Of a stretch of 64,000 bases of DNA, positions 1 through 64,000 are shown in pieces. Within the stretch, counting starts at the first letter, position 1; every line of letters begins with the position of its first letter. The DNA is from an uncultured Ruminococcus sp. (GTDB lineage Bacteria > Bacillota > Clostridia > Oscillospirales > Ruminococcaceae): assembly GCA_902762785.1 (NCBI GenBank), contig CACWPL010000005.1:99842-163841 (forward strand). The letters run 5' to 3'. Under the pieces are notes generated by a model. That model did not search any database, was not told the origin of the DNA, and worked only from the letters and a program-made list of their open reading frames with translations. A program made the position numbers and the translations under genes.

Positions 1-203
1 TTCTTGATGGTCGGTGCGTTGGTCACATCGGCCACGCCGGCGCCTCTTGCGATGCGCTTGCGCTTGGTGTCCTTCTGGGTCAGTCTGTGACGCTTGTTGG
101 TGTGCTGGTACTTCACCTTGCCACCGGCGGTCAGCTTGAAGCGCTTCTTCGCGCCGGAATGAGTCTTGACCTTGATCTTCTTAGCAGTCTTTACCTTTGC
201 CAT
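1..203 (-). CDS. rpmI: 50S ribosomal protein L35 (partial, runs off window start)
   Basis: Component of the large ribosomal subunit. The visible 67 residues begin [20 protein letters not shown], the L35 signature, followed by a basic Lys/Arg-rich stretch. The family is about 65 residues long, so only the last few codons are missing. It lies 133 nt downstream of infC on the same strand, the conserved infC-rpmI-rplT order, so rplT is expected just outside the window. The start codon at 203-201 follows an AGGAGG-type ribosome site. Confidence 0.95.
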
Positions 204-336
204 TTCTGGGTTCCTCCTTGATAGATGTATGCCGCACGCGCGGCAAGGGTCTCGCTCTATCCAGCAAAAAACTGAGTATAGAGCAGATATAGGGCTTGTC
301 AGGGGCTTTGCGGCGGGCGTCTCAGGATGGATACGC

Positions 337-861
337 TCACTTGCTCGCCTTCGGGTTGATGAACATCACGATGCTGCGGCCTTCCATCTTCGCGGGCTTG
401 TCGACCGTGCCGACCTCAGCGCACGCTTCCTTGAAGCGGTCGAGCAGCTCGGCACCGAGCTCCGGATGCGCGATCGCGCGCTTGCGGAAACGGACAGAGA
501 CCTTCAGCTTATCGCCGCCCTTCAGGAACTTGACCGCCTGGGCGACCTTCGTCTCGAAGTCGTGCGTGTCGATCGCGGAGAACATGCGGATCTCCTTGAT
601 GGACATGACCTTCTGGTTCTTCTTGGCTTCCTTCTCGCGCTTCTGCTGCTCGAAGCAATACTTGCCGTAGTCCAGGATGCGGCACACGGGCGGTGTGGCC
701 TGCGGTGCGATCTTGACAAGGTCCAGATTCCGCTCATAGGCGAGCTTCTGTGCGTCACGCGCAGACATCACGCCGAGCTTCTGGCCGTTGTTGTCGATGA
801 CCAGGATCTCCTTGTCCCGGATCATCTCGTTGATCTGAATGTCCTTATTGTCCTTACTTAT
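337..861 (-). CDS. infC: Translation initiation factor IF-3, probable AUA start
   Basis: IF-3 binds the 30S subunit, keeps subunits apart and proofreads initiator codons. The 174-residue product has the N-domain ([36 protein letters not shown]) and the C-domain ([32 protein letters not shown]). Homologous sequence begins at [12 protein letters not shown], and the codon there is ATA at 861-859, six nt after a GGGGGTG ribosome site. The upstream in-frame ATG at 1068 lies at the promoter and would add 69 unrelated residues. A rare start codon is the classic means by which IF-3 represses its own translation. Transcribed with rpmI from the promoter at 1074-1102. Confidence 0.93.
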
Positions 862-890
862 TGCGGGCACCCCCAAGCTATGAGATTTGA

Positions 891-923
891 TAAAAAACAA
901 AAATGAGCGCCGATATGCGCTCA
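891..923 (-). terminator. Attenuator in the infC leader
   Basis: A perfect 7-bp stem (TGAGCGC/GCGCTCA, 904-910 and 917-923) is followed on the minus strand by a T-rich tract (TTTTTGTTTTTTA). It sits about 30 nt upstream of the infC ribosome site and about 145 nt into the leader, so it would end transcription before infC. The same layout is known for Firmicutes infC-rpmI-rplT leaders, where L20 controls termination. L20 control here is inferred. Confidence 0.75.
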
Positions 924-1073
924 CCTCCTCGATGCCCCGCGCCGCACGCGCACAAGGATGCTTGGATCCTGCGCCGGATGCCGCTCTGGGAACTATCGAC
1001 CGCTTCGGTGGGTATCGCAAAGAGCGCCCCCGGACGGTGAGCCACACATGTGTCTGCTTTGTTTTCATCGTAT

Positions 1074-1102
1074 ATTATACCCCCTTTTCCTCCGTTTGTC
1101 AA
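1074..1102 (-). promoter_or_regulatory. Sigma-A promoter of infC-rpmI
   Basis: Read on the minus strand: TTGACA (1102-1097), 17 nt, TATAAT (1079-1074), a perfect consensus. Transcription would start near 1067, giving a leader of about 205 nt before infC. Confidence 0.85.
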
Positions 1103-1208
1103 GTCTTTTTTCTGGTTTTTTTGAAAAATATCCCGTGCCGTCTCCCCGCCCGTCCCGGAAACGGCGCAGGCGCGTCATTTTCGTCCAAAAGAAAAATCGC
1201 AGCGATCC

Positions 1209-1237
1209 TTGACAGATCCTCGAAGATGGTGTATAAT
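1209..1237 (+). promoter_or_regulatory. Sigma-A promoter upstream of the prepilin gene
   Basis: TTGACA at 1209-1214, 17 nt, TATAAT at 1232-1237, again a perfect consensus. It is divergent from the infC promoter and probably drives the prepilin gene and perhaps the phoH-ybeY-era genes behind it. Confidence 0.85.
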
Positions 1238-1323
1238 AGTTGTATCGTGGGTATCAGTGCCATGTCGCTGGGGACCATGTGCAACAGGCGCTGTACCATT
1301 TCGAGAGGGGGGCACCTTGCGCC

Positions 1324-2058
1324 ATGATGGACGTCAAAACAAATGATCAAAAAAGCAGCAGGATAGGCGATAGGGGACATATCCTACAGAGGGACGCTGC
1401 GGCGGTCGGCCGGCCTGTGCTGCGTGCCAAGGGCTTCACGCTCGTGGAGCTGATCGTGGTCATCGCGATCATCGGCATCCTCGCAGGCATCCTCGTGCCG
1501 TCGCTGGTCGGGTATATCAGGAAGGCGAATCGCCGCGTCGATCAGACCAATGCCAAGGTCATCTATGACGACGTGATGGCCGTCCTCCTGACGGACGACA
1601 GCAAGTATGACGGCCACATCCGCTACGGTGTCGCCGGACAGCAGACGCCGATGGAGTCCTATCTGGACATCCCGCCCGGGGGTAGCACGACCTACCGCAG
1701 CGTGACCGCCAACGTGGGCGACGATGTCGAGTCCTACCAGGTCGTCGTGACCTGCTACCTGGACGCCGAGTTCATCGGGCAGCGTGAGAAGCTGACCTGG
1801 ATGCACGGCAATGTGGAGCGCGAGGCCTTCGCCAAGGCCCTCCAGATCCAGATGGAGCGCAAGTTCGACCGCTCTATGAACAAGAGCGCCATCCCGCTCA
1901 AGACCCATACCTACGACGGGCGCAAGCTCAACCGCTGGTACCTCTGCTACCCGCGCGGCGGCGACCCCATGGACATCGAGATCTGGATCGGCGATTCCAC
2001 TGACAGCAATACGCCCTATTATCGCCTTTATCCGCATCCGTGCAACGAGTTCTCCTGA
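1324..2058 (+). CDS. Type IV prepilin-like protein (pseudopilin), orphan
   Basis: The N-terminal third carries a canonical class III signal, G37-FTLVELIVVIAIIGIL, with the conserved Glu at +5 and a 20-residue hydrophobic helix, so prepilin peptidase should cut between Gly37 and Phe38. The remainder (about 190 residues) is soluble and unrecognised. The ATG at 1324 (or 1327) follows a GAGAGGGGGG ribosome site. The 37-residue leader is unusually long. No assembly ATPase, platform protein or peptidase is nearby, so it must depend on machinery encoded elsewhere. It could be a minor pilin or an envelope pseudopilin. Confidence 0.8.
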   Translation: MMDVKTNDQKSSRIGDRGHILQRDAAAVGRPVLRAKGFTLVELIVVIAIIGILAGILVPSLVGYIRKANRRVDQTNAKVIYDDVMAVLLTDDSKYDGHIRYGVAGQQTPMESYLDIPPGGSTTYRSVTANVGDDVESYQVVVTCYLDAEFIGQREKLTWMHGNVEREAFAKALQIQMERKFDRSMNKSAIPLKTHTYDGRKLNRWYLCYPRGGDPMDIEIWIGDSTDSNTPYYRLYPHPCNEFS

Positions 2059-2108
2059 TCTCGCAGGATGCCTTTCATCTCACAGCAAGGAGCAAGATCT
2101 GACACACC

Positions 2109-3092
2109 ATGACAGAAAAAACCATCAGTCTGACCAGAACGAACGACCCACAGGCCGTCTTCGGCACCTGTGACGAGAACCTTCATCTTTTGCAGCGTGA
2201 ATACGGCGTGATCCTGACCGGCCGCGGCGCGGACATCCACATCGGCGGCGAGCCGGAGGACATCGAGAAGGCCGCCGTTGCCCTGCGCCTCCTCGAGGAG
2301 CTCGCCGCCAAGGGGCAGCAGCTCTCCGAGCAGACCGTGCGCTACGTCATCTCGATGGTGGCGGACGGCGAGGCCGAGTCCGTGCGCGAGCTCGACGGCG
2401 ACGGCATCCTCGTCACCGTCAGCGGCAAGGTCGTGCGCCCCAAGACCGTGGGGCAGAAGAAATATGTCGAGGCCATCCGAAAGCACACCATCGTCCTCGG
2501 CGTCGGGCCTGCCGGCACCGGCAAGACCTATCTCGCCGTGGCGCTGGCCGTCCGGGCGTTCAAGGCCCATGAGGTGCAGAAGATCATCCTGACGCGGCCG
2601 GCCGTCGAGGCGGGCGAGAAGCTCGGCTTCCTCCCCGGCGACCTCCAGGACAAGGTCGACCCGTACCTGCGGCCGCTCTATGATGCGCTGTTCGATATGT
2701 TCGGCGCGGAGACCTTCGCGCGGCATATGGAGAAGGGCGTGATCGAGGTGGCGCCCCTCGCCTACATGCGCGGACGCACGCTCGACGATGCCTTCATCAT
2801 CCTCGATGAGGCACAGAACACCACCTCCGAGCAGATCAAGATGTTCCTCACGCGCCTCGGCACGGGGAGCAAGATGGTCATCACCGGCGACATCACCCAG
2901 ATCGACCTGCCCGAGAAGCGCAAGTCCGGCCTGATCGAGGCCATGCGCGTCCTGCGGCACATCGACGACATCGCCACCATCAAATTTTCCGATAAGGACG
3001 TCGTGCGCCATAAGCTGGTGCAGGACATCATCAAAGCCTATGAGAACTACTACCAGGAAGGGAGAAGGAACAAACATGCAGCCGACAAGTAA
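2109..3092 (+). CDS. phoH: PhoH-like ATPase
   Basis: Cytoplasmic P-loop ATPase of the PhoH/YbeZ family, linked in other bacteria to RNA and ribosome metabolism and commonly paired with ybeY. The Walker A motif GPAGTGKT is near residue 132 and the Walker B motif FIILDEAQN near residue 228. LTRPAVEAGEKLGFLPGDL is the typical family block. At 327 residues the length is normal. The stop overlaps the ybeY start by 17 nt, indicating co-translation. Confidence 0.93.
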   Translation: MTEKTISLTRTNDPQAVFGTCDENLHLLQREYGVILTGRGADIHIGGEPEDIEKAAVALRLLEELAAKGQQLSEQTVRYVISMVADGEAESVRELDGDGILVTVSGKVVRPKTVGQKKYVEAIRKHTIVLGVGPAGTGKTYLAVALAVRAFKAHEVQKIILTRPAVEAGEKLGFLPGDLQDKVDPYLRPLYDALFDMFGAETFARHMEKGVIEVAPLAYMRGRTLDDAFIILDEAQNTTSEQIKMFLTRLGTGSKMVITGDITQIDLPEKRKSGLIEAMRVLRHIDDIATIKFSDKDVVRHKLVQDIIKAYENYYQEGRRNKHAADK

Positions 3093-3594
3093 GCTCAAAG
3101 TCTTCATCAAAAACAACCAGAACAGCGTAAAGATCCCTTCAGGCATCCGCCTGCTGATCCGGCGCTGCTGCCACGCGGTGCTGATCTCCGAGGGGTTCAC
3201 CCAGGACGCGGAGGTGAGCGTCTCCTTCGTTTCCAATAACGAGATCCGCCGCCTCAACAAGACCTTCCGCGACAAGGACGCCACCACCGATGTGCTCTCC
3301 TTCCCGCTCACCAGCGAAGACGGCACCAAGGAGATCGACGCCGAGAACGGCTATGTCCTCCTCGGCGATGTGGTCATCTCCGCGGAGACCGCGTTCAAGC
3401 AGGCCAGCATCTACGGCCATTCCCTCGAGCGCGAGATCGGGTTCCTGACCGTCCACTCCATGCTCCATCTGCTCGGCTATGACCACGAGAAGAGCCCCCT
3501 CGATGAGCGCATCATGCGCGAGAAGGAGGAGGCCGTGCTCGAGAAGCTCGGCATCTCCCGCGAGATGACCTTCACGAACTCCGAGGAGACCTGA
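3076..3594 (+). CDS. ybeY: Endoribonuclease YbeY
   Basis: Single-strand endoribonuclease involved in 16S rRNA maturation and 70S ribosome quality control. The zinc-binding signature HSMLHLLGYDH (HxxxHxxGxDH) is present, as is the family block DATTDVLSFP. The ATG at 3076 was preferred because it follows AGAAGGAA at proper distance; an upstream in-frame ATG at 3040 lies within phoH. Product 172 residues. It overlaps phoH and ends 3 nt before era. Confidence 0.94.
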   Translation: MQPTSKLKVFIKNNQNSVKIPSGIRLLIRRCCHAVLISEGFTQDAEVSVSFVSNNEIRRLNKTFRDKDATTDVLSFPLTSEDGTKEIDAENGYVLLGDVVISAETAFKQASIYGHSLEREIGFLTVHSMLHLLGYDHEKSPLDERIMREKEEAVLEKLGISREMTFTNSEET

Positions 3595-3597
3595 CCT

Positions 3598-4491
3598 ATG
3601 ACGAAGTCGGTATTCCTCACCCTCACCGGCCGGACGAACGCCGGGAAGTCTACTTTGCTCAATGCCCTGATCGGCGAGAAGATCGCGTCCGTCTCCAGCA
3701 AGCCCCAGACCACGCGCACGCGCATCACGGGCATCCTGACCAAGGACGAGACGCAGTTCGTCTTCATCGACACCCCCGGCCTGCACCGCGGCAAGACCCG
3801 CCTGAGCAGCCATATGATGAAGACCGCGCAGGATTCCGCCGCCGACGCCGATGTCGTCCTCTACGTCATCGACTGCACCCGTCCGCTCCATGAGCAGGAC
3901 GAGGAGATGCTGAAGAGCATCGCGGCGCGGAAGATAAAGTGCATCATCCTCGTCAACAAGATCGACCTGCTCGCGGACAAGTCCAAGATGATGCCGCTGC
4001 TCCTCAAGCTCGAGAACAGCTATCATCCGCACGCCATCATCCCGGTGAGCGCCGCGCAGAAGGACGGCCTCGACGACCTCATGCAGACGGCCGCCGCGCT
4101 CGCGCAGCCCTCTGTCCATTTCTTCCCGGACGACGCCTTCACCGACCAGCCCGAGCGCGTGCTGGCCGCGGAGATGATCCGTGAGAAGCTGCTGCGGATG
4201 CTCCGGGACGAGGTGCCGCACGGCATCGCCGTCACCGTCGAGAAGATGCAGGAGCGCGACGACCGCGACCTCCTCGACATCTCCGCCGTCATCTACTGCG
4301 AGCGCGAGACCCACAAGGGCATCATCATCGGCAAGAACGGCGCCATGCTCAAAAAGATCGCCTCCGCCGCCCGCCATGACCTCGAGCAGTTCTTCGAGAT
4401 CCAGGTCGACCTCAAGTGCTTCGTCAAGGTCAAGGAGGACTGGCGCAATAAGGAGGCGCTGATCCGCAGCTTCGGCCTGACGGAGACGTGA
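3598..4491 (+). CDS. era: GTPase Era
   Basis: Ras-like GTPase that binds the 3' end of 16S rRNA and acts in 30S assembly. G1 is GRTNAGKST, then the effector segment TTRTR, G3 DTPG, G4 NKID and G5 SAA. A C-terminal KH domain follows, with the loop GIIIGKNGAMLKKI and the typical end VKEDWR. Length 297 is normal. It starts 3 nt after ybeY and is followed by yqzL and recO, the usual Firmicutes order. Confidence 0.96.
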   Translation: MTKSVFLTLTGRTNAGKSTLLNALIGEKIASVSSKPQTTRTRITGILTKDETQFVFIDTPGLHRGKTRLSSHMMKTAQDSAADADVVLYVIDCTRPLHEQDEEMLKSIAARKIKCIILVNKIDLLADKSKMMPLLLKLENSYHPHAIIPVSAAQKDGLDDLMQTAAALAQPSVHFFPDDAFTDQPERVLAAEMIREKLLRMLRDEVPHGIAVTVEKMQERDDRDLLDISAVIYCERETHKGIIIGKNGAMLKKIASAARHDLEQFFEIQVDLKCFVKVKEDWRNKEALIRSFGLTET

Positions 4492-4556
4492 CATCTGTAT
4501 AAAATGCCCCATCCGGCGCATACTTCTTTCAAACGCACAGAAAGGAGCGATGCCGG

Positions 4557-4703
4557 ATGGACGCGCATTGGGAGACCTTCGAGGAGACCGGCAGCGTGGC
4601 GGATTACCTCGCCTACGCCGCCATAAAGGGGATGGAACATGCTGAACGTGAAGGGACTCGTCCTGGACCAGCGGATGCTGGGGGAGCAGGATCGGTCCAT
4701 TGA
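4557..4703 (+). CDS. yqzL: YqzL-family small protein
   Basis: A 48-codon ORF begins with ATG at 4557, nine nt after AAAGGAG. It encodes MDAHWETFEETGSVADYLAY and a short tail. The W-x-x-F-x-x-T-G-x-x-x-x-Y-L pattern, and the position between era and recO, match the YqzL family of unknown function, which sits at the same place in Bacillus subtilis. Its 3' end overlaps recO by 65 nt in another frame, so the residues after about 30 may be poorly conserved. Confidence 0.75.
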   Translation: MDAHWETFEETGSVADYLAYAAIKGMEHAEREGTRPGPADAGGAGSVH

Positions 4704-5409
4704 CGTACTGACGGCCGAATACGGCGTCATCAATATCATCGTCAAGGGGGCGGCGAAGCTGTCGAGCAAGACCGGCAGCGCCACACAGCTCTTTGCGTAT
4801 TCGCAGTTCAGTCTGGCGGAGCGCAAGGGGCGCGGCGGCGCGCGGATCCTCGGCAGCGTCGCGCCCATCCATATTTTTTACGGGCTTCGCAGCTCCGTGA
4901 CGGCCGTGGCGCTCGCGTCCTATATGGCGCAGGCCGCCAAGATGGCCGTGCTCCCGCGCTCCGGCGTGCCGGAGATGCTGCGCCTGCTCCTCAACAGCTT
5001 CCACCACCTCTCCGAGCGGACCTACCCCGAGGCGCATGTCAAGGCTGTGTTCGAGCTGAGGGCGGCGGCGCTGCTGGGCTTTTTGCCGGACGTGGTGATG
5101 TGCCGCGTCTGCGGGCAGTATCTGCCGGCGGAGCTTTGTTTTTTCATCGAGGACGGCAGCTTCATCTGCGCCGAGCACCTCGAGGAGGGCGAGCTGCGGC
5201 ACTATGTCACCATGCCCGCTGGGACGCTCCTTGCGATCCGGCATATCGTCCTGCGCGAGCCGGAGCGGATCTTCTCCTTCAAGATCGCGCCGCACTGTGA
5301 AGCGCCGCTCGCGGCGTTCGCGGAGCAGTTTTTGCGCTATCACATCGACTGTGAGCTGCCGGCGCTGGGGTATTACCGCCAGATCGTCGACAGTCTCACG
5401 CCAACATGA
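4639..5409 (+). CDS. recO: DNA repair protein RecO
   Basis: Recombination mediator that works with RecR to load RecA on SSB-coated DNA and anneal strands. The N-terminal OB-fold begins LNVKGLVLDQRMLGEQDRSI. A zinc-binding section has Cys pairs (CRVCGQYLPAELCF, then IC) at about residues 155-180. Length 256 is typical. The ATG at 4639 follows AAAGGGGATGGAAC. It is probably transcribed with era and yqzL. Confidence 0.92.
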   Translation: MLNVKGLVLDQRMLGEQDRSIDVLTAEYGVINIIVKGAAKLSSKTGSATQLFAYSQFSLAERKGRGGARILGSVAPIHIFYGLRSSVTAVALASYMAQAAKMAVLPRSGVPEMLRLLLNSFHHLSERTYPEAHVKAVFELRAAALLGFLPDVVMCRVCGQYLPAELCFFIEDGSFICAEHLEEGELRHYVTMPAGTLLAIRHIVLREPERIFSFKIAPHCEAPLAAFAEQFLRYHIDCELPALGYYRQIVDSLTPT

Positions 5410-5492
5410 CACCTGCCCCCGCATCTGCGGGGGCTATGAGCATGTCCGATCATTTTCGATACATCTTTTGATACATATATAAAGGAGGCTAT

Positions 5493-7883
5493 ATGCAGCC
5501 ATTTGAACAGGTCCTGGAATTGGACAAGGTACTGGCACGGGCGGCCGCGTTCACGTCGAACGAGACGAGCCGCCGCATGATGCTGGAGACGCGTCCCTCC
5601 TCTGACCTCGCCGTCGTGCGGGAGGAGACGCTGAAAACGGACGACGCCCTGCGGCTCGCGATGCAGTTCGGCACGCCGCCGTTCCAGGGCTTCAAGAACA
5701 TTTGCAATATGGTCACGCGCGCGGCGTCCGGCGCACGGCTCTCGCTGCGTGACCTCATGGACGTCGAGGATCTGCTCCGGCAGGCACAGGCGCTCTACCA
5801 GTGGTACGGCCATTGCAGCGAGACGCCGTCGTCGCTCGACTACCTCTTCTCGCTCGTCGTGCCGGACGATGCCCTGCTGACCACCCTCGAGCGCTCCATC
5901 GTCTCCGAGGAGGAGCTGGCGGATGCCGCGAGCCCCACCCTCGCCGAGGTGCGCCGCAAGCTCCTGCGCTCGCGGTCCCACCTGCGTGAGACGCTCGATA
6001 AGATGATCCGCGACAAGTCCATGCAAAAGTATTTGCAGGACGCCACCGTCACCCTGCGTGACGGGCGGTTCGTACTGCCGGTCAAGAGCGAGTACCGCAG
6101 CCAGGTCGCCGGCCTGATCCACGACACGTCCTCCTCGGGCGCGACCATCTTCATCGAGCCGATGCAGATCGTGGAGGCCAACAACGACATCCGCCTCCTC
6201 GAGAGCCTTGAGGCCGAGGAGATCGACCGCATCATGCAGAAGCTCTGCGCGGCCGTCGGTGCCCAGGCTCCTGCCCTGCGCCGGATGCACGACACCTGCG
6301 CCGAGCTGGACTATTACTTCGCCAAGGCCAACTACGGCGCCTCGATCAAGGCCGTCCGCCCCGCGATCGGGGACGATGGCGTCATCGAGCTGAAAAAGGC
6401 GCGCCATCCCCTGCTCGACCAGAGCAAGGCCGTCCCGATCTCGCTCGCACTCGGCGAGACCCACAGCGCCCTCATCGTCACCGGCCCGAATACCGGCGGT
6501 AAGACCGTCGCGCTGAAAACGGTCGGACTGCTCACCGCCATGACCATGTGCGGTCTGCTGATCCCCGTCGCGGACGGGAGCCGCATCTCCGTCTTTCGCC
6601 ACATCCTTGCGGACATCGGCGATTCCCAGAGCATCGAGCAGAGTCTCTCGACCTTCTCGTCCCACACGGTCAACGTCGTGGAGATCCTGAACACCGCCGA
6701 CGACAGCACGCTCGTCCTGCTCGATGAGCTCGGCGGCGGCACCGACCCGGTCGAGGGCGCGGCGCTTGCCATCTCCGTCATCGACGACCTCAAGCAGTGC
6801 GGCACCAAGCTCATGGTCACGACGCATTACCAGGAGCTCAAGCTCTACGCCGCCGATGCCCCGGACGTGGTGAACGCGTCCTGCGAGTTCGACAGTGAGA
6901 CGCTGCGGCCGACCTATCGGCTCATCATCGGCTCGCCCGGCAAGTCGAACGCCTTCGCGATCTCCCGTCAGCTCGGGATGCCGGAGCATGTGCTCAAGCA
7001 CGCAGAATCGCTGATCTCCGAGGACGACCTGCGCTTCGAGCACGTCATCGAGCGCTTCGAGGAGAGCCGACGCGCCCTCGAGGCCGAGCGGGAGGAGGCT
7101 GCGCGTCTGCGTGCCGAGGCCGAGGCGCTCAAGGCTGAGTGGCAGGAGAAGCGCGATGCGGCCGCCCGTGAGGAGAAGGACGTCCTCGAGCGTGCCGCCG
7201 CACAGGCCAACCGCATCCTCGACACGACCAAGGCACAGTCCAACGCCCTCCTCGACGAGCTCGACAAGCTCCGCAAGGAGAAGGATAAGGCCGATTTTTC
7301 GGCGCGTGTCTCCGCGGCCAAGGGCGCGAGCGGCCAGACCCTCCGCGACATGTACAAGACCGCGAACCCCGTCATCGGCTCGACGGACGAGAACGGCGAC
7401 TATGTCCTCCCGCGTCCGCTGCAAAAGGGCGACCGCGTCCTGATCGCCGACCTGAATCAGGAGGCGACCGTCAGCGCCGAGCCCGACCGCAAGGGCAATG
7501 TCATGGTGCAGATGGGCATCATGAAGATGAAGATCCAGATCGACCGGCTCCGTCTCCTCGACAAGACCAAGACGAATGCCGCCGCCAAGGCCAAAAAGCC
7601 CCAGCGCCGCGGCCAGGTCTCGACCAAGGTGGAGCGCAAGGGCTCCATGGAGCTCGACATCCGCGGCTATGCCTGTGACGAGGGCGTGCGCGAGATGGAG
7701 CAGTTCATCGACGGCGCACTGATGTCCCACATCGGCACCGTGACGATCATCCACGGCAAAGGCACCGGCCTGCTCCGCAAGGCGATCCAGCAGCGGCTCA
7801 AGAGCATGAAGCGCGTCAAGTCCTTCCGCAGCGGCCTCTACGGCGAGGGCGAGGACGGCGTCACCATCGTGACGCTCGAATGA
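5493..7883 (+). CDS. mutS2: MutS2 ATPase/endonuclease (RqcU-like)
   Basis: MutS-family ATPase, described as a recombination suppressor and more recently as a factor that splits collided ribosomes. The core shows Walker A GPNTGGKT, the block SFSSHTVN and Walker B LLDELGGGTDP. A long charged coiled coil follows (about residues 505-610), then a C-terminal Smr nuclease domain with LDIRGY and IIHGKGTGLLR. Length 796 is normal. It starts after AAAGGAGG and ends at a strong terminator. The rescue factor rqcH is also encoded in this window. Confidence 0.95.
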   Translation: MQPFEQVLELDKVLARAAAFTSNETSRRMMLETRPSSDLAVVREETLKTDDALRLAMQFGTPPFQGFKNICNMVTRAASGARLSLRDLMDVEDLLRQAQALYQWYGHCSETPSSLDYLFSLVVPDDALLTTLERSIVSEEELADAASPTLAEVRRKLLRSRSHLRETLDKMIRDKSMQKYLQDATVTLRDGRFVLPVKSEYRSQVAGLIHDTSSSGATIFIEPMQIVEANNDIRLLESLEAEEIDRIMQKLCAAVGAQAPALRRMHDTCAELDYYFAKANYGASIKAVRPAIGDDGVIELKKARHPLLDQSKAVPISLALGETHSALIVTGPNTGGKTVALKTVGLLTAMTMCGLLIPVADGSRISVFRHILADIGDSQSIEQSLSTFSSHTVNVVEILNTADDSTLVLLDELGGGTDPVEGAALAISVIDDLKQCGTKLMVTTHYQELKLYAADAPDVVNASCEFDSETLRPTYRLIIGSPGKSNAFAISRQLGMPEHVLKHAESLISEDDLRFEHVIERFEESRRALEAEREEAARLRAEAEALKAEWQEKRDAAAREEKDVLERAAAQANRILDTTKAQSNALLDELDKLRKEKDKADFSARVSAAKGASGQTLRDMYKTANPVIGSTDENGDYVLPRPLQKGDRVLIADLNQEATVSAEPDRKGNVMVQMGIMKMKIQIDRLRLLDKTKTNAAAKAKKPQRRGQVSTKVERKGSMELDIRGYACDEGVREMEQFIDGALMSHIGTVTIIHGKGTGLLRKAIQQRLKSMKRVKSFRSGLYGEGEDGVTIVTLE

Positions 7884-7901
7884 CCCCCATAGATGACGAC
7901 A

Positions 7902-7933
7902 GCGCCCTCCCCGGCATGGGGAGGGCGCTTTTT
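7902..7933 (+). terminator. Rho-independent terminator after mutS2
   Basis: Perfect 11-bp GC-rich stem (GCGCCCTCCCC / GGGGAGGGCGC) with a 5-nt loop, followed by TTTTT. It closes the plus-strand block and faces the convergent GH9 gene. Confidence 0.9.
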
Positions 7934-7945
7934 GGCGATATTCTG

Positions 7946-10738
7946 TCACTTCTTGCGCTTGAGCTTTACGAGCAGGTAGATGAAGATCTCCAGCGAGATC
8001 AGGCCGGCGAGGATGCCGCCCACGATCCACGGCACCTCCGGGGTGACGCCGTTGCCGGCGGGCGGTGCGGAGGGGCTGGAGAGATCCGAGACCTCGACCG
8101 TCAGATCCGCCGTGGCGGGCGCGGTCGCGGCGATCTCGGAGGCCGCCTCGGAGTCGTAGGTCTGCTTGGTGTTCGAGGTGCCGCTGCAGCCGTCGTTCCG
8201 GCCGACGGACTTCGCACCGGCCTCGATGCCGCCGTCTGCCTCGCAGAGGTACGCCGTCACCCACGCGAGGGGCGCGTTCCAGTTGATCGTACACTCATTG
8301 ACCGACCAGGCCTCGATGTGGTCCAAGTAGCACTTCTGCGGCGGGATCTGGCCCTTTTTCCATCCGGAGCCGCGAACCCACGGGTCCTCCATGCCGGAGT
8401 TCGGACCGCCCACCAGCACGCCGCACGGCGCCTTCGGGAAGTCCGGCGAGATCTGATACGACCACCATCTGTGGTGGGGATACTGCGCACTGTGCGTGCC
8501 GTAGCCGGTGACGTAGGAATAGTCCATCGGGTCGCGGCCCAGGAGATAGTCCATCGCGGAGACCACGCCGCCGAGGTAGTCGGAGTTCGTGTTGAGGTCG
8601 TAGGCGAAGGCCAGGATGATCGCATTATCGGCCACGAAGGAGTTCGAGCCCCAGACGTAGCCCGCGTCGGTGTCCGCATAGCTGATCTGGCTCGCGCGGA
8701 ACGGCAGACCGTAGCCCTGGCTCCGCTCGATGGTCAGATAGAGGTCGGCGGCCGCCTTGATGCTGTCCTCCAGACGGGACGCGTCCTGGTCGGCGAGGTC
8801 GTCGCGGTGCAGCGCCATCGTCAGGGAGCCGAGCGCGGCGGTGTGGCCCCAGTCGAAGCTGCCGGTGATCCCGGCGGCCTCTCCCCCGCTCAGATCCGTC
8901 GGGATCTGGAGAAAATAGGGACTTGCCTGCATGTCCTTCCAATAGGCATCGTCGCCCGTGGTCGCGTAGAGCTCGCAGGCTGCCCAGTAGAACTCGTCCG
9001 TCGCATCGTCATCGCCATAGGCACCGCCGCCGACCGACTCGTCAAGGGGCGCGTACATGGCGGGATGCTTTTTGGCCGCTTCATAGGCATTTTTCGCCGC
9101 TGTCAGGCAGGTCTCCGCAAAGCTCGGGTCGAGCTCCTTCCAGAGACGCGCGCTCTGTGCAGCGCACGCGGCGAGGTTCAGGGTCGCGGCGGTCGTGGGG
9201 GGCTTGAGGATGCGCTCCTCGGGGTCGTCCGCAGGCGCGACGGCCAGCGCCGTCCACTTGATGTCGTGGACCTTGTGATAGGCCATGTCCTTGCAGTCGC
9301 CGTCCTTGACCATCATCTTCAGCATCCACTCCATCTCCCACCTTGCCTCGTCGAGGAGGTCGGGATAGCCGTTGCTGTTCTCGGGGAGCGCCATGGTGCC
9401 GTCGGCGTAGGCATCGTCCGTGCCGCGCAGATAGGCGCGCTCGTACTGATCCTGGAGGAGCCAGAGCGAGATGCCGCCGTTGACGACATATTTGCCGTGG
9501 TCGCCGGCGTCATACCATCCGCCGGTGACGTCCTGCGTGCCGGAGGAGGCGGTGTATCCCCAGGTCTGCTCGATCGTGGCGACGTCGGACGTGTGTCCCG
9601 CCGGACGCGCAAGGGACGCGGCATCGCCGGAGGTGATGTACTGCGACTCGATCGCGATGCCGGAGCGGTTCTGGTAGAAATAATCCAGCGCATCATACAG
9701 CATCCCCGAATACGCCGACCGCACGCCGATGTCGAAGCTGCGGCTCACGGCGCCCTCGGCGGTCGCGAGGGTGTAGGTGCCCTCGTCATGGAAGTCAGAG
9801 AAGTCGAGGATGTGGACGGTATCGCCCGAATCTGCGTCATATCCGAATACCTCGGACGTCCCCGACCACACGCTCTTGCCGGAGGAGTCCTTGACCTCGA
9901 ACGCCACCGGATCGGACGCCGTCGAGAGCAGGGTCGCACGCTTCGGCGCGTTCGGGAAGTAGCCGACCTGGTTCGTCAGGATGTCCGCACGCTGCCACGG
10001 CTCGGGGGCGATGTAGTCGTTCGTGCTGTCGTTCATGTCGAGCAGCACGAGGTTATCGAACTTGAGCTGTGTCCCGGCCGGGAAGCAGACGCTGGGCGTG
10101 TACTGGCCGTCACCGCCGAAATGGAACGTCCACTCGCCCGTCCCGGCGGCGTTCGTGGCACGCTCGCCGTTGCTGCCGAGGGTGAACTCGTAGGCGAAGG
10201 TGTTCCACTGATTCCCGTTGATGTTGACGCCCTGCCAGGAATTGTAGTCCCCCCACTGGCCGTTCGGCGCGGCGCTGCGGAGCGCCTGCTCGACGTCCGC
10301 CTGGGAGGCCTTCTCGTCATAGGTCATGGTCAGCATGTTGCCATTGGAGTGCCAGAGCTCGGCATCGTCATTGGTCATGTCGCCGAGCTTGGCATACATC
10401 CACCCGGAATTGCTCGCCCAGACGCTGTAGGTCAGGCGGTAGGTGTGGCCGGAGACGAGCGTCAGGCTGCGGTGGCGGAACTGGCAGTCCCACCGATCCT
10501 CACCGCCATTGGACACGCCGCCGGGATTCTCGATCGTGATGTTATAGGTGCCGCCGTCGATGGAGAAATCCATCTTGCCGGTCATGGACTCGCAGATGTG
10601 CCACGGCAGACCGACGCCGTCATTGAAGTCGGACTGGCCGAGCAGCTCACCGGCGCCCGCGGGGAGCGCGGCCGTCTGCCAGAGGAGCGCCGCTGCCGCA
10701 AGGACGGCTGCAGTGCGTTTCGTATGCGAATGGATCAT
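7946..10738 (-). CDS. Membrane-anchored GH9 endoglucanase with N-terminal CBM4-like domain
   Basis: Secreted cellulase cleaving beta-1,4-glucan. Order: signal peptide (1-29), CBM4/9-type carbohydrate-binding domain (about 33-235), N-terminal Ig-like domain of GH9 enzymes (starts ADILTNQVGYFPNAPKRA, about 250), then the GH9 barrel. Visible catalytic features are GGWYDAGDHGKY (D410, D413), the YPHHRWW loop and the acid near VNECTINWNAPLAW. After a Ser/Ala/Pro linker, residues about 902-924 form a transmembrane helix ending KLKRKK. There is no dockerin, so it should stay on the cell membrane. It lies 41 nt after the GGDEF sensor gene, with a GAAAGGGAGAAGAAG ribosome site, and probably shares its transcript. 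Confidence 0.93.
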   Translation of the reverse strand: MIHSHTKRTAAVLAAAALLWQTAALPAGAGELLGQSDFNDGVGLPWHICESMTGKMDFSIDGGTYNITIENPGGVSNGGEDRWDCQFRHRSLTLVSGHTYRLTYSVWASNSGWMYAKLGDMTNDDAELWHSNGNMLTMTYDEKASQADVEQALRSAAPNGQWGDYNSWQGVNINGNQWNTFAYEFTLGSNGERATNAAGTGEWTFHFGGDGQYTPSVCFPAGTQLKFDNLVLLDMNDSTNDYIAPEPWQRADILTNQVGYFPNAPKRATLLSTASDPVAFEVKDSSGKSVWSGTSEVFGYDADSGDTVHILDFSDFHDEGTYTLATAEGAVSRSFDIGVRSAYSGMLYDALDYFYQNRSGIAIESQYITSGDAASLARPAGHTSDVATIEQTWGYTASSGTQDVTGGWYDAGDHGKYVVNGGISLWLLQDQYERAYLRGTDDAYADGTMALPENSNGYPDLLDEARWEMEWMLKMMVKDGDCKDMAYHKVHDIKWTALAVAPADDPEERILKPPTTAATLNLAACAAQSARLWKELDPSFAETCLTAAKNAYEAAKKHPAMYAPLDESVGGGAYGDDDATDEFYWAACELYATTGDDAYWKDMQASPYFLQIPTDLSGGEAAGITGSFDWGHTAALGSLTMALHRDDLADQDASRLEDSIKAAADLYLTIERSQGYGLPFRASQISYADTDAGYVWGSNSFVADNAIILAFAYDLNTNSDYLGGVVSAMDYLLGRDPMDYSYVTGYGTHSAQYPHHRWWSYQISPDFPKAPCGVLVGGPNSGMEDPWVRGSGWKKGQIPPQKCYLDHIEAWSVNECTINWNAPLAWVTAYLCEADGGIEAGAKSVGRNDGCSGTSNTKQTYDSEAASEIAATAPATADLTVEVSDLSSPSAPPAGNGVTPEVPWIVGGILAGLISLEIFIYLLVKLKRKK

Positions 10739-10779
10739 CTTCTCTTCTCCCTTTCCGCCGCTGTCGGCGTGATCTCTAT

Positions 10780-12690
10780 TTAGGAACGTGCCTTGCGCCG
10801 CGCGGTCTTGTTGGCGTACATGCGGGCATCAGCCTCGTCGAGGAACTGCTGGAGCGTGTCGTCCGCGCGGACGGTCTCACAGACATAGCCCAGGCTCACG
10901 CCCACCTCATAGGGCTTGCCGGCCTCCTCGTTGTAGCGCTCGAGGTAGCGCTGGATATAGCAGATGTAGCCCTGCACCATCTCCTCGGTGTAGATGTCGC
11001 AGCCGATGATGAGGAACTCGTCGCCGCCCGTGCGCGCGACGATCTCGCCGCGCTCCATGCTCTTGTTGAGCGCGTCCGCCACGACGGTGATCGCGTTGTC
11101 GCCCTCGACATGGCCATAGCTGTCGTTGATGGTCTTGAGGAGGTCGAGGTCGGCGGCGATGACGAGCAGCCGCTTCTCCGGCGTCCCCTGCGCCTTCTCG
11201 AAGACGAGGGGCGCATAGTGCAGGAAGCCGTGGCGGTCGAAGATGCCCGTGAGCGCGTCGCGGATGGAGGCGGAGAACAGGCGCTGGTTCAGGCTGCTGA
11301 AATTGTTGCGGATGCGGATGAACTCCAGCGCGTTGTTGACGTTGCGCGTCCAGCGGTGATAGAGCGAATCGAACGCCCGCACGGCCGTGCCGTAGCCGTA
11401 GACCGTGTAGCCGAAGCAGCGTTCGTTGAAGTGCAGCGGCGTGACGTAGTAGGCACGCGGGGCGTCACGGTCGTCGTGGAGCGCCGGGAACAGGTCGCGG
11501 CGCAGGAAGGTCTCATCGGTGACGATGCCCGTCTTGTCCGTACACGAGATGCGCAGGTGCATCCGCTCGGTGTAGTCGTCATAGTCGGACACATCGTCCG
11601 TGTTCTTGGAGAGGTCGTCCCACTCGTCGCACAGGCAGAGATAATAGTCGTTCCACCCGGACAGCAGGTAGAAATGCTCCATGATCTTCGCGAGGAGCTG
11701 GTCGAGGGTGGTGCAGGCGTTGAGCTTCTCGGCCATGGCCACGTCCTCATAGAGCTTGCGGTAGGCCTCTGTCTCACGCTGTTCGGCGCGATATTCCTTG
11801 AAATTGCGGAGGAAGTCCTTGCCGCAGCCGCAGGTCTCCGCCGGGACGAGCCGTCCCTCGTCGCACTGGACGGGCGGCGCCTCCTCGCCGGTGATGAGCC
11901 GATGCGCCCGCAGCACGCCCTCGATGCCGAGCCGCACGAGCGGGCGGACATAGGTCGTGATCGAGGGGACATGCTCCGCGGACTTGGTGTCCGAATCGTA
12001 GCCTGCGATCAGGATGTCCCCCGGCACGCGGATGCCGCGCTCCATGAGGCGGTCGCAGAGGGTGATCGCAGCCATGTCGCACCCGCAGACGATGGCCTCG
12101 GGCATCTCGATCTTGCCGTCCGCGATGTCGTCGCCGAGCTTTTCGGCGGCCTGTGTCCAGAAATCGCCATAGATCTCGTAGCCGTCCGGGATGACGAGGC
12201 CATGGGCGGCCATGCTCTTCCGAAACCCGGAGAGCCGCGCCTCGGCCTGGAGATTCCCGCGGAATCCCGTCAGACAGAGGATCCGCCTGCACCCGTGGAC
12301 GTCGATCATGTGGTCGGTGACGCCGGCGAAAGCCAGCTCGTCATTGACGGAGATGCTCGAAAAGCGAGGGTCGTCGCTCTCGATCGCCACGACCGGCACG
12401 CCGCAGCCCTCCAGGAGCAGCCGCTCGACCAGGTCGCGCAGGTTGTTGCTGTTGAACGACGCCGGTGCGTAGATGACCGCATCGAACTGTGAAAAGTCCA
12501 CCAGACTGAAGATCCTGTTCTCGCCGCGCTGGTACTCCGACTGGTTGTCGTAGCTCATGAAGGGCGAGAATACGACCACATCATAGTTCAATGCGAACGC
12601 CTGGGACAGGATGCCCTGCAAGAACATATGCTGGTAGCTCTTATAGCTGACACCGGCACAGAGCACGGCGATCCGCCTGCGGTCCTTCAT
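10780..12690 (-). CDS. LacI-type periplasmic-binding-fold sensor fused to GGDEF diguanylate cyclase
   Basis: The first 285 or so residues have the fold of LacI/GalR effector domains (GRRRIAVLCAGVS-like start, PVVAIESDDPRF, ILIAGYDSD, PSITTYVRP) but no DNA-binding headpiece and no signal peptide. A middle region of about 180 residues is followed by a GGDEF domain with an intact TGGDEF active site and an SIRDALTGIFDRHGF start. The likely role is cytoplasmic sensing of a sugar and synthesis of cyclic di-GMP. Start chosen at ATG 12690 after AAAGGGGG; a longer form from 12792 would begin at the promoter. Upstream of the GH9 cellulase, apparently in one operon. The ligand is unknown. Confidence 0.87.
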   Translation of the reverse strand: MKDRRRIAVLCAGVSYKSYQHMFLQGILSQAFALNYDVVVFSPFMSYDNQSEYQRGENRIFSLVDFSQFDAVIYAPASFNSNNLRDLVERLLLEGCGVPVVAIESDDPRFSSISVNDELAFAGVTDHMIDVHGCRRILCLTGFRGNLQAEARLSGFRKSMAAHGLVIPDGYEIYGDFWTQAAEKLGDDIADGKIEMPEAIVCGCDMAAITLCDRLMERGIRVPGDILIAGYDSDTKSAEHVPSITTYVRPLVRLGIEGVLRAHRLITGEEAPPVQCDEGRLVPAETCGCGKDFLRNFKEYRAEQRETEAYRKLYEDVAMAEKLNACTTLDQLLAKIMEHFYLLSGWNDYYLCLCDEWDDLSKNTDDVSDYDDYTERMHLRISCTDKTGIVTDETFLRRDLFPALHDDRDAPRAYYVTPLHFNERCFGYTVYGYGTAVRAFDSLYHRWTRNVNNALEFIRIRNNFSSLNQRLFSASIRDALTGIFDRHGFLHYAPLVFEKAQGTPEKRLLVIAADLDLLKTINDSYGHVEGDNAITVVADALNKSMERGEIVARTGGDEFLIIGCDIYTEEMVQGYICYIQRYLERYNEEAGKPYEVGVSLGYVCETVRADDTLQQFLDEADARMYANKTARRKARS

Positions 12691-12763
12691 TTCGTCACAC
12701 GCCCCCTTTTGGAATGATCTCACTGTCTGTATCGTGGCAAGACGCACACAATACCTCATTATC

Positions 12764-12792
12764 ATTGTAGCAAAAATAGTGCAAATGTACAA
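12764..12792 (-). promoter_or_regulatory. Promoter of the sensor-GGDEF/GH9 operon with internal repeat motif
   Basis: On the minus strand TTGTAC (12792-12787), 17 nt, TACAAT (12769-12764). The spacer contains TTTGCACTATTTTT (12785-12772), which recurs exactly at 17135-17148 beside another carbohydrate gene and so may be an operator. Confidence 0.6.
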
Positions 12793-12827
12793 TGCATAAA
12801 TTATGAACGAAGCGAGAACAGTCCATG

Positions 12828-12868
12828 AAAAACGCCGCCCCTTCCGCTGTTTGCGGGAGGGACGGCGT
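12828..12868 (-). terminator. Terminator of the gpx-TSCPD-ohrR operon
   Basis: A 16-bp stem with two G-U pairs (12832-12847 with 12853-12868) and a 5-nt loop is followed on the minus strand by five T residues, just after the regulator gene. Confidence 0.85.
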
Positions 12869-12874
12869 GGGGGC

Positions 12875-13318
12875 TCATTCCATATCCGTGCTGTCGAGCA
12901 GCTTGTAGAGGAGCTGATAGAGGGTCGCGGCCTCGTCCTCGGTGAGACGAGCGCATCCTGCCATCGCGCGCGGGACGGACAATGCCTGTTCCCGGAGCGC
13001 CATCCCCTCCTCCGTCACCGACACGAGCAGCACGCGCTCATCCTCCGGCGAGCGGCGGCGCGTCAGCAGGCCCTTGGCCTCGAGCGCCTTCAGCACGGGC
13101 GTGAGGGTGCCGGAATCCAGGTGGAGCTGCTGGCCGAGCGCCTTGACGGAGATCTCCTGCATCTCCCAGACGACCATCATCGTGATATACTGCGTGTAGG
13201 TCAGGCCGAGCGCCTCAAGGTGCGGACGGTACTGCTTGATGATCTCCCGCGAGCAGGCGTAGAGCGGGAAGCAGATCTGGCTGCGCAGGAGCAGCGATGT
13301 ATAGTCCTTTTCCGCCAT
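12875..13318 (-). CDS. OhrR-like MarR-family peroxide-sensing repressor
   Basis: Winged-helix MarR regulator of 147 residues. The N-terminal SQICFPLYACSREI aligns with the OhrR block around its redox-active Cys (here Cys16), and the wing has RRRSPEDERVLLVSVTEEG. OhrR loses DNA affinity when that Cys is oxidised by organic peroxide. Start at ATG 13318 directly follows the TSCPD gene stop. Third gene of an operon with glutathione peroxidase, which fits peroxide-inducible autoregulation; an inverted repeat overlaps the operon promoter. Confidence 0.85.
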   Translation of the reverse strand: MAEKDYTSLLLRSQICFPLYACSREIIKQYRPHLEALGLTYTQYITMMVVWEMQEISVKALGQQLHLDSGTLTPVLKALEAKGLLTRRRSPEDERVLLVSVTEEGMALREQALSVPRAMAGCARLTEDEAATLYQLLYKLLDSTDME

Positions 13319-13319
13319 A

Positions 13320-13586
13320 TCAGGACGCTTCCTGCTGGCTCTCATAGGCCTCACGCACCAGGCGCGAGAGCTGGTCCACGCAGGAGGTGGGGCGGCGCCC
13401 GCAGGTGTTGCCCTTGAACATCCCCTCGACCTGGTCGACCGTCCAACCCTCGACGACCTTGCCGATCGCCTTCAGATTGCCGTTGCAGCCGCCCGTGAAC
13501 TTGACATTGTGTACCACATCACCATCGAGGTCGAAGGTGATGAGCATCGGGCATACGCCCTCGGGCTCCATCTCGTAGCGTTTCAT
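13320..13586 (-). CDS. TSCPD-domain protein (TIGR03905 type)
   Basis: Small 88-residue protein with the features of the uncharacterised TIGR03905 family: VKFTGGCNGNLKAIGKVVEG, a CGRRPTSC segment and Cys residues at about 12, 34, 62 and 69. TSCPD domains also occur at the end of some ribonucleotide reductases, where paired Cys may bind metal or act in redox chemistry. It sits between gpx (1-nt gap) and the OhrR-like gene (1-nt gap), suggesting a thiol or peroxide role. That role is inference. Confidence 0.82.
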   Translation of the reverse strand: MKRYEMEPEGVCPMLITFDLDGDVVHNVKFTGGCNGNLKAIGKVVEGWTVDQVEGMFKGNTCGRRPTSCVDQLSRLVREAYESQQEAS

Positions 13587-13587
13587 A

Positions 13588-14061
13588 TCACAATACCTCC
13601 TTGACTCTGTCCTCGAGCTTGGCCGGGGTGACGGTGGGGGCGAAACGGTCGATGACCTCGCCGTCGCGGTCGACGAGGAACTTGGTGAAGTTCCACTTGA
13701 TGTTGTCGCCGAGCACGCCGCCCTGGCGATCCTTGAGGTACTTGAACAGCGGCGCGGCGTTCGGCCCGTTCACCTCGATCTTGGCGAACTGCGGGAAGGT
13801 CACGCCGTAGCGGCTCTGGCAGAAGTCCACGATCTCCGCCTCCGTCCCGGGCGCCTGCCCACCGAACTGGTTGCACGGGAAATCGAGGATCTCGAGGCCC
13901 TGCTCGTGGTACTGCTCATAGAGGTCCTGCAGGCCCTCATACTGGGGGGTGAAGCCGCAGCCGGTGGCGGTGTTCACGATGAGGAGGACCTTGCCGCGGT
14001 ACTCCTCGAGGGAGACCTCCTTGCCGTTCACGTCCTTTACGGTGAATTCATAGATCGTCAT
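13588..14061 (-). CDS. Glutathione peroxidase-family thiol peroxidase
   Basis: Reduces hydroperoxides using a catalytic Cys; bacterial members often use thioredoxin. Conserved parts are VNTATGCGFTPQYEGL (catalytic Cys35), DFPCNQFGGQAPGT (Gln of the tetrad) and IKWNFTKFLVDRDG (Trp/Asn). The residue is Cys, not selenocysteine. Length 157 is normal. First gene of the operon, started by ATG at 14061 after AAAGGATG. Confidence 0.93.
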   Translation of the reverse strand: MTIYEFTVKDVNGKEVSLEEYRGKVLLIVNTATGCGFTPQYEGLQDLYEQYHEQGLEILDFPCNQFGGQAPGTEAEIVDFCQSRYGVTFPQFAKIEVNGPNAAPLFKYLKDRQGGVLGDNIKWNFTKFLVDRDGEVIDRFAPTVTPAKLEDRVKEVL

Positions 14062-14130
14062 GATGGATCATCCTTTCTGATGTTGATACCGCTCTCAGCG
14101 GTGTGATCGTTCGTTCATTGTGCTAAATTC

Positions 14131-14149
14131 AATCAAGTACAATTTGATT
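14131..14149. promoter_or_regulatory. Candidate OhrR-like operator
   Basis: Inverted repeat AATCAA-N7-TTGATT overlapping the -10 element and start site of the gpx operon. The AT-rich dyad with a central ATTGTAC resembles known OhrR sites in composition and place. Binding is inferred. Confidence 0.5.
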
Positions 14150-14175
14150 ATAACAAATAAGATAGCGTTTGTCAA
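14147..14175 (-). promoter_or_regulatory. Sigma-A promoter of the gpx operon
   Basis: Minus strand: TTGACA (14175-14170), 17 nt, TATAAT (14152-14147), a perfect consensus overlapped by the inverted repeat at 14131-14149. The 14176-14340 stretch upstream holds no recognised feature. Confidence 0.85.
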
Positions 14176-14342
14176 GAGGAAAAACGCTTTTTTTCAAAAA
14201 ATTTTTTGGGGGACGCAGATGCCGCCTAACGCCTCGGCAGTCCCCAAAGAGACGCTGTTCGACCATTCCGCATACGGTGGATCGTAAAGACCGCCGCCCA
14301 GCGGCGGAAAAGACGGCGCCAGACCGCCGGGAGCGCGAACAT

Positions 14343-14371
14343 CAAAACGCCCCCGGGCGAGCCGAGGGCGT
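14343..14371 (-). terminator. Terminator after the epimerase-type gene
   Basis: A 10-bp stem with one G-U pair (14347-14356 with 14362-14371), loop of 5 nt, then a short TTTTG on the minus strand. The T-tract is weak. Confidence 0.6.
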
Positions 14372-14376
14372 TCGTG

Positions 14377-15330
14377 TCACTTGGTATTCTTGACCGTCCA
14401 GCGGAAGGAGCAATACTTCGAGGCCTTGCTGATGTCGAACATGTTGTTCGTCAGGATGCGGGTAAAGTCGAGGAAGCGGTAATTCTCCTTCTGCTCCTTG
14501 TTGCCGATCATGTTCTTGATGGCGCTGATGCTGGTGTTCGGGGGATTGCGCTGCAAAATGGCACCGATGCGGTGGTTCTCCTTCATGTACTCGATGATCT
14601 CCGAGGCCATGGTCAGGTTCTTGTCCGCCATATTGTAGGTGCCGCTGTAGGTGTGGTCCTCCGCGCTCTGCACGAAGGTCAGCAGGAAGTCCACGAGATT
14701 GTGGACACAGCACATGTGGAAGCCGTACTCGCCCGTGCGGTAGACGAACTTGGTGTTGTCCTTCGGGTCGGTGATCTTCGCCTCCAGATTGCCGCAGAAC
14801 TTCTTCGTGTAGACCGGCGCCACGCGCACGATCGCGACCATCATGCCCTTTGCACGGCCGATGTCCTTGATCATCGTCTGCTCCGACTCGTACTTGAGCT
14901 TGGCGTAGTTCGTGATGGGCTTGATGAAATCGTCCTCACGCAACGGCTCGCGGGTCTTGGGCATCTGGTAGACCTGCGTCGTGCTGATCAGGATGAACTG
15001 CTTGACGTCATGCGCGATCGCGAAGCGGTAGATGTAGCTGTTGCACGCCTCGTTCTCCTTGATCTCCTTCTCGGTGAAGATGTGGCCGAAGTCGTTGTCC
15101 GCCGTGCATGCCAGATGGATGACCGTATCGAAGTCGTTCTTTTCAAAAACATCCGCATATTTGCCCTTTTCGTGCGGCTGCGCCTCGTAGAAGGAGAAGT
15201 TTTCCTTGCCCTCGTTGTAGTCGCTGTACTGACCGTCGACAGCCACGACCTCGTAGCCCTTCTTCAGGAACCCCGAGCAAACATGATCGCCGATCAGACC
15301 GCACCCGCCGGTGACCAATACTTTTCTCAT
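14377..15330 (-). CDS. NAD(P)-dependent epimerase/dehydratase family protein
   Basis: Extended short-chain dehydrogenase fold, probably acting on a nucleotide-sugar. It starts with MRKVLVTGGCGLIG (Rossmann GxxGxxG) and has the active-site segment ending YAKLKYESE (YxxxK) near residue 170, preceded by the Ser/Thr strand ILISTTQVYQ. Substrate cannot be told. Start at ATG 15330 was chosen because AGGAGG lies nine nt upstream. Product 317 residues. It has its own promoter and terminator and no sugar-biosynthesis neighbours. Confidence 0.85.
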   Translation of the reverse strand: MRKVLVTGGCGLIGDHVCSGFLKKGYEVVAVDGQYSDYNEGKENFSFYEAQPHEKGKYADVFEKNDFDTVIHLACTADNDFGHIFTEKEIKENEACNSYIYRFAIAHDVKQFILISTTQVYQMPKTREPLREDDFIKPITNYAKLKYESEQTMIKDIGRAKGMMVAIVRVAPVYTKKFCGNLEAKITDPKDNTKFVYRTGEYGFHMCCVHNLVDFLLTFVQSAEDHTYSGTYNMADKNLTMASEIIEYMKENHRIGAILQRNPPNTSISAIKNMIGNKEQKENYRFLDFTRILTNNMFDISKASKYCSFRWTVKNTK

Positions 15331-15426
15331 AGAGCCATGCCTCCTGTTTCCAAGATATGGGACTGTCGACACGTGCCATAAAGTGTGAAAAAACGTGCCA
15401 AATATACAGACAGTACCGTTATATAT

Positions 15427-15455
15427 ATTATACCATAAATAAATAGATCTTGCAA
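15427..15455 (-). promoter_or_regulatory. Promoter of the epimerase-type gene
   Basis: Minus strand: TTGCAA (15455-15450), 17 nt, TATAAT (15432-15427). The AT-rich gap 15331-15578 otherwise holds no gene. Confidence 0.75.
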
Positions 15456-15578
15456 GTCGTTTTGAAACTATTCACAAATATTTAATATCTCGCGTGATAC
15501 GGCTCGACGATCGAACGGGAAAAAGCAGACAGGCAGCACCGGCGGTACTGCCCGCAGCTCGCTATTCGGCCGATCCGA

Positions 15579-17009
15579 TCAGCTATTGTTCGCGTCGTCG
15601 ATCATGGTCTGCACCGGCTCCTTGATCTGTCCGAGGCACTCGTTCCACGGGGTGCCCTTGCCCGGCGCGCGCACGCCATACTCGCTGCTGTCGAGCATGT
15701 CGAAGAGGTCGGTGGTGATGCCGTTCTTGAAGTCGATGACGGGGTTCTCCATGGCCATCTCGTCCATCGTGTTCTTCATGTCGATCATCTCCTGAGTCCA
15801 GGAATAATCGTCGATGAACTGCTGGTCGGCGATGGCGCGGATGTCGTCATTGAGCATCGCCAGTCGCTTGCAGTCGAGGTACTTGGCCACGCCCTCGGGG
15901 TTCTGGCCGTCCTTGACGAAGCAGTAGGACTCCATGTTCGCCGGGATGTAATACGCGTCCGCCTCCGGGTCGCGCGGCATCGGCACGAACATGCAGTTCT
16001 GGCCGTAGGTCACCTGCCAGCCGGTCTGCACGCCCTTGAGGTTGGTCTCGTTGGCGACGCCGTAGAGCCCCCACAGGCCGATCGGGTAGAAGAGCTCCTT
16101 GCCCTCGCCGATGTACTCGGGCTTGGCCGTCCAGCCGAAGTCGCCGACGCCGATGGCGATGAGGTCCTTGTTATACATGTCGTAGAGCCAGTTCTGCACG
16201 CGCTCGATGTCGCCGTTCGTCAGGTTGCTGACGAGCTTGCCGTCCTCCAGTCCGACATACGGCACGCCGACGGTCGCGGAGAGCGCCGACTCGAACCACC
16301 AGCCGTCCAGGCCGAACTTCTGCTCCTCGACGTTGACGAACGCCTCGAGCATCTCCTCGAAGACGTCCCACGTCCACTCGCCGTTCTCGAACATCTCGGC
16401 CGGGTCGTCGAAGCCCAGCTCCTCGACCGTGTCGCGGTTGTAGACCACGGCGCAGTTGTCGCCGGTCATCTGGACGACGGCCATGTAGTGACCATCCTTC
16501 CAGGTGATGGAATCATTGATGTCCTTGACGTCCTCCCACAGGGGGCCGTCGAGGTCGATGTAGTCATCGAAGGGCACGAACATGCCGCGGATGGCGCCCT
16601 TCGGGAAGGCGTCGAAGTTGCCGGCATAGAAGAAGTCGATGCCCTCGGAGGAGTTGATATAGGTCGCGAGCTTGTCGTAGCGCTCAGCATACAGGCACTG
16701 GTACCACTCCACATTGCCGCCGTAGCGCTCCTGGAAGATGGCCAGGTCCGTCGGGGTGGACTTGCCGGTGCCGTCCGGGTTGATGTCCCAGTCGGAGAGC
16801 CACTTGATGGTCTTGTTCTCGATGTCGCCGGTGAGGCGCTCATCGGCGGCCGCGAGGGAGGCGACCTCCTCACGGGTGGCGGAGTCCATCTCCTTGATCT
16901 CAAAGTCCGGCTCCGAGGAGCTGGTCGCCGCGCTGCCGCCGCAGCCGACGGCACCGAAGCAGAGGGTGCAGGCAAAGAGGGCAGCAAGGATGCGTTTTGC
17001 ATTTCTCAT
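15579..17009 (-). CDS. Carbohydrate ABC transporter substrate-binding lipoprotein (orphan)
   Basis: Extracellular solute-binding protein, family 1. A lipoprotein signal ends at CFGAVGCGGS, where the lipobox Cys would be lipid-linked to the outer face of the membrane, followed by a Ser-rich linker and a 430-residue two-lobed domain with aromatic-rich segments (KWLSDWD; DGWWFES; PIGLWGLYG). The start at 17009 is placed ten nt after AGGAG; 17018 is an alternative. No permease or ATPase adjoins it, so it may deliver substrate to a transporter encoded elsewhere or act as a sensor. Upstream motif repeats suggest sugar control. Confidence 0.87.
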   Translation of the reverse strand: MRNAKRILAALFACTLCFGAVGCGGSAATSSSEPDFEIKEMDSATREEVASLAAADERLTGDIENKTIKWLSDWDINPDGTGKSTPTDLAIFQERYGGNVEWYQCLYAERYDKLATYINSSEGIDFFYAGNFDAFPKGAIRGMFVPFDDYIDLDGPLWEDVKDINDSITWKDGHYMAVVQMTGDNCAVVYNRDTVEELGFDDPAEMFENGEWTWDVFEEMLEAFVNVEEQKFGLDGWWFESALSATVGVPYVGLEDGKLVSNLTNGDIERVQNWLYDMYNKDLIAIGVGDFGWTAKPEYIGEGKELFYPIGLWGLYGVANETNLKGVQTGWQVTYGQNCMFVPMPRDPEADAYYIPANMESYCFVKDGQNPEGVAKYLDCKRLAMLNDDIRAIADQQFIDDYSWTQEMIDMKNTMDEMAMENPVIDFKNGITTDLFDMLDSSEYGVRAPGKGTPWNECLGQIKEPVQTMIDDANNS

Positions 17010-17098
17010 ACGATTCATTCTCCTGTCTCCGTGCGGGCGCACGGTCATTGTACGTTCCAACAAGACGTCCTGTGTAAGAAAGACGTCCTATATCCATT

Positions 17099-17127
17099 AT
17101 TATAGCATAGATCCGCATTGATCGCAA
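17099..17127 (-). promoter_or_regulatory. Promoter of the orphan binding-protein gene
   Basis: Minus strand: TTGCGA (17127-17122), 17 nt, TATAAT (17104-17099). Confidence 0.7.
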
Positions 17128-17134
17128 GATACGT

Positions 17135-17173
17135 TTTGCACTATTTTTCCGAAGATCTTGCACTAATTTGCAC
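17135..17173. repeat. Three TTGCAC repeats, candidate operator cluster
   Basis: TTGCAC occurs at 17136-17141, 17158-17163 and 17168-17173, just upstream of the binding-protein promoter. The first lies within TTTGCACTATTTTT, a 14-mer also present in the sensor-GGDEF promoter. Function is inferred from placement. Confidence 0.45.
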
Positions 17174-17186
17174 AAATGGCCCGCCC

Positions 17187-17546
17187 TCAGACGGGCTCGT
17201 CATGGGCACCTGCGGGCTCGGTGACGTGCTCGAGCGCGTGGTAGAAGATCGTCCGCACATGGGCATCCGCGAGCGCGTAGAACACGGTCTTGCCCTCGCG
17301 GCGGCTGCGCACGAGGCGCCCCTGCTTGAGGATGCGGAGCTGGTGGGAGATGGCCGAGGCCGTCATCCCCAGACGCGCGGCGATGTCGCTCACGCACAGC
17401 TCCCGGTCGAACAGCTCGAACAGGATCCGGACGCGGGTCGTGTCGCTGAACAGTCCCAGCAGGTCGGCCACGGCGCCCAGGATCTCGGGGTCGGGACGCT
17501 CCACGGGAATCTGGTGGGGGTGGGGGTCGGTGTGGCCGTGTTCCAT
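17187..17546 (-). CDS. ArsR/SmtB-family metal-sensing repressor
   Basis: Winged-helix repressor of 119 residues with a His-rich N-terminus. The recognition region is MTASAISHQLRILKQGRLV. Helix 5 carries D94-x-H96 and H107-x-x-E110, exactly the SmtB/CzrA DxH-(X10)-HxxE pattern for zinc; the alpha-3 Cys box is reduced to ELCVSD. A zinc or cobalt sensor is therefore likely. ATG at 17546 follows AAGGAGG. It comes 22 nt after the SDR gene; no metal transporter is in the window, so its target is unknown. Confidence 0.88.
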   Translation of the reverse strand: MEHGHTDPHPHQIPVERPDPEILGAVADLLGLFSDTTRVRILFELFDRELCVSDIAARLGMTASAISHQLRILKQGRLVRSRREGKTVFYALADAHVRTIFYHALEHVTEPAGAHDEPV

Positions 17547-17568
17547 GGCATCCTCCTTGTGATGTGGG

Positions 17569-18333
17569 TCAGATGGCGGGCATCACCCGTCCGCCGGAGA
17601 CGGGGACATAGGCGCCTGTGGTAAAGCTGGCGAGGTCCGAGAGCAGGAACGCGACGGCCTGCGCGATCTCCCGGTCGGTGCCGCGGCGGCCGAGCGGGAC
17701 GGTGCGGTCGTAGTCCGGGGCGGACTCGGTGCCGTTCGCACGGTCACGGTCGGAGACCGTCCAACCCGGGGCGACCTGGTTGACGGTGATCCCGCTCCCG
17801 CCGACCTCCTTGGCCAGCACGCGCACGATGCCGTCGAGCGCACGTTTTCCCGCGACATAGGCCGACTGCGTCGGCTCGGCCATCGCAGCGCACTCGGTAT
17901 TGATCGCAACATAGCGGCCATATCCGGCCTTGACCATGTCCGGCAGGAAGGCCTTGGCGAGGTGGACGGTCTGCATGGCGCAGGAGGCGAACTGGCTCTG
18001 GAAGTCCTCGAGCGGCTGGTCGAGGAGGGTCGTCCAGGGGTACTGGATGACGGCGTTCGCGACGATGAGCTGCGGTGCGCCCAGCGTCTCCCGGACGGCG
18101 TCCCGCATGGCGCAGACGCTCTCGAACGAGGTCACGTCCGCCTGGAAGACGGCTGCGCGGCGTCCCATCGCGCGGATCTCCTCCGCGACGGCCTCGGCAC
18201 GGTCGGTGCCGCGGTGGCAGTGGAGGGCGACGTCCGCGCCGCAGGACGCGAGCGTGCGGGCGATGGTGCGCCCCAGCTCCCCGGACGCGCCGGTGACGAG
18301 GGCGAGCTTGTCGGTCAGGTCGATGGTCAGCAT
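17569..18333 (-). CDS. Short-chain dehydrogenase/reductase
   Basis: Classical SDR oxidoreductase of 254 residues. It has the cofactor motif TGASGELG, the NAxxx strand (VANAVIQYP) and YVAGKRAL (YxxxK). The segment before the catalytic Tyr reads INTECAAMAEPTQSAY, so the usual catalytic Ser position is not obvious and may be substituted. The C-terminal FTTGAYVPVSGGRVM is typical. ATG at 18333 follows AAGGAGG. Co-directional with the SmtB-type regulator; substrate unknown. Confidence 0.85.
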   Translation of the reverse strand: MLTIDLTDKLALVTGASGELGRTIARTLASCGADVALHCHRGTDRAEAVAEEIRAMGRRAAVFQADVTSFESVCAMRDAVRETLGAPQLIVANAVIQYPWTTLLDQPLEDFQSQFASCAMQTVHLAKAFLPDMVKAGYGRYVAINTECAAMAEPTQSAYVAGKRALDGIVRVLAKEVGGSGITVNQVAPGWTVSDRDRANGTESAPDYDRTVPLGRRGTDREIAQAVAFLLSDLASFTTGAYVPVSGGRVMPAI

Positions 18334-18371
18334 GGTGGGTACCTCCTTGGTGTCATTCAGTGTCACTGTTG

Positions 18372-18914
18372 TCATTTGTTGGAAGAAGAGACGTCCCCCG
18401 CGAGAAAGCGCCAGGGCATCGACAGCCACGGCTCCCCCGCGTACCCGATGCCGACGCGGGGCGCGGTCAGGATGGGCGGACGGGCGCCGTCGTCCTCGAA
18501 CCAGAGGACATCGCCCGTGATGGCGAGGCCGTTTTGCGTGCGGTCGATCTGGAGCGCCTTGGTCAGGCGGCCGGGGCCGGGGGTCGTGTACCCCGCACGG
18601 AGCAGGACGCCCTGCGGCGCCTCGGCCGCGCCGGTGATGACGTTCGCGAGGGAATGGATGCCGTAGCAGAGGTAGACGTAGACCGTCCCGCCCTCGCGCC
18701 AGAGCATCGAATTGCGCGGTGTACGGCCCTTATGGGCGTGACAGGCCTCGTCCTCGGTGCCGCGGTAGGCCTCGGTCTCGGCGATGCGCTCGCGCAGCTC
18801 CGTCCCGTCCGGGAGACGGTGGACGAGGACCTTCCCCACGAGCGCCGGGGCGACCGTGAGGCAGTCTCGCTGAAAAAACGCCGCATCGAGCCGTCTCACC
18901 GGACTGCCGTTCAC
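18372..18914 (-). CDS. 3-methyladenine DNA glycosylase (AAG/MPG family)
   Basis: Removes alkylated purines as the first step of base excision repair. Family signatures are IAETEAYRGTEDEACHA (active-site Glu), GRTPRNSMLW and VYVYLCYGIHSLANVIT, with the tail block GPGRLTKALQID. Length 180 is slightly short but complete. Its start overlaps the end of rqcH by 4 nt, so the two are co-translated. Confidence 0.93.
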   Translation of the reverse strand: MNGSPVRRLDAAFFQRDCLTVAPALVGKVLVHRLPDGTELRERIAETEAYRGTEDEACHAHKGRTPRNSMLWREGGTVYVYLCYGIHSLANVITGAAEAPQGVLLRAGYTTPGPGRLTKALQIDRTQNGLAITGDVLWFEDDGARPPILTAPRVGIGYAGEPWLSMPWRFLAGDVSSSNK

Positions 18915-20662
18915 AGCTCCTCCCGGAGCGCCTCACAGAGGGCGGTGTCCGGCTTGACGTAGAGGGTCTGCTGGTCGGTGAAGATGACCATGCCCGGCTT
19001 GGCGCCGGCGGGCTTTTTGACATGGCGTACCTGCGTGAAGTCGACCGGCACCTGCGCGGATTCGCGGGCGTGGCTGTGGTACGCCGCGAGCATCGCCGCC
19101 TCCCGGATGGCCGTCTCGGACGGCTCTGCGCCCTCGGTCACGAGGATGACGTGCGAGCCGGGGATGTTCTGGGTGTGGAGCCAAATGTCGGAGCGGGCGG
19201 CCTGCTTGAGGGTGAGCTGGTCGTTCTGGCGGTTGTTGCGCCCCACGAGGATCGGGAAGCCGTCCGACGAGCGGTAGCAGAGGGGCGGGAGCTGCTTGGG
19301 GGGCTTCTGCTTTTGGCCGCGCGTGCGGACATAGCCCTGCTGCGCCAGCTCCTCGCGGAGCAAAAGCAGCTCCTGCTCGGTGTCCGCGCGGCTCAGCACA
19401 TCGAACACGCTCTCGAGGTAGGCCAGCTCCGCCTCGCCCTGCGCGATCTGCTCGGCGAGCTTTTCCTTGGCGGTCACGGCCTTGCGGTAGAGCGTGTAGT
19501 AGCGCTGGGCGTTCTGCGCCGGGGTGAGCTGCTTTTGCAGCGGGATGGTCACGGTCGGGGCGCCGTCCTCATAAAAGTCCTCCAAAACGGCCGATGCATC
19601 GCCCTTTTCCAGACGGTACAGATTGGCCGAGAGCAGGTCGCCATAGCGCTTGTCCTGCTCCATGCGGTCGGTCTCGGCGAGCTCCTGACGCTGGTTCTCG
19701 AGCTTGCGGGTGACGCGCTGTGTCCGCGTGACGATCAGCTTGAACAGGTCGGCGGCACGCTGCTTCATCCGTGCGCGGAGGTCGCGCTCGGTGTAGAACG
19801 CGTCGAGCGCCGCGCTCGCGCCGCTGCACGGCCGCACGACCATCAGCGCCCCGTACTGCTGGGGACGCAGGAAGGTGTAGTCCTTGAGGACACCGTCCGT
19901 GGTCGTGAGGATGGAGAAGCGGCAGTCGTCCTCCCGGAGCATCCGCGCGGTCTCGTGGATGATGAAGAGGAGGCGGTCGGTCTGGTCCTGCGTGAGGGCG
20001 CGGCTGCGCACGCCGTCCCGGCAGACGAACCACGCCCACTCCCGCGCCAGCAGCGGCGAGACGCCCTCGAACAGGCTCACGAGCACCTTCGAGAGCTCGC
20101 CGTCCGGGGCGAGGAGAAGGGCGCTGACGATCGTGTCGTCAGGCGCCTCGAGGAAGTTGAGACGGCGCGCGCGGTGGGGCATCTCATAGGGGAACCCCGG
20201 CAGCAGGACGCGCTCGCGGGTGACGTCGGCATTGCGCTTGAGGCTGTCGATGACCTTGCCGTCCCTGCCGATGAGGATGCAGTTGGAATACCGCCCCATG
20301 ACCTCGCAGGCGAGGGTCAGGCGGACGCTGTCGCCGAGCTCGTCGATGCAGTCGAAGTCAAGGAAGAGGATGCGCTCGAGGCCGTCCTGCCGCACGTCGA
20401 CGAGTCGTCCGCCCCCGAGGTGCTTGCGCAGGAGCATGCAGAACATCGGCGGCGCGGCGGGGTTTTCGATGGCCGCCTCGGTCAGATGGACGCGCGCGCT
20501 GTCGCCGGAGATGCAGATGAGCACGCGTGCCGTCCCCTCGCGGCTGCGCAGGTGGAGGACGATCTCGTCCTTCGAGGGCTGGTGGATCTTGTCCGCGCGG
20601 GCGCCGATGAACGGCAGCAGCTCGCGGCGGACGGTGTAGAGATAGGCGCCGTCAAATGCCAT
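18911..20662 (-). CDS. rqcH: Ribosome rescue factor RqcH (NFACT family)
   Basis: Binds obstructed 50S subunits carrying a nascent chain and adds C-terminal alanine tails with tRNA-Ala. Order: NFACT-N (1-240, MAFDGAYLYTVRRELL), HhH segment, long coiled coil (about 290-430), and NFACT-R with SDGFPILVGRNNRQND and DIWLHTQNIPGSHVIL. Length 583 is normal. The DR pair described as essential in Bacillus RqcH falls at DGLERILFL, so Asp appears replaced by Glu96 (Arg97 kept). Confidence 0.94.
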   Translation of the reverse strand: MAFDGAYLYTVRRELLPFIGARADKIHQPSKDEIVLHLRSREGTARVLICISGDSARVHLTEAAIENPAAPPMFCMLLRKHLGGGRLVDVRQDGLERILFLDFDCIDELGDSVRLTLACEVMGRYSNCILIGRDGKVIDSLKRNADVTRERVLLPGFPYEMPHRARRLNFLEAPDDTIVSALLLAPDGELSKVLVSLFEGVSPLLAREWAWFVCRDGVRSRALTQDQTDRLLFIIHETARMLREDDCRFSILTTTDGVLKDYTFLRPQQYGALMVVRPCSGASAALDAFYTERDLRARMKQRAADLFKLIVTRTQRVTRKLENQRQELAETDRMEQDKRYGDLLSANLYRLEKGDASAVLEDFYEDGAPTVTIPLQKQLTPAQNAQRYYTLYRKAVTAKEKLAEQIAQGEAELAYLESVFDVLSRADTEQELLLLREELAQQGYVRTRGQKQKPPKQLPPLCYRSSDGFPILVGRNNRQNDQLTLKQAARSDIWLHTQNIPGSHVILVTEGAEPSETAIREAAMLAAYHSHARESAQVPVDFTQVRHVKKPAGAKPGMVIFTDQQTLYVKPDTALCEALREEL

Positions 20663-20710
20663 AGGGGCCTCCTTCGTGTACGTTGTGCTTCAAAATATCC
20701 CCATCTATCG

Positions 20711-21322
20711 TCATTGCCAGGATGCCTTCGCGAGGCCGTCCTGGTAGGTATAGGTCATGGAGATGTCGTAGTCCTCGTAGCCGGACTCATTGCCCCAGGT
20801 GTATGCGGCCGGGGGCGTGTTCTTGACGAGCGTGCGCAGCGCCTTGACGGCGGCCTCGACGTCCGGGTCGGGCTCGTCATCGTCGCCCATCGGCACCGGC
20901 GCACAGATCGAGGGTCCCGCGGCGCCGTGGTAGATCTCGAGGACGATGACCTGCCCGTCCGCGTCCTCGGCGGCGAGGTCGTAGCAATAAAAATCCTCAT
21001 ACAGCGCCGGGTCGTCCGGCTCGCCGAACACGGCCCAGATCCGGCCGAGCATCAGGGCATAGTCGCCCTCATTGGCGCCGTCCTTACAAAGGGCGCTGTG
21101 GAACGCGTAGCCGCCCGGATGGTCGCTCTCATAGGCATCCGCGGCCTCCCACCAGGCATCGTGATCGACCCGGGTGAACGTGTAGCCCAGGTCCTCGGGC
21201 AGATGCTCCTTGCCGGGATGATACTCCGCGGTCTGCTGCGGCGCGGGGACGGGCTCGATCGGCTGCATGGCGCACCCCGTCATGGCGACGGCCAGCGCCA
21301 GCACAGTCACGGCGCGGCGCAT
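20711..21322 (-). CDS. Hypothetical lipoprotein
   Basis: A 203-residue protein with a short signal and lipobox (VLALAVAMTGC), so probably anchored to the membrane exterior. The mature part is acidic and rich in Tyr, Trp and Asp, without a domain I recognise. Its start overlaps the rlmA-like stop by 16 nt, so it is expressed with that operon. No function is proposed. Confidence 0.75.
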   Translation of the reverse strand: MRRAVTVLALAVAMTGCAMQPIEPVPAPQQTAEYHPGKEHLPEDLGYTFTRVDHDAWWEAADAYESDHPGGYAFHSALCKDGANEGDYALMLGRIWAVFGEPDDPALYEDFYCYDLAAEDADGQVIVLEIYHGAAGPSICAPVPMGDDDEPDPDVEAAVKALRTLVKNTPPAAYTWGNESGYEDYDISMTYTYQDGLAKASWQ

Positions 21323-22140
21323 GGGGCATCCTCCTTCTCATAGACCAGCACCTCGAACGCCGCGAGCGTCTCGAGGGACGTGAGCGCGTCGAGGCGGGCG
21401 CGGTCGGCGGGGCTGGTGCGGTAGGCATAGGGGGTCATGCCGAAGAGGTCGGCGATGGCCTGGGGCGTGTCGAGCGAGATCATCCGCGATGTCTCGCGCT
21501 TTTCGAGGAATTTGAATCCCTCGAGCGCCGTGTCGTGGAGCTCGTTCTCATAGGGATGCTCGTAGACGGCGCATTTCAGCTCCCAAAGGTGCCGTGCGGC
21601 GGGGACGGCGAGGATGAGCCGTCCGCCGGGACGCAGGACGCGCCGGAACTCCTCCCCGCAGTACGGCGCGAACACGCTCATGACCGCGTCGCAGGACGCC
21701 GTCTGCACCGGCATGTGGAAGACGCTCGCGACCGCATACGCCGCGGACTTGTCGGCGCGGGCGGCGAGGTCGGCGGCGGTCTTGGAGATGTCGATGCCGA
21801 AGACGGTCAGGTCGGGACGCGCGGCGTGGATACCCTTGGTGTACCACCCCTCACCGCACCCGGCATCGAGCAGGACGGCGCCCTGCGGGAGCGCGGCGGC
21901 GGCGTCCTGGAGAGTCTCCAAAAGATGCGCATAATGGCCGTTTTCTAGGAAACGGCGGCGGGAACGCACCATCTCGGGGTCGTCCCCGGGGACGGCGGAG
22001 CGCTTGCGGCTCGCGGGGAGCAGGTGGACGTAGCCGCTGCGGGCGGCGTCGAAGCTATGGCGTGCGGGGCAGCGGAGCGTGCGCGCATCCCACGCGAGGG
22101 GGGCGCCGCAGACCGGGCACATCCAGATCGTCTCAGACAT
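21307..22140 (-). CDS. 23S rRNA (guanine-N1)-methyltransferase, RlmA family
   Basis: SAM-dependent methyltransferase of 277 residues. An N-terminal zinc finger (CPVCGAPL...CPARHSFD) is followed by SGYVHLLP, the SAM motif LLDAGCGEGWYT and GIDISKTAA, the RlmA/RrmA arrangement that methylates G745 or G748 in 23S rRNA. The exact target base cannot be read from sequence. It overlaps the nif3-like gene by 8 nt. Confidence 0.88.
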   Translation of the reverse strand: MSETIWMCPVCGAPLAWDARTLRCPARHSFDAARSGYVHLLPASRKRSAVPGDDPEMVRSRRRFLENGHYAHLLETLQDAAAALPQGAVLLDAGCGEGWYTKGIHAARPDLTVFGIDISKTAADLAARADKSAAYAVASVFHMPVQTASCDAVMSVFAPYCGEEFRRVLRPGGRLILAVPAARHLWELKCAVYEHPYENELHDTALEGFKFLEKRETSRMISLDTPQAIADLFGMTPYAYRTSPADRARLDALTSLETLAAFEVLVYEKEDAPCAAP

Positions 22141-22897
22141 ACTGCACCGGATCCCCCTCGACGAACTCCGTCACCGACAGGCCGGGGAACGCGCTGCGGA
22201 GCCTTTCCGCGAGGTACGGCACGGCGATGACCTCGGTGTGGTAATGGCCGCAGTCGATCAGGCCCATGCGGAGGGACTGCGCGGCGTACCAGCGGTCATG
22301 CTTGACATCGCCGGTCAGGAGGCAGTCGCAGTCGCCGGCGCACCCCTCGAGCATCGAGGACCCCGCCCCCGAGCAGATGCCGAGGCGCTTGACGGGATGT
22401 GTCGTATCCCCGCCGAATCGGACGCTCGTGCATCCGAGGACGCGCTTGGCGGCGGCGGCGATGTCGGCGGTGTACATCTCCTGTGTCAGGGTGAGGATGC
22501 GGCCGCAGCCGTCCGGCTCGAGGAGGTCGCTCCCCTCGGCGCACGGCAGGACGGTGCGCAGGCGGTCGGCGAGGAGGTCGTTGATGCCGCCGGGGGCGAT
22601 GTCGAGGGGCGTGTGGCAGCAGACGGCGCCGATGCCCTTCGCAGCGAGCTGGTAGGGCACGCTCTCCGCGGTCAGCGTGCGGATCGGCTGGAAGATGATC
22701 GGGTGGTGCGCCACGATGGCGTTGCACCCGGTCTCAGACGCGCGCGCCACCGCCGCCGGCGACACGTCCAGCGAGACGAGGACGCCCGTGATCTGGCCGC
22801 GCGGGTCGCCGACCAGCAGGCCGGAATTGTCCCATTTTTCCTGCGTTGCGAAAGGGGCGAAGCTGTCGATGCAGCTTCGGATGTCTTGCAGAGTCAT
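22133..22897 (-). CDS. Nif3-like dinuclear metal-centre protein
   Basis: Member of the NIF3/YbgI/YqfO family, 254 residues, the short form without a PII-like insert. Metal-binding segments are IVAHHPIIF and CCHTPLDIAPGGIND, and the C-terminal GHYHTE. Family members form hexamers with two metals; the reaction is not settled. It overlaps trmK by 4 nt, the same pairing as in B. subtilis. Confidence 0.92.
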   Translation of the reverse strand: MTLQDIRSCIDSFAPFATQEKWDNSGLLVGDPRGQITGVLVSLDVSPAAVARASETGCNAIVAHHPIIFQPIRTLTAESVPYQLAAKGIGAVCCHTPLDIAPGGINDLLADRLRTVLPCAEGSDLLEPDGCGRILTLTQEMYTADIAAAAKRVLGCTSVRFGGDTTHPVKRLGICSGAGSSMLEGCAGDCDCLLTGDVKHDRWYAAQSLRMGLIDCGHYHTEVIAVPYLAERLRSAFPGLSVTEFVEGDPVQYV

Positions 22898-23565
22898 GTC
22901 TCGTCCTCCTTTAATAGACGTGCCAGCGCCGCGACGTCGGCCTCGACCGCCTCATCGGGGGCGCCGGTGTCGCGGATGCACTTGGCTTTTTTGACCAGTA
23001 TGTCGTACCAGCGTTCACAGTACGCGCGGCCGTCCGTGTCCGTGAGGTCCATCCTCCCGAACCAGACCTCCCCTGCCTCGGGGACATGCGGCGTGCCGTC
23101 CTTCCGAACGGACATCACGGCATACAGGAACCGCCCGTCGCGGACGCAGTGCTCCGTCTCGGTCGAAAAGCCCTGTTCTGCGAGCCATCGGCGCAGGACG
23201 TCTGCGCGGGTCATCGGCTGCAGCACGAGGCGGATGCCCTCGAGCGGCCAGAGGCAGGTCTCGAGGATGTGGACGATGGTCTCCCCGCCCATCCCCGCGA
23301 TGATGATGTCGGTCAGTCCCTCACACGGGACGTTCACGAGGCCGTCGGAGAGGATCGTGCGGATGCTCCCCTCCAGGCCGTGCGCCTCGATGGTACGCCG
23401 GGCGCTTTGCAGCGGGCCCTCGCCGATGTCCGCCGCGATGGCCGCCTCCGCCGTCCCCTGCTCGAGCAGGTACACCGGCAGCTTCGCATGATCCGTCCCC
23501 ACGTCACACACATGCGCCCCCGGACGGATCATCGCGGCGCACGCGAGCAGTCTTGCTCCGAGCAT
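22894..23565 (-). CDS. trmK: tRNA (adenine22-N1)-methyltransferase TrmK
   Basis: Methylates N1 of A22 in tRNA. SAM-binding region VCDVGTDHAKLPVYLL, then AADIGEGPLQSARR, and the family motif IIAGMGGETIVHIL. Length 223 is typical. First gene of the trmK-nif3-rlmA-lipoprotein series, beginning at ATG 23565 after GAAAGGAAAG. A sigma-A gene often precedes this pair in Clostridia but does not here. Confidence 0.93.
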   Translation of the reverse strand: MLGARLLACAAMIRPGAHVCDVGTDHAKLPVYLLEQGTAEAAIAADIGEGPLQSARRTIEAHGLEGSIRTILSDGLVNVPCEGLTDIIIAGMGGETIVHILETCLWPLEGIRLVLQPMTRADVLRRWLAEQGFSTETEHCVRDGRFLYAVMSVRKDGTPHVPEAGEVWFGRMDLTDTDGRAYCERWYDILVKKAKCIRDTGAPDEAVEADVAALARLLKEDET

Positions 23566-23631
23566 AGGTCTTTCCTTTCAGTGAGGGCATTGTTCACTCA
23601 TAGAAAACAGCGCCTGACAAGCCATGGATCA

Positions 23632-23663
23632 TAAAAAACGGGGCATGACAAGTCATGCCCCGT
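23632..23663 (-). terminator. Terminator after the DUF1858 gene
   Basis: Perfect 12-bp stem (23638-23649 with 23652-23663) with a 2-nt loop and a T6 tract on the minus strand. Confidence 0.92.
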
Positions 23664-23669
23664 CTACGT

Positions 23670-23870
23670 TCACTGATCCAGCAGTGCGTTGAGCTCGGCC
23701 ACGAGGGCATCGGCGTCGACGCCGTGTACCATGCAGGCCTCCTCGATGGTCTCGCCGCGGGACGCAGGGCATCCCAGGCAGTGCATCCCGATGCCAAGGA
23801 ACACCGGCGCTGTGCGCTCCAAGTCCTCGTCGAGGATGTCACCGATCACAGTCTCTTTGCTGACTTTCAT
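23670..23870 (-). CDS. DUF1858-domain small protein
   Basis: A 66-residue protein, MKVSKETVIGDILDEDLERT..., with a CLGCPAS motif near the middle and the sequence GIGMHCLGC, typical of DUF1858 hybrid-cluster-associated small proteins. The two Cys may bind a metal or take part in redox chemistry. ATG 23870 was preferred over the TTG two codons earlier. It follows the zinc-ribbon gene by 18 nt and ends at a terminator. Confidence 0.85.
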   Translation of the reverse strand: MKVSKETVIGDILDEDLERTAPVFLGIGMHCLGCPASRGETIEEACMVHGVDADALVAELNALLDQ

Positions 23871-23888
23871 CCTCAAAGACCTCTGCGA

Positions 23889-24158
23889 TCACTCGTCACG
23901 CATCTTTGCGAAGCACTCGCTGCAATATACCGGTCTGTCCTCGCGGGGCTGGAACGGTACGCGTGCCTCGCCGCCGCAGCCGGCACATACAGCCGTGAAC
24001 ATCTCACGGGTGGTGCGATTCTTGCGGGCGTTGCGGCAGTCCTTGCAGCGCTGCGGCTCATGCTCGAAGCCCTTCTCTGCGTAGAACTCCTGCTCGCCGG
24101 CGGTGAAGATGAAATCCTGTCCGCAGTCTCTGCACTTGATCGTCTTGTCTGTGTACAT
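23889..24158 (-). CDS. Zinc-ribbon domain protein
   Basis: An 89-residue protein with two zinc ribbons: CRDCGQDF paired with CKDC, and CAGCGGEA paired with CSEC. The layout (TIKCRDCGQDFIFTAGEQEFYAEKGF) matches a common Firmicutes family of unknown function. Cytoplasmic, no signal. ATG at 24158 follows GTGAGG. The 214 bp upstream contain no ORF or RNA gene I could support. Confidence 0.85.
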   Translation of the reverse strand: MYTDKTIKCRDCGQDFIFTAGEQEFYAEKGFEHEPQRCKDCRNARKNRTTREMFTAVCAGCGGEARVPFQPREDRPVYCSECFAKMRDE

Positions 24159-24372
24159 AATGGTTTACCTCACTTTGAGAAAATGGTTTGGGACTTTGGA
24201 CGGATCGAGACCGACACCTTTGACCTATATGATCTGTGCCAGGTGCCGCCGGGCATGCCCGACAGTGCAGGAACAAAAAATATACGAACAACGCTCTGAG
24301 TTAAGCTACAAGCCCTTTGTCTATCGCAGTCCCCCCTCGCGGAGGACGAACGAACTGGAATGTCGGAGAGCC

Positions 24373-24957
24373 TTAGCCCTCCTGGTCGCGCACGGCACGC
24401 ATCTTGCGGCGTACCCTTTGCATCGTGCTGTCGACGGCCTTGACGGTCATCCCCAGCTTATCGGCGGTCTCCTGGTAGGTCAGGCCGTCCAGGATGGTCT
24501 CCAGGACTGCCCACTCCCGGTCGGAGAGCAGCGCCATGACACGCATCCGTCTCTCGGCGAACGCCTCCTTGTCGGCCAAAATGGTCTCCGGCGTCTCGGG
24601 ATCGGCCAGCTTGCCCTGTGCGTCCATGGCTGCGATCAGCTCGTCATCCGGGACGTCGCTGCGGCGCTCCCGACGCGCGTGATCCTCCATGCGATGCACG
24701 ATACAGGTCTGTGCATAGGCCGCGAACGTCTTCCCCGGCCGCTCCTCATAGAGCGGGATGGCATAGACGAGCGCGATCAGTCCCTCCTGGAGATAGTCCT
24801 CACGATCGGCCGCCGACCCGCCCGCGAACCGCGCGGCATGGTAGCGGATGAGACCGAAAAACCGTCCGATCAGCTCGCTCTGTGCATCGGCCGAGAACCG
24901 CGCGAGCCGCGCGAGCTCCTCATCGGAGCGCTCGGACAGCGCACGGGGGACACTCAT
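24373..24957 (-). CDS. SigH-like sigma-70 family factor
   Basis: A 194-residue sigma factor with region 2 (SELIGRFFGLIRYHAARF, DREDYLQEGLIALVYAIPLY) and region 4 helix-turn-helix (LTYQETADKLGMTVKAVDST). The layout and spacing resemble SigH (sigma-30) of Firmicutes rather than ECF factors, as the linker between regions is long. ATG at 24957 overlaps the fumarase-like stop in an ATGA junction, so translation is coupled. Confidence 0.85.
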   Translation of the reverse strand: MSVPRALSERSDEELARLARFSADAQSELIGRFFGLIRYHAARFAGGSAADREDYLQEGLIALVYAIPLYEERPGKTFAAYAQTCIVHRMEDHARRERRSDVPDDELIAAMDAQGKLADPETPETILADKEAFAERRMRVMALLSDREWAVLETILDGLTYQETADKLGMTVKAVDSTMQRVRRKMRAVRDQEG

Positions 24958-25538
24958 ACGGCGCCCTCTGCCGTTTTGCACCAGGCGGCACGTCCCTGCG
25001 AGAACAGGTCGCCGCCCGCGGCGTCATTGCAGACCACCAGCGGCAGGTCCTCCACATAAAGACGCTTCACGGATTCGCACCCCAGGTCCTCGAAAGCGAT
25101 GACCTCGAGCGACTTGATGCAGCGGGACACGAGCGCGCCCGCGCCCCCCACGGCACACAGATACACCGCCCCATTCCGGGCAACGGCGTCCTGCACGGCC
25201 TTGCTGCGCTCGCCCTTGCCGATCATCCCGGCGAGGCCGAGATCCAGCAGTCGAGGCGCATAGGGGTCCATACGGCCGGACGTGGTCGGGCCGCATGAGC
25301 CGATGACCTTCCCCGGCGGGGCCGGGGTCGGGCCGGCGTAGTATATCACCGCACCCTCGATGGGAAAGGGGGTGGGCTCACCTGCATCGAGCAGGGCGGA
25401 GATGCGCTTATGGGCAGCATCCCGCGCAGTATAGACGGTCCCAGTCAGCAGGATCTTCTCCCCGACCCGCAGGCCGGCGGACTTCAGCTCCTCTGTGCGG
25501 ACCCGACGCGGTGCCTCTGGCATGGCGTCACTGATCAT
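24954..25538 (-). CDS. Fe-S fumarase / tartrate dehydratase beta subunit (orphan)
   Basis: C-terminal (beta) domain of class I iron-sulfur fumarate hydratases: LLTGTVYTARDAAHKRI, IYYAGPTPAPPGKVIGSCGPTTSGRMD, GMIGKGERS and the final VCNDAAGGDLF. The alpha subunit carrying the cluster-binding Cys is not adjacent; the upstream neighbour is the DivIVA-like gene, whose stop overlaps this start by 11 nt. ATG 25523 is an alternative start. Probably works with an alpha subunit encoded elsewhere. Confidence 0.88.
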   Translation of the reverse strand: MISDAMPEAPRRVRTEELKSAGLRVGEKILLTGTVYTARDAAHKRISALLDAGEPTPFPIEGAVIYYAGPTPAPPGKVIGSCGPTTSGRMDPYAPRLLDLGLAGMIGKGERSKAVQDAVARNGAVYLCAVGGAGALVSRCIKSLEVIAFEDLGCESVKRLYVEDLPLVVCNDAAGGDLFSQGRAAWCKTAEGAV

Positions 25539-27159
25539 CCGAAACGGATGCCTCGGCCTCCTTGATGAGGTCGCTCATGTTGAAGAACGCAGCGCCGCCC
25601 TTCTTGGGCTTGTTCATCGCAGCGGCATCCTTCTCCATGCTGCGGAGGACGTCGTCCTCCTTGGCCATGGCATCGAAATCGTCAAGGATGGAATTGGCGA
25701 AATTATCCGAAGAGCCGGGCTTCTTCTCGTCTCTGCGGGCAGCCGGACGGGGCGCTTCCACAACAGGCACAGCAGGCGCAGCCGCGTTCATGACGGCCTC
25801 CATGCGCTCCTCGTCGACCTTGGTGTTCTCCTCCACGCTCTGACGCGCCTCGGAGAGGATGCTCTTGGACGTGCTGATGCGGTCCTCGAGCTTCTTGGTC
25901 GCGGTCTGCATGAGCTCGGCGATCTGCTCCATGCTCTTCTCGAAGCCCTCGAGCTCGATGTTCAGCATCGAGTGAACGGTCGCGGTCAGCTCGCGGACCT
26001 TAGCCTCCTGCTCAACAGCGTCCTTCTTGATCTGGACGGACTCCTCCTCGGCCTTGGTCTTGGCGGTGGTGAGGATGGTGTCGGCCTCGGCATTGGCGTT
26101 CGCGGAGCGCTCCTCGGCGTCCTTCAGCAGGCGCTCTGCCTCGGCAGTCGCGTCCTCGACGGTCTTCTTGGCCTGGGCATCGGCCTCCTCGATGGTGGCC
26201 TTCGCCTGGGCATCGGCCTCCTCGACGGTCGTCTTGGCCTTCGCATCAGCCTCCTCGACGGTCTTCTTCGCCTTCTCCTCGGCCTCACGGGTCATCCTGT
26301 CGGCGACCTTCCTGGCCTCGACAACGACCTGGTTGGCGTTCTTCTGCGCCTCTGCGTACAGCGCGCTCATATCGAACTGCGGAGCAAAGGCAGGTGCCTC
26401 ATCGGCCTTGCTCTCGAGCTCCGCCACGCGGTCCTCGAGCTCGCGCTTTTCCTTCTCAAAGGCGGCCTTCGCGTCCTCGAGGGCCTTATTTGCCTCCTCG
26501 AGCGCAGTCTTGGTGGAATCTGCGTCCTCGGAGAACTTCTTAGCCTCCTCGAGCTTCGCGGTGAGATCCTCGATCTGGGCATCCTTGGCGAACATCTCCG
26601 CCTGGAGATTGGACATCTCAGCGGTGACAGCGTTCAGCTCCTGTGCGGCCTCTGCGGACGCGCCATTCTGCTGCTCGGCACGCTCGAGCGCCTCATCCTT
26701 CGCAGTCAGCACGTTGCGCAGCTCATCGAGCTCCTCGTTCAGATCGGCGACCTCGTTGCGGAGCTCGCTGATGATCTTCTCGTCGGCGCTACTGGTGTTC
26801 TCCTGCGCCTGCTGGAGGAGCTGCTTCATGCGCTGGGCATCCGAAGCACGCTGGTCGCGCTCGGCCTTGAGCGCCTGGGCGAGCTGGGCTGCCTTATCAT
26901 TCGCGGCCTGGAGCTGGGAAGCAGCGTCCTGGACGCTCTTCTCGGCACTGTCCGCTCTCTTCTTGGCTTCCTCGGCCTCCTGCTTGTAGGACTCGACCAA
27001 TTTGGACTCCGCCTTGTCGCCAGCCGCCTGCGCCTCTTCCAGCTCTTTCTCCAGCTCATCGATCTTCGAGTTGAGCTCGCCGAGATAGGTCATGACGGAC
27101 TCTTTCTCAAGACCGCCGAACTTTGCGGGTTTCAGGATCCCGCCCGGGATATCTGCCAT
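25528..27159 (-). CDS. DivIVA-domain coiled-coil protein
   Basis: A 543-residue protein, almost wholly coiled coil. The N-terminus (PAKFGGLEKESVMTYLGELNSKIDELEKELEEA) resembles the DivIVA membrane-binding head, although the match is partial. In the middle a unit close to TVEEADAQAKA repeats about five times in tandem, an 11-residue periodicity. The C-terminus is disordered. It probably marks curved or septal membranes. Start ATG 27159 follows AAAAAAGGAG. Next to ftsZ but with its own promoter. Confidence 0.8.
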   Translation of the reverse strand: MADIPGGILKPAKFGGLEKESVMTYLGELNSKIDELEKELEEAQAAGDKAESKLVESYKQEAEEAKKRADSAEKSVQDAASQLQAANDKAAQLAQALKAERDQRASDAQRMKQLLQQAQENTSSADEKIISELRNEVADLNEELDELRNVLTAKDEALERAEQQNGASAEAAQELNAVTAEMSNLQAEMFAKDAQIEDLTAKLEEAKKFSEDADSTKTALEEANKALEDAKAAFEKEKRELEDRVAELESKADEAPAFAPQFDMSALYAEAQKNANQVVVEARKVADRMTREAEEKAKKTVEEADAKAKTTVEEADAQAKATIEEADAQAKKTVEDATAEAERLLKDAEERSANANAEADTILTTAKTKAEEESVQIKKDAVEQEAKVRELTATVHSMLNIELEGFEKSMEQIAELMQTATKKLEDRISTSKSILSEARQSVEENTKVDEERMEAVMNAAAPAVPVVEAPRPAARRDEKKPGSSDNFANSILDDFDAMAKEDDVLRSMEKDAAAMNKPKKGGAAFFNMSDLIKEAEASVSDDQ

Positions 27160-27236
27160 AGTGATCGCTCCTTTTTTGCAGGGCACGGGACCTGCGGCTA
27201 CTGCACAGCCCTCCCGTGGCCGTTATCATTATTGTT

Positions 27237-27265
27237 ATTATACCACATAATTTTACAGTTTGCAA
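27237..27265 (-). promoter_or_regulatory. Promoter of the DivIVA-like gene
   Basis: Minus strand: TTGCAA (27265-27260), 17 nt, TATAAT (27242-27237), about 80 nt upstream of the start codon. Confidence 0.8.
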
Positions 27266-27355
27266 TAGAGCGACCGTAGAATTCCATTCCTGATTTTTGT
27301 GAAGATCGCCCAGATCTGTCTGACCGCATCGCGGAATGATGGTCATAAGCATAAG

Positions 27356-27384
27356 ATCCCGCCCGATACGCGACCGGGCGGGAT
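27356..27384 (-). terminator. Hairpin after ftsZ
   Basis: Perfect 10-bp stem ATCCCGCCCG/CGGGCGGGAT with a 9-nt loop. Only a weak T-containing tail follows, so termination may be partial. Confidence 0.55.
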
Positions 27385-27413
27385 GCTATCGTGTTCGTTC
27401 TGGGAGACTGAGA

Positions 27414-28658
27414 TCAGTTGTTGCCGAGGATGTTGAAGATCTCGGTCATATCCACGTCATTGGTGACGGGACGGCGCTGGGTGGGCTCGCTGTAATCCAT
27501 CTTGCCATCGAGCAGCGGATTGCTGATCGGGATGGGATCCTGGGCGATGTCGGCGAAGGTCGGCACCGGGCCGGGCATCGGCGGCGCAACGTCCTGGACG
27601 GGCATCGGGGCCGGAGCCGGTGCAGGTGCAGGTGCGGGTGCAGGTGCGTGCGGCAGCTCCTGCTTGGGAACGAAGGCCTCGTTCTTGGCAGGTGCGGGCG
27701 TATCGGAGAAGTCGGCGGCGATGACGGTGATGGTCATCTCGTCCTGCATGTCCTCCTTGAAGGCGGCACCGAAGATGAACTGTACCTCAGGCGCAGCGGC
27801 CTCGGTGATCATCTTGGACGCAGTATCGACATCGGAAGCAAGGGTATCCTCGGACATCGCGATGTTGATGAGCAGGCGCTTCGCCCCTGCGATCGAGGTC
27901 TCGAGCAGCGGGCTGGAGATGACGGCCTTGGCGGCATCGACAGCCTTGTCCTTGCCCTCGCCGTGGCCGATGGCCATGTGGGCATAGCCGGCGCCCTTCA
28001 TCGTGGACGAAACATCGGCGAAGTCGAGGTTGATGTAGCCCTCCTCGACGATCAGGTCGGCGATGCTCTTGACACCAGTCTTGAGGATGCCGTCGGAGAG
28101 CGCGAAGGACTCCTTCATGGTCAGCGGCTTCTCGAGGCCGACGAGCAGGCGCTCGTTCGGGATCACGATCAGCGAATCGACGTATTTCTTGAGCTCCTCG
28201 ATGCCGGCCTCTGCCTGCGCCATCTTCTGCTCACGCTCGAAGGCGAAAGGCTTGGTCACGACGGCGACGGTCAGGATGCCCATCTCCTGGGCGGCCTTGG
28301 CGACGATGGGAGCCGCACCGGTGCCGGTGCCGCCGCCCATGCCGGCGGTGATGAAGACCATGTCCGCGCCCTTGAGCGCGGCCTCGATCTCCTCGAGGTT
28401 CTCCTCGGCGCTGTGCTGGCCGATCTCGGGCTTATTGCCGGCGCCGCGGCCCTTGGTGAGCTTCGCGCCGATCTGGATGCGGGTAGCGGCCTTGGAATTC
28501 TTCAGGGCCTTCGCATCGGTGTTGATGGTCACATATTCAATGTCGCTGACATCGGAATCGACCATGCAGTTGAGCGCATTGCCGCCGCCGCCGCCGACAC
28601 CGATGACCTTGATGTTCACGTCCGGTTCATACGTATCCTCATAGATGAAGTCGGTCAT
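27414..28658 (-). CDS. ftsZ: Cell division protein FtsZ
   Basis: Tubulin-like GTPase that forms the division ring. N-terminal VIGVGGGGGNALN, the tubulin signature GGGTGTGAAP near residue 105, and the T7 loop region NLDFADVSSTM are intact. After the core (about residue 325) comes a linker with a run of Ala-Pro repeats and a C-terminal peptide ending DMTEIFNILGNN. Length 414 is slightly long because of the linker. Monocistronic: own promoter, and a terminator separates it from ftsQ. ftsA is absent. Confidence 0.97.
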   Translation of the reverse strand: MTDFIYEDTYEPDVNIKVIGVGGGGGNALNCMVDSDVSDIEYVTINTDAKALKNSKAATRIQIGAKLTKGRGAGNKPEIGQHSAEENLEEIEAALKGADMVFITAGMGGGTGTGAAPIVAKAAQEMGILTVAVVTKPFAFEREQKMAQAEAGIEELKKYVDSLIVIPNERLLVGLEKPLTMKESFALSDGILKTGVKSIADLIVEEGYINLDFADVSSTMKGAGYAHMAIGHGEGKDKAVDAAKAVISSPLLETSIAGAKRLLINIAMSEDTLASDVDTASKMITEAAAPEVQFIFGAAFKEDMQDEMTITVIAADFSDTPAPAKNEAFVPKQELPHAPAPAPAPAPAPAPMPVQDVAPPMPGPVPTFADIAQDPIPISNPLLDGKMDYSEPTQRRPVTNDVDMTEIFNILGNN

Positions 28659-28812
28659 TGCTTTTCCTCCTAGGTGAGCGATTGTGAGCTGATATGATCC
28701 TGTCTGATCTTGCGCGATGCTGCTCCAAAATGACGTGGCATCGCGGTCATACCGCCATTCTGTCCCCGAAAGGGCATAGCGGTCCTACATTGACATATTT
28801 CGAGACATTATT

Positions 28813-28841
28813 ATTTTAACACATCCCGCAGCCTTTTTCAA
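28813..28841 (-). promoter_or_regulatory. Promoter of ftsZ
   Basis: Minus strand: TTGAAA (28841-28836), 17 nt, TAAAAT (28818-28813). The leader to ftsZ is about 150 nt. Confidence 0.65.
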
Positions 28842-28853
28842 TACCCTTTTCGT

Positions 28854-28876
28854 AAAAAAAGCATTTTTATGCTTTT
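28854..28876 (-). terminator. Terminator between ftsQ and ftsZ
   Basis: Stem AAAAGCAT/ATGCTTTT with a 4-nt loop, then a T7 tract on the minus strand. It ends the long mraZ-ftsQ unit directly upstream of the ftsZ promoter. Confidence 0.75.
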
Positions 28877-28949
28877 CCACAACTCTCCCGCTCTGTTTTT
28901 TATCGTTTTTAACAAAAATGTACAGTAAATTTATCCTGATCCACCAAGA

Positions 28950-29903
28950 TCATCCCTCGTCGCCGAGGCCCTCGTCGATGGGCGGTAGCTCGTCCTCGGG
29001 ATGGGCGACGGTCTCCTCCTCGGTGCCGTCACCGTCCTCGGCCGCCTCGGTGGCCTTGGGCTTGCCCTTGTCCTTCTCCGCGGCGTTCGCGGCGGCGATG
29101 GCCTTCTGGGTGGCCTCGTAGTCCGCCTTATTGCGGAAGGAGCACTGGTTCGACCCGATCATCACCAGGTAGCCCTCCTTGTCCGCGGGCAGCTCGGAGA
29201 TGACCTGCTCGGCGAAGCTGATCTTGTAGTCGATCTCGCTCCAGTTGCCCATGTCGAAGACGATCCGATGGTCGAGGTCGACCATGATGTCGGCCAGATC
29301 TGTCATGTCCACGCCCACGATCGGGACGGTCAGGCCGCCCTCGTAGATGATGTCGCGGAAGGCATTGAAGACCTTGTCGTAGCGCTCCTCCTTGGCCTTG
29401 ACCTGGCAGCCGGGAGTGGTCTCCTCGGGCTGGTAGCCGGTGATCTTGACGAGGCCGTCGACGGGATCCATCGTGTCGTCGAGGATCCGCCCGTGCTCAC
29501 TGACGACGAGCGTGCCGAAGTCGTACATCACATTATAGGCCGGCGTACACTTCTGCACGCGGATCTCGAGGGTGTTCGGGAACTGGCGGTCGATCTCGAT
29601 CTCCTCGACGTAGATGAGCTGCGCCAGTGCCCGCTCCCGCGCCGCCTTGGTGTCCAGGCGGATCATGTTGTCGCCCAGCTCGATGCCGGTGGCGGTGACG
29701 ATGTCCTCGGCGTGGTAGTTCTCGGCGTTGCCGGTGACGCGGATGGTCTTGATGTTGAAGAACAGCGTCATGCACAGCGCCACGATGACCGACAGCGCCA
29801 GCACGATGATCATGACCACATAGAGCGACCGCCCGCGCTTGCGGCGGCGGCTCCTTCGGCTGTTCGTTTCATGTGGGATACTGGTCTTCTCTACGTCTCT
29901 CAC
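28950..29903 (-). CDS. ftsQ: Cell division protein FtsQ/DivIB
   Basis: Bitopic divisome protein, 317 residues. A basic N-tail (SRRSRRRKRGR), one membrane helix (about 28-50), a POTRA domain (IKTIRVTGNAENYHAEDIV) and the FtsQ core with IEIDRQFPNTLEIRV. The C-terminus is a long Lys/Glu-rich, probably disordered tail. The start is GTG at 29903, six nt after GGAGG. Last gene of the dcw transcription unit. Confidence 0.9.
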   Translation of the reverse strand: MRDVEKTSIPHETNSRRSRRRKRGRSLYVVMIIVLALSVIVALCMTLFFNIKTIRVTGNAENYHAEDIVTATGIELGDNMIRLDTKAARERALAQLIYVEEIEIDRQFPNTLEIRVQKCTPAYNVMYDFGTLVVSEHGRILDDTMDPVDGLVKITGYQPEETTPGCQVKAKEERYDKVFNAFRDIIYEGGLTVPIVGVDMTDLADIMVDLDHRIVFDMGNWSEIDYKISFAEQVISELPADKEGYLVMIGSNQCSFRNKADYEATQKAIAAANAAEKDKGKPKATEAAEDGDGTEEETVAHPEDELPPIDEGLGDEG

Positions 29904-29953
29904 GGTGATCCTCCATCCTTTTGTTGCCTAGTTCTAGCCTTTTTTCTTCTGTT

Positions 29954-31207
29954 TCAGATACGAACGATGTCCGCCCCGACGCTGCGCAGCACCTGCTCGG
30001 GGCTGTCGTAGCCGCGGTCGATGTGGCGGATGTCGGTCAGCACGGTCTCGCCCTGCGCGGCGAGGGCGGCCGTCAGCATGGCGGCACCGCCGCGCAGGTC
30101 GGTCGCTGCCACCTGCGCACCGTGCAGCGTGACCGGGCCGCGGATGACGGCCGCACGTCCCACGATGCGGATGTCCGCGCCCATCTTCACGAGCGCGTCC
30201 ACATGGCGGAAGCGGTCGGAGAAGACCGTCTCCTCGATGACGGACGCTCCGTCCGCCAGACACAGCGGCACGGTCACGACCGCCTGGGCATCCGTCGGGA
30301 AGCCCGGGTAGGGCATCGTGCGGATGTCCCGCACGGCGCGCAGGGGGCATCCGCCGTAGACGGTCAGGCTGTCCTGCCCGCGTTTGCAGCGGCATCCCAT
30401 CTCCTCGAAGACGTCGAGGACGCTCTCGAGGCTCGCGGCGTCGGTGCCGGCCAGGCGGAGCCGTCCGCCGGTCGCGGCCGCGGCTGCGAGCCATGTGGCC
30501 GTCACGATGCGGTCGGGCATGATCCGATGGGTGCAGCCGGTGAGGGACGGGACGCCCTCCACGCGGATCGTGCTGCATCCCGCGCCCTCGATGCGGGCGC
30601 CGCAGCCGTTCAGATAGGCCGCAAGGTCCATGATCTCCGGCTCGCGGGCGGCATTCGTGATGACGGTCTCGCCCTTGGCCATGACGGCGGCGAGGAGGAT
30701 GTTCTCGGTCGCCCCCACGCTCGGGAGCGCGAGATGGATCCTCGCGCCGTGCAGGCCGCCGGGGGCGGTGCAGCGCAGGATGCCATCCTCCTCACGGATG
30801 CGCACGCCCATGCGGCGCAGCGCGGCGAGGTGCAGGTCGATGGGCCGCGGCCCCAGCTCACATCCGCCCGGATAGCCGAGGCTGCACGTCCCCATGCGCC
30901 CCAGCATCGCGCCCATGAAGATGATCGACGAGCGCATCTCCTGCATGAGCCCCTCCGGGACGGCGGCGGCAGTCGGGGCATCCGCGCAGATGACGGCGGA
31001 CGTCCCCTCGAGGCGGCAGCGGCATCCCAGGCTCCCCAGGATGCGGCACGCCGCGTACACGTCCGAGAGGCGCGGACAGTTCTCCAGCACGCTCTCGCCT
31101 TTGCAGAGCAGCGCGGCGGACAGGATGGGCAGTGCGCTGTTCTTCGCGCCCTGCACGGTGATCTCTCCCTCGAGCCGCTTGCCGCCGTGGATGACGAATC
31201 TCTGCAT
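29954..31207 (-). CDS. murA: UDP-N-acetylglucosamine 1-carboxyvinyltransferase
   Basis: First committed step of peptidoglycan synthesis, adding enolpyruvate from PEP to UDP-GlcNAc. N-terminal GAKNSALPILSAALL, active-site loop GYPGGCELGPRPIDLHL with the catalytic Cys (Cys116), which implies fosfomycin sensitivity of the enzyme, and the C-terminal PYPGFPTDAQA. Length 417 is normal. It sits between murG and ftsQ, 46 nt or so from each. Preceded by AAAGGAG. Confidence 0.96.
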   Translation of the reverse strand: MQRFVIHGGKRLEGEITVQGAKNSALPILSAALLCKGESVLENCPRLSDVYAACRILGSLGCRCRLEGTSAVICADAPTAAAVPEGLMQEMRSSIIFMGAMLGRMGTCSLGYPGGCELGPRPIDLHLAALRRMGVRIREEDGILRCTAPGGLHGARIHLALPSVGATENILLAAVMAKGETVITNAAREPEIMDLAAYLNGCGARIEGAGCSTIRVEGVPSLTGCTHRIMPDRIVTATWLAAAAATGGRLRLAGTDAASLESVLDVFEEMGCRCKRGQDSLTVYGGCPLRAVRDIRTMPYPGFPTDAQAVVTVPLCLADGASVIEETVFSDRFRHVDALVKMGADIRIVGRAAVIRGPVTLHGAQVAATDLRGGAAMLTAALAAQGETVLTDIRHIDRGYDSPEQVLRSVGADIVRI

Positions 31208-31261
31208 GTTCCCCCACTCCTTTCATACCACATCGTATGAAAGAACGCAGGGATGGGTGAA

Positions 31262-32389
31262 TCACCGCTTGATCTGCATCAGCTTCTCGATGACGCTCCA
31301 GATGCGCGCGTCCGTGTCGGTGACGGCGAGGGACGCGGCGTTCTGCGCCATGCTGCGGAGCTTGTCGCGGTCGTCGTAGAGGGCCTTGATGCGGGCGATC
31401 ATGTCGTTGTTGTCGAGGTCCTTCTGCTCGATGACCTCGGCCGCACCGGCACGGGCGAGCACCATGGCGTTGTGGTACTGGTGGTTGCCCGCCACGATCG
31501 GCGACGGGATCAGGATCGAGGGCTTGCCCAGCGCCTCGAGCTCCGCGAGCGCGTTCGCGCCGGAACGGCAGACCACGAGGTCGGCGGCCGCCATGCAGGT
31601 GTCCATGTCGTTGATGTACTCCGTGATGCGGATGCGCTCGCTCGTCATGGGGATGTTGTAGACGTCCATCTTCTGCGGGAAGGTGTCGCGTCCCATGCCG
31701 CCGTAGCCGTGGAGATGGTTGATCGGCAGCTTGTTGGACGTGTGCCAGCGCAGCACCTCGGCCATGGACTCATTGATCGCGCCCGCGCCGAGGCTGCCGC
31801 CGAAGGACAGGATCGTGAAGGCGTCATCAAAGCCCAGCTCCGCGCGTGCCTGCTCGCGGGTCTTGTGGAAAAGTGCCTCACGGACGGGCAGGCCGGTGAC
31901 GGTGTACTGGATGCCGTCCTCGAAGTGCTCGAGCGCGTCCTCCACCGTCAGCATCACATGGTCGACCTCCTTGGCGAGGAGACGGTTGGTGACGCCGGGA
32001 TAGGCGTTCTGCTCATGGATGGCCGTGGGGACGCCCATCTTCGCCGCCATGCGGATGACAGGACCGGCGACATAGCCGCCCGTGCCGATGGCGATGTCCG
32101 GCGAAAAGTCCCGGACGATCTGCTTGGCGCGTGCGCCCGAGAAGGCCAGGTACCAGAGCGCCTTCACGTTCCGGCCGATGTTCTCGGGGGTGAAGCTGCG
32201 CTGGAACCCCTCCACGCGGATGAACTCGATGGGGTAGCCCGCCTGGGGGATGAGCTGCGCCTCCATATGGTTCGGCGTGCCGGCGAAGAGGAACTGCGCG
32301 TCCGGCACATGTGCCTTGATGATACCGGCGATGGCGAGGGCGGGGTTGATGTGCCCGCCGGTGCCGCCGCCTGCAAGGAGTACTTTCAT
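31262..32389 (-). CDS. murG: UDP-GlcNAc:lipid I N-acetylglucosaminyltransferase
   Basis: Converts lipid I to lipid II at the inner face of the membrane. Glycine-rich LLAGGGTGGHINPALAIA at the N-terminus, IGTGGYVAGPV, IHEQNAYPGVTNRLLA, SFGGSLGAGAINESM and the donor-binding CRSGANALAELEALGKPSILIPSP are all present. Length 375 is normal. Between ftsW and murA in the cluster. Confidence 0.97.
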   Translation of the reverse strand: MKVLLAGGGTGGHINPALAIAGIIKAHVPDAQFLFAGTPNHMEAQLIPQAGYPIEFIRVEGFQRSFTPENIGRNVKALWYLAFSGARAKQIVRDFSPDIAIGTGGYVAGPVIRMAAKMGVPTAIHEQNAYPGVTNRLLAKEVDHVMLTVEDALEHFEDGIQYTVTGLPVREALFHKTREQARAELGFDDAFTILSFGGSLGAGAINESMAEVLRWHTSNKLPINHLHGYGGMGRDTFPQKMDVYNIPMTSERIRITEYINDMDTCMAAADLVVCRSGANALAELEALGKPSILIPSPIVAGNHQYHNAMVLARAGAAEVIEQKDLDNNDMIARIKALYDDRDKLRSMAQNAASLAVTDTDARIWSVIEKLMQIKR

Positions 32390-32428
32390 AAACGATGCTC
32401 CCTTTCTAGGTGTGGTAGATGAGACAGA

Positions 32429-33679
32429 TCACGCCTCGCGGGGGTACTCCCCCTCGATCGTGCCGACCTGCACGCGCTCCACGGGCTTGACGACCTCGCG
32501 GGAGCGGGAGATGTTGAGCACGATGCCCATTTGCGTGAGCTGCATGATGAGGGCCGTGCCGCCGTAGCTGAAGAACGGCAGGCTGATGCCCGTGTTCGGG
32601 ACGAGGCCGCTGACGACCGCGATGTTGATGAACGCCTGGAGCCCGATCTGGAGCGTGAAGCCGATGGCCACGAGCATCCCGAAGCGGTCCTTGCTGTGGA
32701 TGGCGATGTGGAAGCCCTGTGCCACGAGGAGCACGAAGAGCAGGATCACCATGACGGCGCCGAAGAAGCCCAGCTCCTCGCAGACGATCGAGAACACGAA
32801 GTCGTTCTCCGCCTCGGGGAGGTAGATATACTTCTGGCGGGACTCGCCCAGGCCCAGACCGAACAGGCCGCCCGAGCCGATGGCGATCAGCGACTGGCGG
32901 GTCTGCCAGGTGCCGGCCTCGTCAGGGCTGTTGAAGGGGTCGAGCCAGGTGTTGATGCGCGTCTCGAAGTAGCTGACGCCGCGCGATGTCATCAGGTAGA
33001 TGATGAGACCGACCAGCAAGACAGCGCCGATGGCGCCGACGATGTCGATGTGCCACCACTTCGCCCCGCCCACGAACATGAGCGTCACGCCGATCAGGAT
33101 GATGAGCAGCGAGCAGGACAGATGCGGCTCGAGCATCAGCAGTCCCACCACGAACACCAGCAGGAACGCGAAGGGCAGCGTGCCGACCGTGAACTTCTTC
33201 ATGCGGTCGAAGTTCTGGTCGATCAGGAACGCGAAGATGATGACCACCGCGAACTTGGCCAGCTCCGATGGCTGGAAGGTCGTGAACGGGAGCTTGATCC
33301 AGCGCTTACATCCCGTATCGAGGTCCGTACCGATGAACAGCACCAGCAAGAGCAGCGCGAGCGCGCCGATGTACGCGCCGAATGCCACGATCCGTTTTTG
33401 GAAGAAGTGGTAGTCCACGAAGCTCATCGCGACCATCGCGATCAGGCCCACGCCCGCGAAGATGGCCTGACGGAGCGCGTAGAAATAGCCCGCCTTGCCC
33501 TCGTTGATGGCGATCGCGTAGCTCGCCGAGAACATCATGACCAGGCCGATTCCCAGCAGGATCAGCACGGTCAGGCCGAAGGTCAGGTCGGTGGGGCCTA
33601 CGCGGACGCGGATCGGCGCCTGCTCCTTCTTGGCGGCGCGGGCGGCGCGGCGGGGCACCTTCTTTTTTCGCAAAGCCAT
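32429..33679 (-). CDS. ftsW: SEDS-family glycan polymerase FtsW/SpoVE
   Basis: Polytopic septal peptidoglycan glycosyltransferase working with the class B PBP encoded upstream. About ten membrane helices. Conserved segments include SLIAIGSGGLFGLGLGESRQK, LPEAENDFVFSIVCEELGF and the last-loop SLPFFSYGGTALIM. A basic, probably cytoplasmic N-tail of about 30 residues precedes. Length 416. It follows the MraY-like gene by 27 nt, the position where murD is usually found. Confidence 0.95.
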   Translation of the reverse strand: MALRKKKVPRRAARAAKKEQAPIRVRVGPTDLTFGLTVLILLGIGLVMMFSASYAIAINEGKAGYFYALRQAIFAGVGLIAMVAMSFVDYHFFQKRIVAFGAYIGALALLLLVLFIGTDLDTGCKRWIKLPFTTFQPSELAKFAVVIIFAFLIDQNFDRMKKFTVGTLPFAFLLVFVVGLLMLEPHLSCSLLIILIGVTLMFVGGAKWWHIDIVGAIGAVLLVGLIIYLMTSRGVSYFETRINTWLDPFNSPDEAGTWQTRQSLIAIGSGGLFGLGLGESRQKYIYLPEAENDFVFSIVCEELGFFGAVMVILLFVLLVAQGFHIAIHSKDRFGMLVAIGFTLQIGLQAFINIAVVSGLVPNTGISLPFFSYGGTALIMQLTQMGIVLNISRSREVVKPVERVQVGTIEGEYPREA

Positions 33680-33706
33680 TGTTTGCCTCCATTCTGAGGG
33701 GATGCG

Positions 33707-34635
33707 TCACCGGCACGCGATGACGGCGAGGATGCCTGCGGCGGCTGCGAAGGCGGCCAGCAGGGCGATGCGATGGAGCGGCGGCGTGCCGTTCTTCTCC
33801 ATCATATTTAAAAGAGTCTGTTTTTTGAAGACGAGCGGGAGGGCGTTCACGGCCGGAAATGCGGCGATGAGCGCGGGGACGGTCCATCCGGCCGTCTGCC
33901 AGACCATGACCGCCGCCATCGGCACCGCGCTCCCGAGGAGATAGCTCCCCACGCGCCCGAGGCGGCATTTGGCCGGGTGCAGCACCCAGACCATGCTCCC
34001 GATCGCCGCCCCTGCGGCGGCCTGTGCGTAGAGCGCCGGGAGCAGCGTCCCGACCTGCATCAGCGCCACGGCCAGCGGCAGCAGGAGCGCCGCGCTCACC
34101 GTGACGGTGGTGCCGTCACATTCGCGGTCGAGTCCCTGCATCAGGTACCAGATGACCGCGATATAGGCGGAATACAAAAGGTCCGGCGTCGTCGTGACGA
34201 TGTACTGGAGCGCCGTCGTCACGAGTGCGACCGCCAGCATCTGCCAGATGCCCCAGACCCGCCGGATCAGGCGTCCGCGGATCGACATGCTGTCCACGAC
34301 GATCCCCGCGCCCGCGAGCAGCGCACCGTGCGCCGTACACAGGAGCAGCATCCGCAGCTCCGTGCCATACTGCCGCTCCGGCAGATCCGGCACGAAGAGC
34401 GAAAAGCCGATCACGACCCCCGCCAGCGTGCCGAACAGCACCAGCAGACCGCCCATCGTCGGGCGGCGGCGGACGGGGGCGGTGTCCTCCTGGCCGTCCT
34501 TATGCTGTGTGTCTTTCGTGTTCGGCTCCGGCTCGAACAGACGGAGCCTCTCGAGGAACGGGATCAGGGCGATCCCCATGATCCCGGCGGCCAGTCCCGC
34601 CCCGAGCGCGGCGGCGAGCTGGACCCAGACGGACA

Positions 34636-34636
<1 letters not shown>
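33707..34636 (-). CDS. MraY-like membrane protein lacking catalytic residues (probable pseudoenzyme)
   Basis: A 309-residue polytopic protein located exactly where mraY lies in dcw clusters (murF-mraY-ftsW). It keeps RRPTMGGLLVL, the counterpart of GTPTMGG in MraY, and HPAKCRLGRVGSYLLG, the counterpart of YPAQVFMGDVGSLALG. The catalytic positions differ: the DD pair reads V114-D115, the Asp of MGDVGS is Arg228, the NLTDGLDGLA loop is GLDRECDGTT, and the HHH motif is L-H288-R-I. It is too degenerate to make lipid I by the known mechanism. The frame is intact and it overlaps murF by one base (TGATG), so it is expressed. Possibly a divisome scaffold. Confidence 0.75.
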
Positions 34637-35988
<1,352 letters not shown>

Positions 35989-36009
35989 TGCTTTGCTCCT
36001 TCCCCAGTA

Positions 36010-37473
36010 TCACAGGGTCTTTAAGATGTCTGCGACGACCTCGCGCTCGTCGAAGTGCTTCTTCTCCGTGCCGAAGATCTGATAATCCTCGTGTCCCTTG
36101 CCCGCCAGGACGATGACGTCCCCGGGCTCCGCGGTGCGCATCGCGTGGGCGATGGCCTCGCGGCGGTCGATGACGGTGTCATAGGGGACGGCGCTGTCGG
36201 CCAGTCCCGCCAAAATGTCCCGGATGATGGCCTCGGGGTCCTCCGTGCGGGGGTTATCCGAGGTCACGATCAGCTTGTCGGCGAACTTGGCCGCCGCCTG
36301 CGCCATCAGCGGGCGCTTGGTGCGGTCGCGGTCGCCGCCGCAGCCGAAGAGGCACACGAGCCGCCCCTCCGTGTAGAGCTTGACGTTCTCGAGGATGTTC
36401 TCGATGGCGTCCGGGGTGTGGGCGTAGTCACAGATGACGGAGAAGTCGCGCCCCGTCGGGATGACCTCGCAGCGCCCGCGCACGCCCGGGCAGCTTTGCA
36501 GCGATTCGAGCATCCCCGGGACGGTCAGCTTCTCGTCGCCGAGGAGGCTGCACGCCGCGAAGGCCGCGGTCGCGTTGGCGATGTTGAAATAGCCGGTCAT
36601 CCGCATGTCGATCTGGTAATAGCGGTCGTCCATGTGGTCGGCGGAGACGTGGAGCGTGAAGGACGCCCCGTCCGCGCGGACCTTGCCGGGGGCATAGGCG
36701 AAGGCCGGGACGTCGTCGTGTGCCTCCCTGCCGTAGCTGTACTTGCGGCAGGCCGTCTCCTTGAAGAGGCGGATGCCGTAGTCGTCATCGGTGTTGATGA
36801 CGGCGGTGTCGCAGATGTCGAAGAGCATCCGCTTGGCCTCGTAATAGGCCTCCATGGTCTTGTGGTAGTCCAGGTGATCCTGGGTCAGGTTCGTGAAGAC
36901 GGCGACGTCGAAATGCGTCGGGCCGATGCGCTTTTGCACGAGGCCGAAGCTCGAGACCTCCATGACCACATAGTCACACCCGGCCTCGTACATCCTGCGA
37001 TACAGCTCGAAGAGCTCGAGGGTGACGGGGGTGGTGTTCTCGGTGTGGAGGATCTGGTCGCCGATCTCGTTCTGGATGGTGCCGATCAGGCCGACCTTGT
37101 GGCCGGCGGCGGTCAGCAGGTACTTGATGACGGTGGTGATGGTGGTCTTGCCGTTCGTGCCGGTCACGCCGATGAAGCGCATCTTCCGCTCCGGGTGGCC
37201 GCACCATGCGGCGCACAGGGCACCGTACTCCGCGCGCGTGTCCGGGACGACGATCTGACGGTCGCCGAGGCCGAGATCGTGGTCGCACACCACGGCGGCA
37301 GCGCCCTTTTCGAGCATGTCGGCGGCGGCGGTGTGGCCGTCGAAGCGCCCGCCCTTCACGCAGATGAAGAGCGCGCCGGGGATGACCCTGCGGGTGTCGT
37401 CCGTGATGAAGGTGATCTCAGGATCGTTCTGGGGCGCCGCGTGGCGTCCCTCGAGCAGTTCGGAAAGTCTCAT
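36010..37473 (-). CDS. murE: UDP-MurNAc-L-Ala-D-Glu:meso-diaminopimelate ligase
   Basis: Adds the third residue of the peptidoglycan stem. ATP loop GVTGTNGKTTITT, DVAVFTNLTQDHLDYH, and the specificity motif SDNPRTEDP. DNPR is the signature for meso-DAP rather than lysine. Length 487. The ATG at 37473 follows AAAGGGAG; a TTG six codons earlier is less likely. Confidence 0.96.
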   Translation of the reverse strand: MRLSELLEGRHAAPQNDPEITFITDDTRRVIPGALFICVKGGRFDGHTAAADMLEKGAAAVVCDHDLGLGDRQIVVPDTRAEYGALCAAWCGHPERKMRFIGVTGTNGKTTITTVIKYLLTAAGHKVGLIGTIQNEIGDQILHTENTTPVTLELFELYRRMYEAGCDYVVMEVSSFGLVQKRIGPTHFDVAVFTNLTQDHLDYHKTMEAYYEAKRMLFDICDTAVINTDDDYGIRLFKETACRKYSYGREAHDDVPAFAYAPGKVRADGASFTLHVSADHMDDRYYQIDMRMTGYFNIANATAAFAACSLLGDEKLTVPGMLESLQSCPGVRGRCEVIPTGRDFSVICDYAHTPDAIENILENVKLYTEGRLVCLFGCGGDRDRTKRPLMAQAAAKFADKLIVTSDNPRTEDPEAIIRDILAGLADSAVPYDTVIDRREAIAHAMRTAEPGDVIVLAGKGHEDYQIFGTEKKHFDEREVVADILKTL

Positions 37474-37513
37474 GCTATCGCTCCCTTTCAATAGTCAAGC
37501 TTGGGGTCGGTCA

Positions 37514-39838
37514 TCAGCCGGTCTGGTCATTGACAAGGTACGTCAGCTTGACGACCGTGCCGACCTCGACCTCCGTGCCCGGCTCGACGGACTGCTGCTC
37601 GACGAGCGCGTCCGTGCGGTCCTCGGAGGCACCGACGGTGACATAGTTCAGATCGAGATTCTTGAGCGCCTGGGTGGCGTCGTGTGCGGTGTAGCCGGTC
37701 AGATCCGGGACGGTGACGATCTTGGGCGCGTAGCCCTCCTCCGTGTAGAGGATGACCTTGCCCGAGGACGAGACGGTCGTGCTCGTCATCGGCGACTGCC
37801 CGACGACCGTTTTGCCCTCGCCCACGATCTCGCACTCGAGGTGGAGATCCTCCTCGATGGTCTTCTGCGCGATCTCGACATCGGCGTCGATCAGGCGCGG
37901 GATCGGGACGTCGAGCTTGGCGTACTGCTCGGCGGTGTACTCGGGATAGTAGCCCAGATGGTCGAGCGCGTCCTGCATGATGTTGCGGGCATAAGGCGCG
38001 GCGACCACAGAGCCGTAGTAGTTGATGTTCTTGTTCGGCTCGTCGGCCATGACGAGGATGACGAACTCCGGATCGTCGGCCGGTGCGAAGCAGGTGTAGG
38101 ACGCGACATACTGCATGGTCTCTGCCGTGCGGTACTCGTCGAGCTTCTGGGACGTACCGGACTTGCCGCCGATGGCGTAGCCGTCGATATGGGCGTTCGA
38201 GCCCTCCTTGTCGTCGACGACGGCTTGGAGGAGCTTGCGCATCACGGCGCTCGTCTCCTCGGAGATGACCTGACGCTTGATGTTCGTGTCGTAGCTCTTG
38301 ACGATGTTGCCGTCATTCGATATAATTTTATCGACTACGTGAGGCTCCACCAAGTACCCCCCATTGACTGCCGCGGCGATACCGCTTACCATCTGCATCG
38401 GCGTGAGTTTTGATGCTTGCCCGAAGCTCGACGTACACAGGTCGATGAGCATCATGTGGTCCTCATCATAATAGATGGAGCTGACCTCGCCGGGGAGGTC
38501 GATGCCGGTCTTCTCGCCGAGCCCGAAGGCCTCGAAGTAATGGCAGAACTTGTGGATGCCCAGCTTGCGGCCGACCTCGATGAAGGCCGGGTTGCAGGAA
38601 TTCGTCAGTGCCTGGGAGAAGGTCTGCATGCCGTGGCCGGAGAGCAGGTGGCAGTGGATGGTCTCGCCGGAGATCTCGTAGGCACCGCTGCAATAGAAGC
38701 CGTCGTTCTGCCAGTCGATGGCCTTCTCCTCGATGGCGGCGGAGGCGGTGAAGATCTTGAAGACCGAGCCGGGGGTGTAGATCTCGGTGATGGCCTTGTT
38801 CTTCCACTGCTTCTCGCGGGCGTTGAGGTAGGCCTCCTGGTACTCCTCCTCGGGGAGGGCGGCAAGGGCGTTCGCGGTGCCCTCGTCATAGATGGCCGTG
38901 GGGTCGTTGAGGTCGAAGGACGGGTAGGTCGCCATCGCGTAGATCGCGCCGGTGTTCACGTTCATGATGATGCCGCAGGCGCGGTTGCGCACCTCGAACT
39001 TGGTACACATCTCCTCGAGGTTCTTCTCCACGGAATATTGCAGCGTGGGGTCGATCGTGAGGTAGAGCGAGGCGCCGTCCTGGGCGTCATAGGTCGAGGA
39101 ATAGCGATAGGGCATCGTCCGGCCGTTGGCGTCCTTCGCGGAGGTCACGCGGCCGTTGACACCGGCGAGGTAGTCGTTGTAATACGCCTCGAGGCCGTAC
39201 TGGCCGTCGTTGTCGCTGTTCGTGAAGCCGACCACCTGCGCGGCCAGCTCGTTCTGCGGGTAGTAGCGCTTGGAGTCCTGCTGGGTCGTGATGGACTCGA
39301 TGCCCAGCTTCTCAAAATACGCCATCAGCTCGTCGGCCACGTTCTTCTCGACCTGGCTCTGGAGGACGTAATACTGCGTATCCTTCTCCATCGCCGTGAG
39401 GATGACGTCCTCCGTGATGCCGAGCTTGGTGGAGAGCAGGTGGACGATCTCGTCCTCGATCTGCTGGCGCGTCTTGACGATGGTCTTGGGCGGGAGGGTC
39501 TCACCGGCGTCCAGGATCGCCTGGCGCTCGTTCATGATCTCCTCGATCTTATCCATCTCCTTGCGGTAGTTCACCGGGTCGATGTATACCTTATATACGG
39601 TCGCGCTCCATGCGAGGGGCGCGCCGGTGCTGTCGTAGATGGCGCCGCGGCTCGCGGTGATCGTGCGGTTGGTGAAGTGGGTGTTGTTCGCCATCTCGGC
39701 GTATTCCTTGTGGTCACGGATGGTCAGCATCCCGACTCCGACGATGACCGCACCGACCATCAGCATCAGCGGTGTCATCACCCCGAACACCAGCCGCTTG
39801 TTCATCCCGGACGTCGGCTCATGGTCTGCATATCTCAT
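37514..39838 (-). CDS. Class B penicillin-binding protein with PASTA domains (SpoVD/FtsI type)
   Basis: Septal transpeptidase. One N-terminal membrane helix (about 17-39), the dimerisation domain, and the transpeptidase with S358-VFK (SxxK), S414-C-N (SxN) and K559-SGT (KTG-type). The C-terminus has two PASTA-like units (about 640-705 and 705-774), as in SpoVD and Gram-positive PBP2x. 774 residues. ATG at 39838 follows AGGAG with an 8-nt gap. A hairpin with a T-tract lies between ftsL and this gene. Confidence 0.93.
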   Translation of the reverse strand: MRYADHEPTSGMNKRLVFGVMTPLMLMVGAVIVGVGMLTIRDHKEYAEMANNTHFTNRTITASRGAIYDSTGAPLAWSATVYKVYIDPVNYRKEMDKIEEIMNERQAILDAGETLPPKTIVKTRQQIEDEIVHLLSTKLGITEDVILTAMEKDTQYYVLQSQVEKNVADELMAYFEKLGIESITTQQDSKRYYPQNELAAQVVGFTNSDNDGQYGLEAYYNDYLAGVNGRVTSAKDANGRTMPYRYSSTYDAQDGASLYLTIDPTLQYSVEKNLEEMCTKFEVRNRACGIIMNVNTGAIYAMATYPSFDLNDPTAIYDEGTANALAALPEEEYQEAYLNAREKQWKNKAITEIYTPGSVFKIFTASAAIEEKAIDWQNDGFYCSGAYEISGETIHCHLLSGHGMQTFSQALTNSCNPAFIEVGRKLGIHKFCHYFEAFGLGEKTGIDLPGEVSSIYYDEDHMMLIDLCTSSFGQASKLTPMQMVSGIAAAVNGGYLVEPHVVDKIISNDGNIVKSYDTNIKRQVISEETSAVMRKLLQAVVDDKEGSNAHIDGYAIGGKSGTSQKLDEYRTAETMQYVASYTCFAPADDPEFVILVMADEPNKNINYYGSVVAAPYARNIMQDALDHLGYYPEYTAEQYAKLDVPIPRLIDADVEIAQKTIEEDLHLECEIVGEGKTVVGQSPMTSTTVSSSGKVILYTEEGYAPKIVTVPDLTGYTAHDATQALKNLDLNYVTVGASEDRTDALVEQQSVEPGTEVEVGTVVKLTYLVNDQTG

Positions 39839-39895
39839 GCTATCAACTCCTATCGCCCTTCCCGGGCGTGCGTGGCTCATTGGCGGCATCTACGA

Positions 39896-39925
39896 CAAAA
39901 AAGGCAGGTAGATGCCCGCCTGCCT
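39896..39925 (-). terminator. Intra-cluster terminator between ftsL and the PBP gene
   Basis: Stem AGGCAGG/CCTGCCT (39902-39908 with 39919-39925), then T6 on the minus strand. Only about 55 nt separate it from the PBP start, so it may act as an attenuator rather than an end. Confidence 0.65.
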
Positions 39926-40106
39926 GTTTTGTTATCGTTCCCTTGCTCTTCACGGATGAGGCCGTGTCCGTCCCGGCGATGCCTTTTTTATCTCTCTCGG
40001 ACGGACAGCGGCGCTCCTTTGCACACTCGTGCATCTCCTTACTTTTATGCTATCGGATGGGAGCGGTGCGGCGGCGGCCTGTGTCTCTTTGTAACGGCCT
40101 GCGCGC

Positions 40107-40580
40107 CTAGCCGCGGAGGTAGTCTAGGATGCTGTCGAACCATCCCTTGATGCGGACGAACACGTTCTGCTCGGCCTCCGGGATGCTCACGACATCGTTC
40201 GTTTGGATCTGGACGTACTCCACCTGGGAGGTGTTCAGCGGATACATCCCGAGCTGCTCCTCGGCGAACTCCTGGATGTTCTTATTCGACGCCTTCCCCG
40301 CCAGCTCGGACTGCATCCGCACGTTCTCGGCCTGCAGATCGCTGTATTCGCGGGTGAGCGTGGTGATCTCGTTGCTGATCTGGAGCTGCTGCACACGACT
40401 GAGGATCACCATGCTGACGAGTGCGAAGCAGATAAAGATCCAAAATACAAGGCGCACGACAGGTGCTCGATGGGTCGACCCGTTTCTCATATCGTAGTGT
40501 TCGATGTATCGCGGCGGATATGAGGGGGACGGCTTGGGCTGAGGTGCAGGTGCTGTATTTCCCGACCGCTCATATGCCAT
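40107..40580 (-). CDS. ftsL: Septum formation initiator FtsL-like protein
   Basis: A 157-residue bitopic protein: Pro-rich cytoplasmic tail, membrane helix (about 44-62) and a periplasm-side leucine-rich coiled coil (QISNEITTLTREYSDLQAENVRMQSEL), then GMYPLNTSQVEYVQ, the usual FtsL/DivIC ending. It partners FtsQ and FtsB in activating FtsW and the PBP. Assigned by position and architecture, since FtsL sequences diverge strongly. Confidence 0.83.
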   Translation of the reverse strand: MAYERSGNTAPAPQPKPSPSYPPRYIEHYDMRNGSTHRAPVVRLVFWIFICFALVSMVILSRVQQLQISNEITTLTREYSDLQAENVRMQSELAGKASNKNIQEFAEEQLGMYPLNTSQVEYVQIQTNDVVSIPEAEQNVFVRIKGWFDSILDYLRG

Positions 40581-40699
40581 AATACGCGGCTCCTTTCTTC
40601 TGTATTCATGCAGATGCGCCGATCGCGCATGCTATCCGCCTAAAGCGGTAAAGCGTTCGCCGGCCAGATACCGGCAATGTCTTGGTGTCGCTGTGGCCG

Positions 40700-41668
40700 T
40701 CAGCGCGGATAGGCGACGCCGTCCGCCAGCTTCTCGATGGTGCGCAGCTTCGCGCTGCGGGAGCGGCGGTTCTCGGCCAGCTCCGCCTCGCTCGCCGTGA
40801 CCGGCTTGCGGTCGAGGAGCCTGCCGCGGGGCTTTTTGCCGCAGACGCACTGCGGAAAGTCCGGGGGGCAGGTGCATCCGCTGCACCATGCGGCGAACTG
40901 CTGCTTGACGATCCTGTCCTCCAGCGAGTGGAAGGTGATGACCGCCAAACGGCCGCCCGGCTTGAGACAGTCGAACGCTGCCTCCAGTCCCCTGCGCAGA
41001 TGCTCGAACTCCTGGTTGCAGCAGATGCGCACGGCTTGGAAGGTCTTCTTGGCGGGGTCCTTGTCCCGCCTGTATTTTGCCGGCACAGCCTCTCGGACGA
41101 TGTCCGCGAGCTGTGTGGTCGTCTCGATGGGGGACGTCTCTCGCGTGCGGGCGATGGCCGCGGCGATGCGTCCGGCGAACTTCTCTTCGCCATAGTCCCG
41201 CAGGATGCGGGCGATGTCCTGCTCCGCCCAGTCGTTCACGATGTCGCGGGCGCTCAGGCCCTCCTGACTCATGCGCATATCGAGCGGTGCGTCCTGATGA
41301 TGCGAGAAGCCGCGCGCGGCGGTGTCGAGCTGGTGGGACGAGACACCCAGGTCCAGCAGCACGCCGTCGACGCACGCACCGGGCATCCCCAGTGAGTCGA
41401 GCGCCTCGCGCATCTCGGAATAATTGCAGTGGATGACCTTCGCGGGATACCCCGCGAGCCTTGCGGTCGCCGCAGCGACGGCGTCCGGGTCACGGTCGAG
41501 CCCGATCAGCAGCCCCTCGCCCTGCATCCTTTCGCAGATGCCGCGCGAATGGCCGGCACCGCCGACGGTCCCGTCGATATAGATGCCGCCCGGCCGGGGC
41601 GCCAGGCGCTCCATCGTCTCCAAAAAGAGGACGGGCGCGTGGGAAAAGCTGATGCTCTCGGGAGCCAT
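40700..41668 (-). CDS. rsmH: 16S rRNA (cytosine1402-N4)-methyltransferase
   Basis: SAM-dependent methyltransferase modifying C1402 in the P site. Motifs: HAPVLFLETMERL, DGTVGGAGHSRGI, GLDRDPDAV, LLDLGVSSHQLD and VITFHSLEDRIVK. Length 322 is normal. Second gene of the cluster, behind mraZ. Confidence 0.96.
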   Translation of the reverse strand: MAPESISFSHAPVLFLETMERLAPRPGGIYIDGTVGGAGHSRGICERMQGEGLLIGLDRDPDAVAAATARLAGYPAKVIHCNYSEMREALDSLGMPGACVDGVLLDLGVSSHQLDTAARGFSHHQDAPLDMRMSQEGLSARDIVNDWAEQDIARILRDYGEEKFAGRIAAAIARTRETSPIETTTQLADIVREAVPAKYRRDKDPAKKTFQAVRICCNQEFEHLRRGLEAAFDCLKPGGRLAVITFHSLEDRIVKQQFAAWCSGCTCPPDFPQCVCGKKPRGRLLDRKPVTASEAELAENRRSRSAKLRTIEKLADGVAYPR

Positions 41669-41698
41669 GGTCTGCCGCCTTTCTCTATGAGATCGGGA

Positions 41699-42181
41699 TC
41701 AGAACGAGATCCCCTCCAGGTCGCTCGGGTCGGCCATCGGGTCGAAGGCCTCATCCTGAGCGCGGAAGGCCTCCAGATCCCAGATCTCGGCCTTGCGGCC
41801 TGCGCCGATCACGACGACGTCCTTCTCGAGATTCGCGTATTCACGCAGGTTCCCGGGGATCAGGATGCGTCCCTGCTTGTCAGGCGTGACCTCCACCGCG
41901 CCGGCATTGAACCAGCGCAGGAGCGCCTCGGCGCGCGGCCCCTTCCTCCCCATGAGCTGCTGCTGCATGTCCAGCCACCCCGCGAGGGAGTAGACTGCCA
42001 GGAAATGGCCCGTGAGCGCGCGGGCGACCCAAAAGGTCTCGCCGATGATGTCTCGCAGACGCGCCGGGAAGTTGATGCGACCCTTCGCGTCCAGGCTGTG
42101 ATAATAGGTGCCGGCGAGCGAGATGTTCTCGATGTACGCCGTCTCCGTGGCGTTCTCGTTGATCTGATCCAGTGGATCCAT
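41699..42181 (-). CDS. mraZ: Transcriptional regulator MraZ
   Basis: AbrB-fold DNA-binding protein that represses its own dcw operon in other bacteria. Two repeats are seen: SLDAKGRINFPARLRD and TPDKQGRILIPGNLREYA, both with the DxxGR core. About 20 extra residues precede the usual start. Length 160. ATG at 42181 follows AGGTGAGCAGG. First gene of the cluster after a leader of about 300 nt. Confidence 0.94.
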   Translation of the reverse strand: MDPLDQINENATETAYIENISLAGTYYHSLDAKGRINFPARLRDIIGETFWVARALTGHFLAVYSLAGWLDMQQQLMGRKGPRAEALLRWFNAGAVEVTPDKQGRILIPGNLREYANLEKDVVVIGAGRKAEIWDLEAFRAQDEAFDPMADPSDLEGISF

Positions 42182-42477
42182 CCTGCTCACCTGCCGTTCG
42201 TGTCTCTGCTTTCTTTTGCTCTAAGCGTGTTTGTGTTTGTCTCTTTTGTTCTGCCCAAAGGTCTGTTTATGTATTTGCTTTGGAACGTCTCTCTTTATGA
42301 CGGTCCGACCGCTGCTTCTCTATTTATGCGTCCCGGTGGGGGCTCGATCCCTGTCAGCGGAGCGTTCCAGAGGCGGTGCAAGAGCAGTTTTTCATTTTAA
42401 CTGTTTTGTGACCGTCCTTGTCTCCATTTCGTTGGGATGGATACCCACTCGGTCGGTGCAACGTTTCGGACTATCTA
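42182..42477 (-). promoter_or_regulatory. Long untranslated leader of the dcw cluster
   Basis: About 296 nt between the predicted start site and mraZ. Read on the minus strand it is purine-rich near mraZ. It contains a small stem (CAGTT/AACTG around 42385-42405), and GACGGTC near 42415 can pair with GACCGTC near 42300. No ORF with a ribosome site and no known riboswitch was recognised. Confidence 0.45.
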
Positions 42478-42483
42478 TTATTT

Positions 42484-42512
42484 ATTATAGCATAAACGGC
42501 TGGCGTCTGCAA
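42484..42512 (-). promoter_or_regulatory. Promoter of the mraZ-ftsQ cluster
   Basis: Minus strand: TTGCAG (42512-42507), 17 nt, TATAAT (42489-42484). Divergent from the plus-strand promoter at 42645-42673. Confidence 0.8.
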
Positions 42513-42644
42513 CAGGTATTCTTGAACAAAGTTTGCCGTACAAGTCGGCTCGAAAATTGTATATTATGACGAGTATCCCCAGACATTTCCACAATTTCCG
42601 ACAGATCTCCCAAGGATCTCCAAACTGCTCATTTTTGACATCCC

Positions 42645-42673
42645 TTGACTTTGCAGTCAAAATCAGTTATAAT
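42645..42673 (+). promoter_or_regulatory. Promoter of the polytopic glycosyltransferase gene
   Basis: TTGACT (42645-42650), 17 nt, TATAAT (42668-42673). Confidence 0.8.
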
Positions 42674-42733
42674 GAGCACGAGAGGAACGCGGCGGTGGTG
42701 CCGCGTGGGTAATTGTGGGGAGGTGCAGATGCA

Positions 42734-44218
42734 ATGTTTGAGAAAGTCCCAAAAAACGAACGTCTCGGGCGTGTCCTGACGACCTTCCCGGCCGTTTTGA
42801 CGATCCTGGGGTGCCTTTTGGTGTTCCCGTTCACCACCGTCACCCACCAGACGGTCCTCGCGTGGGGGTGCGTGGGGGGGAGCGGGGCGCTGCTCGTCCT
42901 GACGATCGCGCTCTATCGGCGGTCGGACGCCGTCAGCGGGGCGCTGCTCTGCGGGGCGGGGGCGCTGCTGCGGCTCCTCCACATCGTCCGCTTCCCCTAT
43001 TGGCGGATGCAGCACGACGTCGGCCGCTTCACCGACGACAGGGGCCACGCGGCCTATATCCGGTGGTTCCTCGAGCATGACGGCCTGCCGCCGTTCGACG
43101 GGCGGACGGTCTGGCAGTTCTACCACCCGCCCCTCCATCACGCGCTCGAGGGCGCGTGGCTGCGGCTCCTGACGGCCTGCGGCGTCGAGGGGGACGCGCT
43201 CTGGGAGGCCGCGCAGATGCTCCCCTTCGCCTATTCGACGGCGGCGCTGGTCGTATTCGCGCTGCTCCTGCGGGAGGTGGGGGCGCGTGGGGCGGCGTTC
43301 CGGGTGCCGCTCGCGGTGATGGCGGTGCATCCGGCGTTCCTGATCCTCGCGGGGAGCCTCAACAACGACATGCTGAGCATCCTTTGCATGATGCTCGCCC
43401 TCCTCTGGACCCTCCGCTGGGACAAGGACCCGACCGCCCGGAACATCGTCCCCATCGCGCTGGCGATCGGGCTGGGGATGCTCGCGAAGCTCTCGGCGTG
43501 GATGGCCGCACCGGCGGCGGCGGTCGTCTTCCTCCGGCATCTCGTCTTCGACAAGGACAAGCGTCCCCTGATCGGACAGTTCGTGCTGTTCGGCGCCATC
43601 TGCTGCCCGCTCGGGCTATTTTGGAGCGTGCGCGGGCTGGTGCGCTGGGGCATCCCGCCGACCTGGATCCCGATGCTGTCGGACACGGATAAGCAGTATG
43701 TTGGAAACATCCCCATCTATCGCCGTTTGTTCGACCTCTCGCCGTCGCAGTTCACCTATGTCTACGACTGCTTCACGCAGTACGGGCAGGCCTATAATGA
43801 GTACAGTCCGCTCGTGGCGCTGATGAAGACGGCCGTGTTCGACGAGTTCCTGAACACGGAGAAGTTCCCTGCCCTGGCGGGATGGGGCGAGGCGCTGTTC
43901 TGGGTCCACGCGGCGCTCGCGCTCGTGGTGACGGCGTGCGCGGTGCGGACGTGCCTGACGAAGGACGGCCGCCTCATGCCAAAGCTCGTCCTCGCGGGGA
44001 CGTACCTCGTCACGCTCGGCAGCTATATCGGTTTTTGCCTATCCTTCGCCCATGTCTGCACGCAGAGCATCCGCTACGCGACGCCCGTCATCTACACGAC
44101 CCTGCTCCTCGCCGCGATGGGGACGGAGAAACGCGGCGTCCTGGAGAAGATCGTCCTCGTGCTCACGGCCGCGTTCACGGCGGTGAGCTGGGGCGTGTTC
44201 GCGGTGGTCGTGCGGTAG
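42734..44218 (+). CDS. Polytopic membrane glycosyltransferase (GT39/ArnT-like)
   Basis: A 494-residue protein with about ten to eleven membrane helices. The first large external loop has HDVGRFTDDRGHAAYIRWFLEHD, close to the Asp-containing active-site loop of GT-C enzymes of the PMT/ArnT type, which transfer sugars from polyprenyl phosphate. YHPPLHHAL in the next segment is also typical. Acceptor unknown: protein, lipid or wall polymer. ATG 42734 follows GGGGAGGTG; a TTG seven codons earlier is less likely. Single-gene unit with promoter and terminator. Confidence 0.82.
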   Translation: MFEKVPKNERLGRVLTTFPAVLTILGCLLVFPFTTVTHQTVLAWGCVGGSGALLVLTIALYRRSDAVSGALLCGAGALLRLLHIVRFPYWRMQHDVGRFTDDRGHAAYIRWFLEHDGLPPFDGRTVWQFYHPPLHHALEGAWLRLLTACGVEGDALWEAAQMLPFAYSTAALVVFALLLREVGARGAAFRVPLAVMAVHPAFLILAGSLNNDMLSILCMMLALLWTLRWDKDPTARNIVPIALAIGLGMLAKLSAWMAAPAAAVVFLRHLVFDKDKRPLIGQFVLFGAICCPLGLFWSVRGLVRWGIPPTWIPMLSDTDKQYVGNIPIYRRLFDLSPSQFTYVYDCFTQYGQAYNEYSPLVALMKTAVFDEFLNTEKFPALAGWGEALFWVHAALALVVTACAVRTCLTKDGRLMPKLVLAGTYLVTLGSYIGFCLSFAHVCTQSIRYATPVIYTTLLLAAMGTEKRGVLEKIVLVLTAAFTAVSWGVFAVVVR

Positions 44219-44253
44219 GGGCTGACGGATCATGTCACATCGTATCAAAAATG

Positions 44254-44294
44254 CGCCCCCTCACAGGTGGATGTGAGGGGGCGTTCGTTTTGTT
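44254..44294 (+). terminator. Terminator after the glycosyltransferase gene
   Basis: Perfect 12-bp stem (44254-44265 with 44272-44283), 6-nt loop, then TTCGTTTTGTT. Confidence 0.85.
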
Positions 44295-44334
44295 GGAGGA
44301 CTGCGGCGCGTGGGGGCGGATGGGGAAAAATGGA

Positions 44335-44580
44335 TCAGTATAAGCACCCTTGTATGTAGACGAACGGTCTCCACTCTACATAGAATGAGTTTGTATTTTG
44401 TTCGATACTACGCCGCAAACGGTCTAGGAACGCATCGTCTGTTTCGTTAACAGGACTGATGTACGATGTACCTGTTTCCCCATTCGTAACAAATACTTCC
44501 CCGTATCCCGGCTCATGGTAGGCGCAGCGATCATTTGGGAATGCCTTTCTGTACTGTTTGATACTTTCATAGGAGATCAT
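44335..44580 (-). CDS. Small hypothetical protein, AT-rich gene
   Basis: An 81-residue ORF starting MISYESIKQYRKAFPND, with AGGAGG seven nt before the ATG, so translation is credible. No signal peptide, membrane helix or known motif. Base composition is clearly more AT-rich than its neighbours and codon use is unlike theirs, consistent with recent transfer. It stands alone between the glycosyltransferase terminator and sigK. Confidence 0.6.
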   Translation of the reverse strand: MISYESIKQYRKAFPNDRCAYHEPGYGEVFVTNGETGTSYISPVNETDDAFLDRLRRSIEQNTNSFYVEWRPFVYIQGCLY

Positions 44581-44719
44581 TTGATCGCCTCCTAGCATAA
44601 TTTCGATTCGCAGTCATGCAGTAAGGACAGGACCGCGCCGCGCGTAGTGCCGCCGTGTCTCCCCAAACCAGCATCAAAGCCAAGCCCTCCCGCATAGACT
44701 GCTGCAAGGGGGGATCCTT

Positions 44720-45394
44720 ATGCTTTTGACGATCTTGAGCCGGCTGCTGCTCTGCATCCTGCACGCGGATGCGCCGTATCTCTTCCCGAAGCCGCTGACC
44801 GCGGCGGAGGAGCGCGCGTGCTTTGAGGCGATGGCGCGCGGGGACACCGCCGCCAAGCACCGGCTGACCACCCACAATCTGCGCCTCGTCGCCCACATCG
44901 TCAAGAAATACCGCGGCAGCGGCGAGGACCAGGAGGAGCTCGTCTCCATCGGGAGCTACGGGCTGATCAAGGCCGTGGACACGTTCGACTACACGAAGGG
45001 CGCGAAGTTCTCCACCTACGCCGCGCGGTGTGTGGAGAACGAGATCCTGATGCACTTTCGTGCGCAAAAGAAGCACCTGACCGACATCTCCATGAACGAG
45101 CCGACCATGACCGACAAGGACGGCAACGCCCTCACCCTCCTCGACACCCTCGAGGACGGCACCGACATCGAGGCGCTCGTCGAGCAGAGCATCCACACGC
45201 GGCAGCTCTACCGGCATCTCGCCGCCCTCGAGCCCCGCGAGCGCGAGATCCTGACCCTGCGCTACGGGCTCTATGGCACCGTACCGCTCACGCAGAAGGA
45301 GGTCGCCGCGCGGCTCGGGATCTCGCGGTCCTATGTCTCGCGGATCGAGAAGCGCGCGCTCGGCGAGCTGCGGGCGGCTTATCAGAAGACGTGA
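44720..45394 (+). CDS. sigK: Sporulation sigma factor SigK-like
   Basis: A 224-residue sigma-70 factor with a hydrophobic pro-sequence (LLTILSRLLLCILHA) before FPKPLTAAEE, as in pro-sigma-K. Region 2 has NLRLVAHIVKKYRGSGEDQEELVSIGSYGLIKAVDTF, and region 4 has VPLTQKEVAARLGISRSYVSRIEKRAL. The gene is uninterrupted, without a skin-type element. ATG at 44720 after AAGGGGGG. Sigma-K drives late mother-cell genes in spore formers; no other sporulation gene is in this window. Its 3' end overlaps the convergent HD-GYP gene by 13 nt. Confidence 0.92.
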   Translation: MLLTILSRLLLCILHADAPYLFPKPLTAAEERACFEAMARGDTAAKHRLTTHNLRLVAHIVKKYRGSGEDQEELVSIGSYGLIKAVDTFDYTKGAKFSTYAARCVENEILMHFRAQKKHLTDISMNEPTMTDKDGNALTLLDTLEDGTDIEALVEQSIHTRQLYRHLAALEPREREILTLRYGLYGTVPLTQKEVAARLGISRSYVSRIEKRALGELRAAYQKT

Positions 45395-46728
45395 ACGCCG
45401 TCCGTGCGCGGGGAGCCGTCGTGGGGACGCTCCCAGGCGCGGCTCTCGTAGAAGCCCTCCAGGATCTGGGCGTCGATCTTGCCGTCCTTGGCCATGCCGC
45501 GCAGGATCGTGAACGCCTTCTCCGGCGGGAGCGGGGGCTTGTACGGTCTATCCTCCGCGGTCAGGGCGTCGTAGATGTCGATGATCGTCAGCAGGCGCGT
45601 CTCCCACGGGATCGCGTCGCCCTTGAGGTGGTCGGGATAGCCGGAGCCGTCGAGCAGCTCATGATGCCCCGCCGCCCAGCGCGGGACCGGCCGGTACGCG
45701 CCGCGGAACTCCACCTTCGAGAGCAGCTTCGCCGTGAAGCTGACGTGCGATTCGATGATCTTCCGCTCCTCGGCCGTCAGTGTACCGCGCTGGACGGTGA
45801 TGCTCGTCAGCTCGGCGTCGTCCAGGAGGGGGCGCGTCGTCCCGTCTGCCGCCGTACAGGGGATGGACGCCGCCTCGCGGAGCCGCGCGATCGTGTCGTC
45901 GTCGAGGTATCCGGCCGTGTTCGACGACAGGATCAGTGCCTCTGCCGCCTCGATCCGTGCGATCTGCGCCTCTGCCGCGGCAGCGTGCGCAGGATGGCGG
46001 AGCATCTCGATCTGCTGCATCAGCTTTTCCGTCTCGATCCGGTGCTGCACGTCCTTCAGGGCGCTGCCAAGGCGAGAGGGCTTGTCGAGCACCTCGGGCG
46101 GCACGAGGAGCTTGCCGATGTCGTGGAGCCAGATGCTCATGAGGAAGGGCGCGGTGTTCTCGGCGGTGTGCTGCGTCAGCTCGCCGCGGGATGCGAGCCA
46201 GTCCAAAAAGGCCGAAGCATAGCGCACCATGCTCTTGGTGTGGTTGGCATTGTAGGCCGAGCGTTCTTCGATCGCGGTGACCATCACCTCCACGAACGAC
46301 CGCATGAGGTTCATGACCTGGTTCGCCAGGCGCTTGTTCGCGATGAAGAGCATCGTCGTCTCGGTGATGTCCGTGATCGTGACGATGACGCCGATCTGCA
46401 CGCCGTCCTCTCGGAGCGGGTCGGTCGTGACGCGGAGATACTGCGTCTCCTCCCCTTCCAGGAAGGGCACCGTCCGCGAGCCCTTCTCGCCGAGGCGCAT
46501 GACCTCCCGGATCGCCTTCAGGAGCGACCTGCCGTCCTCCGAACCGGCCTCGATCTCGTCGATGTCCGCGCCCTCGAGCGAGTGATCCGTGACTCCAAGG
46601 CACTCCGCCGCGTCCGGGTCGTGGAGGATGATCTTCCCCTCCATGTCCATCAGGAGGATGCCGCCCGACATGTCCTTTAGGATCTGGCCGTATAGTTTCT
46701 GGATGTCGTGTCTTACCTCGTTCCCCAT
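45382..46728 (-). CDS. PAS-HD-GYP protein (candidate cyclic di-GMP phosphodiesterase)
   Basis: A 448-residue cytoplasmic protein. A PAS domain (about 10-125) is followed by an HD domain with NANHTKSM, IWLHDIGKLLVP, then GHHELLDGSGYPDHLKGD and IIDIYDALTAEDRPYK. HHExxDGxGYP is the HD-GYP signature of enzymes that break down cyclic di-GMP, so activity is plausible. A 110-residue helical insert separates the two halves. Its substrate could counter the GGDEF sensor encoded at 10.8 kb. It has its own promoter and overlaps sigK tail to tail. Confidence 0.85.
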   Translation of the reverse strand: MGNEVRHDIQKLYGQILKDMSGGILLMDMEGKIILHDPDAAECLGVTDHSLEGADIDEIEAGSEDGRSLLKAIREVMRLGEKGSRTVPFLEGEETQYLRVTTDPLREDGVQIGVIVTITDITETTMLFIANKRLANQVMNLMRSFVEVMVTAIEERSAYNANHTKSMVRYASAFLDWLASRGELTQHTAENTAPFLMSIWLHDIGKLLVPPEVLDKPSRLGSALKDVQHRIETEKLMQQIEMLRHPAHAAAAEAQIARIEAAEALILSSNTAGYLDDDTIARLREAASIPCTAADGTTRPLLDDAELTSITVQRGTLTAEERKIIESHVSFTAKLLSKVEFRGAYRPVPRWAAGHHELLDGSGYPDHLKGDAIPWETRLLTIIDIYDALTAEDRPYKPPLPPEKAFTILRGMAKDGKIDAQILEGFYESRAWERPHDGSPRTDGVHVF

Positions 46729-46784
46729 TTACGATGCTCCTTTCGTCTTGCGGACGACCCTCATCCGGCCGTGCTGTTATCTCC

Positions 46785-46813
46785 ATTGTACCGCATCTTT
46801 GGCACGATGTCAA
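46785..46813 (-). promoter_or_regulatory. Promoter of the PAS-HD-GYP gene
   Basis: Minus strand: TTGACA (46813-46808), 17 nt, TACAAT (46790-46785). Confidence 0.8.
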
Positions 46814-46912
46814 GAGGCACGACATATCCCGGCAACAAAGCTCTCATCGTCCTATCACAGGAACGACGAGCCGCCGTCATATCCGTCCGCTATACTGACA
46901 TCATGGACAGAC

Positions 46913-46945
46913 AAAAAAGATCGCCCGCCCACGAGGGGCGAGCGA
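46913..46945 (-). terminator. Terminator of the sugar ABC transporter operon
   Basis: A 10-bp stem with one G-U pair (46921-46930 with 46936-46945), 5-nt loop, then CTTTTTTG on the minus strand, just after the last permease gene. Confidence 0.88.
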
Positions 46946-46977
46946 GAAAATGTTTTGCATTGCAGGAGCAATGTGAT

Positions 46978-47907
46978 TTACTCCTTGACACCGCCAAGCG
47001 CAACACCAGCGATGATGAACTTGGACAGGATGAAGTACACGATAACGATCGGCAGGATCGAGAGCGTTACGCACAGGAAGTTGACACCGTTGTCGATGTT
47101 CTTATCGAAGCCGAGTACCTTAGATACCATGATCGGCACCGTAGCGAACTTCTCGTTCTTGAGGATCATGTTCTGCGTGTAGTAGTTGTTCCAGTTCGCA
47201 ACGAAGGCGAAGATGGCCTGTACTGCGATGGCAGGCTTCATCATCGGGATCGCGATGGTCAGGAACGTGCGGAACTCACCGCAGCCGTCGATACGGGACG
47301 CCTCCACGATGTCGAGCGGGAAGCTGGACTTCATGTAGGATACCATAAAGAAGATGACAGCGGGAGCAGCGATCGCAGGGATGATCAGCGGGATGAAGCT
47401 GTTGATCAGGTTCAGGTTGTACATGAAGCGTACAAAGCCCGCGGAGGATACCTGTACCGGGATCATCATAACGCCGATGATGAAGGTGTAGGCAGCGCTG
47501 TTGAGCTTGAACTCATAAACAACGAGGCCATACGCCGTCAGGGCGGAGAAGAACACGGTCAGGATGGTGGAGCAGCCTGCGATGATCAAGCTGTTCAGAT
47601 AGCCCTGGCCTACGTTGAACGCGCTGTGGTACTGCGCAGCGACACGCTTCGCAGACTTACCGGCGCCCTCAGGCAGGTCGTTCATCAGGGTCCTGAAGTT
47701 GTCGCCCAGCGACTTGCCGAACCAGAAACGGGACGGGTTCTGCGCCAGATCCATATGTGCATGGGTCGAGTCGACGATCAGGATGTAGATCGGTACCAGA
47801 CAGAGCAGAGTCAGGATGACGCAAACGATGAAGATGCCAGCGGACTTCGCCATGATCCGTGCATGGTAATTGTCCTTGGGCTGGCCATATTCCTTCTTTA
47901 AGCTCAT
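46978..47907 (-). CDS. Carbohydrate ABC transporter permease, MalG type
   Basis: Inner permease of a CUT1 sugar importer, 309 residues, six membrane helices. The EAA loop reads EASRIDGCGEFRTFLTIAIPMMKPA, the contact site for the ATPase. Overlaps the MalF-type gene by 4 nt. No ATPase gene is present in the operon, so a shared MsmX-type ATPase is expected elsewhere. Confidence 0.92.
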   Translation of the reverse strand: MSLKKEYGQPKDNYHARIMAKSAGIFIVCVILTLLCLVPIYILIVDSTHAHMDLAQNPSRFWFGKSLGDNFRTLMNDLPEGAGKSAKRVAAQYHSAFNVGQGYLNSLIIAGCSTILTVFFSALTAYGLVVYEFKLNSAAYTFIIGVMMIPVQVSSAGFVRFMYNLNLINSFIPLIIPAIAAPAVIFFMVSYMKSSFPLDIVEASRIDGCGEFRTFLTIAIPMMKPAIAVQAIFAFVANWNNYYTQNMILKNEKFATVPIMVSKVLGFDKNIDNGVNFLCVTLSILPIVIVYFILSKFIIAGVALGGVKE

Positions 47908-48929
47908 AGCGACAGACCTCCTTGCTTCATCTTAGCCTTGTACTGCTTCTCGGCCTTCTTGCGCTGCTTCTTCTTCGCGATCGCGTCCTTATCACGGTTC
48001 ATGTAGAACGTGATGGAGCCGAGGATGGCAGTGATGATAAAGATGATGATAGAGGCAGCGCCGGCGTAACCGTAGCTCGCCTGTTCCACAGTACCCTTGT
48101 TGAAGCTGTAGTAGATGTAGACCGCCACCGTCTCGAGGTTTCTCGAGAAGTTCGCACCGTTGTGGTACAGGTACGGCAGGTCGAACATCTGCAGACCACC
48201 GATCATGGAGGTCACGAGCGTGTACACCATGATGGGCTGCAGCAGGGGCAGCGTGATCTTGAAGAACTGCTGGGTCGAGTTCGCACCGTCGATGTCGGCG
48301 GCCTCGAACAGAGACGGGTTGATGCCCATGATACCGGACATCAGCATGATCATGGTGTTACCGAACCAGAGCCAGGTCTGGATGTACATGACCATGATCT
48401 TGGAAGCGACGGGTCCGGCGATGAACGGGATCGGTTCCGCCATACCCAGCTTCATGAGGGTCGCGTTGATGAAGTAGTACTTCGAGTCACCGAACAGGTT
48501 GACATACAGCGCTGCTACGGACGCAGCGGTGATGATGTTCGGCATGTACATGACGACCTTGAAGAAGCCCTTACCAGGGAGCTTTACCTTGGCATCGGTG
48601 AACCATACAGCCAGCAGGAGCGAGAGCAGGATCTGCGGGATGAAGTTACCGAACCAAAGGATGAAAGTGTTGCCGAGTGCCTTCAGGAACTCTTGCTGAG
48701 TTGCCACCGCACCGGCGGCAGTGCCCTTACCAAAGAGGATCGTGGTATAGTTCTCCATACCGACGAAGTCATTGTAAGCGGACTGGTTGCCCTTAAAGGA
48801 CAGGATAAACGTGTAGATCAGAGGCCAGATCTGGAAAAAGCAATACACAAGGAAAAAAGGTGCAATGAACATATATCCATACTTGGCATAAGAGATCGCT
48901 TTGATACGACGCTGTGCAGCTGACGCCAT
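47904..48929 (-). CDS. Carbohydrate ABC transporter permease, MalF type
   Basis: Partner permease of 341 residues with six helices and the EAA loop EAADIDGANSTQQFFKITLPLLQPI. The C-terminal tail is Lys-rich (AKKKQRKKAEKQYKAKMKQ) and probably cytoplasmic. It lies 155 nt after the binding-protein gene, with a strong stem-loop in the gap. Substrate probably a beta-glucan oligosaccharide, judging by the adjacent GH5 gene; that is inference. Confidence 0.92.
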   Translation of the reverse strand: MASAAQRRIKAISYAKYGYMFIAPFFLVYCFFQIWPLIYTFILSFKGNQSAYNDFVGMENYTTILFGKGTAAGAVATQQEFLKALGNTFILWFGNFIPQILLSLLLAVWFTDAKVKLPGKGFFKVVMYMPNIITAASVAALYVNLFGDSKYYFINATLMKLGMAEPIPFIAGPVASKIMVMYIQTWLWFGNTMIMLMSGIMGINPSLFEAADIDGANSTQQFFKITLPLLQPIMVYTLVTSMIGGLQMFDLPYLYHNGANFSRNLETVAVYIYYSFNKGTVEQASYGYAGAASIIIFIITAILGSITFYMNRDKDAIAKKKQRKKAEKQYKAKMKQGGLSL

Positions 48930-49007
48930 TGATTTTCACCCTCTCGACGAATTGTTTGATGTATATCGGACATAAGTTATGGTCTTTTGTCGATATTACA
49001 ACATGTT

Positions 49008-49036
49008 GCCTATGGGGGCAGATCGCCCCCACAGGC
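49008..49036 (-). other. Stem-loop between binding-protein and permease genes
   Basis: A 12-bp stem with one G-U pair (49008-49019 with 49025-49036) and no T-tract. Such hairpins commonly protect the upstream binding-protein mRNA and lower permease expression. Confidence 0.65.
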
Positions 49037-49084
49037 TACATATTGTGTTAAGTGTTAGCTTGAGAGTTAAGCGCTAGGCTTTAC

Positions 49085-50506
49085 TCACTCAGCAGACAGG
49101 TCGGGGTTGTCAGCCAGAGCCTGGGTCTTGAAGGCATCCAGGATCGTATCGGTGTCGCTGGAGATGTTGTCCTTCAGAACGGTCAGGAAGGTATCCTTCA
49201 GGTTCTGGTCGTACTTGGAGATGGAGTCGGACATCTTGATGCCAGCAGCAACGTCAGCGAGGATCGCGAACTGATCCTGGCCGCCCAGCAGCGGGTTGGA
49301 GTTGGAGCCGTCAGCAATGATCTTGTCCATAGCTACCTTGTTGTTTACAAAGTCGCCAGAGTACAGAGCGTACTCCTCCATGGACTCAGCGTCAACAGTG
49401 AACTGTCTGATGAAGTTCGCAGCCTCGGTAGCAGTGTTGCAGTTCGGGGATACGCAGAGCCAAGAACCGCCCCAGAAGAAGGGCTGCGGGCCGAGAACGA
49501 TTCTCCAGTTACCAGCGTTGCCGCCGTTCTGCTCGAGCTGTGCGCCCTCGCCGAGGCACCAAGTGGAGTAGAAGTAACCCAGGGTCTCACCGTTCAGACC
49601 AACGTTGGTCCAGTCGGTGCTCCACTGCTCAACGGAAGGATCGATGTAGCCATTGTCTACATAGCCCTTGACCATGTCAGTGAACTCCTTCGCAACATCG
49701 GTCTTGATGGTGGTGCCATCTACCCATGCAGCGTTCTTCGCGGTGGAGAATGCCTGCCACAGACCGCCGATGGTAGCAGCGATCGTTACCTTGCCGTCGG
49801 AAGCCTCCTTCAGCTCCTTAGCGGTAGCCTCGAAGTCCTTCCAAGAGCCGATCTTCTTCTGCATGTCCTCGGGAGTGGTAACGCCCAGGTACTGCTCAGC
49901 CAGGTCAGCGTTGTAAGCGTAGCCGCCGGCTGCTGCCTGCCAGGAAGCACCCTTCAGAACGCCGTTGTTGTCGGTACCGATCTCAACGGTGTACTGATAA
50001 GCATCCTTGTAGTCAGCCTCGGTGATGCCCAGGTCGGACAGAGGAGCGGAGAAGCTGTCGTCGTTGATGTAGTTCAGGATCCAGCCAGCCTCAGCTACGA
50101 ACAGGTCAACGTCGTCGCCGCTGTTCAGGTAGGTAGCGTACTTGGTGGAAGCGTCGCCGCCGTTGTCGCCGCAGTTCTGATACTTTGCGTTGCCGCCGTA
50201 CAGGTCGAACATGTTAGCGAGGTCAGCGTCGGTCCAGCATACGATGGTCAGAGTGTCATCGGTATCCGGCAGGTTCACTGCGGCAGCAGAAGCGCCGTCA
50301 TCGGAACCGCCCTCGTCCTCAGAAGAGGCAGCAGCGTCATCCTCAGAGGATGCAGCAGCAGCATCGTCTGCGGAAGAGGCAGCATCGGCTGCGGAAGAGG
50401 TGGTGTCAGCAGTGGACTCGGTGGTGCCGCCGCCGCAAGCAACGAAGGCAGAAGAAGCCATCGCCAGGGTCGCGAGCAGGGCAAGCGTTCTTGTCAGTTT
50501 GCTCAT
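49085..50506 (-). CDS. Carbohydrate ABC transporter substrate-binding lipoprotein
   Basis: CUT1-type binding protein, 473 residues. The lipoprotein signal ends SSAFVACGGG, then a low-complexity Ser/Ala/Asp/Glu linker of about 55 residues that probably spans the wall, then the sugar-binding domain (DTLTIVCWTDADLANMFDLY). Start ATG 50506 is nine nt after AAGGAGG. First structural gene of the operon, downstream of the LacI-type regulator. Substrate unknown; cello-oligosaccharides are plausible. Confidence 0.92.
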   Translation of the reverse strand: MSKLTRTLALLATLAMASSAFVACGGGTTESTADTTSSAADAASSADDAAAASSEDDAAASSEDEGGSDDGASAAAVNLPDTDDTLTIVCWTDADLANMFDLYGGNAKYQNCGDNGGDASTKYATYLNSGDDVDLFVAEAGWILNYINDDSFSAPLSDLGITEADYKDAYQYTVEIGTDNNGVLKGASWQAAAGGYAYNADLAEQYLGVTTPEDMQKKIGSWKDFEATAKELKEASDGKVTIAATIGGLWQAFSTAKNAAWVDGTTIKTDVAKEFTDMVKGYVDNGYIDPSVEQWSTDWTNVGLNGETLGYFYSTWCLGEGAQLEQNGGNAGNWRIVLGPQPFFWGGSWLCVSPNCNTATEAANFIRQFTVDAESMEEYALYSGDFVNNKVAMDKIIADGSNSNPLLGGQDQFAILADVAAGIKMSDSISKYDQNLKDTFLTVLKDNISSDTDTILDAFKTQALADNPDLSAE

Positions 50507-50604
50507 TGGTATTTTCCTCCTTAAGATATATCTATTATATTCTTGCTGCACCTCCCTGTGAGGTGTCTAAGAAATATAATATTCAAAAAGTGATGTGGGC
50601 GTTA

Positions 50605-51651
50605 TCACGCGTCGATACGCGCGACAGTGTCGCCCTCGAGCAGCACGCCCTTACAGTAGCGCACGCGCTCGTCCTCGGGGACCTCCTCGCCATGCAGGAG
50701 CCGGAGCATGAGCTCAGCGGCCTTGATGCCGATCTGTTCGGTATCCTGCCGGATGGTCGTGAGATGGGGCCCGAGCATCCTCAGTACGGGGTGGCCGTCG
50801 TAGCCGATGACGGAGACGTCCTTGCCGGGGCGGAGCCCAGCGTCGCTGATCGCCGTCATGCCTGCGACCGCGCAGATGTCGTCGGGATAGAGGATGCATG
50901 TGGGGCGGTCCGGCTCCTGCAGCATCGTCTGCGTGAGCTGGTAAGCGAGCTCCGGGTGGAGGTACTTGCCCTGCACGACATCGTTCTCGTGCGCCATCTG
51001 TTCCGGTGTGAGGTCTTCGGATGTGGTCTCAGTGAATGTCTGGAGCGTTTCCTGGAAGGCTTTTCTGCGGTTCTGTGTGACCTGGGAGTCCTCACCGTAG
51101 ATGAAGCCAAAGCGCCTGTGGCCCTGCGCGAGCGCGTAGTTGACCGCGTCACGGATGCCGCCTTCATTATCGGAGACCACTGTGTACTTGCCATCAGAGA
51201 TGTAGTCCACAGAGACCACCGGCAGCGGACTGTCGAGCAGTGCCTGCACCTGCGGCGAGGAGAAATCCACGCATGCCGCGAGCACCGCGTCTACATTTCT
51301 GTACATACAATGCTCGTAATAGGAACAGGTCTGGCTGCCGATCTGGCTGCTGATGAAGGTCAGGTCATAGCCGTTGCGCTCCATGACGACCTTGAAGCTG
51401 TCGAGGATCGAGGCGAAGTAGTGGTGGCGGAGACCGCTGTCGGCCTTATCGACCATGAGGATGCCGATATTGTAGGTCTTATTGGTCTTCAGAGCACGCG
51501 CCATGGCGTTCGGCAGGTAGCCGAGCCGCTTGGCCGCTTCCCTCACACGCTCCCTCGTCGCCGCGTTGACGTCCTCTCGGTCGTTCAGCGCCTTGCTGAC
51601 TGTTGCGGTCGAAACGCCGCATTCTTTCGCGATGTCCTTGATCGATACCAT
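50605..51651 (-). CDS. LacI-family transcriptional regulator
   Basis: A 348-residue regulator. HTH headpiece VSIKDIAKECGVSTATVSKALNDRE, hinge LGYLPNAMARALKT, and a periplasmic-binding-like effector domain ending VIGYDGHPVLRMLGPHLTTI. Likely controls the downstream transporter and perhaps the GH5 cellulase. ATG at 51651 follows GGAGATGG. Effector unknown, probably an oligosaccharide. Confidence 0.93.
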   Translation of the reverse strand: MVSIKDIAKECGVSTATVSKALNDREDVNAATRERVREAAKRLGYLPNAMARALKTNKTYNIGILMVDKADSGLRHHYFASILDSFKVVMERNGYDLTFISSQIGSQTCSYYEHCMYRNVDAVLAACVDFSSPQVQALLDSPLPVVSVDYISDGKYTVVSDNEGGIRDAVNYALAQGHRRFGFIYGEDSQVTQNRRKAFQETLQTFTETTSEDLTPEQMAHENDVVQGKYLHPELAYQLTQTMLQEPDRPTCILYPDDICAVAGMTAISDAGLRPGKDVSVIGYDGHPVLRMLGPHLTTIRQDTEQIGIKAAELMLRLLHGEEVPEDERVRYCKGVLLEGDTVARIDA

Positions 51652-51797
51652 TGATCCATCTCCATGTCTATGACTGAAAAATGATCTTGAGCGTGATCTG
51701 GTCATCTGCCGTCAGTCTTGCGAGATCACATGTACTGATCCTTGGTGGAGGCGGGGTTTGGGAGCGTTTCCGCGCTCTGCTCGCCTTCACTAACATA

Positions 51798-51826
51798 AAT
51801 ATACAACGATCCGCGCCAAAAGTCAA
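51798..51826 (-). promoter_or_regulatory. Promoter of the LacI-family gene
   Basis: Minus strand: TTGACT (51826-51821), 17 nt, TATATT (51803-51798). Confidence 0.7.
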
Positions 51827-51859
51827 TGCTAAAAACCATTCTTTCACTTTTTTTGAATG

Positions 51860-51895
51860 TGTTGCACAAAATTTCACTGTTTCATTTGTGCAACA
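51860..51895. promoter_or_regulatory. Inverted repeat, candidate LacI-type operator
   Basis: Perfect 11-bp arms TGTTGCACAAA and TTTGTGCAACA separated by 14 nt, lying about 35 nt upstream of the LacI-gene -35 box. The half-site shares TTGCAC with the sites at 12772-12785 and 17135-17173. Confidence 0.6.
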
Positions 51896-52141
51896 TGCCA
51901 GAAATTATAACGCATTTTTCAATTTGTTACAAAACGGTGACTCGCCCGATCTTAGTGATCTTGCACGAGAACTGCGCGTTTTTCGGGGCTTCGCGGCCGG
52001 TTTTCTGTCCGTTTTATCAGCAGATCGCACGATCATTGTCATTTTTGCCAAATTTTGTATGACCTGTGATCGTCCAGCATCCCCGCGCTGCTGCCGTCCG
52101 TGTCCCTACTTTGATAAGAGAGGTACACAGTGCCGTCCATC

Positions 52142-52170
52142 GGACGCCCCCTGCTTGGCAGGAGGCGTCC
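52142..52170 (-). other. Hairpin after the GH5 gene
   Basis: Arms GGACGCC-CCTGC and GCAGG-GGCGTCC with one internal mismatch and a tiny loop. There is no T-tract, so it may protect the 3' end rather than terminate by itself. Confidence 0.55.
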
Positions 52171-52184
52171 TTGCGGTCGTTCGA

Positions 52185-53981
52185 TCAAACGGGGAGCGTG
52201 ACGAGCTTCACGACGGCCTTGAGCACGTTGAGCGCGTCCGTGGTGTCGACGGACTTGTTGTTGTCGACATCGGCGTTCAGGCGTGCCTGGTCGCTCAGAG
52301 ACACGCCGCCGAGCAGGCTCTTGTTGAGCATGATGACATCGAGGATGTCCACAGCACCGTTCTCATCGACATCGCCATAGACGACGCCGGACGGGGTCGG
52401 TGCATCGGTGGTCGGCTCGGTGGTCGGCCAGGGCGTGGTCGGCATGATGTCGGTGGTCGGCTCGGTGGTCGGTGCCTCGGTGGGCTTGGTCTCGATCTGG
52501 ATCGGGTCGGTGCTGCCGCCGGCATCGAGGTTGCTGCCCTCGGAATCCGCATAGGTCGCGTAATAATCGCTCAGAGAGATGCCGTTCGCACCGAGCGGCG
52601 TCTTATGGTCGAGGCCGATGTATTTACCGGAAGCGCCGGTCTGCCAAAGGGATTTTTCAAAAATGCTGTACTTGACCTCATCCCACTTGATGTCTGTGCC
52701 TGTTCCGGCATTGAACTGGACACTTGTCCAGAGACCGCCGGTATCACCGGAGTCATCATTCAGGCACCAGAATGTATGGTTCACATGATGCTTGATCATA
52801 TAATCACGCAGCAGGATCATCCACTTGACATTCTGCTCCACTTTCTCCATCTTCGTAGAATCCGTGGAAAGTATCGCCTGTTCATCTACCGTTGTAGGGA
52901 TCCTGCCGCCCCACTCACCGATCAGGAGCGGTGCGATGTCCTCTTCGACCACATAAGCCCAGGTATCATACCAATAATCATCCAGGAGCGTCTGCTCCGT
53001 GAAATTCTTCCCCTCAAACCATGTCTGATCGCTGACGATCGGGCCGTAGTCATGCGGCGAATACACGATCTGGCTCGTGCCGGCGGTCGGCGTTACCGGG
53101 TGATCCTTGACACCACGGAGATTGCCGCCCCACCATGCGCCGTGTCCTTCGTAACCCTCGACGCCCTCAATAAAGATGAGTGCATTCGGATTCTTGGCGA
53201 GGATCGCGTCGGCACAATCCTGAGCAGCCTTTTTCCAGTTGTTCGGCATGTCAGACTCATCCCAGATCGCATCGATCGGAGCGCCGCCGTACTTGCTGTG
53301 CGGCTCGTTTTTGAGGTCAAAGCCGATCAGGGTATCATCATTCTTATAACGATCCGCCGTCCAGGCAAGTGTCTCCATCCACACATCTGTGGTACACAAC
53401 ACCTTCGTGCCGTTCGTGTCCGTAAAGCTCTTGCCGTACCACAGACCATACATATGCCCCGCATTGTCGGCATCCTGGCAATGAACGTCGATAAAGCATT
53501 TCAGACCATACTTTTTGCACTTGGCAAGGAATACATCGAATTCCTCCTGGCTGTCCATGTTCGTGCCATCCGGACGGATCAGATCCGCATTGATGGTATA
53601 ATTCGGATCATTATTGGGGTTGACGCTTTTCATTTGCGCCGGGTTTCCGATCATCCAGTCATAGAGCAGCTCGGTCGAAACGGGAACACGGATCACGTTG
53701 ATGCCTCGGTCGGCGATCGACTTTACTAGGTCATCAATGTCGCCGCTCCAAAGATAGTGCAGCGCAAATTCTGTGCAGTTCAGGCCGAACCAGTTCGCGC
53801 CCGTGAGCCAGACCTCGTTGCCCTGGGCGTCATACAGACGGCTCCCGACGGCATGCAGCCAGTCGTCATTGTTGTCATCGACAGCCTTGGCGGGGAGTGC
53901 AGTCCCCAGCGAGCTCGCTGCCATGCTGACCGTCATCGCCAGTGCAGCGGCGGCGGCGGCCAGTTTCTTCATTGCCTTCAT
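52185..53981 (-). CDS. GH5 endoglucanase with type I dockerin (cellulosomal)
   Basis: Secreted cellulase, 598 residues. Signal peptide (1-33), GH5 barrel (about 38-455) with acid/base E226 in DLKNEPH and nucleophile E356 in LIGEWGGR, a Thr/Pro linker with TTEPTTD-like repeats (about 498-532), and a C-terminal dockerin (533-595). The two dockerin calcium loops are DVDENGAVDILD and DVDNNKSVDTTD. A dockerin implies docking to a scaffoldin encoded elsewhere. ATG at 53981 follows GAGGAGG. Its promoter contains a TGTGCA-type element. Confidence 0.95.
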   Translation of the reverse strand: MKAMKKLAAAAAALAMTVSMAASSLGTALPAKAVDDNNDDWLHAVGSRLYDAQGNEVWLTGANWFGLNCTEFALHYLWSGDIDDLVKSIADRGINVIRVPVSTELLYDWMIGNPAQMKSVNPNNDPNYTINADLIRPDGTNMDSQEEFDVFLAKCKKYGLKCFIDVHCQDADNAGHMYGLWYGKSFTDTNGTKVLCTTDVWMETLAWTADRYKNDDTLIGFDLKNEPHSKYGGAPIDAIWDESDMPNNWKKAAQDCADAILAKNPNALIFIEGVEGYEGHGAWWGGNLRGVKDHPVTPTAGTSQIVYSPHDYGPIVSDQTWFEGKNFTEQTLLDDYWYDTWAYVVEEDIAPLLIGEWGGRIPTTVDEQAILSTDSTKMEKVEQNVKWMILLRDYMIKHHVNHTFWCLNDDSGDTGGLWTSVQFNAGTGTDIKWDEVKYSIFEKSLWQTGASGKYIGLDHKTPLGANGISLSDYYATYADSEGSNLDAGGSTDPIQIETKPTEAPTTEPTTDIMPTTPWPTTEPTTDAPTPSGVVYGDVDENGAVDILDVIMLNKSLLGGVSLSDQARLNADVDNNKSVDTTDALNVLKAVVKLVTLPV

Positions 53982-54111
53982 GATGATTACCTCCTCTTTT
54001 GATAGGTCCCCGCGCAGAGGGCTTCCCTCTCGGGACGGGCGCACCGCCCCGGCCCTCCTGTGCAGGAACATTTCCAAAGCTCGTTCGCAGCATCGAGATG
54101 CTACTATTTTT

Positions 54112-54140
54112 ATTGTACAACATTTTTGTGCAGTTGTCAA
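54112..54140 (-). promoter_or_regulatory. Promoter of the GH5 cellulase gene
   Basis: Minus strand: TTGACA (54140-54135), 17 nt, TACAAT (54117-54112). The spacer includes CTGCACAAAAATGTTG, a degenerate half-site like the operator candidates at the LacI gene. Confidence 0.75.
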
Positions 54141-54182
54141 GTATCTATGTGAAGATGGCACGCATCTGCACTATGTAAAGAT

Positions 54183-54222
54183 GGCGCCGCCCGCCGTGCG
54201 CGGGGCATGGCGGGCGGTGAGG
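54183..54222 (-). terminator. Possible terminator after the Tim44-like gene
   Basis: A GC-rich 9-bp stem CCGCCCGCC/GGCGGGCGG with a 13-nt loop, then a weak CATCTTTA tail on the minus strand. Confidence 0.4.
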
Positions 54223-54235
54223 GGGTCTCTTGGTG

Positions 54236-55189
54236 TCACTTGGTCTGCTGCGAGAGGCCCTTGATGTTGGAGATGACCCAATCGAAGGAGTCGGTCGTGA
54301 GGACGCTGCCGCAGTATTCGCAGACGGCGCTGTGGTTGATGTCGACGTGGGCGCCGCAGAACGGGCAGGTCTGGCCGGTGGTGCCGGTGGACTCGGACGT
54401 GCGGGTGCCGGTCGTGCGGACGAGCGTCCACTCGTAGGTCATGAACTTCTCGCGCGTGTCGCTGCCGCGGACGACGGTGCCGGTGGCGTCGTCGGTCACA
54501 TAGTCCACGATGCGCGTGCGCAGCTCCGCGATCACGACATCCTGCGAATCGGTCTGCTTCCACCCGACGAGGTCCACGCTCAGCACGGAGATGCGGTCGA
54601 TGTGATTTGTCTGCCCCTTCGAGCGGTAGCGCTCGAGCTGCCGGTCAGACTGTGCATAGAGCGCATCCGTCAGGTAAGGACGCAGGCCGGAGATGTCCTT
54701 GGCCTGCCAGCCGTTTTGCAGCTGGACATAGAGGTTCGAGAGCTTCTCGCTGAACGCCTGCTGGTCGAAGGACGGATCGACGTCGGTATAGGCAGACATC
54801 GGCCGCAGATCCGCGCGGTCGGTGGGCTTGGCGCCGGTGTTGACGGGCTTCTGCTTCGGCTTGCTGCCGCTCGGGAGGTGCCCCAGGAAGTACAGCACAG
54901 CGATGATGATGAGGAACACCACCACGCCCTTCATGCCAAAGAGGGAATAGACGAAAAAAAACAGGGAAAACAAGTCATCGTCACTGCCGCTGGAGCTGCT
55001 GTCCCAGTCGTCATCGCCGCCCCAGTCGCCGCCCCAGTCGTCATTGCCGCCCCAGTCGCCGCCGTAGTCGTTGTTACCGGCGAAATCACCGAAATCGGCA
55101 TGGATGCCCATGGGCGCCGCGAGCATCATTGCGATGGCCGCGAGCAGGATCAGCACCGCGATCAGGTGCTTTTTATGGAAATGCTTCAT
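54236..55189 (-). CDS. Tim44-like domain membrane protein with zinc ribbon
   Basis: A 317-residue protein: signal or first membrane helix (about 8-30), a Gly/Asp/Trp-rich segment (GGDWGGNDDWGGDW), a second membrane helix (LFFFVYSLFGMKGVVVFLII), then a Tim44-like soluble domain (FDQQAFSEKLSNLYVQLQNGW; RISVLSVDLVGWKQ). The C-terminus has a zinc ribbon, CPFCGAHV with CEYCGSVL. This layout is common in Firmicutes and of unknown function. Start 55189 fits a ribosome site AAGGGGG and the promoter at 55226-55254. Confidence 0.83.
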   Translation of the reverse strand: MKHFHKKHLIAVLILLAAIAMMLAAPMGIHADFGDFAGNNDYGGDWGGNDDWGGDWGGDDDWDSSSSGSDDDLFSLFFFVYSLFGMKGVVVFLIIIAVLYFLGHLPSGSKPKQKPVNTGAKPTDRADLRPMSAYTDVDPSFDQQAFSEKLSNLYVQLQNGWQAKDISGLRPYLTDALYAQSDRQLERYRSKGQTNHIDRISVLSVDLVGWKQTDSQDVVIAELRTRIVDYVTDDATGTVVRGSDTREKFMTYEWTLVRTTGTRTSESTGTTGQTCPFCGAHVDINHSAVCEYCGSVLTTDSFDWVISNIKGLSQQTK

Positions 55190-55225
55190 GCAGGAGGTCC
55201 CCCTTGTCATGGAATCGTCATCCTT

Positions 55226-55254
55226 ATTATAGCATGATCTGGCGGGGATGTCTA
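55226..55254 (-). promoter_or_regulatory. Promoter of the Tim44-like gene
   Basis: Minus strand: TAGACA (55254-55249), 17 nt, TATAAT (55231-55226). Confidence 0.7.
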
Positions 55255-55277
55255 GTGTTTTTTTCGTTTTTGGCGAG

Positions 55278-55307
55278 ACAAAAACGCCCCCGCACATGCG
55301 GAGGCGT
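55278..55307 (-). terminator. Terminator of the glycolytic operon
   Basis: An 11-bp stem with one G-U pair (55284-55294 with 55297-55307), a 2-nt gap, then TTTTTG on the minus strand, right after gpmI. Confidence 0.88.
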
Positions 55308-55316
55308 TCGTGTGTC

Positions 55317-56834
55317 TTACAGAATCAGGCTCTTGCCGGTCATCTCGGCCGGCTGGGGGAGGCCCATGATCTTGAGCATGGTCGGGGCAAGGTCCGCAAG
55401 GACACCGCCCTCACGCACCTGCACGTCGCCCGCGCCCACGACGATGAACGGGACGGGGTTGGTCGTGTGTGCGGTGAACGGCGAGCCGTCCGGCTCCATC
55501 ATCTTGTCGGCATTGCCGTGGTCGGCGGTGATGAGTGCCACGCCGCCCTTGGCCACGATCTTGTCCACCATGCGGCCGACGCACTCGTCCACGGCCTCAA
55601 CGGCCTTGACAGCGGCATCGAACACGCCCGTATGGCCGACCATGTCGCAGTTGGCATAGTTCAGGATGATGACGTCATACTTGTCCGAGTCGATGGCCTC
55701 ACAAACGGCATCGCAGACCTCGTAAGCGCTCATCTCCGGCTTCATATCGAAGGTCTCGACGTCCGGGGACTTGATGAGGATGCGGTCCTCGCCCTCGAAC
55801 GTCTTCTCCTCGCCGCCGTTGAAGAAGAACGTGACATGCGCGTACTTCTGGGTCTCGGCGATGCGGAGCTGGGTCTTGCCGCACTTGGCCAGGTACTCGC
55901 CCATGGTCATGGTCAGCTCCTCGGGCGGGAAGGCGACCTCGACGTTCGGCATGGTGGCGTCGTACTGTGCCATGCAGACGAAATGTACCGGGAAATAGCC
56001 ATTTCTGCGCTCGAAGCCCTTGAACTCCGGGTCAACGAACGCGCGGGTGATCTGACGGGCGCGGTCGGGACGGAAGTTCGCGAATACCACCGAGTCGCCC
56101 TCGCGGATCGGCTCGCTGCCAGCGATCACGGTCGGGAGCATGAACTCGTCCGTGACCCCGTTCGCGTAGCTGTTCTTGATGGCCTGTACCGGGTCGGTCT
56201 CCTGCACGCCCTCGCCGTAAACGAGCGCCGCATAGGCCTTCTCGACACGATCCCACGCATTGTCACGATCCATCGCATAGAAGCGGCCGGAGATCACGCC
56301 GATCTTGCCCAGGCCGATCTCGCCGAGCTTGGCCACGGTCTCCTCCATGTACTCCGCCGCGGAGGACGGCGGCACGTCACGGCCGTCCAGGAAGGCGTGG
56401 ATGTAGACCTTCTCCAGACCGAACCGCTTCGCCATCTCCACGATGCCGAAGATGTGGGTCATGTGGGAGTGGACGCCGCCCGGGGACAGCAGGCCCATGA
56501 TGTGCAGGGCGGAGCCGTTCTTCTTGGCGTTCTCCATGGAATGCACCATCGCCGGATTCTCGAAGAAGTCGCCGTCCTCGATGGACTTGGTGATCTTCAC
56601 GAGCTGCTGGTATACGATGCGGCCGGCGCCGATGTTCGTGTGGCCGACCTCGGAGTTGCCCATCTGCCCATCCGGCAGGCCGACATCCAGGCCCGATGCA
56701 CCGATGATGGTGTTCGGCCCCTGCATGTAGCGGTCGAGATTCGGCTTCTTCGCCGCCATGATGGCGTTGCCGTAGGAGTCAGGGTTGTAGCCGTAGCCGT
56801 CCATGATGATGAGAGCGACTGGTTTCTTTGCCAT
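55317..56834 (-). CDS. gpmI: 2,3-bisphosphoglycerate-independent phosphoglycerate mutase
   Basis: Interconverts 3- and 2-phosphoglycerate using two manganese ions. Alkaline-phosphatase fold: N-terminal ALIIMDGYG, the catalytic Ser in GQMGNSEVGHTNIGAGR, and metal ligands in NYANCDMVGHTG and ITADHGNAD. Length 505 is normal. Start ATG 56834 is nine nt after AAAGG. Last gene of the pgk-tpiA-gpmI series. Confidence 0.96.
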   Translation of the reverse strand: MAKKPVALIIMDGYGYNPDSYGNAIMAAKKPNLDRYMQGPNTIIGASGLDVGLPDGQMGNSEVGHTNIGAGRIVYQQLVKITKSIEDGDFFENPAMVHSMENAKKNGSALHIMGLLSPGGVHSHMTHIFGIVEMAKRFGLEKVYIHAFLDGRDVPPSSAAEYMEETVAKLGEIGLGKIGVISGRFYAMDRDNAWDRVEKAYAALVYGEGVQETDPVQAIKNSYANGVTDEFMLPTVIAGSEPIREGDSVVFANFRPDRARQITRAFVDPEFKGFERRNGYFPVHFVCMAQYDATMPNVEVAFPPEELTMTMGEYLAKCGKTQLRIAETQKYAHVTFFFNGGEEKTFEGEDRILIKSPDVETFDMKPEMSAYEVCDAVCEAIDSDKYDVIILNYANCDMVGHTGVFDAAVKAVEAVDECVGRMVDKIVAKGGVALITADHGNADKMMEPDGSPFTAHTTNPVPFIVVGAGDVQVREGGVLADLAPTMLKIMGLPQPAEMTGKSLIL

Positions 56835-56976
56835 AGTCATCTACCTTTCATATTGTAAAAGAGTTTCGCCGCAAACTTTTTTTGCGAAAAAAAGCTTGAT
56901 CAAAAAAACGGTCTTGACGTGATGAGGGATCGATCAACACGCGATGCGGGTGCAGGGCGGCAAAAACGCCGCGTCC

Positions 56977-57666
56977 TCACGTCAGCACCCCAACGAGCCC
57001 CGTCTCCTGCGAGAGGAGCACGGCCTTGGGATAATAGTCGGCCAGATAGAACACCACCGCGCCCGCCGCCTCCTCGTCCGAGAGGCGGAGCATCCGCGCC
57101 GTCCATGTGCGCTTGTTCTCGTCGTCGTCGAGGCGCGTCAGGCCGATGCCCTCATAATAGCGCATGTACTGCCCCACCGTCAGGGCGTCCGTGTGGAACA
57201 CCAGAAACGACGAGGGATGGTAGTCCTGCGCCGGGATGCTCCCCTGCGTGCGGAAGGAGTAGCCCTCGCACACGTCCGGGAGATATTCGGGCAGGAGGCG
57301 TTCGTAATACTCCGCATTATCGCCAAAAACGCCGGTCGCATAGTCCCAGCGTTTGAGGCGGTACATCGCCTTCGTCTTGGTGAAGCCGCAGAGCACAGCG
57401 AGCGGCAGATAGTACGCGATGATCGCGCACGCCGTCACAGCCCACGCGACATACATCACCGCGACCGACCAGCAAAAGCGCTTCGCGAGCTTCCAGACCA
57501 CGCCCAGACCGAGCGAGCATCCGACCGCGATGAGCGCGAGCGGCTCGGAGATGGCGGAGGTCATCATCAGCGCGTAGAGCCACACAGGGAAGATGATGTG
57601 CAGCACGAGCACGCCGCTGTTGACCGCCGCCCACCCGGAGCGTTTTTTGCGATGTTTAGCCCTCAA
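56977..57666 (-). CDS. Hypothetical membrane protein in the glycolytic operon
   Basis: A 229-residue protein with three or four N-terminal membrane helices (about 14-110) and a soluble C-terminal half (about 120-229). No family recognised. The frame begins with TTG at 57666, overlapping the tpiA stop by 11 nt; the weak start makes the exact N-terminus uncertain. It lies between tpiA and gpmI on the same strand and is likely co-transcribed. Confidence 0.65.
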   Translation of the reverse strand: MRAKHRKKRSGWAAVNSGVLVLHIIFPVWLYALMMTSAISEPLALIAVGCSLGLGVVWKLAKRFCWSVAVMYVAWAVTACAIIAYYLPLAVLCGFTKTKAMYRLKRWDYATGVFGDNAEYYERLLPEYLPDVCEGYSFRTQGSIPAQDYHPSSFLVFHTDALTVGQYMRYYEGIGLTRLDDDENKRTWTARMLRLSDEEAAGAVVFYLADYYPKAVLLSQETGLVGVLT

Positions 57667-58432
57667 CTGCCGCCTGAACGATGATGTTGAAGTCCTCGGC
57701 CTTCAGAGAAGCGCCGCCGATCAGACCGCCGTCGATGTCGGGCTTTGCCAGCAGCTCGGCTGCGTTCTTGGCGTTCATGGAGCCGCCGTACTGGATGGTC
57801 ACGGCCTGTGCGGTCTCCTCGTCATACAGCTTGGCGAGCTGGGCACGGATGAAGGCGCAGACCTCCTGTGCCTGATCCGGGGTCGCGGTCAGGCCGGTGC
57901 CGATCGCCCAAACGGGCTCGTAAGCGATGACGACCTTCTTCACGTCCTCCTTGGACACCTCCCACAGATCCAGCTTGATCTGACGGGCGATGACCTCCTC
58001 GGTGATGTTGCACTGACGCTCCCACTTGAGCTCGCCCACGCAAACGATCGGCTTGAGGCCGGCGGCCAGGGCAGCCGCGGTGCGCTTGTTGACGGTCTCA
58101 TCGGTCTCGCCGAAATACTGACGGCGCTCGGAATGGCCGATCACGACGTACTCGACGCCGATCTCGGTCAGCATGTCAGCCGAGATCTCGCCGGTGAAAG
58201 CGCCGGACTTCTCGAAGTGTACGTTCTCCGCGCCGACCTTCACATTGGAGCCAGCGGTCGCAGTCACAGCGGTCTCCAGGTTCGTGAAGGGCACGCAGAT
58301 GATGACCTCTACCTTGCCCTCGGCGTTCGCCACGAGGGGCTTGATGGCCTCGATCAGTGCCTTGGCCTCGGGACGGGTCTTGTTCATCTTCCAGTTACCG
58401 GCGATGATCGCCTTTCTTACAGACTTGTTCAT
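57656..58432 (-). CDS. tpiA: Triosephosphate isomerase
   Basis: Interconverts dihydroxyacetone phosphate and glyceraldehyde 3-phosphate. Conserved AGNWKMNKT, VIGHSERR (catalytic His), AYEPVWAIGTG (catalytic Glu and loop 6) and IQYGGSMN. 258 residues. ATG at 58432 follows AAAGGAG. Confidence 0.97.
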   Translation of the reverse strand: MNKSVRKAIIAGNWKMNKTRPEAKALIEAIKPLVANAEGKVEVIICVPFTNLETAVTATAGSNVKVGAENVHFEKSGAFTGEISADMLTEIGVEYVVIGHSERRQYFGETDETVNKRTAAALAAGLKPIVCVGELKWERQCNITEEVIARQIKLDLWEVSKEDVKKVVIAYEPVWAIGTGLTATPDQAQEVCAFIRAQLAKLYDEETAQAVTIQYGGSMNAKNAAELLAKPDIDGGLIGGASLKAEDFNIIVQAAVEG

Positions 58433-58516
58433 GGTCTTAAACTCCTTTATATCGCGTTGATTTTGCGTATGATCGCAGGATCTGCGCCTGCGTCTCATCG
58501 GCCTTTGGCCGCAGCG

Positions 58517-58861
58517 TCACACTTCCTCGAGCTCGTCGAGGTCGTCGTAGTCGTCGGAGTCGTCTTCGACGAATTCCTCATTGTGCAGGTCATTATCGCT
58601 GAGCACCTTGATCCCGTTCTTCACGGGCGAGATCATGAAGCCCACGATGACGCCGGTCAGGAAGCCGACCGCTGCCGCCGTGATGATGGGCGTATGCTCA
58701 TAGTTCAGGATGCGCGTGATGGCGTCCTTTTTCTTCTGGCGCACGGTCTTGGCGGCCTCCACGACGGCCGGGGGCACCTCGACGGTGCGCAGGCTCAGCT
58801 CCGGGACCTTGATGGTCACGGGCGCCGCGTCCTTCTTGAACAGAGTATCCTCAAAGAGCAT
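58517..58861 (-). CDS. Small single-pass membrane protein between pgk and tpiA
   Basis: A 114-residue protein: soluble N-terminal part, one membrane helix (about 58-78, ITAAAVGFLTGVIVGFMI) and a strongly acidic tail (DDSDDYDDLDELEEV). No known family. ATG at 58861 follows GAGGTGA. In line with pgk and tpiA, so co-expressed with glycolytic enzymes; a tether or regulator is possible but unproven. Confidence 0.75.
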   Translation of the reverse strand: MLFEDTLFKKDAAPVTIKVPELSLRTVEVPPAVVEAAKTVRQKKKDAITRILNYEHTPIITAAAVGFLTGVIVGFMISPVKNGIKVLSDNDLHNEEFVEDDSDDYDDLDELEEV

Positions 58862-58944
58862 GTCGTTCACCTCATTTTCCCATATCTATGGTATGACGAT
58901 CCCCTGCCGTCTTCACAGGCGGCAGGGTATCGGTCGTATCGGTC

Positions 58945-60165
58945 TTACTTCTCGGCGATGACTGCCACGCCCGGGAGCACCTTGCCCTCGAGATACTCGA
59001 GAGAAGCGCCGCCGCCGGTGGAGATGTGGCTCATCTTGTCAGCGAAGCCGAGCTGCATCACGGCTGCCGCGGAGTCGCCGCCGCCGATGATGGTGGTCGC
59101 ATCGGTCTCAGCGAGCGCCTTGGCCACTGCGATGGTGCCCTGTGCGAGGGTCGGGTTCTCGAACACGCCCATCGGGCCGTTCCAAACGACGGTCTTCGCG
59201 GACTTCACAGCGTCAGCGAACAGCTTCTGGGTCTCGGTGCCGATGTCCAGGCCCATCTTGTCAGCGGGGATCTCGCTGGACTTCACGTTCTCGATGGCGA
59301 TCGGTGCGTCGATCGGATCCGGGAAGGAAGCAGCGACAGCGGTGTCGACCGGCAGGAGGATCTTCTTGCCGAGCTGCTCTGCCTTGGCGAGCATCTCCTT
59401 GCAGTAATCGAGCTTCTCATCGTCCACGAGGGAGGTACCGATGGAGCCGCCCTGCGCCTTGATGAAGGTGTAGGCCATGCCGCCGCCGATGATGAGGGTA
59501 TCGCACTTCTCGAGCAGGTTGGAGATGACGTTCAGCTTGTCTGCCACCTTGGCACCGCCGAGGATGGCGACGAACGGACGTACCGGCACCTCAACGGCGT
59601 TGCCGAGGTACTTGATCTCCTTCTGCATCAGGTAGCCGACTGCGGTCTCCTTGACGAACTTGGCGACGCCGGCGGTAGAGGCATGTGCGCGGTGTGCGGA
59701 GCCGAAGGCATCCATCACGAACACCTGGCCGTCCACGAGGTCAGCGAGCTCCTTGGCGAAGGCCTCGCCGTTCTTGGTCTCCTCAGCGCCGCGGAAGCGG
59801 GTGTTCTGGAGAACGACGATCTCGCCGTCCTTCATGGCAGCGACAGCGGCCTTGGCATTCTCGCCGACAACGGTATCATCGTTGGCGAAGGTGACCTTGG
59901 CAGAAACGAGCTCGGCCAGACGGTCAGCCGCCGGCTTCAGGGAGAACTTCTCCTCCGGGCCGTTCTTCGGCTTGCCGAGGTGGGAGCACAGTACGACCTT
60001 CGCACCGTTCTCGACCAGCTTGTTGATGGTCGGCAGAGCGGCCTGGATGCGGTTGTCGTTGGTGATGACGCCGTCCTTGAGCGGGACATTGAAGTCCACT
60101 CTGACGAGGACCTTCTTGCCCTTAACGTCGATGTCCTCTACGGTCACTTTGTTCAAACCTGCCAT
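58945..60165 (-). CDS. pgk: Phosphoglycerate kinase
   Basis: ATP-forming step of glycolysis. N-terminal [16 protein letters not shown], substrate-binding [11 protein letters not shown], and C-terminal nucleotide site [34 protein letters not shown]. Length 406 is slightly longer than most, otherwise typical. First gene of the operon; gapdh is not adjacent. Confidence 0.97.
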
Positions 60166-60241
60166 TGTTATGACATCCTTTCAAGTAAATTACCCTTTTT
60201 CGGGCTCTTCGCGCGTCCATTCCCGGCCGCGCAGGCAGTCT

Positions 60242-60257
60242 TGACAGTTCTCTGTCA
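60242..60257. promoter_or_regulatory. Inverted repeat in the pgk leader
   Basis: TGACAG-TTCT-CTGTCA, a 6-bp perfect dyad 15 nt downstream of the pgk -10 box. It could be an operator or a 5' stabilising hairpin. Confidence 0.4.
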
Positions 60258-60271
60258 GACTCTCCTCTACT

Positions 60272-60300
60272 ATTATACACTATTTTTCCTGAAATGGCAA
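60272..60300 (-). promoter_or_regulatory. Promoter of the glycolytic operon
   Basis: Minus strand: TTGCCA (60300-60295), 17 nt, TATAAT (60277-60272). Confidence 0.82.
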
Positions 60301-60403
60301 GAGGTATTTTTTAAATTTTTCAATATCACGCGCAGCGGCCGTCTGCTGATACACCCTGCTTTTCTTAGCAGCACGACGTTCGTGTGACCCCGGTCGCCCC
60401 ACA

Positions 60404-60501
60404 CCCCCTGGCCCCCTCTCCCCGTCCGGGGAGAGGGGAATCAGTAGGCGGCCCTGCGGGCCGCCGCCGCTTTTTCCGCCGCCTGCCGGCGGCGGTATCA
60501 A
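60404..60501. repeat. Structured intergenic repeat, copy 1
   Basis: Three consecutive hairpins: CCCCTCTCCCC/GGGGAGAGGGG (60413-60438), GGCGGCCC/GGGCCGCC (60447-60465), and CCGCCGCC/GGCGGCGG (60476-60495). GCCGCTTTTT links the second and third, and TATCAA ends the unit. A second copy is at 63903-63995. It fills the gap between the pgk promoter and the nucleoside phosphorylase gene; the rest of 60301-60600 holds nothing recognised. Confidence 0.85.
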
Positions 60502-60600
60502 AAAAGCGCCAAATGATAAAAATGAGGTTTTTCGACAAGCTGCGCCCCGGCGCGTGAGCGCGGGGGCGAACGTTCCAAAGCAGATGCGGCCCGGATGGGG

Positions 60601-61905
60601 TCACGCATCCACGATCTTGTGGATCATGGGGATGGGCGCGGGGGCGGTGTCGGTGAGGGAGACGGCGGCGCGGATGCGGGCGGCGGCGGCCTCACAGCGG
60701 GCGGGCGTGCTGCCGTAGACCGTGAACAGGGGGTCGCCGCTGTTCACGGCATCGCCGACCGCACAGTGCAGCCGCACGCCGGCGCCGTAGTCGATCGCGT
60801 CCAGGCCGGACGCACGTCCGGCACCAAGTCCCAGGCACGCGAGCCCGATCTCCTCGCTGACGATCCCCGCGATATAGCCCGCGCGGTCGGCCGTGACCGT
60901 CATCTGCTCGGCGGCCTGCGGGAGGCGTCTGACGTCGTCACAAACAGACGCATCGCCGCCCTGCGCCGCGATCATCGCGCGGAGCTTCTCGAGCGCTGCA
61001 CCGCTCGCGACGGCCTCCTCCGCCATCTGCCGGCACGCGACCACGTCGCCCATGCCGCTGAGCGTCAGCATCTGCGCCGCGAGCGCACAGGACAGGTCGC
61101 AGAGCGCACCGGGCGCCTCCCCGCGCAGCACCTGCACTGCCTCCTCGACCTCGAGGGCGTTGCCGACGCAATTGCCGAGCGGGGCGTTCATGTCCGTGAT
61201 GACCGCGCGGACGCGGCGGCCTGCCTGCGTCCCCACACGCACCATCGTCTCCGCGAGGAGGACGGCCTGCTCCGGCGTCTTCATGAAAGCGCCGCTGCCG
61301 TACTTCACGTCGAGGAGGATGCCGTCCGCGCCGAGGGCGAGCTTCTTCGAGAGGATGCTCGCGCAGATCAGCGGGATGCTGTCCACCGTGGCCGTGCGGT
61401 CGCGCAGGGCGTACATCTTCTTGTCCGCCGGGCAGATGTGGCCGCTCTGCGAGATGACCGCGCACCCGATGTCCCGCACCTGCGCGAGGAACTGCTCCTG
61501 CGGCATCGTCACCGAGAAGCCCGGGATGCTCTCGAGCTTGTCGATCGTACCGCCCGTGAAGCCCAGGCCGCGGCCGGACATCTTCGCGACATGCGCCCCG
61601 CACGCCGCCGCGATGGGCGTGCAGATGAGCGTCGTCTTGTCGCCGATGCCGCCGGTGCTGTGCTTGTCGACGGTCGGGGCGCCGATGGCGGAGAGGTCGA
61701 GGCAGTCGCCGGAATCGCGCATGGTCAGCGTGAGCGCGGTGGTCTCCGCCTCCGTCAGTCCCTGACAGCAGACCGCCATGAGCCAGGCGGCCATCATCTC
61801 GTCCGGGATCTCCCCGGCGGTGAAGCCCTCCACGAGGAAGCGGATCTCGGCCTCCGTCAGGGGGATGAGGCGGCGGGTCTTTTGGATGAGGTCATAGGTC
61901 TGCAT
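60601..61905 (-). CDS. Pyrimidine-nucleoside phosphorylase / thymidine phosphorylase
   Basis: Salvage enzyme splitting thymidine, deoxyuridine or uridine with phosphate. Signature block near residue 80 is DKHSTGGIGDKTTL (phosphate site), followed by KMSGRGLGFTGGTIDKLE and YALRDRTATVDS (with Arg and Ser ligands), then DVKYGSGAFMKT. Length 434 is normal. ATG at 61905 follows AAAGGAGG. It is downstream of a small zinc-ribbon membrane gene and probably shares its promoter. Confidence 0.94.
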   Translation of the reverse strand: MQTYDLIQKTRRLIPLTEAEIRFLVEGFTAGEIPDEMMAAWLMAVCCQGLTEAETTALTLTMRDSGDCLDLSAIGAPTVDKHSTGGIGDKTTLICTPIAAACGAHVAKMSGRGLGFTGGTIDKLESIPGFSVTMPQEQFLAQVRDIGCAVISQSGHICPADKKMYALRDRTATVDSIPLICASILSKKLALGADGILLDVKYGSGAFMKTPEQAVLLAETMVRVGTQAGRRVRAVITDMNAPLGNCVGNALEVEEAVQVLRGEAPGALCDLSCALAAQMLTLSGMGDVVACRQMAEEAVASGAALEKLRAMIAAQGGDASVCDDVRRLPQAAEQMTVTADRAGYIAGIVSEEIGLACLGLGAGRASGLDAIDYGAGVRLHCAVGDAVNSGDPLFTVYGSTPARCEAAAARIRAAVSLTDTAPAPIPMIHKIVDA

Positions 61906-61953
61906 GGGGCATCCTCCTTTTGTGATGATGATAGGCAACATCTCGCGGGCATG

Positions 61954-62157
61954 TCACTCCCCGAGCTTGCGCCCGCAGATGGGGCAGTATTTCGCGACCT
62001 TGCGTTCCCCGGGCGCCATCTCCCGGTAGGCGATGAGGGCGCTTCCCTCCTTGCAGAAGTCGCAGGTCTCCTTCTTCTCCGGCTCGGACGGCAGGATCAG
62101 GGATAGTCCTGCTAAACAGCAAATGATCATCACGAACCACATCAGTTCATCATCCAT
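61954..62157 (-). CDS. Small membrane protein with Cys pairs
   Basis: A 67-residue protein: one N-terminal membrane helix (LMWFVMIICCLAGLSLIL) and a soluble part with CDFC and CPICGRKLGE, a rubredoxin-like knuckle that could bind zinc. ATG at 62157 follows GGGAGGGG. Longer in-frame starts upstream lie beyond the promoter. Function unknown. Confidence 0.72.
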   Translation of the reverse strand: MDDELMWFVMIICCLAGLSLILPSEPEKKETCDFCKEGSALIAYREMAPGERKVAKYCPICGRKLGE

Positions 62158-62194
62158 CGCCGTCCCCTCCCTTCTGCACCGGCTCTTTGCCTTT

Positions 62195-62223
62195 ATTATA
62201 CCACATTTTGACACCAAGTGCAA
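62195..62223 (-). promoter_or_regulatory. Promoter of the zinc-ribbon/phosphorylase genes
   Basis: Minus strand: TTGCAC (62223-62218), 17 nt, TATAAT (62200-62195). Confidence 0.75.
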
Positions 62224-62299
62224 GAGGGAGATGCGGCGCGGCGCATATCTTTCCCCGCGCCATGCCATACTATCTAAAAAAGAAAGGCAGGTGACGTCC

Positions 62300-62635
62300 A
62301 TGCGCATCCGGATGACGCCCATTTTGCTGACGGCGATGGCGGTCGCGGCGGTGGTCGTGATCGTGTCGGCGGGACAGGGCATCGCGCGGGACAAGGCCGA
62401 GCGTGCGGCGTTCGAGGCCTCCGTCGAGGCCGCAAGGTCGGCGCCGGACGGCTTTATTCTGGGGCTCTGGGACGGACGTCTCGCGTTCTTCCGGGAGAAC
62501 GCCGCGCAGCCGTTCCGCGTCCTCGAGCTGGAGACCGTCCTCCTCCCCGCCGCCGACCGCGCCGCCCTCGCCGACGGCATCCATGCGGCGGATATGGCGA
62601 CATTGCGTGCGATGGCGGAGGACTATCTGCCGTGA
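62300..62635 (+). CDS. Small membrane-anchored or secreted protein, unknown
   Basis: A 111-residue protein with an N-terminal hydrophobic helix (ILLTAMAVAAVVVIVSAG) and a soluble part with FILGLWDGRLAFFRENAAQPFRVLE, resembling the short YuzA/BofC-like C-terminal domains found in some Firmicutes, though this is not a firm match. ATG at 62300 follows GGCAGGTGA. Ends 44 nt before a strong terminator. Confidence 0.65.
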   Translation: MRIRMTPILLTAMAVAAVVVIVSAGQGIARDKAERAAFEASVEAARSAPDGFILGLWDGRLAFFRENAAQPFRVLELETVLLPAADRAALADGIHAADMATLRAMAEDYLP

Positions 62636-62678
62636 AAAAAGCCCCGCGTCCTCTAAGTCAGATACCCATTTAGAAGTT

Positions 62679-62718
62679 CTGCCCCTAAGTGTCTCGAAGC
62701 GCTTAGGGGCAGTTTTTT
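62679..62718 (+). terminator. Terminator after the small membrane-protein gene
   Basis: Perfect 11-bp stem CTGCCCCTAAG/CTTAGGGGCAG with a 12-nt loop, then TTTTTT on the plus strand. It also marks the left edge of the AT-rich hydrolase segment. Confidence 0.88.
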
Positions 62719-62742
62719 CAACTGTTAAAATAAATCAGGATC

Positions 62743-63684
62743 TTAGCTGTCAAGTACGGCGATAAAGTCTCTCATCGCATCGGCTATCTCATCAGGTTTT
62801 TCATTGGCTACCATGTGACCGCAGTCAAGCTCTATCACCTGTACGTCGGTAAGACCATCGGCGTAGTCGCGCATTGCATCTTCCCATACCTGCCCCTCGC
62901 TGTTTGAAAGGAAAAGCAGTGTAGGCACATCGGGCTTTGAAGCGCTGTTTATCTCGCTTATAGCGTCTAAAATATGTGTGCCGCCTTCATTGTCCATGGT
63001 TTTGTTGACAAATTTTCTGCAAGCTATAGCCTTGAAGACAGCCTTCTCATTCTGATCTAGATTCTCGGGCAGAGTGCTGTCCGTCATCGAGATTCTCAGC
63101 AGACCCGATCCTCTCAGAAAGTCATATACTATATGAGACTCGCCGCTATTATTCAGTTCTTCTTCCGTGTAAGCCTTCGGTGTACTCATATCCAGTCCGA
63201 CTATCGCTTCCACCTCATCGGGGTATTTCTGCGCCCAAAGGATCGCTTCTATTCCCGACATGGAGTGAGGGCAGAGGATATACGGAGCTTCAACGCCTGC
63301 CTTCTGAAGTGCTTCATGATCCTGACGGAGTATCGTATCAAAATCACGCTCACCGTCCACCACATCGCTGAATCCGTAACCAAATTTTTCTATGACTGCG
63401 ATCTTGTAGGTATCACTCAGTTTTCTGTACAGCGCACTGTATTGCAGTATCGGAGAGGGCATTCCCGAGCCGGACATAATGACGATCGTGCGGTCGCCCT
63501 CGCCCTCGGTGTATATACTCATCTGATCTCCGTCTACCTCGACCATCTGCCCGAGCGGTTCAAGGAGCGGCTTTTCCTTGCTCAACATTATCCTATGGTA
63601 AATGAATATTACCAAAAGGAGCACTAATAGCAGTATCAGTATGGCGAGAAAAATCTTCCCTACGATCTTCAGTGCTTTTTTCAT
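62743..63684 (-). CDS. Membrane-anchored alpha/beta hydrolase
   Basis: A 313-residue protein: basic N-terminus and one membrane helix (about 8-30), then an alpha/beta-hydrolase fold. The nucleophile elbow is PHSMSG (Ser), with a candidate Asp near SEGQVWEDAM and His in DCGHMVANEKP near the end. The cap region is small. Substrate unknown, perhaps an ester or lactone. Base composition and codons are much more AT-rich than neighbours, suggesting horizontal acquisition. Confidence 0.85.
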   Translation of the reverse strand: MKKALKIVGKIFLAILILLLVLLLVIFIYHRIMLSKEKPLLEPLGQMVEVDGDQMSIYTEGEGDRTIVIMSGSGMPSPILQYSALYRKLSDTYKIAVIEKFGYGFSDVVDGERDFDTILRQDHEALQKAGVEAPYILCPHSMSGIEAILWAQKYPDEVEAIVGLDMSTPKAYTEEELNNSGESHIVYDFLRGSGLLRISMTDSTLPENLDQNEKAVFKAIACRKFVNKTMDNEGGTHILDAISEINSASKPDVPTLLFLSNSEGQVWEDAMRDYADGLTDVQVIELDCGHMVANEKPDEIADAMRDFIAVLDS

Positions 63685-63731
63685 ATTGTATTACTCCTTT
63701 TAGTGACATATCCCGATCTATGATAGTACCA

Positions 63732-63760
63732 ATTATAGCACGACATCGCTGTATTGTCAA
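63732..63760 (-). promoter_or_regulatory. Promoter of the hydrolase gene
   Basis: Minus strand: TTGACA (63760-63755), 17 nt, TATAAT (63737-63732), a perfect consensus. Confidence 0.85.
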
Positions 63761-63769
63761 TAGAAACGC

Positions 63770-63804
63770 CATAGTACTTCTGACTTCAGATCAGAAATAC
63801 TATG
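63770..63804. repeat. Long inverted repeat beside the hydrolase gene
   Basis: 14-bp arms CATAGTACTTCTGA and TCAGAAATACTATG (one mismatched pair) with a 7-nt loop, directly upstream of the hydrolase promoter. It may be a terminator remnant, an operator or an end of an acquired segment. Confidence 0.6.
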
Positions 63805-63902
63805 GCTCAGTCTGTCAAAAAAGTCGTTTTTCTAGGCGGCTTCTACGTTGTATAAGCGACCGGCCGCGCTCGCAAGCTCGCTGGCCGTCTGCTTATCCCC
63901 GC

Positions 63903-63995
63903 CCCCCTGCCCCCCGCCCCCAGGGGCGGGGGGAGAAAATGGCGGCGCTGCGCGCCGCCGCCGCTTTTTCCGCCGCCTTACGGCGGCGGTATCAA
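63903..63995. repeat. Structured intergenic repeat, copy 2
   Basis: Same three-hairpin layout as at 60404-60501: CCCCCCGCCCC/GGGGCGGGGGG (63910-63933), GGCGGCGC/GCGCCGCC (63941-63959), CCGCCGCC/GGCGGCGG (63970-63989), with the identical GCCGCTTTTT and TATCAA. It reaches the window end, so flanks are unknown. Confidence 0.85.
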
Positions 63996-64000
63996 CAAGC

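Follow-up and report, generated by a model that had tools for sequence, protein, structure and literature searches.

MraY is essential in walled bacteria and is a drug target, and because loss of its activity kills the cell, a structural role of the protein is hard to test. Pseudoenzymes and the displacement of one enzyme by another are both known kinds of change. For B. subtilis MraY, the consulted sections of PMC5039524 name D98, D99, K116, N171, D174, D231, H289 and H290 as catalytically important, and the Asp of the MGD motif binds Mg in A. aeolicus MraY according to passages there and in PMC4790310. MraY co-precipitates with MurG, and its loops I and V are thought likely to bind partners (passages of PMC5039524). 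A MurF-MraY-MurG membrane complex has also been suggested (in part of PMC4929429).

The window, which is the whole 64,000-nucleotide stretch of DNA analysed here, carries between murF and ftsW a gene that is, by predicted fold, homology and position, an MraY without the residues that MraY needs. An earlier note, made from the letters of the sequence, had described it as a pseudoenzyme at the mraY locus. The coordinates, the open frame of 309 codons, the one-base overlap with murF and the position between murF and ftsW given there were confirmed in the DNA of the minus strand. The cluster contains the following features.

27414 to 42190, minus strand: whole dcw cluster (mraZ, rsmH, ftsL, PBP2, murE, murF, pseudo-mraY, ftsW, murG, murA, ftsQ, ftsZ)
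36010 to 37491, minus strand: murE, with Mur ligase domains, named from its position
34636 to 35988, minus strand: murF, 408.7 bits against TIGR01143, over the cut-off; overlaps the pseudo-MraY start by one base
33707 to 34636, minus strand: pseudo-MraY (P), 309 amino acids, from the open reading frame and the DNA; MraY fold predicted by AlphaFold2
32429 to 33679, minus strand: ftsW-type SEDS gene, 308.9 bits against PF01098; starts 27 bases past the pseudo-MraY stop
31262 to 32389, minus strand: murG, 251.7 bits against TIGR01133, over the cut-off

The ATG of the pseudo-MraY gene occupies positions 34636 to 34634 and its stop codon 33709 to 33707, which gives 309 codons and a stop. The A of this ATG is also the A of the murF stop codon TGA (34638 to 34636), and an in-frame GTG (34639) one codon upstream is an alternative start. 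The ftsW-type gene scored 332.4 bits against TIGR02614, slightly below the cut-off of 337.5, and took the name ftsW from its position. The dcw cluster is complete-looking, with rsmH named by sequence and position only and ftsL matching an FtsL-like family just below the cut-off. The gene lies between murF and ftsW in the window and in 21 of the 22 copies of the genus; the 22nd ends at a contig edge. After ftsZ, a coiled-coil-like protein of 552 residues is encoded on the minus strand (25528 to 27186); it had no Pfam match at E 1e-4, and its N-terminus resembles by eye those of proteins near ftsZ in loci L240 and L241.

Profile scores of the window protein were low: 29.3 bits against TIGR00445, the NCBIfam mraY family with a curated cut-off of 192, and 18.6 bits against PF00953, where the Pfam gathering cut-off is 27 and 17 of the 22 genus copies pass. 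A profile built from the 22 copies matched only MraY among PDB sequences at E<=0.01 (five distinct sequences, best E 1e-15). Structure modelling, which the earlier note had proposed as a check, gave a confident MraY fold (AlphaFold2, pLDDT 91.7, pTM 0.90), and in a fold search of the PDB all 37 matches at E<=0.001 were MraY or the related DPAGT1. By prediction and fold search the protein has the ten-helix PNPT fold. The scaffold motifs said to be kept, RRPTMGG and HPAKCRLGRVGSYLLG, are both present; Pro59 and Gly63 of RRPTMGG are invariant in the 22 copies. Two kept motifs were located in the alignments.

34448 to 34468, minus strand: RRPTMGG (residues 57-63), a scaffold motif retained at loop A/TM2
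33956 to 33979, minus strand: HPAKCRLG (residues 220-227), a loop D motif that is retained; it lies where the family is most conserved

The window protein shares with MraY (phospho-MurNAc-pentapeptide transferase, TIGR00445, PNPT superfamily) the ten-helix fold, the PTMGG and HPAK motifs and the dcw place upstream of ftsW, at which related genera have intact copies. It differs from MraY, apart from its score, in the active site, where the Mg-binding Asp, the first Asp of DD, a conserved Lys, the loop Asn and HHH are gone. Residues were called from an alignment with 16 intact MraYs, which covered 54 degenerate copies, 25 in the window group and 29 outside it. The window group comprises the copies of 22 genus genomes and the loci L214, L216 and L217, assigned by similarity and by the MurF+MurG+FtsW tree. 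The positions of the main changes are as follows.

34295 to 34297, minus strand: Val114 codon, first Asp of DD lost (Asp in 0 of 25 window-group copies)
34292 to 34294, minus strand: Asp115 codon, second Asp of DD kept (Asp in 25 of 25 window-group copies)
33953 to 33955, minus strand: Arg228 codon, Mg-binding Asp of MGD lost (Asp in 0 of 54 degenerate copies)
33773 to 33829, minus strand: loop E (residues 270-288), HHH lost (none of the three His in 25 of 25 window-group copies)

Both substitutions that had been named, Val114 for the first Asp of DD and Arg228 for the Asp of MGD, were found in this alignment, so that an ordinary MraY misaligned by the earlier note was ruled out. Other claims of that note stood in part. 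The catalytic residues are lost at these two sites, but the second Asp of DD is kept throughout the window group. The TDGLDG loop is broken in that both Asn of NAVNLTDG are gone, but its last Asp is kept in 24 of the 25 copies, and by alignment the window protein retains two loop Asps. The HHH motif, described as reduced to one His, has no His at any of its three positions, and His288 aligns outside the motif. The Lys conserved in MraY at residue 132, by our mapping probably B. subtilis K116, is Gln in the window protein. No copy of the window group keeps more than three of 11 active-site positions, and we infer from the alignment that the window protein is inactive.

Outside the window group, the Asp of MGD is absent from all 29 degenerate copies, and the other residues vary, with up to seven of the 11 positions kept. 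These copies include those of three R. albus strains and Ruminococcus sp. Marseille-P6503, which are milder: Glu replaces the first Asp of DD, and the Asp of MGD has become Gln or Glu.

The degenerate gene was found in 22 of the 25 genomes of the genus, with no internal stops and with 32-47% identity in the matched segments; in G013 it is split between two contigs. The three genus genomes without it have a completeness of 63-78%; in G016, one of these three, the contig stops some 120 bases past murF. Values of dN/dS, for which dS was above 1.5 in several pairs, were 0.094-0.209 for the dead copies in nine close window-group pairs and 0.14-0.26 in six further dead pairs. The dead pair L204/L208 reached 0.515, where murF gave 0.359 and ftsW 0.395. 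In three pairs of R. albus strains and a close relative, the dead copy gave 0.10-0.11 versus 0.01-0.06 for murF, ftsW, murG and murE. For intact MraY, two pairs yielded 0.076 and 0.185. The values indicate that the dead gene is constrained, though less than its neighbours. That decay is unlikely, as had been supposed, was borne out by dN/dS and by the open frames in relatives, and on these two grounds a pseudogene in decay was ruled out as the main reading. Together with the residue losses and the predicted MraY fold, they support the view that the mraY locus retains an MraY that is probably inactive.

Conservation along the protein was compared between 24 sequences of one group (the fragment P_L013 was dropped) and 21 intact MraYs of the order, so that the pattern alone matters. 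Loop D, TM7, TM1, TM2 and TM10 were the best-kept parts of the window group, while loop B, TM4, TM5 and loop E, near the catalytic cleft, were relaxed relative to intact MraY. Neither loop E (0.49 versus 0.67 in intact MraY) nor loop A (0.47 versus 0.50) was specially conserved. Three polar residues, Gln6, Asp115 and Asp174, were conserved in at least 90% of the 22 copies.

The earlier note had held that the true MraY must be elsewhere. In the genome of the window, an assembly 92% complete from which a further gene could be missing, the sole other match to PF00953 or TIGR00445 was a protein of 325 residues on contig C15, here called I, with the motifs GYLDD, NVTNCTDGVDG, MGDAGS and PLHDH. The search for a second mraY thus yielded one enzyme of the MraY type, in which DD, MGD and both loop Asps are complete and HDH stands for HHH; this result supports the claim. 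I was present in all 25 genus genomes at 60-69% identity to the copy of the window genome (in G011 as two segments of 62 and 74%), and is far better conserved across the genus than the dcw copy. Its dN/dS was 0.075-0.166 in five pairs. DD, two loop Asn, two loop Asp and MGD are kept in 28 of 28 I proteins, 25 of them from the genus, and in 34 of 34 of a wider set; HDH replaces HHH in all 28 and in 33 of the 34, with one HDQ. In two of the 28 (G465 and G561) the profile match crosses one stop, though all motifs lie within frames of 344 and 312 residues.

I scored 80.8 bits against TIGR00445, below the cut-off of 192, and 36.4 bits against the WecA family TIGR02380, for which the cut-off is 326. 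A WecA/TagO identity was ruled out, as the MraY score is the higher one. I and the window protein are 16.8% identical. Both are related to MraY, I being a PNPT enzyme whose AlphaFold2 model matches MraY first (TM 0.80), but I lies outside dcw, has complete catalytic Asps and carries RGAG for PTMGG as well as HDH for HHH. Inspection of 81 I loci found no peptidoglycan context among the neighbours. Judged by eye, the neighbours in the window group look like ispE and a dockerin-like protein, and those in R. albus like phospholipid genes. In the window genome, a protein with dockerin-like repeats (again by eye) is encoded directly upstream of I (L001, 11 to 1246, plus strand), and related genes lie near I in 29 of the 81 loci. 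The I tree, with 11 of 31 inner branches open, does not separate vertical inheritance from transfer.

I is the only PF00953 gene over the cut-off in Lachnospira pectinoschiza (G420), one Butyrivibrio (G425), G432, G055 and G119. In G432 (Ruminococcus sp. AH.5_1), G172, G055 and G119 the dcw order is murE-murF-ftsW-murG, with mraY cleanly deleted; I was found in all three of these four that were searched for it (G432, G055 and G119). Since MurG stays in the genomes with mraY deleted, something must make lipid I there, and I is the only candidate found. We infer strongly from this that I is a working MraY.

The association was followed through 197 genomes of the family. I was found in 28 and an MraY over the NCBIfam cut-off in 161 (that of G451 was counted from its E-value, 6.2e-67), and G574 and G604 were taken as G418 and G433 because of identical match coordinates. 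MraY over the cut-off was present in 5 of the 28 genomes with I versus 156 of the 169 without I (Fisher p 2.6e-16, uncorrected for kinship), and was lacking in 23 of 28 versus 13 of 169. The dcw cluster was examined in 21 of those 23 genomes (all but G499 and G580); 19 keep an open degenerate copy there and two have it deleted. Among the 29 degenerate copies that lie outside the window group, 26 have I in their genome. It was not found in G490 (99% complete), G584 (85%) or G525 (88%), which all have degenerate copies; either assembly gaps or residual activity of some copies could account for this. Neither MraY nor I was found in G520 (95% complete). In G146 (99% complete) MraY, I and murF were all missing, and the lack of murF points to an assembly gap. 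Five genomes carry I beside an MraY over the cut-off. One of them, G471, has an MraY (L304, contig C68, 4761 to 5780, minus strand) with MGN for MGD and DAVNLTDG for NAVNLTDG and is otherwise almost intact; it is possible that this sequence represents an early stage of inactivation.

The same dead-MraY state occurs in other genera and was apparently reached several times independently. On a tree of MurF, MurG and FtsW (46 rows, only four from the window group; L209 and L210 omitted), dead or deleted lineages fall in several groups parted by intact ones, which requires at least six changes; by our count there are seven dead-only groups if loss is irreversible. The sister of the window group is a genus that has an intact MraY and lacks I (G225; support 100/100, this row resting on MurG and FtsW). 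Five rows with no separate murF frame (L245 to L248 and L289) rest on MurG and FtsW. In L245 and L248 (G225 and G304) the stretch from murE to the intact mraY showed no murF frame; the murE frame of L246, L247 and L289 is about twice the usual length and is perhaps a murE-murF fusion. In L204, L205, L208, L300 and L302, from genus g22 (dead MraY) and g183 (intact MraY and I), the dcw cluster has no murE between PBP and murF, and a murE-like gene follows ftsQ in L204, L205 and L208.

An AU test on a quick tree (LG+G4, seven changes) of 32 of the 46 rows, from which near-duplicates had been removed, rejected a single clade of dead or deleted lineages with p-AU 1.1e-45, although MurF, MurG and FtsW are linked to mraY and transfer of the whole cluster could mislead the test. 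A single ancestral loss was ruled out on this basis, and the rejection indicates that the death of MraY was repeated. The tree of the MraY family itself, from which 11 of 22 P rows, 19 of 28 I rows, five D rows (L209, L210, L214, L216 and L217) and five of 10 WecA-type rows were dropped, places the degenerate copies on long branches and hence gives no answer on single versus repeated loss.

We propose that the window gene would be the original mraY of the lineage, and that lipid I synthesis may have been taken over by I, an unlinked and distant MraY-type enzyme with RGAG for PTMGG and PLHDH for PxHHH. On this reading the dcw copy lost its Mg site, catalytic Asp and nucleotide loop in the presence of I, but purifying selection preserved the fold, the position behind murF and certain specific residues. 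The dead copy would keep the non-catalytic half of the MraY job, as a membrane platform for MurF, MurG and FtsW, possibly with I, where lipid II is made. A shift of catalysis to I, with the old MraY retained as a membrane scaffold for MurF, MurG and FtsW, seems to us somewhat more probable than not. Selection in the absence of an active site, repeatedly and in the old operon place, suggests a retained non-catalytic role. The lack of special conservation in loops A and E, the partner-binding loops of the literature, weakens a simple scaffold, and the four clean deletions count against it, as the retained role is dispensable there. More tentatively, and with more doubt than belief, we suggest that MraY may have an essential-like structural function separable from its chemistry, that the two may have been separated several times, and that in this family a dead dcw MraY may usually persist as an architectural component of the lipid II/divisome machinery once another type of MraY takes over catalysis.

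The main rival to the scaffold is a heterodimer, in which the dead MraY would be a pseudo-subunit that stabilises or regulates I. MraY crystallises as a dimer, I accompanies the dead copy in 26 of the 29 cases outside the window group and is present throughout the genus (25 of 25), and TM1, TM2, TM7 and TM10 are well kept in the dead copies; we nevertheless consider it unlikely, since I stands without any other PF00953 gene over the cut-off in G432, G055, G119, G420 and G425, where a partner is therefore not needed, and since the two sequences have so little identity. An overlap or a distance of at most 5 bases to the upstream gene, found in 22 of the 32 degenerate loci with context (starts uncurated), would also suit a gene with no protein function, whose frame serves only to couple murF and ftsW in translation or is a slowly decaying relic, as would the fast drift within the genus. 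This is improbable in view of dN/dS (0.09-0.21 for window-group pairs, 0.10-0.11 for R. albus with a close relative), the conserved Gln6, Asp115 and Asp174, and a stop-tolerant genome search that reported no stops within any dcw match used; moreover, murF and ftsW overlap directly in loci that have lost the gene (L241 and L242).

The retained fold, with Asp115, the last Asp-Gly of the loop and PAK largely kept, could alternatively serve a sensor or binder of the lipid carrier (C55-P or lipid I); the earlier note had put forward a lipid-carrier sensor and a scaffold for MurG/FtsW as possible roles. However, the Asp proposed to bind and deprotonate C55-P (D117 in A. aeolicus, D98 in B. subtilis, in passages of PMC5039524 and PMC4790310) is lost in 25 of 25 copies, and constraint is relaxed both on the Lys position (residue 132) and on loop E after TM9b, close to the proposed groove for the carrier, which makes this reading slightly less probable still. 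Least credible of all is a transferase that remains active with a rearranged site or a new substrate. Asp115 and the two loop Asps of the window protein, the milder copies of R. albus and Marseille-P6503, and the three genomes that show no I (G490, G584 and G525) speak for it; against it, the window group is without most of the catalytic residues listed for B. subtilis in the consulted part of PMC5039524, the Mg ligand included, and I is available in every genome of the genus.

These gut bacteria apparently removed MraY activity by evolution, several times, yet kept the protein, and a structural role of MraY could be put to a direct test in R. albus and its relatives. The finding reaches further than the earlier note had described, as the same state apparently arose several times, in other genera too. 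If functional, I would be an MraY that standard annotation does not name, and genome surveys could call these bacteria mraY-less or assign the MraY function to a dead gene.

A dead MraY kept in dcw after repeated displacement by a distant MraY was not described in the titles and abstract openings searched in the PMC open literature, a scope that leaves subscription papers and preprints outside. Two partial parallels are known. MglA, a MurG relative of Kitasatospora viridifaciens (PMC8092295), likewise is a distant relative, outside the usual gene, that can substitute for the enzyme of a membrane step of lipid II synthesis; the case differs in that it concerns MurG and not MraY, and the consulted portion of that paper describes no retained dead original. 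In C. difficile, dcw-encoded peptidoglycan synthases serve sporulation (consulted portion of PMC10693644), and there, as may be the case here, the place was kept and the role changed; those proteins are described as synthases, whereas the active site of the window gene has been lost.
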